The translations under genes and the position numbers were made by a program. From Stentor roeselii (Eukaryota > Ciliophora > Heterotrichea > Heterotrichida > Stentoridae), in NCBI GenBank assembly GCA_006503475.1, contig RSEH01000179.1, positions 34,005 to 98,004 on the forward strand: a DNA stretch of 64,000 nucleotides, written 5' to 3'. Positions 1 to 64,000 of this stretch are shown here, piece by piece; the first letter of the stretch is position 1; each line of letters opens with the position of its first letter. The notes beneath the pieces were generated by a model that was not told the DNA's origin, did no database searches, and worked only from the letters and a program-made list of their open reading frames with translations.

Positions 1-515
1 ACCAAGGAATTATTGATCAGCTTAGAATATCAAAGTACCATTATTGGCCTATGAGTGGAGCTGATTGCTTTTTGCAATTCTTGTGCTTTTTATCAACTCT
101 GCTGATTGTAACTTTTATTTAGTCTTGTTTGGGTTTGCTTATCATTTGGCTTAGCTCATTTTATATTGAACGAAAAGTTGAAAGAGATCGACAAAATCTA
201 TTAAAAAACATCACTTTTAGAAAAAATGGATTAGATACAATTAACTCTGGAAGAATGATTTATATTCTTGCAGTATATCCAGTGATCATATTCTTCCTTT
301 CTCTACTCATTTACTTCCTTACCTGGTCCCTTGCATACTCCTTTGGATTTTCAATAGCCTTGCCGATTTACCTTTTATTCTCCTTAAAGTTAAACGACCA
401 ACTCCAAAAGAATTTGAAATCAATTCGTTTCTATTTCCTTTCCCCAGAAATGCACGAAATTCTCTTAAACAAGCGTAAAACTTTGCAAACAACTATAATA
501 GAATTATTCCATTAG
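1..515 (+). CDS. C-terminal part of a multi-pass membrane protein (5' end outside window)
   Basis: The frame is open from base 3 and continues after removal of a 15-nt intron at 108-122 (GTAACTTTTATTTAG), ending at TAG 513-515. The visible part is about 163 residues. It has a hydrophobic segment before and across the intron, a basic stretch (IERKVERDR), then two more strongly hydrophobic segments and a polar C-terminus. No catalytic motif is visible. The layout of a basic segment after a membrane helix, followed by two helices and a charged tail, is reminiscent of the C-terminal region of glycerol-3-phosphate/DHAP acyltransferases of the Gpt2/Sct1 type, but this is a guess and an ABC-transporter membrane domain cannot be excluded. 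The next gene starts 14 bases downstream on the same strand. Confidence 0.6.
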
Positions 516-529
516 ATAGCTTTATAAAT

Positions 530-1510
530 ATGCAGGCTAAGCACAACTTCCATAACTCTTATCGAAACCCTGTATGTCGAAGCTGGCATTCAAACCAATC
601 AATAAAAGACACAAACTTAATCTTCCCAGTATTTGTTACTAATACAGAAGATGAGAAAACTGAAATAACATCGATGCCTGGTAACTTTAGGTATGGATAT
701 AAAAAGATTGTAGAGGAACTTCGACCTTTAATTGAACGCCCCAGGTCTCATCTTCGGTCAATTATGATATTTGGTGTGATGCAAACTGATGAAAAGGATG
801 ACACTGGCCGGTGCATTGAAAACTCACCTGTGACGAAAGCCCTTCCATTATTAAGACAAGCATTTCCTGACTTACTTTTAGGTGTAGATCTGTGTCTCTG
901 TGCATACACCAATTCAGGCCACTGCGGAATCATGCGAAAAGACGGTACCATAAACCTTCAAAAGTCTCAAAAATCACTTGCATCAGCAGCTCGTATATTC
1001 GCCAGCTACGGAGCTCAAATGATCTGCCCTTCCGATATGATGGACGGGCGAATCCACTTCATTCGTCAAGAACTCCTGAACGGTGGCTTTGACGTGCCGA
1101 TAATGAGTTATTCCACTAAATTCCACTCAAGTTTCTACGGCCCCTTCAGAGACGCTGCCCAAAGCGCTCCTTCATTCGGAGACAGGGCAACTTACCAACT
1201 TCCTCCATACGCAAGAGACTTGGGAATAAGAGCAGCTCTGAGAGACGTCGAAGAAGGAGCTGATTTCGTGATGGTAAAGCCAGGAATGCCTTATCTGGAC
1301 CTGATCCGTGATTTGAAAAATTCAGTTCAAGTGCCTATCGCTTGTTATCAGGTCTCTGGAGAATTCGCGATGCTTTTCCATGCTGCGAAAGCCGGAGCTA
1401 TTGACTTGAAACGAGCGGTTTTAGAGAGCATGACTGGATTTTTGAGAGCTGGAGCGACTATTGTTATTACTTATTTTGTGCCTCAGTTGCTTGACTGGAT
1501 TGAAGAGTAG
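530..1510 (+). CDS. ALAD: delta-aminolevulinic acid dehydratase (porphobilinogen synthase)
   Basis: This 326-residue protein should condense two 5-aminolevulinate molecules to porphobilinogen, the second step of haem synthesis. It has usual family length. The two active-site lysines are present: K197 in YSTKFHSSFYGPFRD and K250 in VMVKPGMPYLD, the latter being the Schiff-base lysine of the family. The zinc-type cysteine cluster DLCLCAYTNSGHCG is complete with Cys at 122, 124 and 132, so this is the zinc-dependent animal/fungal-like form rather than the magnesium-dependent plastid form. No targeting peptide is obvious, which fits a cytosolic enzyme. The ATG at 530 is preceded by an A/T-rich ATAAAT context typical of starts here. 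No intron is needed. Confidence 0.95.
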   Translation: MQAKHNFHNSYRNPVCRSWHSNQSIKDTNLIFPVFVTNTEDEKTEITSMPGNFRYGYKKIVEELRPLIERPRSHLRSIMIFGVMQTDEKDDTGRCIENSPVTKALPLLRQAFPDLLLGVDLCLCAYTNSGHCGIMRKDGTINLQKSQKSLASAARIFASYGAQMICPSDMMDGRIHFIRQELLNGGFDVPIMSYSTKFHSSFYGPFRDAAQSAPSFGDRATYQLPPYARDLGIRAALRDVEEGADFVMVKPGMPYLDLIRDLKNSVQVPIACYQVSGEFAMLFHAAKAGAIDLKRAVLESMTGFLRAGATIVITYFVPQLLDWIEE

Positions 1511-1630
1511 TTTTTTAGAAAGTAACTATCATAAGTTAAGCATTTTACAAAATATTAAGATTTATCATCTGGGTATTTTGAGGATAGCCTTAGAATCACT
1601 TAAGATGAACAATTTAAAAAAATCTAATAA

Positions 1631-4600
1631 ATGGCAAAAGTTAAAAGTGAACATTTGAGAGAAATAAAAATCCAAGGAAGTGAATATGAAACTATTTCAG
1701 TTTACCCTGATAACACCCTGACACTTTCAAGATACACATGGTTGAGTATTTTACCGAAAAACTTATTTGAACAGTTCCAGCGGCCTTCCAATGTTTGGTT
1801 CGTGATTGTGTCGATATTCCAGCTGATTCCATTCGAACTGAACCCGACAGACTCCTGGACGACTATCCTTCCTCTGTCATTACTTCTATTAATAACTCTG
1901 CTAAAAGATGCATACGTTGACCTGAAGTTGAGAAAGCAAGACGAGATTAACAACAAAGCTCAGTTTCAATTTTGGGATGGTACTCGCTTCGTGTTCCGGA
2001 AAAGTCAAGAGTTGCTTGTAGGCCACATCGTTATTGTCAATTGCAACGAAACAGTCCCTGCAGACATGCTTTTAATCGACTGTTTAAACGACTCGAAGTG
2101 GGTCTATGCCGACAATTCAAAGTTGAATGGAACGAGTGTCCTTACTAAAGTAAACGCGATTGAAAAACATGGACGAATGGTCATTCATATTGACGACACT
2201 TTTATGATAAACACTAAATTTCACTGTATCATTAAAATCTCTGAACCTAATCATGACTATTCCGCATTTTATGGAAGACTCAAACTTGCTGGAGACCCTG
2301 GAAGTCTTGAACTCAAAGCTAATAACTTGCTTTTTAAAGGAAGTGTCTTTACTGGATGTGAACGCGTTGTTGGGATTTGCATGTATTGTGGGTATGAATC
2401 TAAACTACAGCTTAATTCCAAGAAGATTTATCATAAAACTAGCAGAATGGAAACAAAACTGAATAATTGGGTGGTTTTTATACTGATTGTCTTGGTTTTC
2501 ATTGTTTCTTTCTGTGTTCTTGGGTTTTATGTGATTGGTAGTCATAAGTCCAGTGGGACCAAGCCGGAAGATTCGATGTTTCTTCAGCCAATTATCACTT
2601 TTGTGTTACTTTTCAACAATATCATCCCGATATCCTTGTTCATGGTAATTGACATCATCAGGATTCTTCAAAGTTACGTCATTTCCAAGAAAAACCCTCA
2701 CATTTCATTCAACAATGAAAGACTTAATGAAAATCTAGGCCAAGTCGACTACATTTTGACTGACAAAACTGGAACAATCACTGAAAACTCTTTAAAAGTC
2801 AGAAGTATTTGTGTCGACAACAAAATGTTTCACATCTCAGAAGACGAAAGAATCCAAACCGAGCCAAACAAGCTCGAAATCGACTTGCTTCAATGTAAAC
2901 CAATGGAAGACAACATGGACAACACGGACTACCTCAGGTCTCTCCTTGACACTGAATCAGGTTCTGAAGTTTTCAAAGAATTCGTGAAATGCATGACACT
3001 TTGCAATACTCTTACAAAGTTCAAATCTGAGTTCCTCGGGTCAAATGATGAAAAAGCTCTTGTAAAATTCGCAGAAATTTTCGGGTATAAATTAGTTCAT
3101 GTATCGAAAAATCTCTATGTTTTAAAAGTCCAAGGACAGGACCATTCCTATGAAGTCGTCGCATCAAGTCAGTTCAACTCGAAGACTAAAAAATCCAGAG
3201 TTTTGCTTTATGAGTACTCAGAAAACTTTGGAGTTCTTTACTTCAAAGGCGACCCTTATCGCAGTATGGGACCATTTAATTTGAGCAAGGATGAAAAAGC
3301 AGAGATTCAAAGGAAGTGCAATGAAATGAATGAAAAAGGACTTAGAACTATGGTCCTTGGGTATAAAAAAATACCTTTGGAGGACTTGGCTGATTTCAGG
3401 TCACGAATTAAAAAAGCTGAACATTCACTTGTTAATGTTGAAGGTAAAATCGAAGCGGTTTTTAAAGAACTTGAGGACCAGCTGCAGTTTCTTGGATTTA
3501 CATGTATAGAGGAAGAGGTCATGTCTGAGACTATTCATTGCGTTTCTAGTCTGAAAAAGTCGAATATTAAAATATGGCTGGTATCAGGGGACTCGTATGG
3601 AAATACGAATTTAACTTCAATTGCTTCGAAAATTGTTGATGTTGATTCTGAGAAAGTGTATCTTGAAGGACTTGACCAGGAGCATACCTGCTTTAAAGCT
3701 CTTAAATCTGCAATATTTTCGTATATCTTTGATGATAATCGAGCTGGTAGAATGTCTTTTTCTATCAATGGAGGATTTTTGGTCACGGAATCTTTAGATG
3801 GAGATGATGACTCTTTGAGAGGATATTCTTCAGTTCAGAACTCGATTTTACCTAACACACATTCGGTTTTTAAAAAAATTTCAAATGTTTTATTGGATGA
3901 ATCTGATCTCAATCGTCCAGTAAAAATTTCTAAGTTGGATTACTGTGTTTTTATTGATAGAAGTAGTTTTTTAACTGCTTTAAAGCATGAATCATGCAGA
4001 AAACTCTTGGTTATTTTACTGGTGTGTGCCAGATCAGTTGTTTTCAGCCGTCTAATGCCAGAAGACAAAGTCTCCGTAGTAAAGCTTCTAAAGAAAAACG
4101 TGAGTTTCAATCCAGTAGTAATGGCAATCGGACAAGGCGAGGGAGACATTTCAATGCTTCAAAGTTCCGACATCGGAGTAGCAGTGAATTCCCAAGAAAG
4201 TTCTCTAATCCGTAACTTCAGCGATGTACGTGTGACAACTTTTGCCGATTTGGAACAACTCTTACTAGTCCATGGCCATTGGAACTACTCGCGCTTATCT
4301 CGAGCGATTCTCTTGTTTTTATATAAAAACTTTCTACTTACATCAATGCTTTTCACTTACACCCTGGTATGTTCATTCACAGGTACATCGTTGTTTGACG
4401 CGACTTTACTTGTGGGTTACAATATTTTTTTCACTACTCTTCCAGTCCTGGTTCTTGGAATCTTCGATGAAGACCTACCTGAAGAGGTTTTAACTAAAAA
4501 CCGAGAAGTTTATTTTCAAGGGAGCAAAGGAAAGCTTTTTTGCAGTAAGTTGATATTTTTATATGGAGGACTCGCGACTTTACATTGGGGAATCCTCAGC

Positions 4601-7600
4601 GCTTTGCTTTTTGCTTGTGTGCCTTCGATTATTACTGCTTCAGGACATGAACTGAATTTAGACTTTTTAGGAACTGTTGTTTATATCACTATGATTTCTG
4701 CAGTATTGGTTCAAATACATCTGGACTGCTATTCTTATAGCTTGCTTTATTATTTGTCTTTATTCCTTTCAGTTATTTTCGTGCTTTCTTTTGTGTTGAT
4801 TCAAGATAATGTCGGCTTTGTCAATAATTTATTGATTGGTGTCGGTCAGCAGATTAAAAGTAGTCCTTATGCGTTTTTTTCTATTTTTTTCACGTCTTTG
4901 GCCTGCATCATTCCGAGTTACGCGGCCAGGATATTCAAAGAGCTTTTTTTTCCGAATATCGTTGAACAACTAAGAGCAGGTAAAATGAATTTAAAAGATG
5001 TTGGAAGACTTGACGAGTTTGATGACATGATATCAAAAATTTACTGCAACTCTTCATCTTGGAAAAATTCTTCACAAGATGACAAATTCTCAATGAGCAA
5101 ATACACCCTTCGTTATAACCTGCCATATATGGAAAGTGAGTATGAAGAATTATTTAAAATGGAAAGCAGCACAATTATCAAAGTAACTGTCTGCGCTATT
5201 TGGCTGCTGTTGATTTTATGGACTATTTTCACAGCTACTCTATTTGAATCTGATCTAGGGTATAAGTTGGCTCGGATCATCATAACAGCTGGATTTGGAG
5301 TGCTGGTCTTTTTGATGTTCACTGAACATTTCTGGTATTACTACAAATATTACATACTTGGAGGGATTTTCGCTGGGTTGGTCATCAAATTTATCTTAGA
5401 ATTGAGTTTCAACTTACCAAGTATCCTAGCGACAGCTCTTGTACCACTCGTTACAAACGTCTTACTAAACGTCGACTGGTTTTCAATATCATGTCTCAAC
5501 ATCTTAAACGTCATTTTCGGTATAATTTCATTCAGCATTTTTTATGATAAAGACCAAGCCCAGTCAGCTTTAAGTATTTCTAGATTCACTACTCTCATCA
5601 TCGCTATCACCGCAACTTCTTCAATCGTCGGGTACTACCTGGTCCTTTCCAAGAAAACCGAGCACAAACTAATGAGTCTTTCAAGTGCAGGAATAGAAAG
5701 AACCCAGTCAATTTTATCTCTTCTTCTTCCACCTTTCGTAAGAAATCGCGTTAAAGACGGAGTCAGATACATCGCAGAAGCTCAAGACGAGGTTTCAGTT
5801 CTTTTCTGTGATATCTGCGATTTCGAGTCAATATGTCGAGAATACAAGCCAAACGATTTACGTCTTTTTCTTGATTCACTCTTCAAGATTTTCGATAATT
5901 TGTGTGAAAACACTGGAGTGACCAAGATAGAGACTGTAGGAAAGACCTACATGGCCTGTGCTGGCCTTTCTGACAGTGATCAGGAGCTTCCTCAGTCAGT
6001 GCGCGAGGTGAACCACGCGCGAAGAGTGATTGAATTAGCGAATTCGATGTTGCAGGAGGTTTCACTCATTCGTCTGGCGAATGGAAATAAACTGCAAGTG
6101 AAGATAGGAATCAACAGTGGCCCTGTGATTGCAGGGGTTGTAGGACATCATAAGCCGCAGTTTTCCTTGGTGGGCGACACGGTGAATACGGCTTCGAGGA
6201 TGTGTTCTACTCTTGCCGAGTATAACTCGGTTCAGATCACTGCTGCCACTCATGCGTATTTGAAAAGCTTTGGGGATCTCACCTTTAGGACTTCTAGTGT
6301 TGAGGCTAAAGGAAAGGGAAAAATGGATACTTTTATTGTTTGTGAAGTCAAGTATGAGAACTCTTCAGATATCGCTGGAGGACCTAATTGCACAAGGCTT
6401 AGTAATCCATCGGTGAGTGGGAACACAAGTATGAATAATACTCGAAGAAGCAAGTCAATGATTTTTGAATCGTTTCAGACTATGATGGAAAGTAAAATGA
6501 TACGAAAAAGTACTGGACTTATTTCGACTTCTTCTTGGTTTCATACTAGATGTAAAGAGTCAGAAAAAGAAAAAAAATTCAGGATTAATGGTCTGGTTAC
6601 AACTTATAAAGTGCTTTTATATTCTTTGATAATCGCACTGATTACTTATTTGTGTAACTTGGCGATTTCATTGTTTGAATTTTACTATCTGAGCAATTTT
6701 TCAAATAAAGAGATTATAATTGGTAGAGGAATAGTGATCGCTTTTATAGCTGTGATAATTTCATTTCACAAGAAAGTTTATCAGTATTTATTCTACCCAA
6801 CGCTTATCTCATTAGTCCTTATGATCATGCTTCTTGTAGCTTTACTCAACCTTATCTATTCAACTGATACTTTCATTGATTTCACAGCACTTGAAATAAT
6901 GTATGTAATTGTTATTCTAAACCATTCAACTGGAGCAAGTCTTTTCATGGTTCTCGTTGCAAATATTTGTGTATTCGTGCCCTGGATTGTTTTAGTCTCT
7001 TTCAGTAGCAATGTTCAACTCAATGTCAGCAACTTGTTACTTGTTGCTTGTTTTTCTGGTATCAACTTTTTTGCGATTTTCATTCAAGAAAAAAAAAACA
7101 GGTCGAATTTTAATCTTAATTTTTTGGCTGATAGAGAAATTAAGGAAACTGAAAAGTTGTTGGTACAGATGATGCCTCCTAATGTCTTGGAAGACTTGCA
7201 GAATGATAAGATTTGTACTGATAAACAAAAGGAAATTACGATTTTGTTTGCTGATATTGTTGGGTTTACTAACTGGAGTGCTGATAAATGTCCTGAAGAT
7301 GTTGTCATGATGCTTTCTCAATTATTTACGAGGTTTGATAAAAAGTGTGTTGAGAATGATGTTTATAAGGTTCATACTATTGGAGATTGTTATGTTGTCC
7401 TCGGGTACAACGGTAAAAGTCTACGAGACCCTCTCCACGAGTGTTTAAACGTTGTAAAAATGGCCAAAGACATGATCGAAATAATAAAAGACGAGAACCG
7501 AATCCACAGTTCCGAGTTAAACATGCGTATCGGCATTCACGTCGGTGACGTGATCGGTGGTATAATCGGTACAAACACAGTGCGTTACGACATCTGGGGT

Positions 7601-7783
7601 CCAGACGTTCTAATAGCAAACAAGATGGAAAGCAGCGGAAAAGCCGGTTCTATAAACGTAAGCGAAGACGCTCGAAGACTTCTAATGCAAAGTTACACCC
7701 ACTCATTTTCCTTCATTCAAAACGCCGAGGTAAACATCGAATCCCTTCGTCGAAACATGAGATGTTTTTTTATGGAAAGTTAA
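1631..7783 (+). CDS. P4-type ATPase fused to two guanylyl cyclase domains
   Basis: A 2050-residue membrane protein with the architecture known for ciliate and apicomplexan guanylyl cyclases. Residues about 1-1100 are a P4-ATPase (flippase-like) module with its N-terminal signature, the phosphorylation motif DKTGT at D378 and about ten membrane helices. A second membrane block precedes cyclase domain C1 (about 1375-1560), and a third block precedes C2 (about 1860-2030). C1 carries the guanine-selecting E1434 and S1512 and the transition-state pair N1519/R1523, but has K1438 where the second metal-binding Asp belongs. C2 carries both metal Asp residues (D1875, D1919) but has L1994/K1998 instead of Asn/Arg. 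One composite active site made by C1+C2 is therefore expected, making cGMP. The ATPase part is degenerate: N166-G-T-S replaces DGET, and G834-Q-G-E-G-D replaces GDGxND. Expected in plasma membrane or ciliary/cortical vesicles. A CDC50 gene lies at 42191-43114. Confidence 0.95.
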   Translation: MAKVKSEHLREIKIQGSEYETISVYPDNTLTLSRYTWLSILPKNLFEQFQRPSNVWFVIVSIFQLIPFELNPTDSWTTILPLSLLLLITLLKDAYVDLKLRKQDEINNKAQFQFWDGTRFVFRKSQELLVGHIVIVNCNETVPADMLLIDCLNDSKWVYADNSKLNGTSVLTKVNAIEKHGRMVIHIDDTFMINTKFHCIIKISEPNHDYSAFYGRLKLAGDPGSLELKANNLLFKGSVFTGCERVVGICMYCGYESKLQLNSKKIYHKTSRMETKLNNWVVFILIVLVFIVSFCVLGFYVIGSHKSSGTKPEDSMFLQPIITFVLLFNNIIPISLFMVIDIIRILQSYVISKKNPHISFNNERLNENLGQVDYILTDKTGTITENSLKVRSICVDNKMFHISEDERIQTEPNKLEIDLLQCKPMEDNMDNTDYLRSLLDTESGSEVFKEFVKCMTLCNTLTKFKSEFLGSNDEKALVKFAEIFGYKLVHVSKNLYVLKVQGQDHSYEVVASSQFNSKTKKSRVLLYEYSENFGVLYFKGDPYRSMGPFNLSKDEKAEIQRKCNEMNEKGLRTMVLGYKKIPLEDLADFRSRIKKAEHSLVNVEGKIEAVFKELEDQLQFLGFTCIEEEVMSETIHCVSSLKKSNIKIWLVSGDSYGNTNLTSIASKIVDVDSEKVYLEGLDQEHTCFKALKSAIFSYIFDDNRAGRMSFSINGGFLVTESLDGDDDSLRGYSSVQNSILPNTHSVFKKISNVLLDESDLNRPVKISKLDYCVFIDRSSFLTALKHESCRKLLVILLVCARSVVFSRLMPEDKVSVVKLLKKNVSFNPVVMAIGQGEGDISMLQSSDIGVAVNSQESSLIRNFSDVRVTTFADLEQLLLVHGHWNYSRLSRAILLFLYKNFLLTSMLFTYTLVCSFTGTSLFDATLLVGYNIFFTTLPVLVLGIFDEDLPEEVLTKNREVYFQGSKGKLFCSKLIFLYGGLATLHWGILSALLFACVPSIITASGHELNLDFLGTVVYITMISAVLVQIHLDCYSYSLLYYLSLFLSVIFVLSFVLIQDNVGFVNNLLIGVGQQIKSSPYAFFSIFFTSLACIIPSYAARIFKELFFPNIVEQLRAGKMNLKDVGRLDEFDDMISKIYCNSSSWKNSSQDDKFSMSKYTLRYNLPYMESEYEELFKMESSTIIKVTVCAIWLLLILWTIFTATLFESDLGYKLARIIITAGFGVLVFLMFTEHFWYYYKYYILGGIFAGLVIKFILELSFNLPSILATALVPLVTNVLLNVDWFSISCLNILNVIFGIISFSIFYDKDQAQSALSISRFTTLIIAITATSSIVGYYLVLSKKTEHKLMSLSSAGIERTQSILSLLLPPFVRNRVKDGVRYIAEAQDEVSVLFCDICDFESICREYKPNDLRLFLDSLFKIFDNLCENTGVTKIETVGKTYMACAGLSDSDQELPQSVREVNHARRVIELANSMLQEVSLIRLANGNKLQVKIGINSGPVIAGVVGHHKPQFSLVGDTVNTASRMCSTLAEYNSVQITAATHAYLKSFGDLTFRTSSVEAKGKGKMDTFIVCEVKYENSSDIAGGPNCTRLSNPSVSGNTSMNNTRRSKSMIFESFQTMMESKMIRKSTGLISTSSWFHTRCKESEKEKKFRINGLVTTYKVLLYSLIIALITYLCNLAISLFEFYYLSNFSNKEIIIGRGIVIAFIAVIISFHKKVYQYLFYPTLISLVLMIMLLVALLNLIYSTDTFIDFTALEIMYVIVILNHSTGASLFMVLVANICVFVPWIVLVSFSSNVQLNVSNLLLVACFSGINFFAIFIQEKKNRSNFNLNFLADREIKETEKLLVQMMPPNVLEDLQNDKICTDKQKEITILFADIVGFTNWSADKCPEDVVMMLSQLFTRFDKKCVENDVYKVHTIGDCYVVLGYNGKSLRDPLHECLNVVKMAKDMIEIIKDENRIHSSELNMRIGIHVGDVIGGIIGTNTVRYDIWGPDVLIANKMESSGKAGSINVSEDARRLLMQSYTHSFSFIQNAEVNIESLRRNMRCFFMES

Positions 7784-7793
7784 TTGTAAGCTG

Positions 7794-8252
7794 TTAGTTT
7801 TTATATTTCGGACTTGCCAAGGCGGTGCCTTTATCAAATTTCACCTTCACAGGCCTGGGCTCTTCAGGTTTTATCCAAAAGTCTCCTGGAGGAGGGTTCA
7901 AAGCAGCCCGGTCAGGGAACAGCTCAGGGTGAAAGCAAAAAGGCTTTAAAAGTCGAGGTCTTTCAGGGATTTTCCAAGGAACCACGTTGATTGTTACTCG
8001 CTTTCGCACCTCGTCGTAACCGTGAAGAACGACTCCTTCGACTGAGGCGTGAACTGTGTGGTCTCGGCCGATGTGCACGTTGTAACCTGGTCGCCATCTT
8101 AAGCCTCTTTGTCGCACAAGGATGTCATTATGACGGACCTCTTCGCCACTGAAAGCTTTGATTCCTAGTCTTTTCCCTGCTGAGTCTTTTTTGTTCTTGG
8201 TGACTGTCGCAGAAGCTTTCGTGGCGAAATGACGACTGAGAAAAGTAAGCAT
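7794..8252 (-). CDS. MRPL27: mitochondrial large ribosomal subunit protein bL27
   Basis: The 152-residue product carries the L27 core: DSAGKRLGIKAF, then a VRQRG segment followed by PGYNVHIGRDHTVHA and the EGVV loop. bL27 sits near the peptidyl-transferase centre of bacterial-type ribosomes. The N-terminus (MLTFLSRHFATKA) is hydrophobic, hydroxylated and basic, as expected of a mitochondrial targeting peptide, so this is a nucleus-encoded mitochondrial ribosomal protein. A C-terminal extension of about 60 proline-rich residues follows the core. It converges with the cyclase gene with 10 bases between the stop codons, and it lies 8 bases downstream of the next minus-strand gene. Confidence 0.9.
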   Translation of the reverse strand: MLTFLSRHFATKASATVTKNKKDSAGKRLGIKAFSGEEVRHNDILVRQRGLRWRPGYNVHIGRDHTVHASVEGVVLHGYDEVRKRVTINVVPWKIPERPRLLKPFCFHPELFPDRAALNPPPGDFWIKPEEPRPVKVKFDKGTALASPKYKN

Positions 8253-8260
8253 TTTTTTTA

Positions 8261-9934
8261 TTACTTAGTAAGGGGACTCTCGATAAGCCTTTGGTATTTT
8301 TCTAAGGTGAAGTTGTCACGAAAGGCTTTTATCTTTCGAGACATTGGAGGCTTTTCTTGCTTGAATCTTCTTACTTTAGTGATTTCTTTGAAGTACTTAC
8401 TGGGGTCGAAAGTTTCTTCACCTTGGAGGACTGTTGAAATGTTTTTTGAGTATTTGTTAGCGACGGCGTCTCTGATGTCCCAAGTGTTTCGAAGACCTGG
8501 GATTATTTCGCCTTGTTCATTGACGAACTCTTTTGCTTTACCTTTGAGTTTGTAAAGGTAACTTTTAAGTCTTTCTTTATGACTTTCTTCAACATTTTCA
8601 ACAGTTTTTTTTAAGTCCTGCGTGATTCGGTTCCTAGAAATAAGAGGCTGGGCTTTTTGGTACTTGTAAACCGCCTGCAAGTTACTTTTAAACTGGGCGG
8701 AGTCACCGTCAGGACTAGTCCCTTTCAACATCAAGGCTCGCTGGTAGTTCGAAATTTTAAGTCTTAAAGAAGCGTCAGTGACTTCCAGTTCTCCATTATT
8801 GAGACCTGCAGCTAAGTTCATTAAAGCCGCCTTGAAAATCGACTTAATAAAAATCTTTTCAAATTCAAAGTAATTCAAATAAGAAGCTGTTGTGATGTCT
8901 CTAAGCATTCTCATCCCTTCATGTTTATTCGGTGCTAAATTCTGCTCAGATAAAAAATCAGCGACTTTGCTGATATGCGACAAGTCCTGAGGTGACTTCA
9001 GCCCCTGCCACCAGGTCCTTAAGAGTTTGACGTGTTCTTCAACAGTGCAGAACTTGAACCGTTGTCGTAATTCCTCATCTTCCCGACCAGAGCGAAAAGG
9101 GTTTAAAGGTTGCAGTGGGGCACTTTCACATCGAGCAGTATTTTTTTCCCGATTTTCATGATTTCCAAGTAATGCTCTTGCATTCAAATCAAGGTACTTA
9201 AGTATATGGTCAGTCTTCGAGTCCTCTTTAAACATATTCTCGAATTCTTCCCTTTGTATCGCGATTTTCGCGATATCCGAGCATTTAAAAATAACACCCA
9301 GGGCCTAAGTAAAGTCTACAGTCTCCACATATCGAGCTTCTGGACACAGGCCGAAAGCGAGCAAAGGAAAAACCAGTTCATCAACAGAGAGTCTTCCTGA
9401 ATCATCTTCATCTAAAGCGAGAAACAACTGTCTTAAGAAATTTTTAAAAGCTTTTGAGCCTTGAACAGCTGGTTCGACTCCTCGCGACCTGACCCACCGT
9501 TCTCTTTCAGTTCGAACCCATTTATGTTGAGACAAAACCGCATCTCTCAAACGCGCTTCAGCTTTTTTCGATTTGAAGGGAGCCAGGTGCTCTTCGATCT
9601 GGTGAATCGGGTCTGGCCTGGGCGCTATGCTTCGAAGTAAACGCATCCCTGCAGACATCCGCTTAAAGCCGTGGTTTAGGCAAGAGTTGTCTTTCAGGGC
9701 TTCTTGTTCTTTATCCGCATGAGCCATTGCACGGAGGATGTTGTGGTCAATGCTTAGGTCTAGTTTGTATTGATTTTTTATCATCTCTATGCTTTCGTTT
9801 GTACTTTTACGACGGTTTGGTTGAAAATTTTCAGTTTCGTCGAAGGACTTTGTGAGAGTTGACTGATCTTTAGGACTTGTTGAATTGAATTCTTTGGATG
9901 GGGAAAGTGGACTGGTGACTTTTTTGGAAAACAT
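8261..9934 (-). CDS. EF-hand protein of unknown function
   Basis: Two open segments join after removing a 15-nt intron (plus coordinates 9305-9319; GTAGACTTTACTTAG on the coding strand), giving 552 residues. The junction reads EARYVET followed by ALGVIFKCSD. One canonical Ca2+-binding EF loop is visible just before the intron (LDEDDSGRLSVDE), and the sequence across the intron probably forms a partner EF-hand. The N-terminus is polar and serine-rich; the C-terminal half is helical and charged with no motif I recognise. It diverges from the delta-COP gene with 38 bases between start codons. A role in ciliary or cortical Ca2+ signalling is possible but not shown. Confidence 0.85.
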
Positions 9935-9972
9935 TGATTATAGCTGGAGGTTTGAAAGTTTAATAATTCATC

Positions 9973-10668
9973 ATGGTGGTCATTTCAGTGTCTCTGGTCA
10001 CAAAACAAGGAAAGATCCTTCTAGCGCGTCAGTTCATGGAAATAACGAAAGCATCTCTAGAAGGTTTTTTGAGTTCATTTGTGAAGCAGGTAGACTCCTC
10101 TCGACAGCACAACTACATCGACCAAGAAGCCTGTCGCTTTATATTCCAACCGATTGAGTCTGTTTATTTGGTGCTCATCACCTCGAAAGACTCCAACATT
10201 GTTGAAGACCTGGAGACTCTCCGCTTGATGTACAAAGTAGTTCAACATTACTGCCCCTTCGGCCCTGATGAAGGAAATGTCTTAAAAAATAGCTTTGAGT
10301 TAGCATTGGCTTTTGATGATGTTATCGCTGCAGGGTATCGTGAAAGTATTACCTTGTCACAGATACTTACTTATGCTGAGATGGAAAGTGCTGAAGAACG
10401 GATTTTTAGAGAAAAGCAAAAGGCACAAATGCAGGAAGCAAGGGAACAAGCTAAGCGGAAACAAATGGAACTTGATAAAAAAAGAATTTTGGATAATAAT
10501 AAAGTCAAGGAAATGCCTCCTGTTGAAGAGTTTACAAGAGAAATCACGCCGACTGTTCCTAGTATTCATGTTGAAAGGCAGGTTGAATCTACTCCTGTTG
10601 TTTTAGGGAAAAAACCGAAGGGAGGCATGGCTTTGGTGTCTAGAGGTAAGAAGGGATTGGAAATTTAG
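9973..10668 (+). CDS. coatomer delta subunit, longin part only
   Basis: The 231-residue product matches the N-terminal longin domain of delta-COP (ARCN1): start MVVISVSLVTKQGK, then ARQFMEITK, the segment LITSKDSNIVEDLETLR, and GYRESITLSQILTY, followed by a charged helix rich in Lys, Glu and Gln. Delta-COP belongs to the F-subcomplex of the COPI coat, which sorts Golgi-to-ER cargo. The family is usually about 500 residues and ends in a mu-homology domain; here the protein ends at TAG 10666-10668 soon after the GKKPKGGMALVS segment, and no 15-nt intron restores a longer frame. The mu-homology domain is therefore absent or encoded elsewhere. Confidence 0.88.
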   Translation: MVVISVSLVTKQGKILLARQFMEITKASLEGFLSSFVKQVDSSRQHNYIDQEACRFIFQPIESVYLVLITSKDSNIVEDLETLRLMYKVVQHYCPFGPDEGNVLKNSFELALAFDDVIAAGYRESITLSQILTYAEMESAEERIFREKQKAQMQEAREQAKRKQMELDKKRILDNNKVKEMPPVEEFTREITPTVPSIHVERQVESTPVVLGKKPKGGMALVSRGKKGLEI

Positions 10669-10693
10669 TGTTAGTAGTTAAGTGGATAATAAG

Positions 10694-11467
10694 ATGTCAT
10701 TCATCCCTAGAAATCATTTGAGCAACTCTGGACTTAAGATATACCTTGTCAGGCATGCTGAAAGTTTGAATAATATCATGTGTCATGATCGTCCTGGTGA
10801 ATATGAAACCATTCGAAATCATGACCCTGAACTTTCAAAAACCGGTCACGATCAAGCCCATCAGCTAGCTCAATACATAAAGCAACACGAAATCCTAAGC
10901 GAGATCTGCGAAAGTAATCTCTAAACAGTTCACTGCAGCGCGATGCATCGTTCATTACAGACGAGCCAATACCTCCAAACTGAGCTTGGTCTAAACCCCG
11001 AGATCTGGATGGAACTTCACGAAGTAAAAGGTTGTCGAGAGCAAAACAAAGCCTTCCCAGGTCTAAAGCGAAGCGAAATCGAGAGAAACTTTCCAGGCTA
11101 CGTGATTCCAGAAGACTGCACCGAGGAAGGCTGGTTCCTTCGAGAAACGGCAGAAAGCGAAGAAGAAGGATGGGAACGGGCAGGACGCGTCTGGGAACGC
11201 TTGAGGACCATGGCAAACATGGAAAAGTATCAGGGCAAGTCCATCATTATCATCACTCATGGACTCTTCTTGGACTACCTCGCAGGCCGTATCTGTGGAA
11301 GAGCGATGAAAGGCGGTAAGGTTTAGGAAGAGCCAAGATTCATCTTTTTTAATACCGGGATCTCTTTTTTGTGGATCAAACAGGGAAAACCTTTCTTTTA
11401 TTTCATGGATCGAATTGAACATCTTGCTGTTATGCCCCTTTTGTATAGAGAGGGAGAATTAGATTAG
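10694..11467 (+). CDS. histidine phosphatase superfamily (phosphoglycerate-mutase-like) protein
   Basis: Three exons (10694-10913, 10929-11315, 11331-11467) separated by two 15-nt introns (GTAATCTCTAAACAG; GTAAGGTTTAGGAAG) give a 247-residue protein. The catalytic RHG-type motif is YLVRHAESLNN with the phospho-accepting His, and a second active-site His lies in IITHGLFLDYLAG. After splicing, HCSAMHRSLQTS supplies the conserved Arg-containing segment and NTGISFLW the usual late motif, which strongly supports the intron model. Substrate cannot be told: the superfamily includes phosphoglycerate mutases, fructose-bisphosphatases and protein phosphatases. ATG 10694 is taken because it is the first in frame after an in-frame stop and fits the A/T-rich start context. 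Confidence 0.88.
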
Positions 11468-11480
11468 TAATAGATTGAAT

Positions 11481-12977
11481 ATGGGAAATCTTTGTGGAAG
11501 AAATGAGGTTCAAAGACCTGTTCCTATTGCTGATAAGAAACTCTCGTTGAGAAATGTGATTTATTCTATGAAGAAAAGTCCGAAGGTTTTGTATAACAAT
11601 AAGAGAATTATTGGAAAGGGTACTAGTAGTTGTGTTTATCTTGTTGAAAATAAAAAGACAATGCAGCAAAGAGCGCTTAAAGAAGTTCATAAGTCTACTG
11701 TTGACTTTACATCGCGTAATTCGCTTAGTGATGAAATGATGATTTTGAGCTCGCTGGTCTGTATTATTTAGGATCACCCAAATATTGTCCGCGTTTTTGA
11801 AATCATAGACACAAGCAACTTCATTTACATAACATCCGAGTACTTAGGAGGTGGTGTATTACTTGAAATGCTATCAGAAGCCAACACTATCTCCGAAGAC
11901 GAAGCCTGCGAGTACATGTTTGACCTGCTTTGCGCAATAAACTACTGCCACCAAAAAGGAATCATTCACTCAGACCTAAAGCCAGAGAACCTTTTATTCA
12001 CTCAAAGCAAATTCAAGAAAGAAATAGTTAAAATAAACGATTTCAGCACATCACGATTAGCACTTAACAGCTCAAACAAGCAATCTCAACTCTCAGGAAC
12101 AGTAAGTTTAATTCAGATCTTTTATATGTCGCCTGAGCAACTTCAAGGCCAGGTTTCGACCAAGTCGGATATTTGGAGTCTTGGAGTCATACTTTACATG
12201 ATGCTGAGTAAGCAATAAGAAGCTGGGAAACCTCCTTTTATTGGAGACTCGATTGAAAACACAGCTGATCAGATTATTTCACAGCCGGTTGACGTTGAAG
12301 AAGAAAACCTTGTCAATGTAAGCAATCAGGTCAAAGACCTAATGGAAAAAATGATGAACAAGGATCCTGAACTAAGACCATCCGCTGAAGAAGCATTAAA
12401 AGCGCCATGGTTCCAAAAACTTCCAAACAAAAAGCCAGAAAACATTTTCTGTGAAAATTTATTAAAAAACTTGATTAGTTTCACAGTAATCAATACAAAG
12501 TCTCTTCCAAGGATCGTGAAAGCTTTGCTAAGAGTGATTTGTTACCACAACACTGAAGTGAATAATCATCCTGAAGTAATCGAGTTTTTCAAGCACATTG
12601 ACAGGAACCACAGCGGAGACATCTCAGTGGAAGACCTGGCGTTCGCTTTTAACGACTCTGACCTGAAACAAGATGCGAAGAAATTGATGGAACAATTAAA
12701 TGTCGAATCAGGAGAAACTTTGACTTATTCTGACTTTGTAGTCGCTACAGTCGACTGGCAAAGTGAGTTAAAACTCGAATTTTTCAGTAATATTCTTGAA
12801 CTCCCTTCTTCTGGGAATATTACTTTGCAAGACTTAAAGAAAATCTTGCTGAACTTAGAGGAACATGAACTGAACTCGTTCTTTTCTTTGATGACGAAAG
12901 AGAAAAAAGGAATTATTTCAATAAGTCAGCTTTTCGAGTACATCAAGTCGTCGATAGCTGCACATAAAAGGGTTTAA
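11481..12977 (+). CDS. CDPK-like protein kinase with N-myristoylation signal and EF-hands
   Basis: Four exons (11481-11756, 11772-12101, 12117-12207, 12223-12977) joined over three 15-nt introns give 483 residues; the middle intron (GTAAGTTTAATTCAG, 12102-12116) has no stop in frame and would be missed by simple frame reading. The N-terminus MGNLCG is a myristoylation/palmitoylation signal, so membrane attachment is likely. The kinase domain keeps the ATP-binding Lys (ALKEVHK), the catalytic Asp (HSDLKPENLL) and the metal Asp (DFS), but HRD reads HSD and DFG reads DFS. SGT-IFYMSPE is the activation segment. The C-terminal part carries at least one good EF-hand (IDRNHSGDISVED) and others that look degenerate, as in Ca2+-dependent protein kinases of alveolates. 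Confidence 0.9.
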
Positions 12978-13005
12978 CAACAAAATAAATAAAATAAATA
13001 ATCTC

Positions 13006-13557
13006 ATGTTTTTTGAGCTCAAAAGCCAGAATCATTCCAAGCGAAAGTCTCAGAAAACACTTCCAAGTTCTTATTCCAAGCTGCTTAACTCAAAAGACTC
13101 TGCCGCTTCATTCACCAAGTGCAACTCATCAGGTAATCTTTCTCGCTTCAAGCAAAAAAAATCAGTTTTAACTTACTACCTAACACCCAAAAAGCCACCC
13201 GACCATCAAACCTTTCAGAAACCTTTACAATCAACATCATTAAAAGTCATTCATCAATCTCCACTATTTCAACACCCTGGAACTTTTCAGTCTTCAGGAA
13301 GTCGTTCAACTTCATCAATGATATGCAAGTCACGTCCTTCATTTGTGGAACCTGAACCAATAAATTCTTTAATTCCTTATCATTCAGTTCAAAGTCCAAA
13401 AGACGATCAAGAAATTTACAAGTTTCCTTTGTTACGAGACAAGCAAAGTAAAAGATTCAGTTTTAACCTGAACAATCCTAATTTTTTTACAGTCAAGTCT
13501 CCTGTTTCGACCTTTCCAGCGACTCTTCAAGTCGATGCGAAACTTTTGGCAGAATAG
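13006..13557 (+). CDS. hypothetical Ser/Pro/Lys-rich protein
   Basis: An open frame of 183 residues with an ATG 28 bases after the kinase gene's stop. The composition is low in hydrophobics and rich in Ser, Pro, Lys and Gln, so the product is probably disordered. No domain, membrane segment or signal peptide is visible. Short Ser/Thr-Pro sites recur and might be phosphorylated. Strand and spacing match the neighbouring genes, which supports it being expressed, but there is no family evidence. Confidence 0.6.
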   Translation: MFFELKSQNHSKRKSQKTLPSSYSKLLNSKDSAASFTKCNSSGNLSRFKQKKSVLTYYLTPKKPPDHQTFQKPLQSTSLKVIHQSPLFQHPGTFQSSGSRSTSSMICKSRPSFVEPEPINSLIPYHSVQSPKDDQEIYKFPLLRDKQSKRFSFNLNNPNFFTVKSPVSTFPATLQVDAKLLAE

Positions 13558-13591
13558 TTTTTCAGTTCATTTCAAGTGATTTTTCTAATAA

Positions 13592-14272
13592 ATGGTCGAT
13601 CGTTCAAAGTACCTCATGAAGCCATACAAAAAGCGGAATTATTATATTCCTGAAGATATTGAAGTTCATTGCACTGCTGTGGACTGTTGGGTGTCTATTT
13701 TTAACAAAGTCTTGGACCTCTCTGTTCTTTTATTTGATCATAGAGGTGACCCGTTATGTTGGCCGATTATCCAGGCAGCTGGGACGGACATTTCGCACTG
13801 GTTTGATAAAGAAACAGGCGACCCCAAGACATTTATTGATCCTGTTTCTAACTTAAAAACTGTCTTCTGCCCCTTCGGACGATACCTTCATGTGCCTCCA
13901 GTGGACCCATCAGGTCACTTCGACATGGACTTCAAGACTCCCTGGTGGAAAGACAAGACATTCGAGATCGGTTTACTAAGCGAGAAGCCTCGAAAGATCT
14001 CAATAGTAAACATGTTAAGCAAGACTCAAGACATAATCGAAGTAGCAAAAGAAGAGACAATGACTGAAATCCTCGACCGTTACCTTCCCTACAACGACCA
14101 CGCTGCGAGTTACACTTGGAAGATCCTCGGACGACCTTTAGACATGGACCTGACGCTAGAAGACAACGGTATCGAGGACTACGCTGACGAGTTTAACACC
14201 CTGGAGATCGACGACAACCTGTACATTCCAACAATCCACCTGTACTTCAACGACGACCTGACCGTTAGGTAA
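13592..14272 (+). CDS. CYB5D1: cytochrome b5 domain-containing protein 1 homologue (ciliary)
   Basis: The 226-residue protein matches CYB5D1 along its whole length: a divergent cytochrome b5-like N-terminus (EVHCTAVDCWVSIFNKV), the haem-region motif GTDISHWFDKETGD, then YLHVPP, TPWWKDKTFEIG, and the C-terminal ubiquitin-like segment with RYLPYNDHAASYTWK, MDLTLEDNGI and a final IHLYFNDDLT. In other organisms CYB5D1 is an axonemal protein linked to radial spokes and beat control. It converges with the next gene, stop codons 11 bases apart. The start is preceded by CTAATAA, the usual local context. Confidence 0.93.
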   Translation: MVDRSKYLMKPYKKRNYYIPEDIEVHCTAVDCWVSIFNKVLDLSVLLFDHRGDPLCWPIIQAAGTDISHWFDKETGDPKTFIDPVSNLKTVFCPFGRYLHVPPVDPSGHFDMDFKTPWWKDKTFEIGLLSEKPRKISIVNMLSKTQDIIEVAKEETMTEILDRYLPYNDHAASYTWKILGRPLDMDLTLEDNGIEDYADEFNTLEIDDNLYIPTIHLYFNDDLTVR

Positions 14273-14283
14273 TAGATTTGTCA

Positions 14284-15936
14284 TTAACAGAGAATTATAT
14301 CCAGGAACCGGTTCCAGTCTGTCGGCTTATGTCGATGCAGCTCAATCGCCAGGTACTTGATTTTATTCACTGTCCCGTCCAAGTTGTCAAACTTGCTGTC
14401 GAGCACCTGTGACCTAAAACTTCCATCAATATTTTCCCCTAAAGCCACCATTGTCACCAGCTCGATATACTCAGGGACTGAAGAAGCTGCAAGTTTTCCT
14501 AACTTATAAGAACGCTTAAGACGCTTCCACATTCCTCCTACATTTTCAGTCTCATCAAATATTGGGGAACAGAAACTTTTACAGATTCCACGGTCTTGCT
14601 CTTCAAGTGCCTTGATTATCATCAAGGCTGGAATACTTACAAATAATTCACTGTCTGAACATTCAAGTTGCTCTTTAAAGACCTGGTATTTTGAACCTGT
14701 TGACTCGATCAGGTTGGAGAGGAAGACAAGTTGATTACATTTTTTACTGTTGAGGAAGTAAATCTTTCCACGTTCCCAGCTGCTTTCGAATCGCATCAGG
14801 GCTTCGACTAGTTCTGGATTGTTTTTTAACTGAGGGTCGACGATCTCTATGTTTTGGGAGTATTTTCGGAAGAGGCAACGAAGGGAGTGAAAAGATTGTT
14901 TTATTTTTTCAGCTAAGTTCCGGATGCATTGAGTTGGCGTGCTCATTCGACGGATAAGAGCTTCTGCTGCTTTTAAGATGTCGATGGTTAGATCGTCTCG
15001 GCCTTTGCCTTCGATGTTAGCCACTGAGTTGATCCTTCCGACGACAACTACAAATTTACTTTTAGCTTCCATTAATTCCAAGGAATCCAACATACTTCTA
15101 GAGTGTTCCTTGTAAATATTTTCAAGATTCGTGATATCCTGCTCGACTTGAATAGCTTCTTCAATAAACCTACGAGCATCAGATTCAATTGCCATAAGTT
15201 CATGAACGTAAAGTTGTTCAAATTCAACCCACAAGTTATCAAATTCTAGTAAAAAGTTACAGATTTCTTCTTTTATCTCCTTTACAGTCCCTGCAAGAGT
15301 TTCTTCAGTGATCCTATTATAAATTTCCTTCAACACAAACTGAACTTTAACAAATTTCTGAAATAAACAAGAGCCAGCATGCAAGACTTCAGCAGAAAAA
15401 ACGTATTTTTCGCCGTTTACATATAAATAAGGAAAGCCTTCCTGGGCAGAGTCAAGAATTTCAGTGAGGTAACAAAGTGTGTTTTCTTTATAAAGTACTC
15501 GGTAGGCCTTGGAGAACTTGTTTCGATAATCCCGAGATGCACAAGGGACTTTAAAGACTTCACTAAGCTTTTCTAGTTGATTTAAAAGCTTTTTACACGC
15601 CCTTTGGCCCTGTTCCGAGTCCAGGTCGTATTTTTGGTCGGTTCGGAGGAAGAGCTGACTGGCGCAAATGACGGTGTGTTCAAGTAATAAATAGTCAGAA
15701 CTACGGCGGAACTCTTCCAGGTCAGTCAATGGACGAGGAGGCGCCGTCGACGCTCGAAGTGTCAGGTACTTCGAAGAATACTCAGTCAATTCTTCTTTAT
15801 CAGAATTGCTTTGGTAATTGTCTTCTTCTGGCTCGGAGGAATTTATCGACAGGTCTGGAAGCTCTTCACTTTGGTCTTGAAAAGACGAGTAAGTCGATGT
15901 CGGGTTCTCTGCGATTCCAAATGAATAACTGGACAT
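14284..15936 (-). CDS. hypothetical helical protein
   Basis: A 550-residue product starting at the ATG at 15936 (MSSYSFGIAENPT). A farther upstream in-frame ATG at 15963 would overlap the start of the divergent lipase gene and would add a hydrophobic stub, so the inner start is preferred. The first 70 residues are acidic and serine-rich (disordered); the rest is predominantly helical, with scattered Cys and no membrane segment or catalytic motif that I recognise. The length and even composition look like a genuine protein. It may be ciliate-specific. Confidence 0.75.
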   Translation of the reverse strand: MSSYSFGIAENPTSTYSSFQDQSEELPDLSINSSEPEEDNYQSNSDKEELTEYSSKYLTLRASTAPPRPLTDLEEFRRSSDYLLLEHTVICASQLFLRTDQKYDLDSEQGQRACKKLLNQLEKLSEVFKVPCASRDYRNKFSKAYRVLYKENTLCYLTEILDSAQEGFPYLYVNGEKYVFSAEVLHAGSCLFQKFVKVQFVLKEIYNRITEETLAGTVKEIKEEICNFLLEFDNLWVEFEQLYVHELMAIESDARRFIEEAIQVEQDITNLENIYKEHSRSMLDSLELMEAKSKFVVVVGRINSVANIEGKGRDDLTIDILKAAEALIRRMSTPTQCIRNLAEKIKQSFHSLRCLFRKYSQNIEIVDPQLKNNPELVEALMRFESSWERGKIYFLNSKKCNQLVFLSNLIESTGSKYQVFKEQLECSDSELFVSIPALMIIKALEEQDRGICKSFCSPIFDETENVGGMWKRLKRSYKLGKLAASSVPEYIELVTMVALGENIDGSFRSQVLDSKFDNLDGTVNKIKYLAIELHRHKPTDWNRFLDIILC

Positions 15937-15949
15937 AAATTTAAATAAT
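15937..15949. promoter_or_regulatory. 13-bp spacer between divergent start codons
   Basis: Only the A/T sequence AAATTTAAATAAT separates the minus-strand ATG (15936) from the plus-strand ATG (15950). Any core promoter for either gene must overlap this spacer or the opposing coding sequence. The bidirectional role is inferred from position alone. Confidence 0.4.
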
Positions 15950-17536
15950 ATGCAAAAAATCAAAGAAAATACTTATAAAGTCGTCTCGGCTTCTGCTGCA
16001 ACTTTAGATACTATCGGAAAACCTGCTGTGAAACTTTCACATCAAATTATGATTGAAGGAAGTAATGACTTGGAAAATTCGATTGAACAGTTCTTGGAAA
16101 ATGTGGAAGGAAACTGGTATAGTCCTTCGAAAATTGTTCCTTATTTGAAAAAAGCTAATTCTGCTGTTCAGAAACTTACAAGGACGAGTATTTCGAAGAG
16201 TTATGAGGATTATATGGGAGTTGTTTGTAGCTTTGAATCGTTTTTAACTGCTGAGCAGAAGGATTTGGAAGATAGTTTGAGTAGAAGTGGCTCGAGAGTG
16301 CATCATGAATGGGTCTTTTCTCAGGAAAATAGGAAGACTACTAAGGAACTTGTGGGAATTGTTAAGAAAATTACGAAGGATTTGAAAAATGTTAGTTTTG
16401 GAAAGATTTGGAAATATTTGATGACTTTTATTGTCTTACAGAAAGTTGGAAGAGCTCTGGGAAGGGTTGAGAATGTTGAGCCTTTGGGTGGAGGAGTTTT
16501 AGAAGTGTGTCGATTGATGAAGTACTTTTCCAGGTACTCTGTTGCGGTGTATGGGAACTACCTGGTTTCATTGATAGTTAAAAAGAACTTGAAGGACTTT
16601 ATTTTAAGTCACTCAGAAGAACAGGTCTTTTGTGAGTATTTAGGATTAAATGAGAAATTTCTGATTTATTCTCATATCAAGTCAAGGAAAAATATCCCAG
16701 GTCACTGCATCAGTATTGATATGGCTAACCAGGCTGTTGTTGTCACTTTAAGAGGAACTCAGTCGCTTTTTGATTGCATGACGGACCTTAAAAGTGATTA
16801 TGACTTGTTCGAACTAATCCTTCCGGGCAACAATAGTCTAATTCAGGGTCAAGTTCATTCAGGAATAATGAACTCAGCACGTCAACTCGATGAAGAAATC
16901 AAGCTAATAGTCCTGAGCTGTTTAAATGAATGGAAAAATTTCTCCCTGGTCATTGTAGGACATTCCTTAGGAGCAGGTGTCGGTACCTGTCTTTGCTTGC
17001 TCTGGACAGGAGACAAGCTTTTTGAGCACATCCCCATAAAGACCTTCGCCTTTGCCCCGCCTCCAGTTGTAAGCCAATCTTTAAACGAAGCAATAAAAGA
17101 CAGAGTCTTCAGCTGTGTCTACGGAAACGACATCGTTTGTCGACTTTCCATCGGGTCCATCAAAGACCTGGCCGCTGGTATTCTCGAGCTTCAAAACTTA
17201 GAAAGACAAAAAATGTTAAATCCTGATGAAATCTATAGAAACTGGTTTCTAGACAATCCTCAATCTGAAGAAATTTTTGATGTTTATTCAAAAGTTATGG
17301 AAAAAATGGTGAATGAAAAACTTGTTATTTGTGGAATGATTCTGCAAATTTTTAAGGAAGGGAAACATTCTGGATTTCATCATGTTGGGAATGGAGTTGC
17401 TGGGTTTGGATTCGGGTTTTGTGAGTGGAGGTCTTATCAGGAGATTGTTTTAGATAGGTCTTGCTTTTTGGATCATATGCCTGATACTTATGAAGATGCT
17501 CTTGCGCATATGGTTTTAGATATTTCGAGGTTTTAA
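15950..17536 (+). CDS. class 3 lipase, diacylglycerol-lipase-like
   Basis: The 528-residue product has a lipase-3 alpha/beta-hydrolase domain in its C-terminal half. VVVTLRGTQSLFDCMTDL holds the oxyanion strand, VIVGHSLGAG the nucleophile S339, YGNDIVCRLS the likely catalytic Asp, and DHMPDTYEDAL near the C-terminus the likely His. The DHMP segment and the order of blocks resemble sn-1-specific diacylglycerol lipases, which release 2-acylglycerol and a fatty acid. The N-terminal 190 residues are helical with no motif, and the canonical four-helix membrane domain of animal DAGL is not evident. It diverges from the preceding gene by only 13 bp. Confidence 0.85.
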   Translation: MQKIKENTYKVVSASAATLDTIGKPAVKLSHQIMIEGSNDLENSIEQFLENVEGNWYSPSKIVPYLKKANSAVQKLTRTSISKSYEDYMGVVCSFESFLTAEQKDLEDSLSRSGSRVHHEWVFSQENRKTTKELVGIVKKITKDLKNVSFGKIWKYLMTFIVLQKVGRALGRVENVEPLGGGVLEVCRLMKYFSRYSVAVYGNYLVSLIVKKNLKDFILSHSEEQVFCEYLGLNEKFLIYSHIKSRKNIPGHCISIDMANQAVVVTLRGTQSLFDCMTDLKSDYDLFELILPGNNSLIQGQVHSGIMNSARQLDEEIKLIVLSCLNEWKNFSLVIVGHSLGAGVGTCLCLLWTGDKLFEHIPIKTFAFAPPPVVSQSLNEAIKDRVFSCVYGNDIVCRLSIGSIKDLAAGILELQNLERQKMLNPDEIYRNWFLDNPQSEEIFDVYSKVMEKMVNEKLVICGMILQIFKEGKHSGFHHVGNGVAGFGFGFCEWRSYQEIVLDRSCFLDHMPDTYEDALAHMVLDISRF

Positions 17537-17603
17537 GGTTTTAAGGGTTTTAAAGGATTTTTTTATTTTTTGGGGGATTATTTTTTTGGTTATTGGATTG
17601 TAA

Positions 17604-17867
17604 ATGGAAAAAGAGAGGAGGGATAATCTTTTGAGGTATTTTACTCATCCTGCTGTTAAGTTTGACGGTGGAGGACGAGATTATTTGGAAAGGTTTATTA
17701 AGAAATTTTTGGATTTTTTGATTAGGGTTTCGTTTTTTTATATGCAGAATAAGGATTTGACTCAATTGGATTCGCAGACTTTGAAACAGTGTTTTCAAAA
17801 GTTTCATGACTTCTATCAACTGTTTAAGAACTCTTCTTTTATGGATTCTGAAGAATTTTATAATTAA
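17604..17867 (+). CDS. small hypothetical protein (87 residues)
   Basis: A short frame with ATG at 17604 and TAA at the end. The sequence begins MEKERRDNLLRYF, contains GGGRDYLERF and then amphipathic helices rich in Phe and Leu with a Gln/Asp-rich turn (LTQLDSQTLKQC). Composition is protein-like and better than the antisense frame over the same bases. The helix-loop-helix pattern could be a histone-fold or similar small subunit, but this is only an impression. It is followed by a long non-coding stretch. Confidence 0.5.
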   Translation: MEKERRDNLLRYFTHPAVKFDGGGRDYLERFIKKFLDFLIRVSFFYMQNKDLTQLDSQTLKQCFQKFHDFYQLFKNSSFMDSEEFYN

Positions 17868-19648
17868 TTTTGAAATATTGTATTATTTAGATATAGATAG
17901 TAGTAGTGTATCTTATTGAAAGGCTTTTTTCTATATCTTATAATAAATTTATATTTATTTTCTGATATATGAGGTATTTAAGTCTTTAATAATTTCTCTG
18001 AGTTTATTCATGAATTTTTAATTAATTATAATTTTTATCATCCTTTTTAAATTAGTGCTGCACTGGCTTATATTTGAAAAAATATGTTTTTTGTACTCAT
18101 TATCTCAAAGGTTTATTGATTAATAGAAAACTGTAAATCAATTTTAAAGTAAGTATGGTTTACTTTAAAAGCGTTTGAGATTCATTAGTAAGGTCCATAA
18201 TATCGATTTCTAGTTGATATTTTTCAAATATTATTAAGGCAGATCCTCATGCATATTTCATCATCTTGACTTAAATATGAATATTTTTTATTTGATACTA
18301 ATATAAAAAATTAATAAATCAATCTATACCAATCTTTCATAATTTGAGTTTTTTAGAATATTGTAAATTGATGTTAGGGCTTCTTATTAAATTATAGCCC
18401 AAACATATAAAATATCGCTTCACTAGTCTGTAATCTTTAATTTTAAGATAAAGCAATTATCATATTAAAAATTAATCTCTATATTATTTTTTCTAATTCT
18501 ATCAACAGCCAGATATCAAAATTTTATATATTTTTAAATATGAAAATCAGTTTCATAAATTACGAGTTATGTGTGGTTTTATTTAATAAAAATATAAAAT
18601 TAAAACCAATTTTATAAGTTGAGCCCAAGGAGAGACAAATTTTTTACTTCAATATTCCATATTCTTAAATTTACATTTATATAAATAATTAAGTTTCGAT
18701 AATTTTTAAATTATTTAAAATTAAGATTGACATAATTCCTGATTAAGAAATAAGTTAAAAAATATTAATATCTTTTTATAAATATGCTACAAGTTGATAT
18801 ATACATTTGAAATTTTTCAGTTATAAAGTTCTAAATTTCTAAATTATGCAAAAACATTTAACTTCGATTGCTATAAAATAAAGTTTCTAATTGAAATTCA
18901 TTATAATTGCGAAAGTTTTATTTTAATTTATTATTATAAAATTATATAATCAATTAAATCATTTTTATTTCATTTCGAGTTTATTTAATAGCTTTCTTTA
19001 TTATTTGAAATATTGTTTATAGTAACTAGTTTCCGGGTCTTTTTCAAAATCCTTAGTAAAGTTATATGTATAGACCTAACTACTTGCATTATTAGATACA
19101 TAAATCAAAATTTTTCTTCATAATAAAACCATTGATCTAAAATATAAAATAAATGATGATAATAAAAGCTTTAACTCAAGTCCATATAAAAATAATTATA
19201 ATAAATGTTTTGATGTTTCATATTAAACGACTGTTAAACAAATAAGGTTTTTTTAGTAATGAAGAAGACATATGAACTAAATTCCCTTATCGTACTTTAT
19301 TATCAAACTACAGTTTCTAAGTAATCCAAGTTAATAATTGTCTCGGTGTTTAAGGAAAAAACTCGGCTATATCAGCACCTTAACCCAGTTTCTTGCTTTA
19401 TTTATATAAATTCAGTTGATTGGGATTTTTTATTTTTATAATAATCGGAAATTTTCAGTAGATAATAAAAAATTATAAAAACTTGAATATTCATATACAA
19501 ACTACACTGTTTTGTTTATAGTTATATATTTCAGATAAAAATCTAGTGGGTGAAAGAAGATTATCTTAAAAAATATAAACATTTAAAGCTTCATCATTAA
19601 TAACGCACTACCTTTCATACAAATTCAACTAAAAACTCATCCTTTTAA
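17868..19648. other. AT-rich intergenic stretch without recognisable genes
   Basis: About 1.8 kb that is visibly much richer in A and T than the surrounding genes, with stop codons frequent in all six frames and short A or T runs throughout. I see no tRNA-like box B, no long inverted repeat, no tandem array and no recognisable protein fragment. The extreme composition contrasts with the 10-60 bp spacers elsewhere in the window. Confidence 0.7.
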
Positions 19649-21100
19649 CTAATTAAAAGAGAACTTGATATTATTATCAGGAACAGGGTTAATCCATTTG
19701 AATTTTCCCTGATAAGACGATTTCCAGTCATTTTGACTGTTTCCAAGCCGATAATTATGTCTTTTTAAATAATCCTCTTGATTTCTTCTCTCACATCTCG
19801 CAGTTTGATAATTATTTTTCATACTACTCGCCATTTTAACATCAACAGTTCCAGTTTTCCAATGAGTACTAAGCAAGTCAATTTTATGTCCTTTCAAAAA
19901 GTGGCTAGGGTCAGGTTGTCCTTCCCCATAATTTTTATGTTTAAAGTCATAAACAGGTCTTCCATCTCCAAGGCCATCATGATGATATCTCAACTTTTTC
20001 TCATAATTTGGGTCAAGTCGAACAGCTGGGGCAGGCTTTCCAGTCAAATTTTCATCATTCGTGGTATTATAGAACTGTTTTGAAACTCCTAAAATCACAT
20101 CACTTCTTAGTTCTTCATTTTTTGACAGTTTCGGGTTATTCACGCTTTGAGATCTATAATGATGGTTTTTTGAGTAGTTTGAAATGAAATTTTGTTTACT
20201 GTTTCCGAAAACCACGTGGTTTTCTTTCAAGTATCTTTCTTGGCTTCTTGGCTCGGCTTGGCTGTAGTTTAAACTTTCCTTTGAAGCTGATAAATAATCA
20301 GGTTTTTCAGAGTTAAATGAAAAGTGAGAGTTTTTTAAATAGGTTAATTTTTCATCTGGTAAACCTTGCTTTGACATTAGATGGGAGTGAAAAGTTGAAT
20401 ACTCGGTATTCTTGTTGTTTTTCTTATCGTTTCCTAGGATAAAGTGCTCTCTTTTTAAGTTGTTTAGCTGATTTCCAATTAGACTTCCTGGAGGACCTTG
20501 TTTTAAGAAGTATTGATTTTTTGTTGTTGATTGTTTTACTTCTGGATGAGTTCCTAATATGATGTGAGAATCTAATAAATTCTTCTCGATATCAAAAGGT
20601 TTTTCTCTTTCAACCTTTTTGAATTCTTTTTGCATTACACTAGCTTTTCCAAGTCGGTCAGTTCCCATTTCGAAATTCGTCCTTCTATTCCTCAAAGGAG
20701 TATTCGAAAACGACTCAATCCTACTCCTGCTATTATCTCTAATTTCATGACTGGTCAAATTAAACCTCATCTTCTGAGTGCCAAGTACGACACTACTAGG
20801 ATTAAGTTCTTTAATAAGCGGTTTAGGTTTAGGAGTTTCGACCTGATGCGGTCGATAATTCCTTCCAAATTCAGATCGACTTCTTCCAGCTTCCGAGCCT
20901 AACGTGAAATGCGAGGCCGTGCGACGGTTAGACCCGCCTCCTGGGGTAAAAGACGAGGACCTCGGCGTTAAAAGCGAGGTCTGAGTAGTCGAATACCCAT
21001 GACTCGTCCTTCCCAAGGCAAAGTGAGTTTTTTTGCTCTGATGTGCGAGTTGCAGTCGAGAGCGGTTGGATAAGAACTGTCCCTGCATTAAATTATTCAA
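19649..21100 (-). CDS. repeat protein, candidate ciliary microtubule-associated protein
   Basis: The 483-residue basic protein is built from about ten degenerate repeats of roughly 35-45 residues centred on L-K-x-x-H-F-x-L-G followed by a polar segment with Ser and Tyr (examples: LKREHFILGNDKKNNKN, LKENHVVFGNSKQNF, LKRHNYRLGNSQNDW, LLDSHIILGTHPEV, KKTHFALGRTSHGYST). It has no membrane segment. Repeats of this kind, short, aromatic and glycine-punctuated in a basic disordered chain, are typical of axonemal microtubule-binding or microtubule-inner proteins such as the SAXO group. The assignment to that functional class is inference. It diverges from the next gene with 55 bases between starts. 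Confidence 0.8.
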   Translation of the reverse strand: MNNLMQGQFLSNRSRLQLAHQSKKTHFALGRTSHGYSTTQTSLLTPRSSSFTPGGGSNRRTASHFTLGSEAGRSRSEFGRNYRPHQVETPKPKPLIKELNPSSVVLGTQKMRFNLTSHEIRDNSRSRIESFSNTPLRNRRTNFEMGTDRLGKASVMQKEFKKVEREKPFDIEKNLLDSHIILGTHPEVKQSTTKNQYFLKQGPPGSLIGNQLNNLKREHFILGNDKKNNKNTEYSTFHSHLMSKQGLPDEKLTYLKNSHFSFNSEKPDYLSASKESLNYSQAEPRSQERYLKENHVVFGNSKQNFISNYSKNHHYRSQSVNNPKLSKNEELRSDVILGVSKQFYNTTNDENLTGKPAPAVRLDPNYEKKLRYHHDGLGDGRPVYDFKHKNYGEGQPDPSHFLKGHKIDLLSTHWKTGTVDVKMASSMKNNYQTARCERRNQEDYLKRHNYRLGNSQNDWKSSYQGKFKWINPVPDNNIKFSFN

Positions 21101-21155
21101 ATTAGCTGAAATTATCTAAAGATGAGAATTCTAACACCCAGCATCGGTTATAAAA

Positions 21156-22493
21156 ATGACTTGTAGTCAAGATTGCAATGGTCATGGCACTTGCATGGCA
21201 CATGAATGTTCTTGTGATCTCGGTTTTTTTTCTTCTGATAAGTCAAAGAAAGACTGTGAGTCTTCAGGAAAAGATGAATGGGGAAAAGGTTGGGATTTTT
21301 TCATGATATTTTTCGGAATTTGTTTTGGGATTATTTTTCTTTGCAGTTTTTTGAAATTGAGGAGTTCTTTAAAGCAGGAAAAAACATATGACTGTAAAAA
21401 TAAATGTAAAAGACTGTTCTTAAGCCCTAAGAACTTAAGTTTGTTAGGGATTATTATCATTAGTCTGATAAAAGTGATATGGATCAGTTTTGACCCTTTG
21501 GTGTTTAAAAATAAGTCGAATCGACTTGTGGACAGGTTGCTCTTTGAGACTATTTATCCGATAATGTTCACTGTTCTTGCTTCGGTCCTGCTGGTATGGT
21601 CAGGTATGTATCAAGGTCTAAGAAACAGCAAAAGAGACCCGTTTAAATTTTTAAGCAAGTTGATTGTGGGGATCATGGTCCTCGTCTATCCTTTAACTTG
21701 GATGCTTAGCATCAATAAAGGACTTAGAAAGGAAAAAGAAGTTTCTTATTGGGTTGGGTATGTCAGTCTTGCTATTCTTTCTTCGTTTCTTTCTAGTCTT
21801 TTTATATGCTTTTTCGCTCTTTTGTATTGTCGTATCAGTAGAAGCAAAGGTGAGGAAAGTATACAAAAGAATGAAAGTGACCAAAAAATTGTTAAGTCTA
21901 TGAATGATTTCATTCAATTTCATCAAGATGTTCCGAATAGAGAATCTTTCAAACATAATTCACTTAAAACTGACTTTTTCGATAATATCAAAAGAAAAAG
22001 TGAAAAAATTGATTGGAATGAACTTGAAAGCTTTGAAATGATGAACCATAGCAGACATATAGAAGATATTGATGACCTGAAACATGAAGAAGTCAAAAAA
22101 AGTGAAAAAGAAAGTGAAAAAGAAAATAAAAAAAATTACTTGGATAAACTTACGGAGGATGATAAAAAATTGTTTAAAAAACTGCTTTTGATGACTTGCA
22201 TTTCAGGCATTTCTGGACTTCTTATAATTGCGGTAGGGACTCCTTTTACTCTTTCTAATAGCTTAGAAAATCCGATGATGACTTTTTTCGGGATTTTCTT
22301 CGCATTTTTCTTTGAATTGTGCATTTGCTTAATTATTATGCAGGCTTTTACAACACAAATTAATAAACCTGAGAAAAAAAATATTAAGCAACTTATTTAC
22401 CTGGCTCGGAAAAATCGTTCAAAGTCACCTACAATCGAATTGCCCAAAGACTTTGAAAGAATTTCGCGTCGTCTTCGACTTTATTATGTATAA
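21156..22493 (+). CDS. EGF-like/multi-pass membrane protein
   Basis: The 445-residue product begins with a compact Cys-rich EGF-like motif (CNGHGTCMAHECSCDLGF) and then has about seven hydrophobic segments: one at about 48-67, then near 95, 135, 170, 200, and a last pair around 345 and 375, separated by a long charged cytoplasmic loop rich in Lys, Glu and Ser. The N-terminal EGF-like module should be extracellular or lumenal, although no signal peptide is seen, so the first helix may act as a signal anchor. This EGF plus multi-TM layout is common among ciliate surface proteins. No enzymatic motif is visible. Confidence 0.8.
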   Translation: MTCSQDCNGHGTCMAHECSCDLGFFSSDKSKKDCESSGKDEWGKGWDFFMIFFGICFGIIFLCSFLKLRSSLKQEKTYDCKNKCKRLFLSPKNLSLLGIIIISLIKVIWISFDPLVFKNKSNRLVDRLLFETIYPIMFTVLASVLLVWSGMYQGLRNSKRDPFKFLSKLIVGIMVLVYPLTWMLSINKGLRKEKEVSYWVGYVSLAILSSFLSSLFICFFALLYCRISRSKGEESIQKNESDQKIVKSMNDFIQFHQDVPNRESFKHNSLKTDFFDNIKRKSEKIDWNELESFEMMNHSRHIEDIDDLKHEEVKKSEKESEKENKKNYLDKLTEDDKKLFKKLLLMTCISGISGLLIIAVGTPFTLSNSLENPMMTFFGIFFAFFFELCICLIIMQAFTTQINKPEKKNIKQLIYLARKNRSKSPTIELPKDFERISRRLRLYYV

Positions 22494-22562
22494 TTCGATG
22501 ACGGAGGCAATCTTGAGCTTCGATGAATTTATTCAAATTAATTTAAATAAACGTTAGTAAAA

Positions 22563-24416
22563 ATGAAATCTCATGAACTCACTCTTATTCGAACTGAAGG
22601 CCTTGATACTAAAGAACTGGAGTTTTTTATTTATATTGGAAGAGACTGCTACGGTGTACTTGAACTGAATGGTAATAACTTGCAAAAATCTTTGTTACTT
22701 CCGGCGTATGGAAGACTTGGGATTCGGGTTTGTCAGGGCAAGATTCTTGTTGGAGAAACCTTTGTTGATATCTTGTCGCTTGAGCAAAATGGACTTCAGT
22801 GGCTTCCTGTCTTGTCTTGTGACTCGGAACCAATTTTCGAATTACCTGATGAAGTTCCTTGTCCTAGGGTACTTATTTCGATTTATTCTAGTAAGACTAA
22901 AAATCCTGGACGGCCTGTTGAAGGGCTAAGGTTTCAGTTACCAGTTGCTAAAGAGCCAGAAGAAATGGAAAAACTTGAACTTCTCCAAAGTTTCGAAGAA
23001 ACCTCTCCAAAAAGCCAAGTAGAGAAATCCTCTGAGCCAATCCCAATCATCACCGCTGAAAACCCCTCAGAAAATCCTTTAAACCTAAAAAACTCCTCAG
23101 AACCCCTAGAATCCAAAAAACAAGTTTCACTCACCCAATCAAAAACTCAAGAACAATCAAAAACCTTCGAAATCCCAAAAAACCTTCAAAACTCTCCAAC
23201 TTTTCCAAACTCAATCAAAAAATCCGAAAATCCTCTTCACTTTTCTAATGAAAACATTGAAAACCTAGAAGAAATGCTTGAAAACTTGAGCCAAAATCTT
23301 CACAAATCAGAAAAAAAGAACCTTCAAAAAAAAAGAACAATTCGAGATCTTCAGTTAAAACTTTCAATTTTACACGAAAAGTGTAAAACCCTAGAAAAAA
23401 GTGAAGATCTTCGAATAAATCAATATTTGACTGAAAAAATTCTGGTCTCAGAAGAAAAAACTTTGGAAATGCAAGAAACAATTGAAAGTCAAAAATTTCA
23501 AATATCTGAACTTCAGGCTGTTATTTCTAATCAAAGCGCTTTACTGAGTGACAAAGAAGACCTGATCATTCAGCAAGAGTGTCTTTTGAATGAGCAAGAC
23601 TCCATCATCAAAGAACTTGAATCAAGTCAGTCAGAGTTCGAGTTTATCTTAAACGAGAAGGTTAAAGAAAGTAACCAAATCGAGCTCTCATTGAAAGAAA
23701 CTATAAAATCTCTCGAATCTCGTCTCAAGGAAAGTGTCAAGTCCTTAGACCTGCTCGAGTCAACTTTCAAAGAAACTACTTCAAAAGCCATAAACTTAGA
23801 AATCGCTTTATACGAACTTCAACAACAAGGAAAGCCTCTTCAAGATAAAGAACCTTGCCCAAGTTGTGAAAAGTTCCAAGTTGAAATCAAAGGACACTTG
23901 GAAAACACGAAAAGACTTTACCAGTCAATTGAAATCACGACAGAAAAACTAAATACTTCTGAATTCCACAATCAAGAACTGATCATCATAAACCAAGACC
24001 TAACCCAAGAGAACCAGTTATTAAAAAGCAATAATTTTAACCAGTTCCCTGAAATTCAGTCCCCTAAAGACTTTTCCTTATCCCTTCTCCTTTCAAACAA
24101 CCTTCCAAACGACGAGATAGACGATCTTTTCCAACATCTCTTTCCTTTAACCTACTCCAGAAGTTTAAAATTATTACCTCAAGTCTACCTTCTCTCAAAC
24201 AAAAAGGTAAAAATAACAAAAACCTCAGAAAAGTTGCATTTTTTTCAAGACAACCAAGAAATTTCAATATCCGAGACAGAATCTACTTTAAAACATGAAA
24301 AAAACAGCTTAAGTCTTGAAGACGTAAGCAACCAACTTGAGTACAAGTCTCAAAACCTGATCCACAGCCGGGCAACCCGTGAAAACAAGCTGCGAGTGCT
24401 GACAAAGCAATGGTGA
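22563..24416 (+). CDS. C2-like domain plus coiled-coil protein
   Basis: A 617-residue protein ending at a TGA stop. The first 115 residues have alternating hydrophobic strands (TLIRTEGL, FFIYIGRDCYGVLE, ILVGETFVDILSL, RVLISIY) in the pattern of a C2 domain. A Ser/Pro/Lys-rich linker (about 120-235) follows, then long heptad-containing helices rich in Glu, Lys, Leu and Gln (about 235-480) and a CPSCEK pair of cysteines near 428. The C-terminal 100 residues are more globular. Ciliary or basal-body proteins often combine a C2-type domain with coiled coils, but the specific identity is unknown. It converges with the EF-hand gene by 15 bases. Confidence 0.8.
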   Translation: MKSHELTLIRTEGLDTKELEFFIYIGRDCYGVLELNGNNLQKSLLLPAYGRLGIRVCQGKILVGETFVDILSLEQNGLQWLPVLSCDSEPIFELPDEVPCPRVLISIYSSKTKNPGRPVEGLRFQLPVAKEPEEMEKLELLQSFEETSPKSQVEKSSEPIPIITAENPSENPLNLKNSSEPLESKKQVSLTQSKTQEQSKTFEIPKNLQNSPTFPNSIKKSENPLHFSNENIENLEEMLENLSQNLHKSEKKNLQKKRTIRDLQLKLSILHEKCKTLEKSEDLRINQYLTEKILVSEEKTLEMQETIESQKFQISELQAVISNQSALLSDKEDLIIQQECLLNEQDSIIKELESSQSEFEFILNEKVKESNQIELSLKETIKSLESRLKESVKSLDLLESTFKETTSKAINLEIALYELQQQGKPLQDKEPCPSCEKFQVEIKGHLENTKRLYQSIEITTEKLNTSEFHNQELIIINQDLTQENQLLKSNNFNQFPEIQSPKDFSLSLLLSNNLPNDEIDDLFQHLFPLTYSRSLKLLPQVYLLSNKKVKITKTSEKLHFFQDNQEISISETESTLKHEKNSLSLEDVSNQLEYKSQNLIHSRATRENKLRVLTKQW

Positions 24417-24431
24417 ACTATATAAACTAAA

Positions 24432-25345
24432 TTAATGGTTTTCCGAAATATTCGCTGCAAGGTTCTCCGGAAGTAAATGCGCGACTTCTTTTCCAATCTG
24501 CCTAAGACGCATCGCTGTGTAAGTAAAAACATTATCAGCGTCGATTTTCTTAGTGATGATCTCCGTGTATATAATTTGAAAAGCAAGAGAAATTCCTGTT
24601 TCTTGAAGATACTTCTCAAAAAGCTGAAGTTGTTTATCAACCTGTGCTTCGACTTTTTCAGCTTTTTCAGCTTTTTCACTTTTTCTGATTTTTCTGATTT
24701 TTTTGAGTCGTTTTCAGGGTGTTCGAGTTTTTGGATGGAAAGCTGAATTATTCCTTTAACCAGAACGACGAACTCTTGAACTGAAACTTTTCCGTCTTTG
24801 TTTCGGTCGATTGAGGAAAGGACTTCTTTTATTTGAGATGTTGAAGGCTTTGGGAAGTTCAAAGCTGAACTGACTTTTGTGAGGACCTTTGAAAGTTCTT
24901 TCTCGTCGATAAAGCTGGACTTGTCAGTGTCGGCATCGGCGAAAGCGTTTCCTGAGACTGTGTTCAGTTGACGCTCGTCTTTTAAGAGCTTTTTTAGAGC
25001 TTCGAGCTTTTTTGACTCTTCGGTTTCGGGAGGGTTCGGAGGAGGATTTGAGTTGTTTTCTAGTTTTTGGATGGTTAATTGGATCACTCCTTTTAAGAGG
25101 ATCAGGAACTCTTGGATTGAGACTTTTCCGTCTTTGTTCTTGTCGATTGAACTTAACACTTCTTTTATTTGGGATGACGAGGGCTTTGGAAAGTTTAGAG
25201 CGGAACTTACCTTTGTTAGGACTTTTGTTAGCTCTTTTTCGTCGATGAAACCTGATTTGTCGGAGTCAGCTTCATTGAAAGCATTAGTAGCCACAGCATT
25301 TAACTGTCTTTCATCTCTTAATAGTTTTCTCAAGGCTTCAGCCAT
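24432..25345 (-). CDS. duplicated EF-hand protein whose frame requires a -1 shift
   Basis: The N-terminal 220 residues contain two near-identical copies of a two-EF-hand unit of about 110 residues, each with a first loop (DSDKSGFIDEKE or DTDKSSFIDEKE) and a second (DKNKDGKVSIQE or DRNKDGKVSVQE). After IQKLEHPENDSKK the same frame turns into implausible Arg/Phe-rich sequence that runs into the neighbouring gene. The -1 frame instead reads AEKVEAQVDKQLQLFEKYLQ, then a coherent helical domain (ETGISLAFQIIYTEIITKK, FTYTAMRLRQIGKEV) ending at TAA 24432-24434. The switch can be made at an A7 run (plus 24698-24704) giving 304 residues. No GT..AG intron of 14-17 nt explains it. It is either a homopolymer error, a real frameshift allele, or programmed -1 slippage. 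Confidence 0.8.
24698..24704 (-). other. A AAA AAA heptamer at frame switch
   Basis: On the coding strand the run of seven A reads TCA AAA AAA in the upstream frame, which is the phase of a classical -1 slippery heptamer (X XXY YYZ). The upstream frame is closed to the -1 direction by a TGA 15 bases before the run, so the switch must be here or shortly after. Confidence 0.5.
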
Positions 25346-25484
25346 TTTTGCAAGGAAGAAGAAAAGAGAAGTTTTTCAACAAGAAAGATAACTGAAAAGC
25401 TTTAAAGTTAAAATTTTCAAATAACTCACCAAAATCTTTGAAATTTCGAGTTAACTTAAAAATGAAACAATTTTGAGTAAATCA

Positions 25485-25763
25485 TTAATTGTTATCCTGA
25501 CTCGACAGTTTTGAAAACCTTCCTCGGTTTAGAACTGGCGAAAAAGTTTTAGTGAACCTTGAATGAGCACTTTGGCGCTTGGGTGATCTGGTCACTGAAA
25601 GAGTTCCTGTAAGTCTTACACCAGAGAGTTTTGGAAGGCCGTAGTCTTTTAATTGAAGGCTATCTCTGGTGAATTTTCCCATGCAAGAATTAGTTGTTTT
25701 TTTTACTGGAACTAGCTGAGTCATCTTATTCCAAGCGACCCAAGGTAGACTATCGTGATTCAT
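25485..25763 (-). CDS. small basic hypothetical protein (92 residues)
   Basis: The frame starts MNHDSLPWVAWNKMTQLVP and is rich in Ser, Lys, Arg and Thr, with no membrane segment or domain seen. It lies 17 bases downstream of the cyclin gene on the same strand and 139 bases from the next. Size and composition would suit a small ciliary or regulatory protein, but identity is unknown. Confidence 0.55.
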   Translation of the reverse strand: MNHDSLPWVAWNKMTQLVPVKKTTNSCMGKFTRDSLQLKDYGLPKLSGVRLTGTLSVTRSPKRQSAHSRFTKTFSPVLNRGRFSKLSSQDNN

Positions 25764-25780
25764 TTATAACCTAATCATTA

Positions 25781-26857
25781 TTAATTTACTCTATTCCCCT
25801 CATTCTGCAAAAACTCAAGAAACCTGGGGTTAAAAGTTTGAACAGCCAAGAATTCCTCATAATTAACCTGCATATCCCTTACATAATCCTCAGCATTATC
25901 AAACCTTTCAAATTCACTCGAGAATTCAAACTGATCAAAACAATGAATAAACCTGAGTTCCGCCGCAATTTGTTCAGAAGACTGTATTTCAACAGTTCCA
26001 GCTAAAAACTTGCAAAGAAGAGTTTCAACAAGTGTCTGATGTTCCTGCATATCAGGCATGAAGTCAATAGGTGGAAACAATTCAAAATTGCTAAGAATAA
26101 ACCATTTGTATACCATCGCATACAAAATAGCAGCAATCAAGTACAAAGGACGATATTGATGAATTGAAAAGTCAAGAGTGCTGATGTCCAGAAGCTCCAT
26201 GCTCTGGATATAGCGAATATAAGAGTTTTTGTTCTGTTCTTTAAAAGTTATTAACACCCTGGCCAAACGTTCCTCACATCCAGTCATCTGCGATATGGTC
26301 TCGGAGAAGACGGATTTAAGGAAATAGTCCCATTCTTTTAATAACGAGTTTAACCAGTTGTAATAAGTTGCAGGGTAAAGCTGCCATTTAAGCTTTGGAA
26401 GAATTTCACTTTCTTTTTGTTTGATTTGAGTCACTGTGAAGGTGTTACTTGTTGTTTTAGAAAACTCGTCTATTGGGTAGCTGTAGATTTCTTCACGTTT
26501 TACTGAAAGGTATAAACAGGTTATTCCTATCAGTTGAAGGTCACTTTGACTTGCTTTCATGCATGATAAAACTCGGTCTATTGTTGAAAGAGTTAGATAA
26601 TATGTTTCACGCTTTAGGTGGAAGGCTGAGCTCACCTCGAGTAACCAGTTTAGTAAAATTACTCGCATCATTGGAGTTATTTCGCTTTGGGACTCGAAAT
26701 AGTTCGGGTTTGGCTTGTAGGAAGAGTCGTTTTGAGATAAATCGCGGAAATAATCAACCAGATTGCTTTTCCATGAATCTTCCTCACTACGTGGAGAGAC
26801 TTCGGAGAAGTCTAGAACTTCGCTTGTAGTAAGTTCAGACTCAGCGTTTTCACCCAT
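25781..26857 (-). CDS. cyclin
   Basis: The 358-residue protein contains a cyclin box starting near residue 60: MRVILLNWLLEV corresponds to the MRAILVDWL signature, followed by LKRETYYLTLSTIDRVLS, LQLIGITCLYLSVKREE (the conserved Lys and Glu that contact the CDK) and the end of the N-box at SEILPKLKWQL. The second cyclin fold is more divergent (YNWLNSLLKEW onward). Features are closest to A/B/E-type mitotic or S-phase cyclins; no destruction box is clear in the short acidic N-terminus. It should activate a CDK partner. Confidence 0.9.
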   Translation of the reverse strand: MGENAESELTTSEVLDFSEVSPRSEEDSWKSNLVDYFRDLSQNDSSYKPNPNYFESQSEITPMMRVILLNWLLEVSSAFHLKRETYYLTLSTIDRVLSCMKASQSDLQLIGITCLYLSVKREEIYSYPIDEFSKTTSNTFTVTQIKQKESEILPKLKWQLYPATYYNWLNSLLKEWDYFLKSVFSETISQMTGCEERLARVLITFKEQNKNSYIRYIQSMELLDISTLDFSIHQYRPLYLIAAILYAMVYKWFILSNFELFPPIDFMPDMQEHQTLVETLLCKFLAGTVEIQSSEQIAAELRFIHCFDQFEFSSEFERFDNAEDYVRDMQVNYEEFLAVQTFNPRFLEFLQNEGNRVN

Positions 26858-27912
26858 TTATGTTTATCATATAAAGATTTTCAGGTGGTGGTTTGTGTTT
26901 AGAGTTTTTGTTGAGATTGAGGGAAAATTAGTGAGTTGAAATGATTTTAGAGCTTTTATTGGGTATTAAGGTTTGGTGTCTTTTTGAGTAAAGATGTGAT
27001 TTAAACCATCTTGAGTTTTATTTAAAATATGTTATATTAATAATGGGTTTATTATTGTAAAGCTATTATGAAACTAATATTTCATTGTTTATAATTATTT
27101 ATTATTACTAGAAAAAGGATCTCACTTTATTCATCTAGCAGAGATTTTTGGGAAAGTCTTATAAAGATTGAAGATAGAAAATCTTTAAGTTTACTTTGAG
27201 ATGTTGAAATTGAATTACATAAAATTGATAGTCTAAGTCGTTTTCTCTCTGAACAGAAAAGTTTCTTGGTTCTAATACAGAAATTACTGCAAGCTTCGAA
27301 GACTCATCAAGTTCAAATATTTGAAATATTTTCATCTTTTCTGAAACAAATTTTGCAGATCGGATCTTATTCTTATGAAGTCAAAAAAAGCGAAACTTGA
27401 AATACAAGAAAAGTAAAGTGTTGTAAACTTAAAGTAATCCTAGAAGATATTCATAGGGATAAGCTTCACTAGTCAAATCAGGCCGTGGGTTCATTAAAAA
27501 TTCATCAAAGAAAAAACTGTTTCGAATTGGTCAAGTTGATTTTAAGATAAACAATTTTAATCGTATTATTAATCTGATATTGTGTATATATTATTAGAGA
27601 TAATATTTGGGTTTTGAAGTAAATTGAAGCTAGATTTTATTATAAAAATTAATAAGAATTATGAAGGCTCTTAGCTTATAATAATTTTAGGAAGGGTGGC
27701 TGCGAATTTTTATTTTCTATCTATAAATGGTTTTCGATTAGAACTTCCAATAATGGTACTATAATATTTTAAATAAGAAATTGAAACCAGATTTTTAAAG
27801 TAGAACACCAGAATGGAACACCCTAGAATGAAACAAAATCCCAAATCTAAACAAAATTCATTCACACCTAATAAACTTCAGTTAATAAATTCCACATAAA
27901 AAATATATAAAT
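26858..27912. other. intergenic stretch, possibly with decayed coding sequence
   Basis: About 1 kb between a minus-strand and a plus-strand gene. Most of it is AT-rich with no recognised element. From 27095 to 27397 one plus-strand frame is open except for one TGA at 27197-27199 and reads like a helical protein (for example FLSEQKSFLVLIQKLLQASK), but has no start codon or neighbouring exon. This could be a decayed gene or chance. Confidence 0.5.
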
Positions 27913-28491
27913 ATGCGACCAACTCTCCTAAACTTCCGTAGTCCCAAAGAGCGAACCCCCTTCAGCTTTTATTCAAGACAGACCTATGACGGTCGTTCTC
28001 TTTCCTTTTGTTCTCCAAAAGGTTCAGGTAAGACAAGCACGTTCAATAATGAAAAACGATTTAACTGGTACAGGTCTTTAAAAGGCACTTCATACCCAGT
28101 AGGTCCAGGGTCTTACAGTCCATCAGTGACAAGAAAGGGAAAGTTTAAAATAACATCAATTGTTCCTTATAAAAAGCTCTACGGCCTCAACAACCAAAAT
28201 TGTGAAGGCTACGAGATGGTCGGCGATCAAATAGTCCCAGATCACGAGTTTCTAATGAAAACTCATAAAAGGACACATTTCGGGTCTGACCCGAAACTCT
28301 CTACAAAGCAAAACACTTCAAATGACTCACAAACTTCAACTTTCTCTAAGAGAATGACTCCTGATCCTATCCTTTCAAGACATAAAGTCTCGAAACCTCA
28401 GAATTCGACAAGGTCGAGGACTGGAACTCAGAAAAACTTCAAAGTAGTTAGAAAACTGGAAAAGATACTGAAAAGTAGGGTCTATCGTTAA
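27913..28491 (+). CDS. hypothetical basic protein with one PG-rich motif
   Basis: A 192-residue, basic, Ser/Thr/Lys-rich protein. It contains SYPVGPGSYSPS, which matches the PGPG-x-Y core of sperm-tail PG-rich (SHIPPO) repeats, and also a GSGK sequence that is not in a P-loop context. The rest is low-complexity and likely disordered. A microtubule-associated or axonemal role is possible from the PG-rich motif but rests on one copy. Confidence 0.65.
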   Translation: MRPTLLNFRSPKERTPFSFYSRQTYDGRSLSFCSPKGSGKTSTFNNEKRFNWYRSLKGTSYPVGPGSYSPSVTRKGKFKITSIVPYKKLYGLNNQNCEGYEMVGDQIVPDHEFLMKTHKRTHFGSDPKLSTKQNTSNDSQTSTFSKRMTPDPILSRHKVSKPQNSTRSRTGTQKNFKVVRKLEKILKSRVYR

Positions 28492-28523
28492 TAGATTGTC
28501 GTATTATAAAATGAATTTATTAC

Positions 28524-29150
28524 TTAGATATAGTCTAAATCTTCTGGAATGCCGAAATGAGCGGAAAAATCTGAATTTGAAATATGAGGCATTTTATTCT
28601 GAAGAAATTTCTTTGCCATGAAAATCCTGTCAGTGTATAAATTCGCCATTTCAGAAGATTCTTTTACTTTTTCACAGCATTCATCATAATAAACTCTTGT
28701 GCAACTTCTTAAAGAATCTTTAAGCTTAGTAGATTGATTGAGCTGCTCAGTTAAACTTCTAAGTTCATCTAAACAAGTGATTCTTTCACTAGTCTCCGGT
28801 TTCTCTATTAACTGATTTTCAATGAACTGATTCAGGAATTTCTTTTGTGTCTTGCTTTCCATTATAGAAGATTTCAAAGATTCGAGTTGACTTATGCGAT
28901 TTTGACGAGCTTTTGATGGAAGTGCCCATAAAAAGTTTCCTATTCCGATTTTATCAGTTTCGACTAAATTATCATCAAGTAAGCTTTGAACGAGGTCCTT
29001 GACTTGCATGGGATTAAGTCCAGCTTTAGATGAAAGACTTTCGATTTCTTTTAAGTTGAATACTTCTTTCTAAGTATTTTTTACCTTTGAGTGAAAGATT
29101 TGTAAGATTTTTTGCCGCTTTTCTTCTAGAGAAAGTCCCTTTTTTCCCAT
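28524..29150 (-). CDS. MND1: meiotic nuclear division protein 1 homologue
   Basis: Two exons (29085-29150 and 28524-29069) joined across a 15-nt intron (GTAAAAAATACTTAG) yield 203 residues. The N-terminus MGKKGLSLEEKRQKILQIF and the winged-helix region (FNLKEIESLSSKAGLN, then VQSLLDDNLVETDKIG and NFLWALPSKA) match MND1, as do the central coiled coil and the C-terminal end HFGIPEDLDYI. MND1 works with HOP2 to stimulate RAD51/DMC1 strand invasion in meiosis, so its presence indicates a retained sexual (micronuclear meiosis) programme. Length is that of the family. It diverges from the next gene with 37 bases between starts. Confidence 0.95.
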
Positions 29151-29187
29151 ATTTTATTTATTGCCTTGTTGAGAACTTTATTATTTT

Positions 29188-30768
29188 ATGGATCCGAATG
29201 TTTTGGTTGGAATGTTTTTGGACTTGGGCTTCGACTTGGATGATATTTTTGAAGCTATGGAAGGAGCGACCAGTGATGAAGAAGTCAAAAAAAGACTTGA
29301 TGAAGCTAAGGAAAAAGAAAAGATTTATCAAAAGTTTAAAGCAGAAGAAAATGATTCTGGTGACGAAAAACGTAAGAAAAAAATCCAAGAAAAACTTCAT
29401 GATGCAGAAATTAAGAAAAACTTGAAAGAAAAAACTTTAAAAGTAAACTCTATAAATCAAAAGATAATTAAGATTAGCCTTCTCGACACTGAAAAAAAGC
29501 CGAGAGTTTTGAGACCTTTCATCACATCCTCTCTTCTCTCAAAAACTTCTTTTGCAGGTTTCAGTCTTCCTCATTCAAAAAAACAAAAACTCAAGAAACT
29601 CTTGACTCCATCACAGAATCTCGAGGTAATTCATATGAAAATCAACAATGCAGGGCCATACCTAAACTCCAAAAGATATTCAATCCACCTTCAAGAGTTT
29701 TCCAATACATTAAACCAAACTCTATGTCCAACAAATTTCTCAAACCCACAAAACCCTTTCCAAGCAAAACAAGAAAATCAAGAAAAATCATCTGAAAACC
29801 CAAAATTCTCCACCTTAAAAACCCTCTCACAAAAGCCATCAAAAAAGGTGAAACTTGCCTACGTTGACGTAACAACAGGTGGAATAATCTTAAACCAGCC
29901 AGAAGAAAACGATCCAGAAGCACCAGACCCAAAGACCGAGTACTTCAACTTATTATCCCAATTCAAAGTAATTGAAAGTTCAGACCCTCTGAACTTTTCA
30001 AACTACATCTACACAGACCCTGTGAACCTTTCCAGTGAAGCCTCAAGAAGAATAAGCCGAGAACTGAAAACTTTAGAAAAATCTCTGCCATGTGATTCAG
30101 AAGCCTCGATTTTTTTCATGTACGATAATGAAGACATGGGGAAGATGAGGGTGTTAGTTTCAGGTCCGAGTGAAACAGTTTATTCTTATGGACTTTATCT
30201 TTTTGATGTGAGGATACCCGCGGACTACCCCAGGTCTCCCCCGCTTGTCAACCTTTGCACGACTGGAAACGGGAAGGTACGGTTTAACCCAAACATGTAC
30301 CATAATGGAAAAGTCTGTCTTTCCATCATCAACACCTGGAAAGGTAATTCTGATGAAATGTGGAACCCTTCAACTAGCACCCTTCTTCAGGTCTTTTTAT
30401 CAATTCAATCCATGGTCATGGGAAATAAAATCATCCAGAATGAGCCAACTTTTGAGTACTACGCTGAAGACTCTCCTGAAAATCTGCAGTATCAATATGA
30501 GGTCAGATATGGAAACTTGAAATACGCGATTATTGAACAGTTCAAAAACCCGCCTAAAGGATTTGAAGAAGTTGTTCAAGACCATTTCCTGATACTTAAG
30601 GAGAAAGTTTTAGAATACGCTGAGAACTGCTTGGAAAAGGCTCGGATTTACAAACCTTTTCCAAATGTCAAAAGTCAAAACCCTTTCCTTGAGTTTATCT
30701 TTTCATCGTCTTCCATATACAAGTACTTCCAATCTTTCATCTTCGAATTGATAGAAATCATAAAATAA
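29188..30768 (+). CDS. large ubiquitin-conjugating-enzyme-like protein (UBE2O/BIRC6-type UBC)
   Basis: A 526-residue protein with a UBC fold at about 290-450. ISRELKTLEKSLP begins helix 1; VRIPADYPRSPPLVNL is the PxxPP region; FNPNMYHNGKVCLSI carries the catalytic Cys at 377; and LLQVFLSIQSMV with NEPTFEYY completes the domain. The WKGNSDEMWNPSTSTLLQV insertion pattern is that of UBE2O/BIRC6/UBE2Z-class E2 enzymes. The first 40 residues (LVGMFLDLGFDLDDIFEAME) resemble a UBA-type helix bundle, and about 90 charged residues follow. It should accept ubiquitin or a ubiquitin-like protein from an E1; substrates are unknown. Confidence 0.88.
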   Translation: MDPNVLVGMFLDLGFDLDDIFEAMEGATSDEEVKKRLDEAKEKEKIYQKFKAEENDSGDEKRKKKIQEKLHDAEIKKNLKEKTLKVNSINQKIIKISLLDTEKKPRVLRPFITSSLLSKTSFAGFSLPHSKKQKLKKLLTPSQNLEVIHMKINNAGPYLNSKRYSIHLQEFSNTLNQTLCPTNFSNPQNPFQAKQENQEKSSENPKFSTLKTLSQKPSKKVKLAYVDVTTGGIILNQPEENDPEAPDPKTEYFNLLSQFKVIESSDPLNFSNYIYTDPVNLSSEASRRISRELKTLEKSLPCDSEASIFFMYDNEDMGKMRVLVSGPSETVYSYGLYLFDVRIPADYPRSPPLVNLCTTGNGKVRFNPNMYHNGKVCLSIINTWKGNSDEMWNPSTSTLLQVFLSIQSMVMGNKIIQNEPTFEYYAEDSPENLQYQYEVRYGNLKYAIIEQFKNPPKGFEEVVQDHFLILKEKVLEYAENCLEKARIYKPFPNVKSQNPFLEFIFSSSSIYKYFQSFIFELIEIIK

Positions 30769-30781
30769 GTACTATTAACTA

Positions 30782-31777
30782 ATGATTCAATTATTTCAAT
30801 TATTTCACTTTTTCAGGTTTTTTTCACTTGCTCTTGAATTACACAACTTTGAAAACCTTGTGCATTATGGAAAGGTTCGATTTGCTGAGCAAGATTTGAA
30901 TGTTTTATTTGATACAGGCTCAAGTCTGACCTGGGTGGCTTCTGAGGACTGTTTAAGTTGTGGAATGACTGGAAATAAGAAGTTCGACCAGTTCAAGTCC
31001 AGGACTTTTCGAGCTTTAGACATGAGTTTCGAAATCCGATATGGAAGTGGAAGTATTCGAGGGGAACTCGCAATGGAAAACATTGAACTTGACGGAATTT
31101 TCTTGGAAAATGTTGAGATTGGAGTCGTTTTTGAAGAAGAAGGAATTACTTTTAAGAAAATTCCTGTTAATGGAATTGTTGCACTCGCCCCTGGGCAGCC
31201 TAAGGCAAGTTTAATTGGAAGGATGAAGGAGAAACAGATAGAAAATGTTGAAATTGACTTAGCTGTTGATGAGTTTGGCACTGGTTCTATCAAGTTTTTC
31301 AAGGAGTATTCGATTTTTAAGGAAAAAAACTTAAAAGATGATAAGTGGATGGCTAAGTTCGACTCGATTTTACTTGGAACTTTGGATTTTTGCTATTTGA
31401 TGAATAGTTGTCGAGCTGTTGTTGATACTGGCAGTTCTTTAAATTTGTTGCCCAAGAATGTCTTTCGAGAAGTGTTGAAAAGATATCGAGTAAGTGCTGA
31501 TTGTAGCAATATTGGAATAGTTCCTGATTTGGAGTTTTATTTAAGAGAACTCGTTTTTGAACTTCAAGCTAATGATATTGTTTTGTTTGATCAAGGATTC
31601 TGCTCTTTAGCTTTCATGCAGATGGACTTGAATGACCAGGAAGGTGAGTTTTTAGTTTTAGGAGGAACTTTTATCAGGAATAATATAATCATTCTAGATT
31701 TTTCAAGTGAGTCGATAGCGATCAGGTCAAAACATCCTCTTTTCTCGATAAATAAACTGGTAAAGAACCCAAACTAG
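30782..31777 (+). CDS. pepsin-like aspartic protease
   Basis: The 331-residue product has both catalytic aspartates of family A1: D44 in VLFDTGSSLTW and D215 in AVVDTGSSLNLL. The flap region is YGSGSIRGELA, and cysteines sit at the usual loop (CLSCG). The first 18 residues (MIQLFQLFHFFRFFSLAL) look like a signal peptide, so the enzyme probably works in lysosomes/food vacuoles or is secreted. The propeptide is very short or absent compared with cathepsin D, giving a slightly short protein. No transmembrane tail is seen. Confidence 0.9.
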   Translation: MIQLFQLFHFFRFFSLALELHNFENLVHYGKVRFAEQDLNVLFDTGSSLTWVASEDCLSCGMTGNKKFDQFKSRTFRALDMSFEIRYGSGSIRGELAMENIELDGIFLENVEIGVVFEEEGITFKKIPVNGIVALAPGQPKASLIGRMKEKQIENVEIDLAVDEFGTGSIKFFKEYSIFKEKNLKDDKWMAKFDSILLGTLDFCYLMNSCRAVVDTGSSLNLLPKNVFREVLKRYRVSADCSNIGIVPDLEFYLRELVFELQANDIVLFDQGFCSLAFMQMDLNDQEGEFLVLGGTFIRNNIIILDFSSESIAIRSKHPLFSINKLVKNPN

Positions 31778-31897
31778 TAAAAATCTGATTATTTAACAAA
31801 TTCCTAATAACAGAAGTCTTCCTCTTTAAAAATCATAAATAATGACTTCTGATATAAATCCATTTAAAATTAATAACATTCAATTCCACTCTAATAA

Positions 31898-33181
31898 ATG
31901 AGGTTACTGAATAAACTCCTAAGTGTTTCACTTCTAATCCTCAACATCAGCCTGATAATCGCTTCACTCGCAGTAAAGGACTGGTCAACAGTAGACAAGT
32001 CTAAAGACCTAGGGCTTTACTCCTGTGAAAACTGTGGATCACTAAAAAACGACTGGAATTTCGAGTGCCTCGGAAGAAGTTACTGCGAAGAAGAAGGAAA
32101 ATCAGGAGAATGTTCCTTATACAAAGACCTCTACAAAGCTTCCTACAGTTACTTACTACTTGAATTCAGTTCCTTACTCCTCTCAATTCTCTTCCTCGAA
32201 AAAACCGTTCTTTTAGTCTTCGACATGAACCCAGGACCTAAGACGTCAGTTCTGGCAACAGGCTTCTTGATGCTTTTATTTCACGTCTTGGCAACCATTC
32301 TTTGGTTCGCCTTTTCAGAAGCTGGATACTCGTGCAAGGAAACTGACTTCAAATCAAGACCTGAAATTTGCTTCTCTCAAGGAGCGGCTTTGGCTGTCGC
32401 TAATTGTGTCTTGATGGGAGTGACGATGACTGTGTTTTTAGTTGTTTTCAGAAAAAGCTTTGATTTTCTTGTTCCTGAAATAAATCCTGGAAGGATTTTG
32501 TGGATGCCTGGATTTGTTGTTGTTGGAGCTGCTATCGTCTTGGTCGTCTTTTCTACGGTTTTAATGCTCGCTTCGCTCACTGTTAGAAGGTGGGTCGAAA
32601 CTGAATCGTTTGAAGGAGGACTGGTCAGATGTCAGGACTGTGATAAAATTGAATGGCTTGCATGGACTTGTCTTCGGGAAACTGAATGTGAAATCAATAG
32701 TGATAGCTCGAAATGTTCTGACTATAAACAACTTGCTAAGGCTTCTAGTAGGTTTATTGGTCTTCAAGCAGCGACTTTTGTATTTGTCACTCTATTTTTG
32801 CAGAACTTGACTGCTTTTTTGAAGGGGAGAGTATATGGGTTTAAAGTGACAAACTATGTAAAAAATATTTAGATCTTTGCTGTACTGGCTTTAATATTCA
32901 ATTTAGCCAGTATCTCAGCCTGGTTCGATTCAAGTCAAGCTAAAATAGGCCAAAAGTGTGAAGGAAACAGCACATGTGGATCAGCAGGTCCTCAACTTTC
33001 AATAGCCTCGAACTTTTTGATGCTTCCAGGGGTCCTAATCTTCTTAATAAGTTTCTGGAGACGAAAAGAAATCCAGATCTCAATCGATGGGTTAAAATTA
33101 AAACATTACAACTCAATCGCAGAAAACAAAATCGCAAATTTCAACCCAGACGACACCGAATTCATAAAAAACGCATCTTAA
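31898..33181 (+). CDS. claudin-like multi-pass membrane protein with internal duplication
   Basis: Two exons (31898-32857, 32873-33181) across a 15-nt intron (GTAAAAAATATTTAG) give 422 residues. It has about eight hydrophobic helices. Two extracellular loops share a pattern with regularly spaced cysteines: W-(x)n-GLYSCENCGSL and W-(x)n-GLVRCQDCDKI, each followed by a further W and CE..S.CS.YK.L.KAS. This indicates duplication of a four-helix, tetraspan unit like those of claudin/PMP22-type proteins. The last exon adds a shortened third unit (ISAWFDSSQAKIGQKCEGN). No function can be assigned. Confidence 0.85.
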
Positions 33182-33262
33182 ATAAACCATTAAAATTTAA
33201 TACAAAACTCTTGAAAAGCCATCCTTCAAGTATTTCTCCCAAGATTCTTAAATCAGTTATAA

Positions 33263-33460
33263 ATGGGAGTGTGCATCTCAAAAAAGCCTCCTAAACCACG
33301 AGACCCTGATTCCCGAACCCGTGAACGTTTTAACTCCAGTGATTCAATCTTAAAGCCCAGCTTCAAAAGTGCAAGTTTACCTGCAAGTGAAAATGACTCA
33401 CACCCGATGGGTTCTTACGTCTTTCCAAGAAGTAACACTTTAAAAGTACCTCATGATTAA
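33263..33460 (+). CDS. 65-residue protein with dual lipid-anchor N-terminus
   Basis: The frame begins MGVCISKKPPKPRD. Gly2 with Ser6 fits the N-myristoyltransferase consensus, Cys4 could be palmitoylated, and the following Lys cluster would support membrane binding. The remainder is Ser/Pro/Asp-rich and probably disordered. The size and N-terminus are like small ciliary or cortical membrane adaptors. It converges with the glutamate dehydrogenase gene with 12 bases between stop codons. Confidence 0.6.
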   Translation: MGVCISKKPPKPRDPDSRTRERFNSSDSILKPSFKSASLPASENDSHPMGSYVFPRSNTLKVPHD

Positions 33461-33472
33461 ATCTATATTAAG

Positions 33473-34948
33473 CTAAGCAGCGTTTTGTCCAAACCTGACA
33501 CTTTCATATATTTTATTCAGGGCGTTGACATAAGCGGCTTCTCGATAGCCGATAGCGAATCGTTTAGCAGTGAGTTCCGTGGCTTTAACAGCAGCGAAGA
33601 CGCTATCTTCTAAGGCGCTTCTCATGATATCGAGATCAGAAGCGATTGAAAGTTCTCCGACGGGCATTTCAGTTCCAAGCAGTGTCGAGATGTACTTCAT
33701 GATGGCTTCATTTGATTTGAGTTCCCATCGTTTCGTGAGTTTTCCAGGAGATATATGCCCGATGTTTTTAACGTACTCGAAATACGAGGAAATGATTCCT
33801 CCTGAGTGCATCACCAGGTCAGGAAGAATGACGACTCCTCGAGACTTGAGGAACTCTTCAGCTTTATAAGTGATTGACATGTTGGAACACTCGCCGATTA
33901 CTTTGCAGTTCAAGAAATTCGCATGGGACATGTTGATTGAGCGAATGTCCGCTGCAGCGATCAGCACATCACAAGGCTTGTAAAGAACATAGTCCCCGTT
34001 AGTGTAAGTCTCGCCTCCATTGAAGCCTTTGACTGTCTTGTGTCGGTCGTAATGCAGTTTTAAAGCAGGTATATCGAGGCCGTCTTTATTAAAAGTACCT
34101 CCGTCAATTTCAACGACTCCAATTACTTTCCCTTTTTCCTTTTCACTTAAAATCCGAGCGACATGGTACCCGTTACTTCCAAATCCTTGTACAATGAAAG
34201 TCTTGTCAGTTAAACTGGGAGAAACATTAAGACTTTCAGCGAAGTTCTCATTAGACAAGAACTGTTTAAGTGCGAAGTAAAATCCTAGTCCTCCAGCTTC
34301 GTCTCTTCCAGGAATGCCGCCACTTGCAACAGGCTTTCCAGTGCACACGCCTTGAGCCTCTGTATCTCCTGGGGCAAGTTGAATGTACTCGTCCATCATC
34401 CAGGCCATTATCTTCGCATTGGTCCCCACGTCAGGACCTAGACAGTCAAGTCCAGGGCCCATGAAAGAAGCTTTAAAAAGTTCATGAGCGTATCGACGAG
34501 TCAACCTTTCCAACTCCGCTTCACTTAAACTCTTCGGATCAACTGAAATTCCTCCACTCGCCCCTCCAAAAGGAGCATCATTACAAGCAAGCTTAAAAGT
34601 ATTAAGTCCGGAAAGAGCCTCTACATCTTCGACTTTCATATCAGGAACAAATCTGATACCTCCTTTCATCGGCAGGGTGTAATTCGAGTGATGTGCTCGA
34701 TAAGCAGTGAAAAAGTCAAGAGAACCATCATCTCTTCTTATTGGCAAAGTCAACTCTAAGACATGTGAGCAATTTTTAAGACCTTCAATAAAATCTGCTG
34801 GGGTTCTTGTGAAAGTCGCTGCTCGGTCTATGAAATGATTGAGTTGTTCGAAAGAACCCATCTCTGGCTCAGCAGTTCTTCGAGAAATAGTCGACCTGCT
34901 GACGAGAGAAGATTTTTTGGCAGCTTGCTTCAACATTTTTATAGCCAC
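33473..34948 (-). CDS. glutamate dehydrogenase family protein lacking the catalytic lysine
   Basis: The 491-residue protein has the full Glu/Leu/Phe/Val dehydrogenase fold. TLPMKGGIRFVPD and LNTFKLACNDAPFGG are the substrate-binding lysine segments, LGPDVGTNAKIMAWM the conserved Asp region, and VQGFGSNGYHVAR the nucleotide-binding glycine loop. However, the catalytic lysine that follows GGA in this family (GGAKGG) is Ser131 here (GGASGG), and the later GRxxATG motif reads GRDEAGG. The N-terminus (MLKQAAKKSSLVSRSTISRR) fits a mitochondrial targeting peptide. It may be a pseudo-enzyme, a regulatory subunit, or have a changed reaction. Confidence 0.9.
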   Translation of the reverse strand: MAIKMLKQAAKKSSLVSRSTISRRTAEPEMGSFEQLNHFIDRAATFTRTPADFIEGLKNCSHVLELTLPIRRDDGSLDFFTAYRAHHSNYTLPMKGGIRFVPDMKVEDVEALSGLNTFKLACNDAPFGGASGGISVDPKSLSEAELERLTRRYAHELFKASFMGPGLDCLGPDVGTNAKIMAWMMDEYIQLAPGDTEAQGVCTGKPVASGGIPGRDEAGGLGFYFALKQFLSNENFAESLNVSPSLTDKTFIVQGFGSNGYHVARILSEKEKGKVIGVVEIDGGTFNKDGLDIPALKLHYDRHKTVKGFNGGETYTNGDYVLYKPCDVLIAAADIRSINMSHANFLNCKVIGECSNMSITYKAEEFLKSRGVVILPDLVMHSGGIISSYFEYVKNIGHISPGKLTKRWELKSNEAIMKYISTLLGTEMPVGELSIASDLDIMRSALEDSVFAAVKATELTAKRFAIGYREAAYVNALNKIYESVRFGQNAA

Positions 34949-34980
34949 AATAATTTAAGTAAAGATTAAATTTTTTGGAT

Positions 34981-36078
34981 TCATCTTTTTTTGCCAACTG
35001 TTAAACTTGAACCTTTTAGAGATCCGATTGTAGAGCTTTTTTTTTCTGATAATTTTGGAGATGATGCACGTTTTTGAGGAGCTGTTGTTGGACGTGACTT
35101 GTTTGGAGCTTCTTCTCTTGGTTTTTTTGATTTGAGTGTCACTGTTTTCACCATTTTTCCTCGAGGGACTTCGAAGTCGATGAGTCCTCTCGCTGCATGA
35201 ATCGCTTCTTTGACTAAAGAGTTGTCGTTACGGTTGAGACTTGCTGATCTGAATTTATTTTTTCCTTCTGGTACGTTTTTCACGTCTTTTCCGAAACTAA
35301 ACCTGGAGTAAAGAGATTTTTCTTTTAGGGTGGTTAAGTTGCAAAGTGGAAATTTTGAGGAAGACTTTTCTTTGCCTTTGAGAATTGATTTTAGAATAAC
35401 GAAGCCTTCGTTGATTGGGTTTCTTGCTTTGAGAATTGTTTTTTCATCAGGGCAGTCGGTCCAGGTGAGCTTTGAGGACTTTTCTGATGAATCGGATGTG
35501 ACGTGATAGTCTGTCGGGCAACCCATCCTTGCATTTAAAAAAGTGTTGGTTAAGACTAGTTCTTCTCCTTGGTCGAGAATTTGGTCCCATTGGTCAGTTC
35601 TGGTCATTTTAGTACCACGGTTTAGTCTTGACTCGAAGCTGCCTAATTGATTCAGGAAACCTGGGTTCAGATCTAGGTCTGGACGGCGAAAAGCGATGAA
35701 ATCTAGAGATTTGTAGAGGGACCAGTTGTATTTTTTTATTAGGTATGCTGCCACTACACATACGCAACGGGATACTCCTCGGACTGAATGTACCAAAACA
35801 CTTTCACCAGTCTCCAAGCCCTGCTCAATAAACTTAAAAAAGTTATTGAAATTCTTATCAGAAGTATCAAGAACCAGCTGATTTTCAGTATCCAACCATC
35901 CAAAAGACAAATAGTTAATCCCGATAGGTTCCCAGTGATTCGGCACTTGGCGTGCAGCACAATTAACAATACGAGAAACTTTATTCGCCACAACAAATTC
36001 CAAGTCCTGAGCAGCGAATTCATCTCCAATAAACAGTCCATCCTTAACTTTGAAAGCTCCAACAAGTATAGATTCCAT
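34981..36078 (-). CDS. dual-specificity-phosphatase-like pseudophosphatase
   Basis: Residues about 10-150 form a DSP fold: GLFIGDEFAAQ, ISRIVNCAAR-like strand (VSRIVNCAARQ), GWLDTENQ, then the P-loop VLVHSVRGVSR and YLIKKYNWSLYKSLDFI. The signature HCxxGxxR has Ser98 instead of the nucleophilic Cys (H97-S98-V-R-G-V-S-R104), so no cysteinyl-phosphate chemistry is possible; STYX-type pseudophosphatases in other organisms bind phosphoproteins. The C-terminal 200 residues are basic and Ser/Lys-rich, ending in a Pro/Ser/Lys tail, and probably disordered. It diverges from the VPS9 gene with 18 bases between starts. Confidence 0.85.
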   Translation of the reverse strand: MESILVGAFKVKDGLFIGDEFAAQDLEFVVANKVSRIVNCAARQVPNHWEPIGINYLSFGWLDTENQLVLDTSDKNFNNFFKFIEQGLETGESVLVHSVRGVSRCVCVVAAYLIKKYNWSLYKSLDFIAFRRPDLDLNPGFLNQLGSFESRLNRGTKMTRTDQWDQILDQGEELVLTNTFLNARMGCPTDYHVTSDSSEKSSKLTWTDCPDEKTILKARNPINEGFVILKSILKGKEKSSSKFPLCNLTTLKEKSLYSRFSFGKDVKNVPEGKNKFRSASLNRNDNSLVKEAIHAARGLIDFEVPRGKMVKTVTLKSKKPREEAPNKSRPTTAPQKRASSPKLSEKKSSTIGSLKGSSLTVGKKR

Positions 36079-36096
36079 TTGAAAATTCTAATAATA

Positions 36097-37116
36097 ATGG
36101 ACGCGGCTCTAAACATCAAGCAATTCAAGCAAAAACTACGAGACCCGTCATCATTTAAAATAAAAGACCAGCTTCTTCAGTATTTTCCAAAAAGTTTTCT
36201 AAATTCACTTTCAGAGACTGACTCGATGATAGAGTTGAAAACAAAAATCAGTAATTTTATGATAATGTTTGAAGAAACTCTTCCAAAGTACAACTGTTGG
36301 CGATCTTCTCGATACACTGAAATTGAAGAAGCTTCTGAAGTGGTGGAATTTATGGTAACTAAAGAAAAATACAGGTATTTTTTTCTTTAGTCTTCTTTTT
36401 GAGTCTAATTCTTTAGCGAAAGAACAGGACGAGTCTTTAAGTCGGGCTTATGAGCATCTTGCTTTCATCAGGCCTGAACATCTGGACATTTCTTCAGCGA
36501 ATGTAAAAGAAAACCTGATCCAAGTAGCAGGAAACCGTGATTTTCAATAAGAACTGCGAAACATCAACAACTACACATCTCCAAGAGAAAAGTTGATATG
36601 CATCTCGAACTGCTTCAGAATTATCAACCGTAAGTTTAAATAGAAATCATCGTCAACTTCCATCAAGGCAACGTCATTCATGGCGCTGATGACTCGCTGC
36701 CTTTGTTTATTTTCGTTTTGCTTAAGTCGAAAGTTCCAAGACTTTTCAGCAATTTCTCATTCATCAAGCACTTTCGATATAAACCTCGCAGAGAATATCG
36801 AGACCCTGTTGAGTTTAAATATACCTTCACTAGTCTTAAAATCGCACTTCGGTTCATTAGTGAAATCAAGTCAAATAAACTTCACCTCGGTCCTCATGAG
36901 AACTTTAAGGAACTTGTACAGAAAGCCAAAAAAAAACATGTTGAAACTCAGACGGCCTTTGAAGAGACTCATTTTGGAGAAGTAGAATTGAAAAATTTAG
37001 GAAAAATTAGATATAATGGAGAGATCTCCATTAGTCACTTTTTGTCAAGTCCTGAAGATTTGGAAGTTTTTATTGAGGATTATTGGACATTACTGAAAAT
37101 GAGGAAGGAGGAGTAA
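36097..37116 (+). CDS. VPS9-domain protein (Rab5-type GEF)
   Basis: Four exons (36097-36374, 36391-36536, 36552-36629, 36644-37116) give 324 residues. Spliced, it reads ESLSRAYEHLAFIRPEHLDI, QLRNINNYTSPREKLICISN and then VIHGADDSLPLFIFVLLK with LFSNFSFIKHFR, an unambiguous VPS9 catalytic core that activates Rab5-family GTPases on endosomes. The N-terminal 90 residues are a helical extension, and the C-terminal part is charged. Intron 36537-36551 is 15 nt (GTGATTTTCAATAAG). The first gap (36375-36390) is 16 nt, and the last (36630-36643) is only 14 nt; all three are required to keep the VPS9 frame. Confidence 0.9.
36630..36643 (+). other. candidate 14-nt intron
   Basis: GTAAGTTTAAATAG must be removed as exactly 14 bases to join SNCFRIIN to IIVNFHQGNVIHGADD in the VPS9 domain. 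A 15-base removal shifts the frame. The A six bases from the 3' end matches the conserved A of the 15-nt introns. Confidence 0.65.
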
Positions 37117-37130
37117 TAATAAGAATTTAT

Positions 37131-38114
37131 CTAAAATTCTTTTGGTTTTTCACTGAAAATCTCGGTTATTAGCTTGGATTTTTTGTCGATGTCGTAGTCG
37201 ACTTTAGGGATGTCTAAGTGGTCGGCGATTATTCCTCGTACATGCTCAGCGTATGACTCAGGGGTCCAGGTTGGCTTGGGGGTGACGACGGGGAGTCTTG
37301 TTACAGTCATCGAGTTTTGAAACTGGCAGGCAAGCATAATGACATGAGTCCACATAGGCACTATTTCCATACAAGGCGAAAAGTACCCTTCTTCATACTT
37401 AATACACACAGGCTGTACCGGCAGCATCTCAACAAATCCCCCCCTCTTAAAAGGCATAAGTCCTTGTCCATTAGTCGTAGTTCCTTCAGGAAAAACAAGC
37501 AATTTAGGAAACCCGTTTTTAATAATTTTCTGTCTTTTCCTTATCGCATTGAGAGCCCCTTCTTTATCCCCAGTCCTTTCAATGAAAATGCACTGCATGG
37601 CTGTGGCGATCACTCCAACACAGTAAAAGTTTTTAACACTCGCTTTAGAAACGAACGAGGGAAGTTCAGGAGAAGTCAAAAAATACATAATGTCCACCCA
37701 CGACGTATGATTCGCTGCAATAACATGACAATCGCCAGGCACTCCTACTGTCCTGATTTTCCAGAAGCCCACTGAGAACATCAACAATCTTGCCCAGAAT
37801 CGCGAAGACTTAACAAGAAGAAATCTTCTAATATAATGAAGTGGCACGTCTTTCTCTTCATACCCAATCATCGCCAGTTTAGAAGTCAAAAAATGCATCA
37901 AAACGCAAAGCAAAAACAAAAAAACTCGAGGAAATAAAAAAACAGCTCCAAAGTAAAGAGTTGGTCGAGACCAGTGACAGATATCAAACCTTCTCATCAC
38001 ATCAACTGAAATAGGTTTATCTTTGTAAAATTCTTTGATTTTCTCTAGCTTTTTCAGAGCAAGTTCAACTAAAACTACTGAAATCGTGTAAAAAAGAATA
38101 AGGACAAGCCACAT
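37131..38114 (-). CDS. PlsC-type acyltransferase, LPCAT-like
   Basis: The 327-residue protein has a hydrophobic N-terminus, more membrane segments around 50-80 and 108-118, and a PlsC acyltransferase domain. Motif I is N135-H-T-S-W-V-D141, with the catalytic HxxxxD pair; motif III is FPEGTTTNGQGLMPFKRG (E210-G-T-T). The family transfers acyl-CoA groups to lysophospholipids; the TNGxxLxxFKRG variant is usual in LPCAT1/2-type enzymes of the ER membrane, although the EF-hand tail of LPCAT1/2 is missing. It diverges from the next gene with only 8 bases between start codons. Confidence 0.88.
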   Translation of the reverse strand: MWLVLILFYTISVVLVELALKKLEKIKEFYKDKPISVDVMRRFDICHWSRPTLYFGAVFLFPRVFLFLLCVLMHFLTSKLAMIGYEEKDVPLHYIRRFLLVKSSRFWARLLMFSVGFWKIRTVGVPGDCHVIAANHTSWVDIMYFLTSPELPSFVSKASVKNFYCVGVIATAMQCIFIERTGDKEGALNAIRKRQKIIKNGFPKLLVFPEGTTTNGQGLMPFKRGGFVEMLPVQPVCIKYEEGYFSPCMEIVPMWTHVIMLACQFQNSMTVTRLPVVTPKPTWTPESYAEHVRGIIADHLDIPKVDYDIDKKSKLITEIFSEKPKEF

Positions 38115-38122
38115 TAATTATT
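38115..38122. promoter_or_regulatory. 8-bp spacer between divergent start codons
   Basis: TAATTATT alone separates the two divergent ATG codons (minus at 38114, plus at 38123). Promoters and 5' leaders of both genes must lie largely in each other's coding sequence. The role is inferred from position only. Confidence 0.4.
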
Positions 38123-39151
38123 ATGGAAAAATATTCAGCGACTTCTCCTTTGTTCCGGTTCAAAGAAGACCGTATCCATTCTGTGATCAAAGAAACGATG
38201 CAGAAAAAACCTGTCAATAAAGACTACACCCTGGGGGCCAAGGTAAAGCCGAAAAAAACCATCAATCAAAGCGAATCAGAAAAACTTGTAAAAATCGACC
38301 CAAGGGACTACCTGGCAAGTGTCGGTTTCGTCAACGGCCGGCTAAAGGAAAAGAACTGGGTCGTTGAGGACGACCAAAAGAAACAAAAAATTAAAGCTCC
38401 TGGCCCTGTCCTTTCGAAACTCAAACAAGTTGAAGAACTTGCTGAAGCCTCTGAGTTCGAAGACAGTGAAATGGCAAGTAAGAAGATTAAAAACAAGTTT
38501 AAAAGACTTCCTCTGCATCTTGTTGGAAGAGGCGAAGGAAATCATGGAATGATTGAAAGAGCTGCCACTAGTCGCACGGAATTGAGACAGACTAAGAGTC
38601 AGTTGAAGGCAAAAGAATATCTTTGTTTTTTAGCTCAGCTTAATTCTAAGGAAAAAAGCTTTTTAAATGAACAGGTTTGTGGAAAAGAAATTGAAATTAG
38701 AACAAAAGCTGATGAATTCGCAAGGAAAAGTGAAAAAAAACTTAATGGATTAGGAATTTTTTCTAATGAAGTCAACCAGCTCAGGGTTGCCAGCATGCTA
38801 CCTGTTAAAATTAACACCCAGGTTAAATTGAAAGTCGACCCCTTAGCGAAAAATGCGAAAAATTTCTTGGTTGAACAAAAGGCGAAAAAATTGATTAATT
38901 TTACACCTGAACCGCAGAAAGAAAAAAATTATTCTAGTAGGAGTATTTCGAGAGATAAGACTTTAGAAACTATTAAAAGTGTTCTTGTTAAGGAAGATTT
39001 TAATAGGAGACAGTTTGAGGATACCACTGTGAAAAGTCAGGTGAATCAGTATAAAAAAATTCATTGGGTTGAAAGGATCAATAAAACTGTTAATGATATC
39101 ATGAAAAAAACTAAACCTGATGAAAAAATGCTTAGAATTATGGCACTTTAA
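38123..39151 (+). CDS. hypothetical basic helical protein
   Basis: A 342-residue, strongly basic protein (Lys-rich) without membrane segments. It has several charged stretches likely to be helical or disordered (for example RTELRQTKSQLKAKEYL and EVNQLRVASMLPVK) and no recognised domain. Even length and composition suggest a real protein; the basic character would suit a microtubule- or nucleic-acid-associated role, but nothing specific is visible. Confidence 0.75.
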   Translation: MEKYSATSPLFRFKEDRIHSVIKETMQKKPVNKDYTLGAKVKPKKTINQSESEKLVKIDPRDYLASVGFVNGRLKEKNWVVEDDQKKQKIKAPGPVLSKLKQVEELAEASEFEDSEMASKKIKNKFKRLPLHLVGRGEGNHGMIERAATSRTELRQTKSQLKAKEYLCFLAQLNSKEKSFLNEQVCGKEIEIRTKADEFARKSEKKLNGLGIFSNEVNQLRVASMLPVKINTQVKLKVDPLAKNAKNFLVEQKAKKLINFTPEPQKEKNYSSRSISRDKTLETIKSVLVKEDFNRRQFEDTTVKSQVNQYKKIHWVERINKTVNDIMKKTKPDEKMLRIMAL

Positions 39152-39956
39152 ATGATAAAATAGATTTTTTATTGTTTATGTAATATCACTAAGTTTATGT
39201 ATTGATATATAATAATTTTTCAAGAAATAACGACTTTTCAGAGATAAATCTGTTATTTTTCTCTAATTTTAAGATCCGGATATTTCGATTCCATGTAGTT
39301 AGATTAAGGTCACTGACTTACATCAAGTAGTAAAGTCTCGTAAAGACCTTATTCATCAGAGCATATATAATTTACCTTTTAAAACACTCTTTACTCACGC
39401 ATTTACAAATTTTAAACCATCATCAAAATCGTAAAGCTCATCTAAGCCGGTGGAATTTAATCAAATACGCTCTTTATTAATTGAAGTCGATAGTTCTTAT
39501 TTGAAGTAAGCTTATATGAAAATTAAATCTTCGAGACTATTTTTCAATAAGTCTTAACAATAGATAGTTTTCTATACTTATAAGTTGCATATAAATCACT
39601 TTGAATGAACTGCAGATAAATGATTTTATTCCAAGAAACACAAATTAACTATTATTAAGCTATCAAGTTGGTATGGTTGTTTTCTAATTCTCTCTCTGGA
39701 TTTTGAAAAAATGCCTGCTGTAAGCCTACTATAATTGAGGTAGGGATAATCATTGATTCAGGGTAAATGTTCAAGTTGTAAGTCCATGTCTCCTCAAACA
39801 CACTTGAACAGTGTCCTTTCCCAGTAAAAAATGATTATAACCATTTTCATATTTAAAAATTCGGAAGAATTAGGATGAAAATTTCTTTAAATATTTGAAC
39901 GCTACACCAAAAGAACACAAGAAGATTCTTAAGTAATAAATAGTAAACTATTACTT
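39152..39956. other. intergenic stretch without recognisable genes
   Basis: About 0.8 kb of AT-rich sequence. One minus-strand frame, from about 39835 down to TAA at 39655, is open for about 60 codons and reads like protein, but without a start or splice signals; in DNA this AT-rich an open frame of that length can occur by chance. I see no RNA gene or repeat. Confidence 0.55.
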
Positions 39957-42140
39957 CTAAGCAACATCTAAACTACTGTGCAGTATCTTTGAAATGACCA
40001 TATTAAAAAATTGTAGTGTCAGGCAAACAACATTCTTGCTACTTCCTTGTAAATCTATCTTTAAATTGCAACTCTCATATAACATATCCACTGAAATATT
40101 TCCAAAAATAGAAGAAAAGCAAATAATTATTCTTTTATTCTCCCTTTTTGAGTTTCTGATTCTTTTTCCATATAAAGAAAAAGTTTTTTTCAATATTTTC
40201 CACTGAGAAGCATTACATTTAAGTACTTTTTGAACGAATGATCTACGCTCATCAGGCGAAAGGTCTTCTGTTTTACTGAAAAATATAAAGAAACTTATCG
40301 GAAGTTTCAAAAATTTTGATTGAAATATGGACAAATAAGTGACTTTTATCATTGGAAAGTCAGAAAAAACTTTAGAACATACGAGAATCACAGGAAAATC
40401 GATTTTTTCGAATTTTTTCAACTTGTATCCTCCACTTGGCATTGAAAACTTTTTGAATTCTTTAGGAATCATGCATATTTCAACAAGGATTTTTAATTTT
40501 GATTCAAGTTTATTTGCAAGTTTTAAGTTGCCTTCGCAGATTTCTCCTGAACAAAAGAATGTTGCTGTGATTTTGATTCTTTCATCTTCAAAAACTGGAC
40601 CAGTTCCTTTTAATAGGAAATCAAAAAAGAAGTTTTCATTGTCATATCCTTCATAGTCTGTGAGGGTATCGACACTAGAAATTTTAGTGGCACTTCTACT
40701 ATTTTGATTTTGTTTACTCTTATTTAAAGCACTTCCCAAAGAAATATTCGGAGAATTTTTAACCAATTCAGTATTTTCAATGAACTCTTGTGAAACACTC
40801 TGTTCTCTAAGCCTTTCCAAGAGTTTTTCTTGATTACCTCTAAGCATTTCAATTTCAGCCTTCATATGTTGGTTACTTAAAAGCAGTAACTCATTATTAT
40901 TTTCAAGGTTTTCAATGAGTCTGACATCATTAATCCTGGCCTTTTCAATTTTATCCAGAGTAAAATTGAGTTCTTTAATTTTCCCATCATAAAAATCATT
41001 CAATTCAGCAAGTTTCTGATTTTCCACTTTGAATTTTTCATTTTCCCTTCCAAATTCTGTCATTATTTTCTTCTGATCTTCAACAAGTCTCATCAAATCA
41101 CGAGTTTGAAGTTCTAACGCAGAGTTTTTAAAAGAAAGCATTTCTTTTTCTTCTGTAACTTTCATGTACTTATCTTGCAAAGTAAACAAATCTTGCTTGT
41201 ACATCGAATTCATGCCATCTTTCCGGTCAATATCTTCTAAAATTTCTTCAATTTCGCTTAAAGAGCTTTGAGAAGAGCTCATATCATCATCAACTTCTCT
41301 AGAATTTTCTATTTGAGGTTCTGATTTAGGAACTGGGTCTTGAATGACAGGACAAACTTTAGTTCTAGGATTGAATAATTCAGTAAAGTTTGATGATTTC
41401 CATAAAAGAAACTTGAATACGTTGTTCTTGACTCTTGTGATTGTTTCAATCAAATATTGATCAGGTTGGTTACCCTTTGAAGAAATCATTTCCGAGTAAA
41501 CATCTAAACTTTTTTCATAAGAAAACAGGATTTTTTTCAGCATCTTGACTTTAAACACAGCTCTAGAATCCATCAAGAACTCGAATTCTTTGCAAAAGCT
41601 TCTAACTTTAGCCAGGTCTCTTTTAAATATTTTTTTGCTTATCGGTTCTAAAGATTTTAAAAAAAAACTAGGAGGAAATTCAACGTTTTTCTCTCTGAAA
41701 CCATTAAAAACTTCAGAAAAATTCAAACCGTTTCCTTTAGAATCCTTCTGAAAGCATTCACTCCAGTTTTCAACACACTGCAGAGTTAAAATCGTGAACT
41801 TAAACAAAGACTTTTCTCTACTTTTCCTTGAGTCGATCCACAAGTTGAACTTGCTCGGATCTTTACTAAAAGAAAAAAGAGAAAAGAACTGAAGGATGAA
41901 TTTTGAATTTACTCTTGAAATTATGTTTTGTTCTTTGAGAAGCATCATGTGCTTTAAGAGTCTTATGCACTGTAACTTTCTCTGATGTTTATTTGATGAA
42001 AACAATTCAGAGTGAAGGATTTTCAGAAGGTTTTTCACTGAGGACTTGGAAAGGCTTTGAATATTTTGCAATAACTGAGAAATTTGAATTGAATTTTCAC
42101 AGTCTTTGAGAATGTCTTCCAAGAGTTGAAGTTCTGTCAT
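39957..42140 (-). CDS. helical/coiled-coil protein with an alpha-adaptin-type ear
   Basis: The 727-residue protein has three parts. Residues about 1-270 are an all-helical array (LQCIRLLKHMMLLKEQNI is typical) resembling VHS/ENTH-type solenoids. Residues about 300-460 are acidic linker and coiled coil (Glu, Lys, Asn-rich heptads). The C-terminal 220 residues match the AP-2 alpha appendage: a first beta-sandwich (FEDERIKITATFFCSG, NLKLANKLESKLKI), then the platform strand LKLPISFFIFFSKTEDLSP with the helix DERRSFVQKVL. An N-terminal helical domain, a flexible linker and a C-terminal ear is the GGA layout, but the ear is of alpha rather than gamma type. It should work as a clathrin-linked or endocytic adaptor; this is inference. 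Confidence 0.75.
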   Translation of the reverse strand: MTELQLLEDILKDCENSIQISQLLQNIQSLSKSSVKNLLKILHSELFSSNKHQRKLQCIRLLKHMMLLKEQNIISRVNSKFILQFFSLFSFSKDPSKFNLWIDSRKSREKSLFKFTILTLQCVENWSECFQKDSKGNGLNFSEVFNGFREKNVEFPPSFFLKSLEPISKKIFKRDLAKVRSFCKEFEFLMDSRAVFKVKMLKKILFSYEKSLDVYSEMISSKGNQPDQYLIETITRVKNNVFKFLLWKSSNFTELFNPRTKVCPVIQDPVPKSEPQIENSREVDDDMSSSQSSLSEIEEILEDIDRKDGMNSMYKQDLFTLQDKYMKVTEEKEMLSFKNSALELQTRDLMRLVEDQKKIMTEFGRENEKFKVENQKLAELNDFYDGKIKELNFTLDKIEKARINDVRLIENLENNNELLLLSNQHMKAEIEMLRGNQEKLLERLREQSVSQEFIENTELVKNSPNISLGSALNKSKQNQNSRSATKISSVDTLTDYEGYDNENFFFDFLLKGTGPVFEDERIKITATFFCSGEICEGNLKLANKLESKLKILVEICMIPKEFKKFSMPSGGYKLKKFEKIDFPVILVCSKVFSDFPMIKVTYLSIFQSKFLKLPISFFIFFSKTEDLSPDERRSFVQKVLKCNASQWKILKKTFSLYGKRIRNSKRENKRIIICFSSIFGNISVDMLYESCNLKIDLQGSSKNVVCLTLQFFNMVISKILHSSLDVA

Positions 42141-42190
42141 TAGGTATTATTATTGCTGTGAGGAAGAAGAGTTAATTTAAACTAATTGTT

Positions 42191-43114
42191 TTAAGATTGA
42201 GGATTTTTTCGCTTTTGTAGCACATCTTGGAAGGTAGGGTATTTATGAAACCTTGAAATTACTGCAAAAGTGATGCTCCATATCAGGCTAAGGGCTGTTA
42301 TTACAAAAAAGGTCCACCCAAGGACACTATTTTTCCCTCCAAGTCGATTATTTGTAGAGATTTTAATGAATTTGTCAGGGTTGTACCCAAGGATGTTTTC
42401 ATCTTCATCTATTGTAAAGGCTAAAGTTCCTTTTTTGACATCATCGTTTTTTATCCTGCCGTATAATTTTTTAAGCCTGTTAGTTGGAGAGTTTCTCATC
42501 CAGACAATGAAGTGGTCATCAGTGATGTCAAGATAAGAGTCATCCTGTTGCTGGTATTTCTTGTCATCATCAGTACTCCAAGTGATGTCATCCTCATCGA
42601 TTTCAATACTTTTTTCATCTAGTTGCGCTGTAATCGTTGTGTTAACATAACTCGCAGGCATCAATCCACAAGGCAAGATTTTATTCCCATCAAAAACTTT
42701 GATTTTTCCTTCTAAATTCCCTTCTAAATCACTTTTTTTATACAAAGGTGAACAGTCAGTTGAAAGACTGCTGCTGTCCTCATTAGCGAGCTGCTCCTTG
42801 CTTTTCGACTTTAAATAAATCCGATGATTTTGGAAGTAGTTTTCATACTCCAGATAAACAAAAAGGTCTCCCTTGATATTATCAACATCTTCACTATCCA
42901 ACTTAAATTCCACTCTTCCATCATCACCGATTTCTTCAGTTTTTTCAAAAATCTCGAAACTATGAGAAAGAATCACAGAAGTCAAAACAAGTCCAAACAC
43001 AAAAACACAGAAGAAAAAAATAGCTGCGCATTTTGGTTCAGGACTGCAAATCAAAGTACTAAAATCAAGTTGTCTCCAGCCAGACTTTGGCCGTCGCTTG
43101 TTTTCCTTTGCCAT
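42191..43114 (-). CDS. CDC50: CDC50/LEM3 family protein (P4-ATPase accessory subunit)
   Basis: The 307-residue product has two membrane helices (about 27-50 and 265-290) flanking a large lumenal/extracellular domain. Family motifs are FQNHRIYLKSKSKEQL, ILPCGLMPASYVNTT, FIVWMRNSPTNRLKKLYGRI and NRLGGKNSVLGWTFFV. CDC50 proteins bind P4-ATPase flippases and are needed for their ER exit and, in yeast and Toxoplasma, their activity. A guanylyl cyclase/P4-ATPase fusion lies about 35 kb upstream in this window, and CDC50 is known to partner the equivalent cyclase in Toxoplasma, so they may work together; the linkage may be coincidental. Confidence 0.92.
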   Translation of the reverse strand: MAKENKRRPKSGWRQLDFSTLICSPEPKCAAIFFFCVFVFGLVLTSVILSHSFEIFEKTEEIGDDGRVEFKLDSEDVDNIKGDLFVYLEYENYFQNHRIYLKSKSKEQLANEDSSSLSTDCSPLYKKSDLEGNLEGKIKVFDGNKILPCGLMPASYVNTTITAQLDEKSIEIDEDDITWSTDDDKKYQQQDDSYLDITDDHFIVWMRNSPTNRLKKLYGRIKNDDVKKGTLAFTIDEDENILGYNPDKFIKISTNNRLGGKNSVLGWTFFVITALSLIWSITFAVISRFHKYPTFQDVLQKRKNPQS

Positions 43115-43160
43115 TATCTTGTATAATTTGACCTAATAACTGAAATGTCTTCAGCTATAA

Positions 43161-44468
43161 ATGGAAAGAGAACGCAATCAAAGCAACACTTCTCTCCCGA
43201 AAGCCCCAGAAACTTCTTTTCCTTCTGATGAAAAGTTGGCCGAATTTCAGAAAATCAGTGATTTTTAGATAGTTTCGAACCAGGAAAAATTGTTGGAACT
43301 TTGGAGAGTTTATCGACAAGGGTCGAACTCGAAAAATGGAAGGATTAGAAAACAGACGTTTTTTAGGTATTTGAGGCAGGTTATGAAACCTATTGATGAT
43401 AATATTCCGGTTTTTTTGTTTAAAAGTAAGATGAAGGCAGGGTTTGGCTTGAGGAAGTATGGAGAACAGGGACAGACTGATGAGGAGGGAGAAAAAATAG
43501 AACTTCATGATATTATGCTTGCTTTAACTCTGTTGTCGAGGATTCCTAATGATAAGAAACTTGAATTGATTTTTAAACTCACTGATGTTGATGAAGATGA
43601 CTGCTTGTCTCCTCAGGAAATTAATAAAATGATACAGGTTATTGAAAGAATCTTCGCTAAGGAAAATTCTGATATGGTGATATCCAGCAGAGTCCTGTTA
43701 GAAGAGCATTCACGCAGCAAGGCAAACCGAAAATTCGAGCTTTTCATGAAAATTTTCACAAACTCCAAAACACGAAGCGAAAACGAAGAAGTTCTAATAA
43801 CACTAGACGAGTTCAAAAAGACCTTAGACGAAGCCGAAGCATTAAAAAAAGACTTTCTGCCTCGTTTCATCGACTTAAAATCAGTTCTTCGATACCGAAA
43901 CACGGAGCCAGTGATAAACCTTTGCGAAGAGCATCTCGACGAGTTTCTGACCTTCCGTTGGGGAATCCGGCTGATTTCTTCAGGAGAATACGAGAACAGC
44001 AAAGAAAAAGAAAAGAAAAAAGACAAGGAAAAAGAAAAAGAAAAATTTCCTCAAATAAAAAAAACCACAAAAGTAGGAAAGCCGAGTTACTACAAGAAAA
44101 AGTTCTGCCCAGGCCTTATAAACAATGGAAAAAGCTCAAATGTTGCAATAAAAGATGACTGTTGGGAGCTCAGCACTGGAAACATCTACACAAGTGAAGC
44201 TCAAGAAAAGAAGTCCAACGCGAAGCAGCTTGTTGATAAGAACTTGGAAAGACCAGTCGAAAAAGCCTTGAACGAAATGAAAAAAGAAAAAGAAAAGAGA
44301 AACGGCGAAAAAGGCCCTTTGCAAAACAATAAAAATGACGATGATGAGAACCCTGAATGCAACAGTTTAGTAGAAAAAGTCAAAGGACACGTCATGGACA
44401 CTGAGAAAAAAATAAATGAAATGAAGCAAATCGAGATTTTTGACAGAAAATCTGGGTTTAAATCATGA
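43161..44468 (+). CDS. EF-hand Ca2+-binding protein with charged tail
   Basis: Two exons (43161-43257, 43273-44468) across a 15-nt intron (GTGATTTTTAGATAG) give 430 residues, ending at TGA. After splicing, the reading SNQEKLLELWRVYRQG continues smoothly. A good EF-hand is TDVDEDDCLSPQEINKM near residue 135, preceded by a degenerate hand in the N-terminal region; the pair resembles calcineurin-B-like or related proteins. The C-terminal 200 residues are low-complexity Lys/Glu (KEKEKKKDKEKEKEK). No membrane segment is seen. Confidence 0.82.
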
Positions 44469-44500
44469 AATCATAGATAAGCCTTATTCTAAAACTTAAA

Positions 44501-46003
44501 TTAGCCTCGACCGAACCAACTCTTAATGCTCTGGAACATTCCTTTTCCTTTTAGTTTAGATGAAAGGTCTGGGTACTCCACGCAGTCCAATGCCAGGTCG
44601 TAGAAGATTGGCTTGCATGGAATCGGTTGGAGCTCTGGAGGAAACTCGCTTTGTCGCTCGATTAGACCGAGTTTAGACAGGTCTGGCGGAAGATCGTTTA
44701 TTGCCAGGATTGCTTGAAGTTTTAACATTAGAACTGGGATCTTCTCGTTTGTGTAACCGAGCTCGAGAGATCTTTGTAAAAGAGCAAAACTTTCTAACCA
44801 TTTTTCGATGTATAGATAGGAAAGACTCATGAAAAATGATCTTTTACCCCGAATTTCTGCGTATTTTTGAGAGTCTTTTTCAGTTTTCATGCTGTTTAGG
44901 ACTACGTCGTAAACTTTTACGATTTCTGCAGGCTTGCCTTTTGGTTTTCCACCCCTCAACACCAAATCACTTTCATCTTCAAATTTCATTTCAGCAATTC
45001 TCGCCAGTTCCAAATTCCTTTCAACAACTCTACCCGCTTTAATTTCCAAAATACTCTCCAACAAATTTCCCCAAACAGCCGCTTCTCCAATATCACCTGC
45101 AGCATTTCTTTCCTCCTTTTCCTTCTTAATCATCCTAGCAGCTTCATCATAAAATCCAAAAGCCTCAGTAAAAAACTCTAACTTTTCCTTAGCTTTTTCC
45201 ATGGCAATAAAGACTTCCTCTGCTTTCTGCAAAGCAACTCTGGCCTTTTCATTTTTAATAGTATAAACCTTTCCCTTAATAGTGATTTGCCCAGCACTTT
45301 GAAGTCGGCTCTGTCGAGCTTCAGCCAGAAGACTTTCAATCTGCGAGTTGAGGAGTTTGGCTTCAGGACTATCATTAAACTTTAACTCGAGCAGTTCTTC
45401 AGCAGTCGCTTCATGTCCCAGTTGAATAAGGCAATACTTGATCATGGGTTGAATAGACTGAATTTTCTGTTGTATTCCCACAGATTCAATCGAGTCCACC
45501 ACTGAGTTCAGCTTCGTGTAAACTGCCTGGGCGTTTAAAAAGCTATCTCTGGCCTTTTCCCAGACATGACACTCAAGATCAAGGTTTCCTTGCATGACAA
45601 GTCGATAAGCCTGGGCTTCAAGGGTGCTTTTGACGTCGCCGACTGAGTTCACAATAGACTCAAGGCTTTCACTCCACTTGACTGCCTTTCGAAGGCGTGT
45701 GAGAAGGTGCCTTTTGCTCAGAGATGACGGGTGAGACGAGAGGTGCTGGCGAAGTTGCATCGCGTAGGACCAGGCGCGCTCGGCGTTGAAGAGAAGAAGA
45801 AGAAGAAAGCGGTTGTCTTGGCTTTGTTCGGCTGTTATTTGCTTTTTCTCGAACTTCCCGTGACCGTATAAGAACTTCAAAGATTTTCTGATTGAACGCA
45901 TGCGCTTCGCACAGTATCGACGATATCTGAGGTAGTCGCTGTGCTTCAGACCGTTTTGAAGTTGAGCTGCTTTGATTGTGGCGATTATCTCGACCTTTAC
46001 CAT
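44501..46003 (-). CDS. SRP68: signal recognition particle subunit SRP68
   Basis: The 500-residue protein matches SRP68: AAQLQNGLKHSDYLRYRRYC and RMRSIRKSLKFLYGHG for RNA/N-terminal recognition, DNRFLLLLLFNAERAWSYAMQ, then LLTRLRKAVKWSESLE and AQAYRLVMQGNLDLE, followed by a helical TPR-like body. SRP68 pairs with SRP72 to bind SRP RNA for ER-targeted translation arrest. The length is a little below that of animal forms (about 620), mainly at the C-terminus. Start: ATG 46003 is chosen over 46027, since the latter overlaps the preceding gene's stop codon by three bases. Confidence 0.9.
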   Translation of the reverse strand: MVKVEIIATIKAAQLQNGLKHSDYLRYRRYCAKRMRSIRKSLKFLYGHGKFEKKQITAEQSQDNRFLLLLLFNAERAWSYAMQLRQHLSSHPSSLSKRHLLTRLRKAVKWSESLESIVNSVGDVKSTLEAQAYRLVMQGNLDLECHVWEKARDSFLNAQAVYTKLNSVVDSIESVGIQQKIQSIQPMIKYCLIQLGHEATAEELLELKFNDSPEAKLLNSQIESLLAEARQSRLQSAGQITIKGKVYTIKNEKARVALQKAEEVFIAMEKAKEKLEFFTEAFGFYDEAARMIKKEKEERNAAGDIGEAAVWGNLLESILEIKAGRVVERNLELARIAEMKFEDESDLVLRGGKPKGKPAEIVKVYDVVLNSMKTEKDSQKYAEIRGKRSFFMSLSYLYIEKWLESFALLQRSLELGYTNEKIPVLMLKLQAILAINDLPPDLSKLGLIERQSEFPPELQPIPCKPIFYDLALDCVEYPDLSSKLKGKGMFQSIKSWFGRG

Positions 46004-46026
46004 TATATTTAATTGATAATGTTGCA

Positions 46027-48270
46027 TTATTTTCGCTGCTTTGACGGGGATAGAGGAAAAACTACGCCGTAGTTGTGAGGAAGGGGCTTTGGGGGTTTGA
46101 AGGATTTGGGCTTCTTGGATGGAGGGGGTTTTAAGGATTTTTGGTCTTCTAGGGCTTTTTTTTTCTCGTTGAGCAGTTTTTTTAGGTAGTTTAAAGTCTT
46201 GAGCTTGGTTGTGTTCTGAGAAAGACTTTCTTCTACAGAGACTTTCAGGTAACTTGAAAGACTTTTGGACTCTGATCTGGTGTTTTTTATTTTTTCGGCC
46301 AGGAGGTCCTCTGAATGAGTTTTACTTTTTTTTTTTAACATTTCGAGTTCTAGGTCGACTGTTTGAAGTTTCTTTGAAAAATTTTCAATAGTAGAAGAAA
46401 ACTCCAGGTCTTTATCCTAATTGAAAGTTACTAGCACTTCTTCATTTAGTTCTTTTAATTGTGAAGCGAGTTTAAATCGATCTTCTCTGAGCCTTTCAAA
46501 CTCTTTTTTGTTTTCCAGGGTTTCTCTCTTCAGTTCAGCTTTAAAAACTTCAAAGTCACTGCGATCCTGATGTAAAAAATCCTTAAGAACATTCCCTTCC
46601 TTCCTCTTTTCCTCAATTTTCAAGCTGAGCTCTTCTAAAGTCATATTCAAAGTCTGTAAATTTTTAACTATTTGTTTCACATTCTCTCCTTGAACCTTCT
46701 GCTTCTGTTTCAAGTTTTTTTCTAAGCTTTTTTCTAGTTTTTCAATAAACCTGCCGCTACAAGGGTTGTTTTCGAGGTTCAACCTCAGCAAGTTCTGCTT
46801 TTTTCGAGCGACTTCGCTAAAGCGGAAGATGTTTGAGTCTTGAAGGTCGTTGGTCTTTAGGACTAGCCTGCAAATCGAGTTGTTCTCTTCAAGGGCCTTT
46901 GCCAGAGCGAGTCCTCCGGTTTCTTTGATTTTGTTTCCAGAAAAATCGAGAATTTTTAGTGTTTTTGAAAGCTTTACAGCGTTTGCGATCAACTCTGCAC
47001 CTTTTTCTCGGATGTCGTTGTTGGCCAGGTTCCAGCTTGTGATTCCTTTGTTACGGTAGAAGAACTCGCTTAAACCGTAGAATGAGTCACAGGAAAGGCG
47101 ACAGTGGCTCAGGTTCAGGGATTTTAAAGAGTAGTTCTCGACTAGAAACTCGAAAAAACACTCGGATAAACCGGAGGAGAAGTCGTTTTTTTTTAGGTTT
47201 AAAGAAATCAGCTGGTTGTTGGTGCAAAGTGCTTGAAACAGTGACTTAAGGCCTTGTGAATCAATTTCATTATCAGAAACATCAAGTTTCTCAATCAAAG
47301 CAAATCCATCATATCCCCCCTTAAGCATCTTGCTAACAACCTGCAGTCCATAATTTCCAATCCTATTCCCAGCAATCGCCAATTCACTTAAATTACTTGA
47401 AACAATCGAGTTTGCAAGTTTTTCCATGACTTTATTGCTGAAATGATTGTAAGATATATTCAAAGAGCTTAATGACAAGTTCTTTTCCAAGGCTTCAACA
47501 ATGAAATTCAGTCCTTTGGTTGTCAAGCTGGTGTTCGACAGATTAATATAAGTGATGACAGGAGAAGACTGCAGTAAACAAGCGACTCCCTTCGCTCCCT
47601 GAGTCCCCACCCGGTTCTTTCTGTGGCCTTCATGAGTCCTCAGGTCGAGACTGATGAGCGATTCACTTTCGCTTAATTTTTTAACGACTTTGAAGACCCC
47701 TTCACATGTCAGGTCATTACTTGAAATATCAAGATGCACAACACCCAAAGACTTTAAAATACCTTCCGAAATGTTTAAACAGCCACCGTCTTTTAAATTG
47801 TTTTTGCTCAGGTTAATAAAGGCGAAATGTCGATTACCCTTTAAAATTTCTTGTAAAACTTTAGAACTTTCTAAACCCAGACCAATTTCTTTAAAGTCCA
47901 ACTTTCGTGATCGGCAGTTTCTGAAGCAGAACTCGAAAAAGCGCTTTTCTTGATCGAAACAAGAAAAGATTTTCAGGTCTTGACATTTTGCTTCGAATAG
48001 TTTTTTGATGTGAGGCTTTTTTAACCCTGGGACTGTGACTCGTGATTTTATGATGCGGTTTAAGGAGGTTTTGGTTTTTGAGAACTTGCTTGAGTAGGCT
48101 GAAGGGGTTCGAACTGCGTAGCTTCTGTTGAATAAGCGACTGCATGGACTTGCTTTGCTTGTAGAAGACTTTGGCCGTGTTTCAGTCATGAAGAAGCTCT
48201 CGTCAGTTCCGAGGATTCCCTGTAGACGTCCCCAACTGACGAAGGAGTTGGGGGAAAAAGTGTTTTTCAT
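46027..48270 (-). CDS. leucine-rich repeat (RI-type) protein with coiled-coil C-terminus
   Basis: Two exons (46432-48270, 46027-46416 in reading order) joined across a 15-nt intron (GTAACTTTCAATTAG) give 742 residues; the short second exon would look like a separate gene if the intron were missed. Residues about 80-500 carry at least ten RNase-inhibitor-type leucine repeats (for example LIEKLDVSDNEIDSQGL, LKSLNLSHCRLSCDSF, LSSLNISYNHFSNKVM). The C-terminal 200 residues are heptad-rich and basic, ending in a Pro/Lys tail (KPPPSKKPKSF). It is a scaffold or binding protein of unknown partner, similar in style to ciliate LRR-axonemal proteins. Confidence 0.85.
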
Positions 48271-48463
48271 TGTTTATTATTGGTTTTATTGAAAAGTTTT
48301 GATGTTTTTGATATTGGCTCTTCTTTTAAGACTATTGTTGGATGAACAACTCACTTTGATATATTTTGAATATTATTCCAAGGTCTTCACTAAAATCTTT
48401 CTATTTAAATCTTTTAATATTCTTTAGTTCATTAAATTCAACTTAAACAAGCTTTTCTTTATA

Positions 48464-49338
48464 CTATGAAATAAAATTTGTTAAATCATTTGACATCTGC
48501 GCTTTAAACAGCGTTTCTCCTACTTTAAAATTCATCCCATCAAAAATTTCAAAAAAGTTATCAGCAAAAAGCCATGTTCCATTAGTGCTGGCTTTTTCTC
48601 CATCACCATCTGAGATTTTCCACTGTTTATCAAAGAAAAACTGGCAGTGGTACCTTGAAAGACTTGTATCTTCAAAGCGTATTTGGCAGTCAGACATTCT
48701 TCCAATTTTAACAGGAGAGTCTTCCGGTTCGAAGCTTCTGAATAATCCTTACTTCTTGAAATCCGCTTTGGGGCCTTCAATAAACCTAAGAATCAATTGA
48801 TTGTCTTGAAGACTGACGATAAGATGCGAGTCTCCAAAAGAAATGATGTAAGAATTAAAGATCTTTATCGGTCTGTCGATTTTAATGAAAGTCCCGAGTC
48901 CTTCGCCCATATCTTTAATGAAATAGCTTCCAGTTTCTATTTAACTTCACCTTTGTTGAAGTTGATCATAAAGTGTCTCTTGCCAATTCCTTTTTCATTT
49001 TCAGGTAAAATTAAATCGTTAACAATTGACCGTCCTTGTTTTTCAAGACTTCCTGCATAGACGCATCCATCTTTGACAGTCCGTTTGGAGAATTTCAAGC
49101 CGTGAGGAGATATTTCAAATTCAGTTCCGACGACCATGTGAACAGTGTCGATGACGACGAGGGTCAGTTTGAGGACTTCAATGTTTGTGATGTTTATATT
49201 CTTTTGAAACATGCTGTTGTCGTCTTTTTCCTTGCGTTTTAAGTCTTTCATTGACTTTTCGTTGAACTTGGATTCTTCGTTTTGGTCAAACAAACAGCAC
49301 TACTTAAAAAATACACAAAATCTTCTTACTTTAAACAT
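48464..49338 (-). CDS. tandem FHA-domain protein
   Basis: Four exons in reading order (49315-49338, 48951-49299, 48753-48936, 48464-48737) give 276 residues; exon lengths sum to a multiple of three. Introns are 15 nt (49300-49314, GTATTTTTTAAGTAG; 48738-48752) and 14 nt (48937-48950). The first exon encodes just eight residues; spliced, the N-terminus is MFKVRRFCCCLFDQNE, a three-Cys cluster after basic residues that could be palmitoylated. Two FHA-like folds follow, one with FIKDMGEGLGTFIKI and one with KIGRMSDCQIRFEDTSLSRY plus STNGTWLF. The second keeps the phospho-threonine-binding Arg and Ser of FHA domains, so it could bind pThr peptides. Confidence 0.85.
48937..48950 (-). other. candidate 14-nt intron (second case)
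   Basis: On the coding strand GTGAAGTTAAATAG must be removed as 14 bases to join FMINFNK to ETGSYFIKDMGEGLGT in the first FHA domain. It shares the last eight bases, TTAAATAG, with the candidate 14-nt intron at 36630-36643. Confidence 0.65.
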
Positions 49339-49388
49339 TTTATAAAGATTTTAACCATGTTCTAACTTTTAAAGCGAAATTTCTATGT

Positions 49389-50105
49389 TTATTTGATGTA
49401 GGCGTTTTGAAGACGGTTGAAAATCATGGAGATTTCTTTATTAGTGATGTTGGATAACGTGAAACTCAGCATGTCATGTGCGTCGAAGTTAACCTTGATC
49501 GGAGTGTAAGTTGCTAAGGCTCCTTTAAATTTGAAGCTGAAAACCAATTCTGAAAGTCCAGGATTCGCGGTGCAGATGTACTCTTCTTTGCTTTTTTTCA
49601 CTGAAAGCTTCAAAAAGTCCTCATAAAGGCTGAGTCTGTTATTTAACACATTGAGTTTCGCGTTGAGTCCACGAATTATTTCGCTATAATCCTCTTCTTT
49701 ATTAGAAATCGTCAGGTTTAGGTCATTTTCTACTTTCTTAGCTGCTTCTTTTTCCTCTTCAAAGGCGCTCATTTTCTTGTGAAAGACATTTTCGAGTTCT
49801 TGATACTCGAGGAGAAGTCTCTGGTTTTCACTTTTACCGTCTTCGATTTGTTTGGAAAGGCAGCAGAGGTGATTTATTCCAGTTTTTGAATGGATCAGGT
49901 CAGAGACTGATGAGACTTTTGAGTACTCCTCAGATAATTCTTGAAGAGAAACTTTTTTCATTGAATTTTCTGAGACTCTTGCTTTTCGGCCACTGGGAGG
50001 ATCAGGTTCTTTCACGTTGGGCAAAGGGCCTACGGCGAATGACGCTACAGGGAAAGGGCATCTGATGAGATCTTTGTTTAAAATGAAATCATTAGCGTTT
50101 AGCAT
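49389..50105 (-). CDS. hypothetical coiled-coil protein with globular C-terminus
   Basis: The 238-residue product has a basic, Pro-rich N-terminus (about 1-50), a coiled coil (about 80-165, Glu/Lys/Leu heptads) and a compact C-terminal domain of beta strands and helices (SELVFSFKFKG, YTPIKVNFDAHD, MIFNRLQNAYI). This N-coil/C-globule design recalls small kinetochore subunits with RWD-type ends (SPC24/SPC25/CSM1 class), but no diagnostic residue confirms that. Confidence 0.65.
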   Translation of the reverse strand: MLNANDFILNKDLIRCPFPVASFAVGPLPNVKEPDPPSGRKARVSENSMKKVSLQELSEEYSKVSSVSDLIHSKTGINHLCCLSKQIEDGKSENQRLLLEYQELENVFHKKMSAFEEEKEAAKKVENDLNLTISNKEEDYSEIIRGLNAKLNVLNNRLSLYEDFLKLSVKKSKEEYICTANPGLSELVFSFKFKGALATYTPIKVNFDAHDMLSFTLSNITNKEISMIFNRLQNAYIK

Positions 50106-50185
50106 TTATCGCACAAATTGAAATGACTGTAAAAATCCAAGTAATAATGATTAAACCCTAATTTATACATCGAGTCAAATCTTAT

Positions 50186-51181
50186 CTAATTGTTAATAGT
50201 TGAGTTCTTCGAGGCGAAGCTTTTCCAGTTTTTTATAAACACATTGATCACGCTGACCTCTTCTTCATGGATGACTGGAAGTCCTTCGTTTTTCGCTTTA
50301 ACCTTCGTTTCAAGTCCTTCAAGTTTCTTCGAAAAGCCTTGAAAGTCCTTCAAAATGTCCTGTCTGCTCGGTTGTTGCTTTTCTTGCTTAAATTTGTAAA
50401 AACTTAAAATGATTTCCTCGTTGTTGGTCTGCGCTATTGTCAGGTCCAGTGCATCAAGAACTCCGATGTCTGCAACGGTTTGCGCCTTTTTCGCCTTCTG
50501 AGGGTTCATCAGGTACTCCCTCGTTCGTTTGTACTCGTCTTTTGAGAAGAACTCGACTGAACTCGCCATGCTCGTCGCTCTTTCTCGCTTGGGGAGAAGG
50601 TCTGACTCCTGGAAACGACCTGAACCGATTACTGCACTGAATAACTTTTCTTCGTCTTCTTCTTCGACTTCTTTTATTGTGCCTTTTAGGATCTGCTTTT
50701 CTTTCTCGTGAGCTGTTTTCAGCTGTTCTTTGGAGAGGCTGCTTGGACTCACTTTTTTCGTGGTGTAAAGCTCCTCTTGATATGTGCTTACTACTCCGAA
50801 CTTTTCATGGTTGATTGCGAATTGGTCCCAGTTTCTATCCTCAGTTTCCAGAGTAAGTTCAGGGCCTTCATGACTCCATTCTTCTAAGTTCCTCCGATTA
50901 TCTTTCGACTTAGAGATTTCAGAATCAGTTCTGAAGTCTTTTTTCTGATGTCTCAAATAAACACAAAAAAAGTCATTAGGAGAGAAAGTCACAATTTCGT
51001 GTTTCTTCAAAATAATCATTTCCTTAGAGCAGGACCCTTCCAAAATTTTCCCAACAAAGCTTTCCATGCGATTAGTGACGACTTTGCAGTTCTTTTGTAT
51101 AGATTTGCTGATGCATTCATCTATTAGTTTGACATTACTTGAAGGCTTTTGGATTTTTGAGAGAAATTCGGAGACTTCCAT
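50186..51181 (-). CDS. hypothetical protein
   Basis: A 331-residue protein starting MEVSEFLSKIQKPSSN, with mixed charged and hydrophobic sequence in the first 100 residues (ENKCKVVTN-like, KHEIVTFSPNDFFCVYL) and a longer Glu/Lys/Gln-rich helical remainder. No motif, membrane segment or signal is recognised. It lies five bases downstream of the LRR gene on the same strand, the shortest same-strand spacing in the window. Confidence 0.7.
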   Translation of the reverse strand: MEVSEFLSKIQKPSSNVKLIDECISKSIQKNCKVVTNRMESFVGKILEGSCSKEMIILKKHEIVTFSPNDFFCVYLRHQKKDFRTDSEISKSKDNRRNLEEWSHEGPELTLETEDRNWDQFAINHEKFGVVSTYQEELYTTKKVSPSSLSKEQLKTAHEKEKQILKGTIKEVEEEDEEKLFSAVIGSGRFQESDLLPKRERATSMASSVEFFSKDEYKRTREYLMNPQKAKKAQTVADIGVLDALDLTIAQTNNEEIILSFYKFKQEKQQPSRQDILKDFQGFSKKLEGLETKVKAKNEGLPVIHEEEVSVINVFIKNWKSFASKNSTINN

Positions 51182-51186
51182 TTTTA

Positions 51187-53850
51187 TTAAGACATTTTTG
51201 CGAGTTCTCTCTGAACACTGAATGGCAGAATGCCCGTCAATCTTGGCAAGGTTTCTTCCAAGTTTAAACTAAGTCCTTTGTTATTCCCGCAGACCATGTC
51301 GACCGCTCTGCTGATAGCTTCCAAGAATTCAATGAAGGTCATTTGGTACTGCCTGTCAGTGTCCAGTTCCTGCACCTGAGTCATCATCGCTAAATTAAAA
51401 GCAATGGCAATCTCTCTAGCAGTGAAATTATCATTCAAAAGTTCAGCCCTGATAATTATTTCATTAAACTCTTCCAAGCACATAAAAGCTTTTTGCCCAG
51501 GTTTTACTTTTTTCCTGGAAAAGCAAGAATAAACGAATTGCAACAAATTCATATTATTTTTCAAGGCATTTTCGACACTCATGTAAAAATACCTGTCTTC
51601 TCTCCACTTCTGAGCAGAAACATGTCCTAAGTAAGCAATGATATGATTGTCGAAGACAGCACTGACCGCATCAGACTGACTGACACAAATTCCTGACTTG
51701 AAGTACTTGTCAAGTGCGATTCTTACTAAAATCTCCATGAATTGAAACCGGACAAGTGAATTCGGAGGACTTCTAGGGTTTCGAACTTCTTGGAAAAGGG
51801 CGCCTTTCAAGTGAAAGTCGATGTCAGACAAGCGGAAGGTGTTGTCAATTAGCTTGCTTTCATTGCAGATGTCAGTGAAAACCATTTGTCCTATTGACCA
51901 GATGTCTCCAGCAGGTGCGACTGAAGAGTAATATTTGTAGATTTCTTTAACTAGAGGGTATCGACTTGAAACAATTTCTTTTATTTTCGCGAGTTCAACA
52001 GGGTCCTTCACCAGTCTCGGCACTTTGCATTTACTCCAGTCGTACTCGAAGCACCTGCCGAGGAGTTCAGGACTGTCAAGTTTATAGTCTTTAAAAATAG
52101 AGTCCGCTATCGACCATTGCTTTTCAGCGACTTTCGGACGGTACTTGCGAAGTGGTATGCGAGGAAGAGGAGACTTGTCATTAAGTACACTGAGCAAGTC
52201 AGGTCCTTTAGGGTTATTTTTAATGACGTTAACTTCATTGAAAGAGATTTTAACTTTTTTCTCAGGAGTCACCCAGACCTCTTTTTCGATATTTTTTCCA
52301 TTTTCAGTCGGCCTCTGAGCAGTCTGCGGTTTGCCGTCGACTGTGAAAATATAAGAAAAGTTCCCTGGAGGACACATGCGAGTGACTTTGTACTCAGGAG
52401 GTTCCAACAAGTCGCCGTCAAAGTCATCGAAACTGAGATGAAGGTAAACTGGGTTGACCCTTTCGCCAGTCCACTCAAAGGTGACAAGGCTCCACCTTTC
52501 ACAGATCCAGCAGTTGCTGACAGGTCTCCAAGTGAGTAAAGTGTTGATGCGACTGAAGCCCATCATCCTTCTGAACCGCAAAGCAGAGGAAGGACGGTCT
52601 TCAGCGACAGGCGATACAAACCCAAGCTCATCAACATCTGCGTGATTTCCTGACATGTGGATTCCGAGAATCGTGTGATTTTTTTCAAGTCCTTTTGAAA
52701 TCACTTCAACGTCTGAAGTACTTAAAGAGTTATTCGAGATGTCAACATGAATCAACGACGGGTGCTTCTCCAAAGCGTCTGCTAAGACTTGGGTAGAGTC
52801 AAGTTTTGACAAGGTTTTTAAACTGTTCCAACTCAGGTCCAGGACTTTTAAACTCGAGTTCTTTTGAAGGGCTTGACAGAAATTTAAAGCGCCTTGAGAA
52901 CGGATTAGGTTCCAGTGAAGGTCTAGCTTTAGAAGGGTTGAGGTCTGTGAGATGAAGGAGTCTAGGGTCTTGTTGCCTTCGATTGAGTTTTTTGCTAAGT
53001 CGAGCTCTAGGATTGTCTTGCTTTTTTTTAAGGCTTTGCAGATTATCCTGCATCCTGAGTCTTTTAGGTTTAGACCTTCGAGTTTCAGGATTTTTAATAC
53101 GGATTGTCTTGATGAGATGAATGAGGATAGAGAGAAAAGGTTGTCTTGAGAGACTTTGTTGTTTGAAATGTTTAGCTCAATTAACTCTTGAGGGTTTAAA
53201 CTGGAAATTATCGTTTTTATTCCTTGGTCGCTTAAACGGTTGTCGTTTAGTTGGACTTTTATTGGAGAGATTTCTTGCATTCCTTCTGATAAGGCTTCGG
53301 CGTAGCGATTACCGATTGAATACATGCTGATGTCCACTTCTTTAATATTCCCTTTCCTTTTAAACACTCCTATCGGCATAGGTGCGAGTTTCTTTTCATC
53401 AATTTTATGAAGATATTTCAATACAGGAGTAGTCGATTTCGAGTCATTAAACCTGTTATTTTTCGGAGAGCTGATATATTTATAACTTTCAACGAAGTCC
53501 AGTCTAGCCTTCTGCCCAACCATGTGAGATTTGGGAGATTGAGAAGTTCCTCTTGCAAACATGTGCAAATGATCATAATAAGTAGAGAGTTCTGGAAGCT
53601 TAACTTGACTGAGAGGTTCAGGAGTCCCTTCTTCAACCTCATCTAATTTGAGTTCCTTTTTCTGAGTCTCTTCAATGACGTCCAGTTTTTTCTCTTCTTC
53701 AAAAGTTTTGATATGTTCGAGTTTCTGAGTCGCGTAAACCTTTTCGATACTTTGCTTGTTTTTTTTCTTTTTTTTTCTTTTCCTTTTCTTAACCTTCACA
53801 GGGGAAGTCTCGAAGTAAGTCTTTTTGTGACTGGGCAGAAATAACGACAT
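51187..53850 (-). CDS. large leucine-rich repeat protein
   Basis: The 887-residue protein has a basic N-terminus with a Lys/Arg cluster (KKRKRKKKKKNK) that could be a nuclear signal or microtubule-binding patch, then RI-type leucine repeats (about 150-410; examples LKILKLEGLNLKDSGC, LLKLDLHWNLIRSQG, LKVLDLSWNSLKTLSK). A beta-rich central region (about 420-550) with WICERWSLVTFEWTG and MCPPGNFSYIFTVDG follows, then a long helical C-terminus containing RFQFMEILVRIALD and MTFIEFLEAISRAVDM, which have EF-hand-like helix patterns without clear Ca2+ loops. The combination is characteristic of large ciliary LRR proteins. Confidence 0.85.
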   Translation of the reverse strand: MSLFLPSHKKTYFETSPVKVKKRKRKKKKKNKQSIEKVYATQKLEHIKTFEEEKKLDVIEETQKKELKLDEVEEGTPEPLSQVKLPELSTYYDHLHMFARGTSQSPKSHMVGQKARLDFVESYKYISSPKNNRFNDSKSTTPVLKYLHKIDEKKLAPMPIGVFKRKGNIKEVDISMYSIGNRYAEALSEGMQEISPIKVQLNDNRLSDQGIKTIISSLNPQELIELNISNNKVSQDNLFSLSSFISSRQSVLKILKLEGLNLKDSGCRIICKALKKSKTILELDLAKNSIEGNKTLDSFISQTSTLLKLDLHWNLIRSQGALNFCQALQKNSSLKVLDLSWNSLKTLSKLDSTQVLADALEKHPSLIHVDISNNSLSTSDVEVISKGLEKNHTILGIHMSGNHADVDELGFVSPVAEDRPSSALRFRRMMGFSRINTLLTWRPVSNCWICERWSLVTFEWTGERVNPVYLHLSFDDFDGDLLEPPEYKVTRMCPPGNFSYIFTVDGKPQTAQRPTENGKNIEKEVWVTPEKKVKISFNEVNVIKNNPKGPDLLSVLNDKSPLPRIPLRKYRPKVAEKQWSIADSIFKDYKLDSPELLGRCFEYDWSKCKVPRLVKDPVELAKIKEIVSSRYPLVKEIYKYYSSVAPAGDIWSIGQMVFTDICNESKLIDNTFRLSDIDFHLKGALFQEVRNPRSPPNSLVRFQFMEILVRIALDKYFKSGICVSQSDAVSAVFDNHIIAYLGHVSAQKWREDRYFYMSVENALKNNMNLLQFVYSCFSRKKVKPGQKAFMCLEEFNEIIIRAELLNDNFTAREIAIAFNLAMMTQVQELDTDRQYQMTFIEFLEAISRAVDMVCGNNKGLSLNLEETLPRLTGILPFSVQRELAKMS

Positions 53851-53962
53851 GAGTATTTATAACTGGTCCATTGTTCTACAGTGAGTTCAGGTTATCGACT
53901 CAAGGACATAAAGCAGTGTCGTTATTAGCTGAATTCATTTAATTCTTGAATATAAATCTATT

Positions 53963-55459
53963 ATGCAGTCCTTAGACAAAAGTCGCTCAGACTCCTCCCA
54001 GTCAAATTTCGTGATCAGCCACTATCAAATCGGCAGAACAATAGGCAAAGGGACATTTGGCAAAGTGAAGCTGGGAGTCCACACGTTGACAGGAGAAAAG
54101 GTAGCAGTTAAAATCCTTGAAAAGGAGAAAATCAAAGATTCTTCCGACGTGGAGCGAGTTTCGCGAGAAATCAAGATATTGAAGCAAGTGAATAACCCGA
54201 ACATAGTAAAGCTCTACGAAATCATCGAAACTCAAAAGCAGCTATACCTGATAATGGAATACGCTTCCGGCGGAGAACTGTTCGACTACATCGTGGCGCG
54301 GACGAGGCTGAAAGAGCAGCAAGCCTGTCTTTTCCTTCAGCAGATCCTCGCAGGTGTTGAGTACCTTCAGCTGATCCGAGTGGTGCACCGTGACCTGAAG
54401 CCTGAGAACCTTCTTCTAGACAACAAAAACAACATAAAAATCGTTGACTTCGGACTAAGCAACTTATACAAACACGAAGAAACCTTGAAAACCGCCTGCG
54501 GGTCGCCGTGTTACGCAGCGCCTGAGATGATTGCTGGAAAAAGGTACCACGGCGCACAAGTCGACATCTGGAGCTGCGGAGTCATTCTTTTCGCAATGGT
54601 CAACGGGTACCTCCCCTTCGAAGACCCGAACACTTCAAGTCTCTACAAAAAAATCATCGCAGGGGACTTCAAGTGCGGGTCTTGGGTGAGTCCAGAAGTT
54701 CATGACCTGCTTAAAGGAATTCTTAATACGAACCCTGAATCTCGCTTGACCATTGACAAGATTCGGGCTCACAAATGGTTTCAAAAGTTTTGTAGTAAGT
54801 CAAAAGAACCGCTTTCATTTGATAGCTCTGTTTTAAATGAAAATGTTCTGAAACAGGTTGAAGCACTCGGACTTAGTCTTGAGATGACTCGTGAAAGTGT
54901 CTTGAAAAATAAGCATAATAAGTTCTCTTCGACTTACTTCTTGTTGCTTAAGAAACATGAGACACAAATGCTGAACTTTTCACTTGCAAGCAGAATCACT
55001 AGTAATAACATACCTCCTGCCAATGGTAGAGGAGAAAGTCACAGCATTAACCCGCGCATTAAGAAAATTTATGAGATTAAAGTTGAGAAGTTCAATAATT
55101 CAATGGTCAAAGATCCGGAAAATGCTATGAGGGTCGGAAATAAAACTATTGTTAGAGAAATTCATTATGTGAGGCCTGCACCGCGAAGGAAAATCGTGGT
55201 GCCATCTGTCAATTCGAATAGAGACCCCCGAGCGGTGAGTACTGGGTTCAATTATATTAAGAATAATCAGATTTCTACAAGAGATCCGCCTGCGCAACTC
55301 CCTGTCAGCAGGAGGAACCCGCGGTCGACTAACTATCGGACTCCTTTCGCTTTTCAAAATGATTTGGCTGCTAGTCTTAATATCACGATAAGGAATCAGA
55401 GCACTCGTGCTGGGACTGCTCTTGATATCAGCCAGACTACTAACTACAGAAGGTACTAA
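53963..55459 (+). CDS. SNF1/AMPK-type protein kinase catalytic subunit
   Basis: The 498-residue kinase has all catalytic motifs: GKGTFGKVKLG, VAVKILEKEK, VVHRDLKPENLL, VDFGLSNL and the AMPK-type activation loop LKTACGSPCYAAPEM, with the conserved threonine in TACGSP (Thr172 equivalent, target of LKB1-like kinases). A UBA/autoinhibitory segment follows the kinase domain (VLKQVEALGLSLEMTRESV, then KFSSTYFLLLKKHE). The C-terminal 150 residues are basic and Asn/Arg/Ser-rich, lacking an obvious beta-subunit-binding KA1 domain. It should phosphorylate metabolic or stress substrates when the T-loop is phosphorylated. Confidence 0.93.
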   Translation: MQSLDKSRSDSSQSNFVISHYQIGRTIGKGTFGKVKLGVHTLTGEKVAVKILEKEKIKDSSDVERVSREIKILKQVNNPNIVKLYEIIETQKQLYLIMEYASGGELFDYIVARTRLKEQQACLFLQQILAGVEYLQLIRVVHRDLKPENLLLDNKNNIKIVDFGLSNLYKHEETLKTACGSPCYAAPEMIAGKRYHGAQVDIWSCGVILFAMVNGYLPFEDPNTSSLYKKIIAGDFKCGSWVSPEVHDLLKGILNTNPESRLTIDKIRAHKWFQKFCSKSKEPLSFDSSVLNENVLKQVEALGLSLEMTRESVLKNKHNKFSSTYFLLLKKHETQMLNFSLASRITSNNIPPANGRGESHSINPRIKKIYEIKVEKFNNSMVKDPENAMRVGNKTIVREIHYVRPAPRRKIVVPSVNSNRDPRAVSTGFNYIKNNQISTRDPPAQLPVSRRNPRSTNYRTPFAFQNDLAASLNITIRNQSTRAGTALDISQTTNYRRY

Positions 55460-55479
55460 TCTTATATAATTAAAGAATC

Positions 55480-56370
55480 TTAATATGACTCATTGCAGTA
55501 GCTGCATTTTTCTTCTTGAGAACAACTGTGACAAGACACGCAGCTGTTTTGACATATTTTAAAAAGAAGTTCTTGTTTGTAAAGCTTGCACACAGAGCAT
55601 TGAAACCACTCCGGGATGCCTGTCCAGTCCTGAAGAGTTTCTTGGATAAATCCAGTGATTCCATAATTTTTAAGTTGTTCGTCTATTGCAAGTGCCTTTT
55701 GTATCCCTACCATTTTCGACTGGCTACTTCTTGATGGACTAGTCAGAATCTCAATAATCTTTCTTGACTCAGCACAAGTTGAGCTAGTATGAGTGTAATA
55801 CATCTGAAATTTCTTCATATTGCGGGGAATGCAAAATCCTCGTTCATTCCAATAAAAAAAAACCAACAAAGCGGAAGCTTTGTTGCAGTAAAAAGCTTTC
55901 AAAAAATTATCTTCACTGATGGAAATGTGAATTTTCAAAGTAGTCGCCAAAGCCTGGAGGTAAGTCTCTCTTATATTAAAAGACCTTTCTTTAGCCATAA
56001 ACATTTCTGAGTCATCAGGGAACATCGAGCACATCAAAATCCTCACAAAATAAGAAACAGCTTTTAAGAACCTCTTCATGAGAATAAACTCTTTAAGCAC
56101 CTTCAAAGTGGTTTTTTCATCATTTTCATTCAAATAAATCAAAAACTGATAAAAAACCGAGAAATTTTTCCGAGTTTTGACTGAATCGAAATTCCTCCGA
56201 CATTCAGAAAACTCAGAAATCAAAGACTCAATACTTTGTTTATACCCAGCAGGATGACGAGCCTTATTTCTTACAAGAACTTTCAAATAACTAACTCCAA
56301 AAGTGACATAAAACGACTGAGTCATGGGAATGATTTCAACATGTTTTTCCCTTTTCTGAACTCGCAGCAT
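55480..56370 (-). CDS. hypothetical helical protein with C-terminal zinc-finger-like cysteines
   Basis: The 296-residue product is helical with a mixed hydrophobic body, and ends in a dense cysteine/histidine cluster: FQCSVCKLYKQELLF, then NSCVSCHSCSQEEKCSYC. Paired C-x2-C motifs of this kind form a RING or other zinc-binding fold, suggesting a ubiquitin ligase or binding module. The N-terminal body matches no family I can name. It converges with the AMPK-like kinase gene by 20 bases. Confidence 0.72.
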   Translation of the reverse strand: MLRVQKREKHVEIIPMTQSFYVTFGVSYLKVLVRNKARHPAGYKQSIESLISEFSECRRNFDSVKTRKNFSVFYQFLIYLNENDEKTTLKVLKEFILMKRFLKAVSYFVRILMCSMFPDDSEMFMAKERSFNIRETYLQALATTLKIHISISEDNFLKAFYCNKASALLVFFYWNERGFCIPRNMKKFQMYYTHTSSTCAESRKIIEILTSPSRSSQSKMVGIQKALAIDEQLKNYGITGFIQETLQDWTGIPEWFQCSVCKLYKQELLFKICQNSCVSCHSCSQEEKCSYCNESY

Positions 56371-56545
56371 TTATACCATTTAATACCTAAGAAAATTGCA
56401 GTACACCCCGTTAATCCCATAAACAAAAATGAGAAGTCGAACCGCTCCAGCCGACACAAACAACACGATTCGTTCGCATTTATCAAAAATCCGCCAAGCC
56501 CGAGCCGAGTAAATTCCATTCAGAGTAGAATCAAAGCCAGATGAC

Positions 56546-58030
56546 TTGACTCCGAAAGTGACAATGTGGCGCAATGCGATTGATAACCTTCAAAGAGAAC
56601 TGGAAAAACAGGCCCAGTATATTTCAAGTTTGAAAGAAGTCAGTGAAGACCCTAACAAGGTAAGAGAGTTGCGTTTTCGTGAAGCACTTCATCAAGTAGT
56701 CCGTGATTTAGGTGAAGAGTTCAAGTCGCTGGTTAATATGTTGAAAATTCAGACTCATTTGACTAAATCTTGCGAGTTTAGCAACTGGGACCTGGTCCTT
56801 ATGAGTCTTCGCACTGAACTGTCCAATTGTATCATTGAGGGCAGTAAAGGGTCTGAGTTTGCTATTGTCGCGCTTCAGCAGGTTTATAGGTATCGAGACG
56901 GCTTGCTTGCTCAGATCATCCAGTCTTATCTTCACAAGAAGATTGTTCTTTGGATGGACCTGGGACTTCAAAGTGAAGAGTATGTCAAGGGAGAGGTACT
57001 CACAGCCACTCAGAGGATTCTCAAGGCCAAGACCGATACCGGCCACGTTCCAACTAAGTGCGACTTCGTCCTTCCAAAAAACGACAACTCCGATCAACGC
57101 GGTTACATTCCTGAAATGAACAGCGTTCTGAGCTCTTTCACAGAAGAGTTCACCTCGATGGTCCGAATGATAGAAAATAACTTCAAACTTCATGGGGAGA
57201 GCAAAACCAGTCCATTTGTCGGTTCTCTTCGAGAAGAAATCGAAGCCGGAAAGAAGCAGATATACATCCTTGAAAAAGAACTCCAAACCGCAAGAAGCAT
57301 TTTGAAAAACCCTGACAAACGCGAGATGACTTCCATAAACCGAGAAGTCTTCGAAACAAAGCATCAACTTGAACTCGCCAACGCAAATGTCCAGAGACTA
57401 AAAATGGAAAAAATCAACCTTGAGTCGAAAAACATTGAATTTATTCAAACCCTGGACGATATGCAAACTCGGCTTAAAACTTTAAATGATTCCGTCTTTC
57501 CAAGGCTGGAAGACCTGGAAAAGACTCAGGCGGAAATTGTGAACGAGTTGAAAAGGATCAGGCAAGACGCTGATCTTTTACCTGAGATGTTTAGGAATGA
57601 AGTCAAGTTGAAAAAAACTATCAGGGAAGAGAAACTCTTGGCGGAGGAAAAAATGAAGAAAGCTTTGGAAGAACTTGAAGTTGTCAAGTTTTCCAAACAG
57701 AAACTTGAACAGGAAAAGGACAGGAAGGAAAGAATTAGTTTGCAGGCTATTGCTGCTAAGAATATGGTGGATGGGTATTTGAAGGAAGCGAATTTGAAAG
57801 TAGATGAACAGAAAAAGAAATTGGAAGAGGCTTTGAAGGTCATTGAACGGCTTACTAAGGAGTCTGAACAGTATAAGACTCAGTTTTTGGAACTTCAGGA
57901 ACATATGTATATTTTGAATAATCGCATTAATGAACTTGAGGATCAGAAGAAGGCCTTGATTGATCAGCTTAAATCAATGGGAGTTCAATCTCGCGCACAT
58001 TATGTTCATAGAAGACTGGAAAAGCCGTAA
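56546..58030 (+). CDS. coiled-coil protein
   Basis: A 494-residue protein with a helical N-terminal half (LHQVVRDLGEEFKSLV, AIVALQQVYRYRDGLL) and a long heptad-repeat coiled coil from about residue 220 to the end (Glu, Lys, Leu, Gln-rich). An alternative start at the internal ATG 56564 is possible. There is no domain signature. Coiled-coil proteins of this length are common in ciliary and basal-body structures. Confidence 0.8.
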   Translation: MTPKVTMWRNAIDNLQRELEKQAQYISSLKEVSEDPNKVRELRFREALHQVVRDLGEEFKSLVNMLKIQTHLTKSCEFSNWDLVLMSLRTELSNCIIEGSKGSEFAIVALQQVYRYRDGLLAQIIQSYLHKKIVLWMDLGLQSEEYVKGEVLTATQRILKAKTDTGHVPTKCDFVLPKNDNSDQRGYIPEMNSVLSSFTEEFTSMVRMIENNFKLHGESKTSPFVGSLREEIEAGKKQIYILEKELQTARSILKNPDKREMTSINREVFETKHQLELANANVQRLKMEKINLESKNIEFIQTLDDMQTRLKTLNDSVFPRLEDLEKTQAEIVNELKRIRQDADLLPEMFRNEVKLKKTIREEKLLAEEKMKKALEELEVVKFSKQKLEQEKDRKERISLQAIAAKNMVDGYLKEANLKVDEQKKKLEEALKVIERLTKESEQYKTQFLELQEHMYILNNRINELEDQKKALIDQLKSMGVQSRAHYVHRRLEKP

Positions 58031-60205
58031 GGTTGAATTTTTAGATAAAAAATTTTATGGGTTTTTTGAATAATCAATGGATCGGGTGTTATGGTTTGAA
58101 ACTTACAAAGAGTCATTAGAAAACTAATAATAATAAAATGTGTGTTGATTTAATTGAAAATAAGAGCGAAATTACTGGTAATTTAGGTTATTGATTGAAT
58201 TAATTTATCTGTTTTGGTTTCACATTCAAATTGAAAATATTTCCTTTATAATCCAAAAATAAAAGCAGTTATTTTGAGAATATCTGAAGTAATAATATAT
58301 AATTCCATCATTCCACTTATATTTGTAATTCTTGAATAATAAATGTGTTCTTCATCATTCTCAAATATTGACTTTGTTATGAAATAAATAGATTTTTCAT
58401 GAATAACAAGAAATATTAGAACTGATTAATTTTGTTGATTATCGTTGGATATCTGTCTTTCGCATGATCATAAATGTATAAACAATTGTTTTGGAGACTT
58501 ATAAATCATTTTTTCAGTTTCAACTGAATGGTAGATGGCACTCGGATAGCCTTTGCAAGCTGCAAATTTTTTTCAACATAAATGTACTAAAATCAAACAT
58601 CTGTCTTAAATTAATCTGGCTAATTTCTGAGCAGCCTCAACAATAATAAAGATTTTTTCAGATACAAAAACAGTATTCGAATTCCATATCGACTCTCCAG
58701 ATGGTATGTCTTGATCTACAATAAAATAGTCTCAGATAAATATGTAAAATATAAGCAATTTGAATTATAAATTTAATAAAGCAAATCAGATTATTTGTAT
58801 TGTTGATAAATAAGTAAAGAGTTTCATGAAAATCTTCTTCTATAATTTGTTAGAATCTCTTTGTTTCCGTATATTGCACCCTCAGCATTTTTATAAGATA
58901 AAAGCCATACAAATTATCATCAATTTGGAAATAATTCCATCTACAAACCTGTAAACTTTCTTTATCATCTCAAGGTCTTTATCAGTGCAAAAAGATTAAT
59001 TCTTAAAGATATCTCTGAGGATAGGAGAGTTAAAGCAGCTGCAATTATTATCCCTTTAATCATTTCTTGAAGCTTGATGCAAAATTTCTTCGGCTTAAAA
59101 TTATTCTTTTACGTTCTGTATTGATTTCATGGACAAGGTGAAGTATATTATTTCTTTTCAATTTTCATTCTCTGTAAGTTTTTACACCCTTTGACTTATT
59201 CTTTTCTTGGACTTGTTTTTCGATACCTAGAGATGAGTGAAAATTTTAAGGGTTGCTAGAAACGTGATTTGAATAATGATTTTGATAGAGCATGAAAGTA
59301 CTATAGAGCAATCTCAAACTAATAAGGTAGGCTGAAGACATCCTTTTACAGTGCAAGCAGCTTCCATTTTATGATTTTGAATGCTTAGATTAATTCAAGT
59401 TCAAAAAAAGACTGGAGTATCATTAAAGAAGAGAAAGATTATCAGGAAATTAGATTCATATCGTAGTACTTATTCCTAAATAGTAAAAATAGCTAGAATA
59501 ATGCAAGTAAAGAAATTTACATATTTATCTAAGGAATTAGAGTATAATCAATTCAGTAGATATTGGTGATTGAATTACCAAAGGCTTAATACCAAAAAAT
59601 TGAATGATAATTTAAACTAATAATGTCTATAAATGAATTTTTCAAGTTTTGAGAAAAAGTGGCCTTAACCTTCTTATCTAAGATCCAATCCAATTGAAGA
59701 TCCAAATGATTTTTGTTCTAGTGACCACAATGCTGAAATTCAATTGATTTTTAAAAAACATATCTCAATTACTCGGTCCAAACACCAAAATAGAATACAA
59801 ATTAAAGTGCTTGAATTTACTTTACAATCTTTTAGCGAATGAAATGTCTTTTCAGCTGCTAAATCAGATTCAGATACAAAAAATCAAGCAAAATTCAAGT
59901 TATTTATAAATATTCCAACAAATTTGGTGAAAATCTAAGGAAAATTATTAAAGATATTCAAGGAAAAGCATAAAATTTATACTTTGATTTTAGATTTTCA
60001 CTTGAAAAACAGAAATTCATTCAGTAAGCCTATATTAAAACTAATATCAAATGAATAAAAAATTTAAAGGAAGATTTATGAAAAATTCCGAATAGTTAAA
60101 ATTGAATAGAGTCCTTTTCAAGTTTCCCTTTGTAAATAACTCAGAGTGAGTAGTTTTTTTATATAAAGTAAGTGAATCTAATGCATTTTAATTAATTGAG
60201 AGACC
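58031..60205. other. long AT-rich intergenic stretch
   Basis: About 2.2 kb with frequent stops in all frames, short A/T runs and no tRNA or repeat array that I can see. The last 600 bases contain one plus-strand frame with unusually few stops (59633-60058), listed separately as a possible pseudogene. No other coding signal is recognised. Confidence 0.6.
59633..60058 (+). pseudogene. possible decayed gene fragment
   Basis: From ATG 59633 a frame of 142 codons reaches TAA 60056-60058 with only three internal stops (TAA at codon 12, then TGA and TAA). Stretches between them read like protein, for example ISITRSKHQNRIQIKVLEFT and TNLVKI. Rough composition-based expectation is around ten stops, so a decayed gene is plausible, but the search covers several frames and chance is not excluded. 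No homologue is recognised. Confidence 0.25.
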
Positions 60206-61261
60206 TTATGCAGTATCCCAGGTGCCTTGAGTGACCTCACATCCATTTTCATCACAAGTAACTTTCAGCGTATATTGAGTCACACAGTCTTCTCCTACTT
60301 GTCCGAGATCATACTCGGTAGTTCCATTTTCATCAGTAGCCAGACATTTGGAATTCTCGCAAACTAATTTAAGGATTGGTGAGTCGCAAACCGTTGATGA
60401 TGAAATATAGGCACTGCTTTCTTCTGATTCGCTAGATTCACCTTCTAACTCATCTTCATCACCATCTAATTCGTCTTCATCTTCATCTTGCTCATCTTCA
60501 TCTTGCTCATCTTCATCTTGCTCATCTTCATCTTGCTCATCTTCATCTTCATCTTGCTCATCTTCATCTTCATCTTGCTCATCTTCATCTTGCTCATCTT
60601 CATCACCATCTATTTCGTCTTCATCTACTTCATCCTCATCTTCATCTACTTCATCCTCATCTTCATCACCATCTATTTCGTCTTCATCTACTTCATCCTC
60701 ATCTTCATCTACTTCATCCTCATCTTCATCACCATCTATTTCGTCTTCATCTACTTCATCCTCATCTTCATCTACTTCATCCTCATCTTCATCACCATCT
60801 ATTTCGTCTTCATCTACTTCATTCTCATCTTCATCTCCATCTACTTCATCCTCATCTTCATCACCATCTATTTCATCTTCATCTTCATCACCATCTGATT
60901 CGCCACCCCTCGTTTCTCGTTTATAGTTTTCACTCTCAATTTCACTTTCCTGGCTTTCAACATTAGAGCTTTCTTGAGAGGTAGATTCATCATCATCATA
61001 TTCTAAATTATTGAATCCGAATTCCAGTTCAAAATCTTGAGAGTCTGAATTGTCTTCAACTGTGCACGTGCCATTCTTACAAACAATTCTAACTTGAACG
61101 TGCTTTAAACAATTATCTCCTTCAGCGCATTCTTCTGAATCCTTCAATTGCAAAAAGGAGGGTCCTAAAGGTGTATTAGTTTGCATAGAACCTTGAGACT
61201 GAATTGAAGTTGCATTGATTATTCCGAGCAGGAAGAGACTTGCAAGGCTTCTAAGGAACAT
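60206..61261 (-). CDS. secreted acidic repeat protein
   Basis: The 351-residue product starts with a clear signal peptide (MFLRSLASLFLLGIINATS). Two small Cys-pair motifs bound the protein: near the N-terminus VQVRIVCKNGTCTVED, and at the C-terminus ILKLVCENSKCLATDEN and TLKVTCDENGCEVTQG, which share the pattern hydrophobic-Lys/Arg-x-x-Cys-x(3)-Cys. Between them lies an acidic block of about 160 residues made almost only of Asp and Glu with Val, Ile, Gly and Gln (DEDEVDEDEDEVDEDEIDGDE). A strongly acidic secreted chain is likely to bind Ca2+, for instance in an extracellular layer or cyst wall; that use is inferred. Confidence 0.85.
   Translation of the reverse strand: MFLRSLASLFLLGIINATSIQSQGSMQTNTPLGPSFLQLKDSEECAEGDNCLKHVQVRIVCKNGTCTVEDNSDSQDFELEFGFNNLEYDDDESTSQESSNVESQESEIESENYKRETRGGESDGDEDEDEIDGDEDEDEVDGDEDENEVDEDEIDGDEDEDEVDEDEDEVDEDEIDGDEDEDEVDEDEDEVDEDEIDGDEDEDEVDEDEDEVDEDEIDGDEDEQDEDEQDEDEDEQDEDEDEQDEDEQDEDEQDEDEQDEDEDELDGDEDELEGESSESEESSAYISSSTVCDSPILKLVCENSKCLATDENGTTEYDLGQVGEDCVTQYTLKVTCDENGCEVTQGTWDTA
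60446..60896 (-). repeat. nested trinucleotide/63-bp tandem repeat coding for Asp/Glu
   Basis: On the plus strand CATCTTCATC-type hexamers fill the region. Within it, a 63-bp unit beginning CATCTATTTCGTCTTCATC starts at 60607, 60670 and 60733, with a fourth variant copy at 60796. A second block (about 60480-60600) repeats CTTGCTCATCTTCAT units of 15-21 bp. All changes keep the frame open, so copy number should vary by whole codons. Confidence 0.9.
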
Positions 61262-62813
61262 TTTATAAAGTTCAAAACGGATAGTTCCTTTTATCTCGGA
61301 AAATATGTCTGTCTAGGAAACACTTGGGATAATGTTTTAGATGTTTTGAAGTCAGAAGGAAGGTAATTTAAAAAATGGTTGAATGTTGAAATGGTTTTCG
61401 TTCACTAAGGATCTATTGATTATTTGAATGTTTTTGGATAATACAAAGATTTAGACTTAATTCCATCTGACAATTTTAAGTAATATTTGATTGTTTTACA
61501 CAGACAAGGTAATATTGAGTAGTGTATGCCTAAAATAATTTATAGAGAGTATAAGTAAAGCTGAAGTACTTTGAAACATTAATTCATATAGCGTCTAAAT
61601 CTAATATACTTTTTTCACTATTTCTAAAATCTATAAAGTTTGAGTCTTACTCCGAATTATAATGAAACAAACCCTATGCATAAAATTATGAATATAATGA
61701 ATAGAAATTATGTAAAGTATTCTAGGTTAATTGATTGTAAAAATGAATTTCCATTTAAAAAAAATCAGTACAAAAAGTTTGATTATTCGAAGAGTTTCCT
61801 ATTTCCAGTGTAATATTCAATCTTCATAATATTCTAAACACTAGATATTAAGCAGAATTTATTTATATTTGAGCCCAGTATATCTTCAGAGTGAAATCTT
61901 CTTTATTCTGCCTAATAGATCCTCATTTTCCTAATATTTTGAAACTTATCAAATACAATTCAATATTTATTTAAATTTAAGGTCTAACTCAATTATTTTG
62001 AACATGATGATGATGAAATTAATACTTAATTCCCAATATTTCCAAGATTGTTTGTTTATTGTTAAGTATTTTTTATAAAACGAAGTTTTCTATATTTTTC
62101 ATCTAGTCCTTATTGATTTCAACCAGTTTAAACTATGATAAATTAGAGATTTATCTAATAGTTGTATAAAATATTATTGATTTTATTGAAATGAACTTCG
62201 AGATTCCAGAGATCAAATCTCAGGCTCGTTATTATTCAATCATGAAAGAGGGAATATTATATTGATTATATTAATTATCCAGAAATAAATTTGAAGTTTT
62301 CATAAAATATTAACATCAAGAAATTCACTAAAACTTCAAAAATTCTTCGATTGAAGAAATCGGTCTTATCTTAGTTATCACTTGATGATCTAACCAATTG
62401 CAATCTTGATTATTGTAAAGAATCATAATTTAATTATTTCAATTCATAAAATATCGTATTATCTAATTCAAAATTGTTGGCCATTATTGACAAGAAACTT
62501 AGAATATTCAATGATTTTATTAATTATTTGATTATAAATAAAGGTGATATATTGTATTATCAATACCGATTTGTCATGGTCTACACATTCATATTGATAT
62601 TAAACTGTGTTTAACCATCTAAATTCACTTTTATAATAAATATCTTTAAATAATTTCAAAATAACTAAGAAAAGAAAGTTTATTTCTTTCAAATATTGAG
62701 AGAATTAACCTGATTTTTAAATTATATACCATATTTTTTTGTCAATTAGAATCATAAGACGGCATCAATATTAAATTAGACCAAATAAGCTTAAACATTC
62801 TAACTAATTGTAT
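61262..62813. other. AT-rich intergenic stretch without recognisable genes
   Basis: About 1.55 kb, A/T-dominated, with stops in all frames and no repeat, RNA gene or coding fragment that I can support. Confidence 0.65.
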
Positions 62814-64000
62814 TTATTCTTTTTTAATCAAATTCAAAGGCTGGTTCCTATTATTCGGAATCTTAGAAATAATTCGTCCTTCTTGGTAAGTTACTTTCTT
62901 CGAATTATCCAACTTGGGCTCGGCATCCCCAAGAGTTCTTTTGAGTTTAGCTTCTAAATTATTTATTTTTATCTCGTATTCTTTTTCTTTTTTCTCACAA
63001 GCAAAAACTATTTCAGTTGATTCATTCAAAAATTTTTCAAGTTCAGAATTCATTTCAGTGAGTTTAGCAATTTTTTTAATCAAAATACATTTTTCCACCC
63101 TGTGGAAATTAATCTTATTACTAATTTTATTAAACATAATGTTTAGTAAAATCAGTTGTTTTCTCAGTGTATCCATTTGTTTCAATTCGGAAGTAAATCG
63201 AATATCTAAATTTTTGTAATTTTCTGATTCTTTTTCAAGCTGTAGCTCCAGTTTAAATTTATTATCTATAGCATTAGCCAGGTCTTTTTTCAAACTATTA
63301 TTCTCTTCAAGCAATCTATTTTGTAATTTCTGATAAACATCTTCAAGAATTTTGATTTTTTCAGCACCATTAATATCACTTAAATTTTCTTTGAGGTATT
63401 CTTTTATAATTTCATTTTCTTTAACCAAATCATAATTTTTGAGCTGCTCTTCCTCAAGTATATCTTTTAATATTTTATTTTCTCTTTCTAAATTCTTTAT
63501 CATTATAGTATTGGTGCTCAGACTTTCATTTTTTGCATCTTTTTCTTTAAGACCGCTATTTTTATGTACCTCAGCGTTGAATGCAACTTTGATACTTTTG
63601 TTCTCTATTCCTTGTGGTTGATTTTCAACAGGATCAATTGTTTTTTGTTTTGTTATAATAGTATCTTTTACTTTATTTATATTATTCTCATCTTCCTTTC
63701 TTAAATTCTTGAAATATTGAATCATATCACCTAATTGCTTATTAACGCTGTACAAATCCCTAAGTTTCTTGCTAAATTCATCATTCTTAACTAATAACTG
63801 ATTCTTCAATTCTTTTTCTTTATTGGATAATTCTTGAATTTTAGCTTTTAGTTGATTCTGAAAATTCATTAATTCATTTTCCTTTTTGGTAAATTCCTGA
63901 GTCTTTTCTATTATTTGATTTTTTAGAATTCCGTTTTCATTCTCTGTAATAGCCAACTCTTGAACTTTTTCTGTATAATTTTTTGTAAGAGTTTGCAATT
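62814..64000 (-). CDS. coiled-coil protein (5' end outside window)
   Basis: The frame is open from the window edge to a stop at 62814-62816, leaving at least 395 residues. The whole visible part is a heptad-rich coiled coil with Glu, Lys, Asn, Leu and Ile (for example KNQIIEKTQEFTKKENELMN and EKFLNESTEIVFACEKKEKE) and a short basic tail (PNNRNQPLNLIKKE). No methionine at the upstream edge can be taken as the start, so the gene begins beyond the window. Confidence 0.8.
   Translation of the reverse strand, partial: LQTLTKNYTEKVQELAITENENGILKNQIIEKTQEFTKKENELMNFQNQLKAKIQELSNKEKELKNQLLVKNDEFSKKLRDLYSVNKQLGDMIQYFKNLRKEDENNINKVKDTIITKQKTIDPVENQPQGIENKSIKVAFNAEVHKNSGLKEKDAKNESLSTNTIMIKNLERENKILKDILEEEQLKNYDLVKENEIIKEYLKENLSDINGAEKIKILEDVYQKLQNRLLEENNSLKKDLANAIDNKFKLELQLEKESENYKNLDIRFTSELKQMDTLRKQLILLNIMFNKISNKINFHRVEKCILIKKIAKLTEMNSELEKFLNESTEIVFACEKKEKEYEIKINNLEAKLKRTLGDAEPKLDNSKKVTYQEGRIISKIPNNRNQPLNLIKKE

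Follow-up and report, generated by a model that had tools for sequence, protein, structure and literature searches.

Two genes with candidate 14-nt introns

The window, by which we mean the whole 64,000-nt stretch of DNA analysed here (C94:34005-98004 of a 44.4-Mb assembly in 522 contigs), contains two genes whose reading frames point to introns of only 14 nt. One encodes a protein with two FHA domains, the other a protein with a VPS9 domain:

48464..49251, minus strand: double-FHA gene, host of a very probable 14-nt intron (gene model; the spliced protein starts at the ATG at 49212)
48937..48950, minus strand: very probable 14-nt intron GTGAAGTTAAATAG, phase 1 (AAA G^AA), branch-like A at position 9 (-6), frame test delta 6.2
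48738..48752, minus strand: 15-nt intron GTAAGGATTATTCAG of the same FHA gene (spliced gene model; paralogs)
36097..37116, plus strand: VPS9-domain gene with introns of 16, 15 and 14 nt (gene model; Pfam VPS9, E 1.2e-22)
36375..36390, plus strand: 16-nt intron GTATTTTTTTCTTTAG of the VPS9 gene, without A at the usual branch position
36537..36551, plus strand: 15-nt intron GTGATTTTCAATAAG of the VPS9 gene (gene model)
36630..36643, plus strand: probable 14-nt intron GTAAGTTTAAATAG of the VPS9 gene, the second in the window, phase 1, branch-like A at position 9

When the FHA gene is read unspliced, the incoming frame ends in ...NFNKGEVK* and the motif FIKDMGEGLGT lies in another frame. Cutting the 14 bases of GTGAAGTTAAATAG and the 15-nt intron at 48752..48738 yields one double-FHA protein of 239 aa, in which Pfam recognizes FHA in two stretches (E 3.3e-18). 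The preliminary description had proposed that 14 bases at 48937-48950 must be cut to keep this motif, and it was right: the bases are confirmed on the minus strand, the cut joins the two frames, and the paralogs align. The sole alternative GT..AG pair at this site (8-44 nt, overlapping and with the same frame effect) spans 38 nt, and its removal would take out conserved residues that follow the junction.

At the 14-nt site of the VPS9 gene the single alternative GT..AG pair (8-44 nt, same frame effect) is likewise 38 nt long. The 14-nt junction is free of gaps when the spliced VPS9 protein is aligned with Arabidopsis VPS9a (PDB 2efc; E 2.1e-26), and a gap of two residues follows about five residues past it. 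The 16-nt intron of this gene, GTATTTTTTTCTTTAG, has no A from position 3 to the final AG, yet frame and homology demand that it be cut.

Genome setting and the standard 15-nt introns

A purpose-written, two-strand gene-finding model was run on 283,487 bp, comprising the window and loci L009-L048; L001-L008 were excluded from this sample because they overlap with L009-L015. The model returned 180 gene models spanning 215,949 bp. Complete gene models stop at TAA (87), TAG (48) or TGA (16), and TGG was counted 555 times. UGA looks like a stop here, and the genome like that of a heterotrich-like ciliate with the standard genetic code. No telomere repeat was recognised at two contig ends; GTAAACTAATCGATACTTAG and near copies of it recur near the ends of contigs, for example at C20:252376 of 252902, C91:119 and C21:144320 of 145378, and may represent a repeat located there.

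Intron calls in which a second AG sits 3 bases away were merged before 15-nt introns were counted. After merging, introns of 15 nt make up most introns, with 45 in the 283-kb sample; 35 of these start with GTAA, 42 have a pyrimidine at position 9 and 42 an A at position 10. An apparent 12-nt class (GTAANNNNTAAG, five calls) was rejected, as each call has another AG 3 bases on and all five can be read as 15-nt introns. Three of four 18-nt calls were re-read as 15 nt in the same way, and the fourth (L044) was set aside.

Reading frames at candidate sites

The frame test uses 200 bases on each side of a site to judge if a 14-nt cut is required by open frames and codon usage; its thresholds were fixed after a first batch had been seen. 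The main set of 40 GTAANNNTANNTAG sites consists of 39 sites in contig order, with separately sampled sites left out, and one from contig C69; sites with TTAAATAG, the last eight bases of both 14-nt introns in the window, were sampled separately and are absent from this set by construction. A 14-nt cut is required at 12 of these 40 sites. Among control spacings the test is passed by 0/20 sites at 13 nt, 2/20 at 17 nt and 0/10 at 20 nt, so that 12/40 stands against 2/50 (p=0.0009); adding three left-out sites that do not pass (L064, one in L012 and one in L016) gives 12/43 (p=0.0025).

Sites outside this set were tested as well. Five of 20 hand-picked sites pass (15 of the form GTRAR..TTAAATAG and five others), as do four of the 21 GT(N)4TTAAATAG sites from L009-L028, which were used in the order of the list. 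Within the latter group, sites starting with GTRA or GTAG pass in 4/6 cases and all others in 0/15 (p=0.0025), a grouping to which GTAG was joined after one GTAG site had been seen to pass; for GTRA alone the figures are 3/5 and 1/16 (p=0.028). Altogether, the supported 14-nt cases number 23, including both in the window. Their GT...AG ends and the link of passing sites with a GTAA-like 5' splice site agree with tiny introns of the heterotrich type, and they occur in all three phases (11, 8 and 4 cases).

GT..AG segments of every length from 8 to 25 nt were scanned in a sample enriched in TTAAATAG sites through the choice of regions. At each length 9-16 segments passed, including 15 at 14 nt, except at 15 nt, where 55 did. 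With GTRA and an A at -6 required in addition, 6 passes were found at 14 nt, 36 at 15 nt and 0-3 elsewhere. It is therefore only under these added requirements that 14 nt stands out. Two calls without an A at -6, GTGAGATAGAAGAG and GTGAAGCTTTGGAG, were regarded as noise.

The frame test also yields false positives, namely two of the 20 controls at 17 nt and a site at 8264-8277 of the window. At the latter, the 14-nt candidate GTCCCCTTACTAAG passes the test, but it was rejected because the cut would fuse the end of a gene with a second, separate gene downstream that has an ATG of its own. In this region (8230-8310, minus strand) two genes on the same strand lie a few bases apart, a TAATAA stop being followed by an ATG; the product of the downstream gene resembles mitochondrial ribosomal protein L27.

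Pfam was run on the spliced products of 20 of the 23 supported cases (L058, L101 and L028 were left out). In eight of the 20, a Pfam stretch with E < 1e-5 runs across the junction: L060 (Ank), L082 (60KD_IMP), L088 (MFS_1), L102 (Mem_trans), L078 (CDC50), L091 (Kelch), L027 (ABC_membrane) and the VPS9 gene. Six of these matches (Ank, MFS_1, Mem_trans, CDC50, ABC_membrane and VPS9) lie above the curated cutoff, whereas 60KD_IMP and the junction-spanning Kelch model lie below it. Not counted among the eight are L071 and L081, whose junction-spanning stretches are weak and under the cutoff (E 8e-5 and 0.0047). In L070 and L010 the Pfam match misses the junction, and in the FHA protein the printed stretch is the second domain; seven of the 20 products gave no Pfam match.

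Paralogs with 14 or 15 nt at one intron position

The strongest evidence for the putative 14-nt introns is provided by sets of paralogs that carry 14 or 15 nt at one and the same intron position. The FHA family is large, with 111 FHA matches genome-wide. Twenty family loci were fetched, 15 of which are matched by the spliced protein in tblastn (L045 over just 42 residues), and nine paralogs align over nearly the full length with 41-60% identity (L034, L029, L030, L031, L033, L037, L048, L047 and L035). L029 has a 15-nt intron, GTAATCAATAAAAAG, at the position and in the phase (AAA G^AA) of the FHA 14-nt intron, and the intron is absent at this site from L034, L030 and L031. These four paralogs all carry 15-nt introns at the place that matches GTAAGGATTATTCAG of the FHA gene; they encode two FHA domains, with a 15-nt intron ahead of the second.

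Two further families show the same arrangement. The CDC50 gene L078 contains the 14-nt GTAAAGTTAAGTAG, and its paralogs L162, L163 and L164 contain 15-nt GTAAAACATAATCAG, GTAACCTTTAATAAG and GTAAAATTTAAATAG, respectively, at the same position and phase; L165 is intronless there. Likewise, the 14-nt GTAAGCGTAAATAG of the Mem_trans gene L102 corresponds in position and phase to the 15-nt GTAATACTCAAAAAG of L161, and L166 has no insert at this site. These paralogs are 4 of the 14 other CDC50 matches listed and 2 of the 4 other Mem_trans matches listed, and were picked partly for a stop inside the match. The CDC50 family is expanded (16 matches listed genome-wide, two of which are the query gene itself), and one match lies within the window at about 42317-42679 on the minus strand (C94:76321-76683).

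Genome-wide counts and the size of the class

Counts of the intron motif across the genome are 255 at a spacing of 13 nt, 264 at 14 nt, 1597 at 15 nt, 188 at 16 nt, 220 at 17 nt and 263 at 20 nt. At 14 nt the raw motif count does not clearly exceed those at the four control spacings (264 vs 188-263), which indicates that the class is small; nor is there an excess at 16 nt. A genome-wide search for the bare motif GT(N)4TTAAATAG brought no enrichment (152 matches vs 278 for the reversed control). The case for putative 14-nt introns rests on reading frame and homology; the motif count alone is insufficient. Applying the 12/40 pass rate to the 264 sites gives roughly 80 strict-consensus introns, or about 5-6% of the 15-nt introns (1597 minus a mean control of ~231), both figures with an uncertainty of at least twofold. 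Given that none of the 20 sites at 13 nt passed the frame test, 14 nt may be the floor in this genome.

The 3' end and the branch region

Sharing of TTAAATAG by the two window introns had been taken as a sign that the 14-nt class possesses a 3' signal of its own, and this idea is not supported. In twelve other 14-nt introns the last bases are TAAGTAG, TAATTAG or TATTTAG, or TAAATAG preceded by different bases; since TTAAATAG sites were excluded from that set by construction, all that follows from the twelve ends is that a 14-nt intron can do without the eight bases. Conversely, the 15-nt intron GTAAAATTTAAATAG of the CDC50 paralog L164 ends in TTAAATAG, as do 12 of roughly 100 sites listed with 15-nt spacing, which are sites rather than proven introns.

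The 3' half is alike in 14- and 15-nt introns: usually a pyrimidine, then an A at -6, then five bases ending in AG. Both 14-nt introns of the window have a branch-like A followed by this five-base tail, and the A falls at position 9 of 14 rather than at position 10 as in the 15-nt introns. By this comparison, the base that the putative 14-nt introns lack lies between the 5' splice site and the branch-like A. Because TA was required at the branch place in our pattern searches, conservation of the A is to some extent a product of the search; this does not apply to the two window cases. An A directly follows the branch-like A in 11/12 passing 14-mers and in 14/28 non-passing ones (p=0.015); a preference of 14-nt introns for this base is suggestive only.

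Alternative explanations

The 14-nt segments could be 15-nt introns that lost one base in the assembly. A loss of this kind would look identical, and paralogs do carry 15 nt at the sites in question. Errors in the exons, however, are too rare. A first run of the gene-finding model found 3 exon frameshifts in 215,949 bp, none of them in the window, a number for which 31 odd-length intron calls may hide some more. With introns limited to 14-16 nt there are 4 in 213,101 bp (one in the window), and the laxest cost tried still gives just 10 in 213,350 bp. To turn ~5% of introns into 14-nt forms by error, a deletion rate of ~3.7e-3 per base would be needed, which is ~80-200 times the exon rate. Errors should also produce 13- and 16-nt forms, but none of the 20 sites at 13 nt passes the frame test, and no other spacing among the six counted has as few matches as 16 nt. 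The preliminary description had argued against independent sequencing errors, and we agree that they are a poor explanation; assembly error appears very unlikely to account for the class.

Alternatively, the ribosome might shift frame at these sites in unspliced RNA. In Euplotes, programmed frameshifting occurs at an in-frame AAA-TAR stop and shifts the frame by +1, and in both window cases the incoming frame does meet AAA TAG. However, the shift needed here is -1/+2, and the Euplotes combination of in-frame AAA-TAR with a +1 shift is not found. Moreover, 11 of the 23 supported cases have no stop in the incoming frame (seven codons shown), and the occurrence of all three phases fits poorly with a fixed stop context. 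Frameshifting would also leave about five extra residues in the protein, which are missing from the intronless paralogs and from the VPS9 alignment. We regard this explanation as highly improbable.

Removal of the segments at the DNA level, as residual eliminated sequence, is hardly credible: macronuclear development of ciliates does involve DNA removal, but the GT...AG ends, the branch-like A and the link to the 5' splice-site consensus match the 15-nt introns of this genome, and the positions are exactly homologous to 15-nt introns of paralogs.

Discussion

Our analysis argues that GTGAAGTTAAATAG is very probably a genuine 14-nt GT-AG spliceosomal intron and belongs to a minor class that is spread across a genome whose standard intron has 15 nt. 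The existence of such a class, which the preliminary description had suggested from two genes, is borne out at the level of sequence by the frame test, by homology across junctions and by the 15-nt introns of paralogs; removal of the 14 bases from the RNA would then occur by splicing. We consider it quite likely that the spliceosomal floor is 14 nt rather than 15, that a few percent of introns here have a distance of 9 nt from the 5' splice site to the branch A and replace the minor class of 16 nt known from Stentor, and that introns of paralogs drift between 14 and 15 nt at fixed positions.

The 14-nt introns probably derive from 15-nt introns through loss of a base from the stretch that separates the 5' splice site from the branch A, with 15 to 14 nt as the presumed direction of change. 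If the A at -6, whose five-base tail is kept in both lengths, is indeed the branch, the loop of the lariat would measure 9 rather than 10 nt. Splicing itself is presumably of the ordinary U2 type, with 9 instead of 10 bases in the loop from donor to branch.

An intron of 14 nt narrows what the active site of the spliceosome must accommodate, namely a donor-to-branch loop of nine bases, and paralogs that differ by one base can reveal, as a natural experiment, which of the spacings tolerates shortening. There is also a practical consequence for annotation: gene finders limited to introns of 15 and 16 nt would call genes with 14-nt introns broken.

The closest comparison is Stentor coeruleus, in which 92.81% of the annotated introns are reported to have 15 nt and 7.19% 16 nt (PMC9505925). 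As in that species, introns here have GT-AG ends, are AT-rich and occur with the standard code, and they share a near-invariant A at -6, which corresponds to position 10 of 15 and position 11 of 16 (PMC9505925). Unlike in S. coeruleus, where the minor class has 16 nt (PMC9505925), the minor class here has 14 nt by frame and homology, which is outside the lengths of 15 or 16 nt expected of heterotrich-type introns, and 16-nt spacing shows no excess in the counts. Blepharisma stoltei has similarly tiny introns, mostly of 15 and 16 bp, in a compact genome of 41 Mbp with 66% AT (PMC9942806), and the main-text passages on them make no mention of 14-nt introns. It reads UGA as tryptophan (PMC9942806), whereas UGA behaves as a stop here, and the present genome therefore does not match Blepharisma.

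Extremely short introns within a narrow range are also described for mikrocytids (16-17 nt) and chlorarachniophyte nucleomorphs (18-21 nt), which are longer than those found here and belong to unrelated lineages (PMC10245619). The shortest known intron is given as 15 nt (PMC9505925; PMC12862383; PMC12316389; PMC10245619; for heterotrichs, PMC11441545). Among the titles and abstract openings listed from the open-licence literature, none reported a natural 14-nt spliceosomal intron; the phrase "14-nt intron" occurs in the text of one article (PMC13134632), and another has predicted Arabidopsis introns under 10 bp as its subject (PMC6161759). The 14-nt introns described here thus appear to represent a new length among the tiny introns of the heterotrich type, one base below the published minimum.
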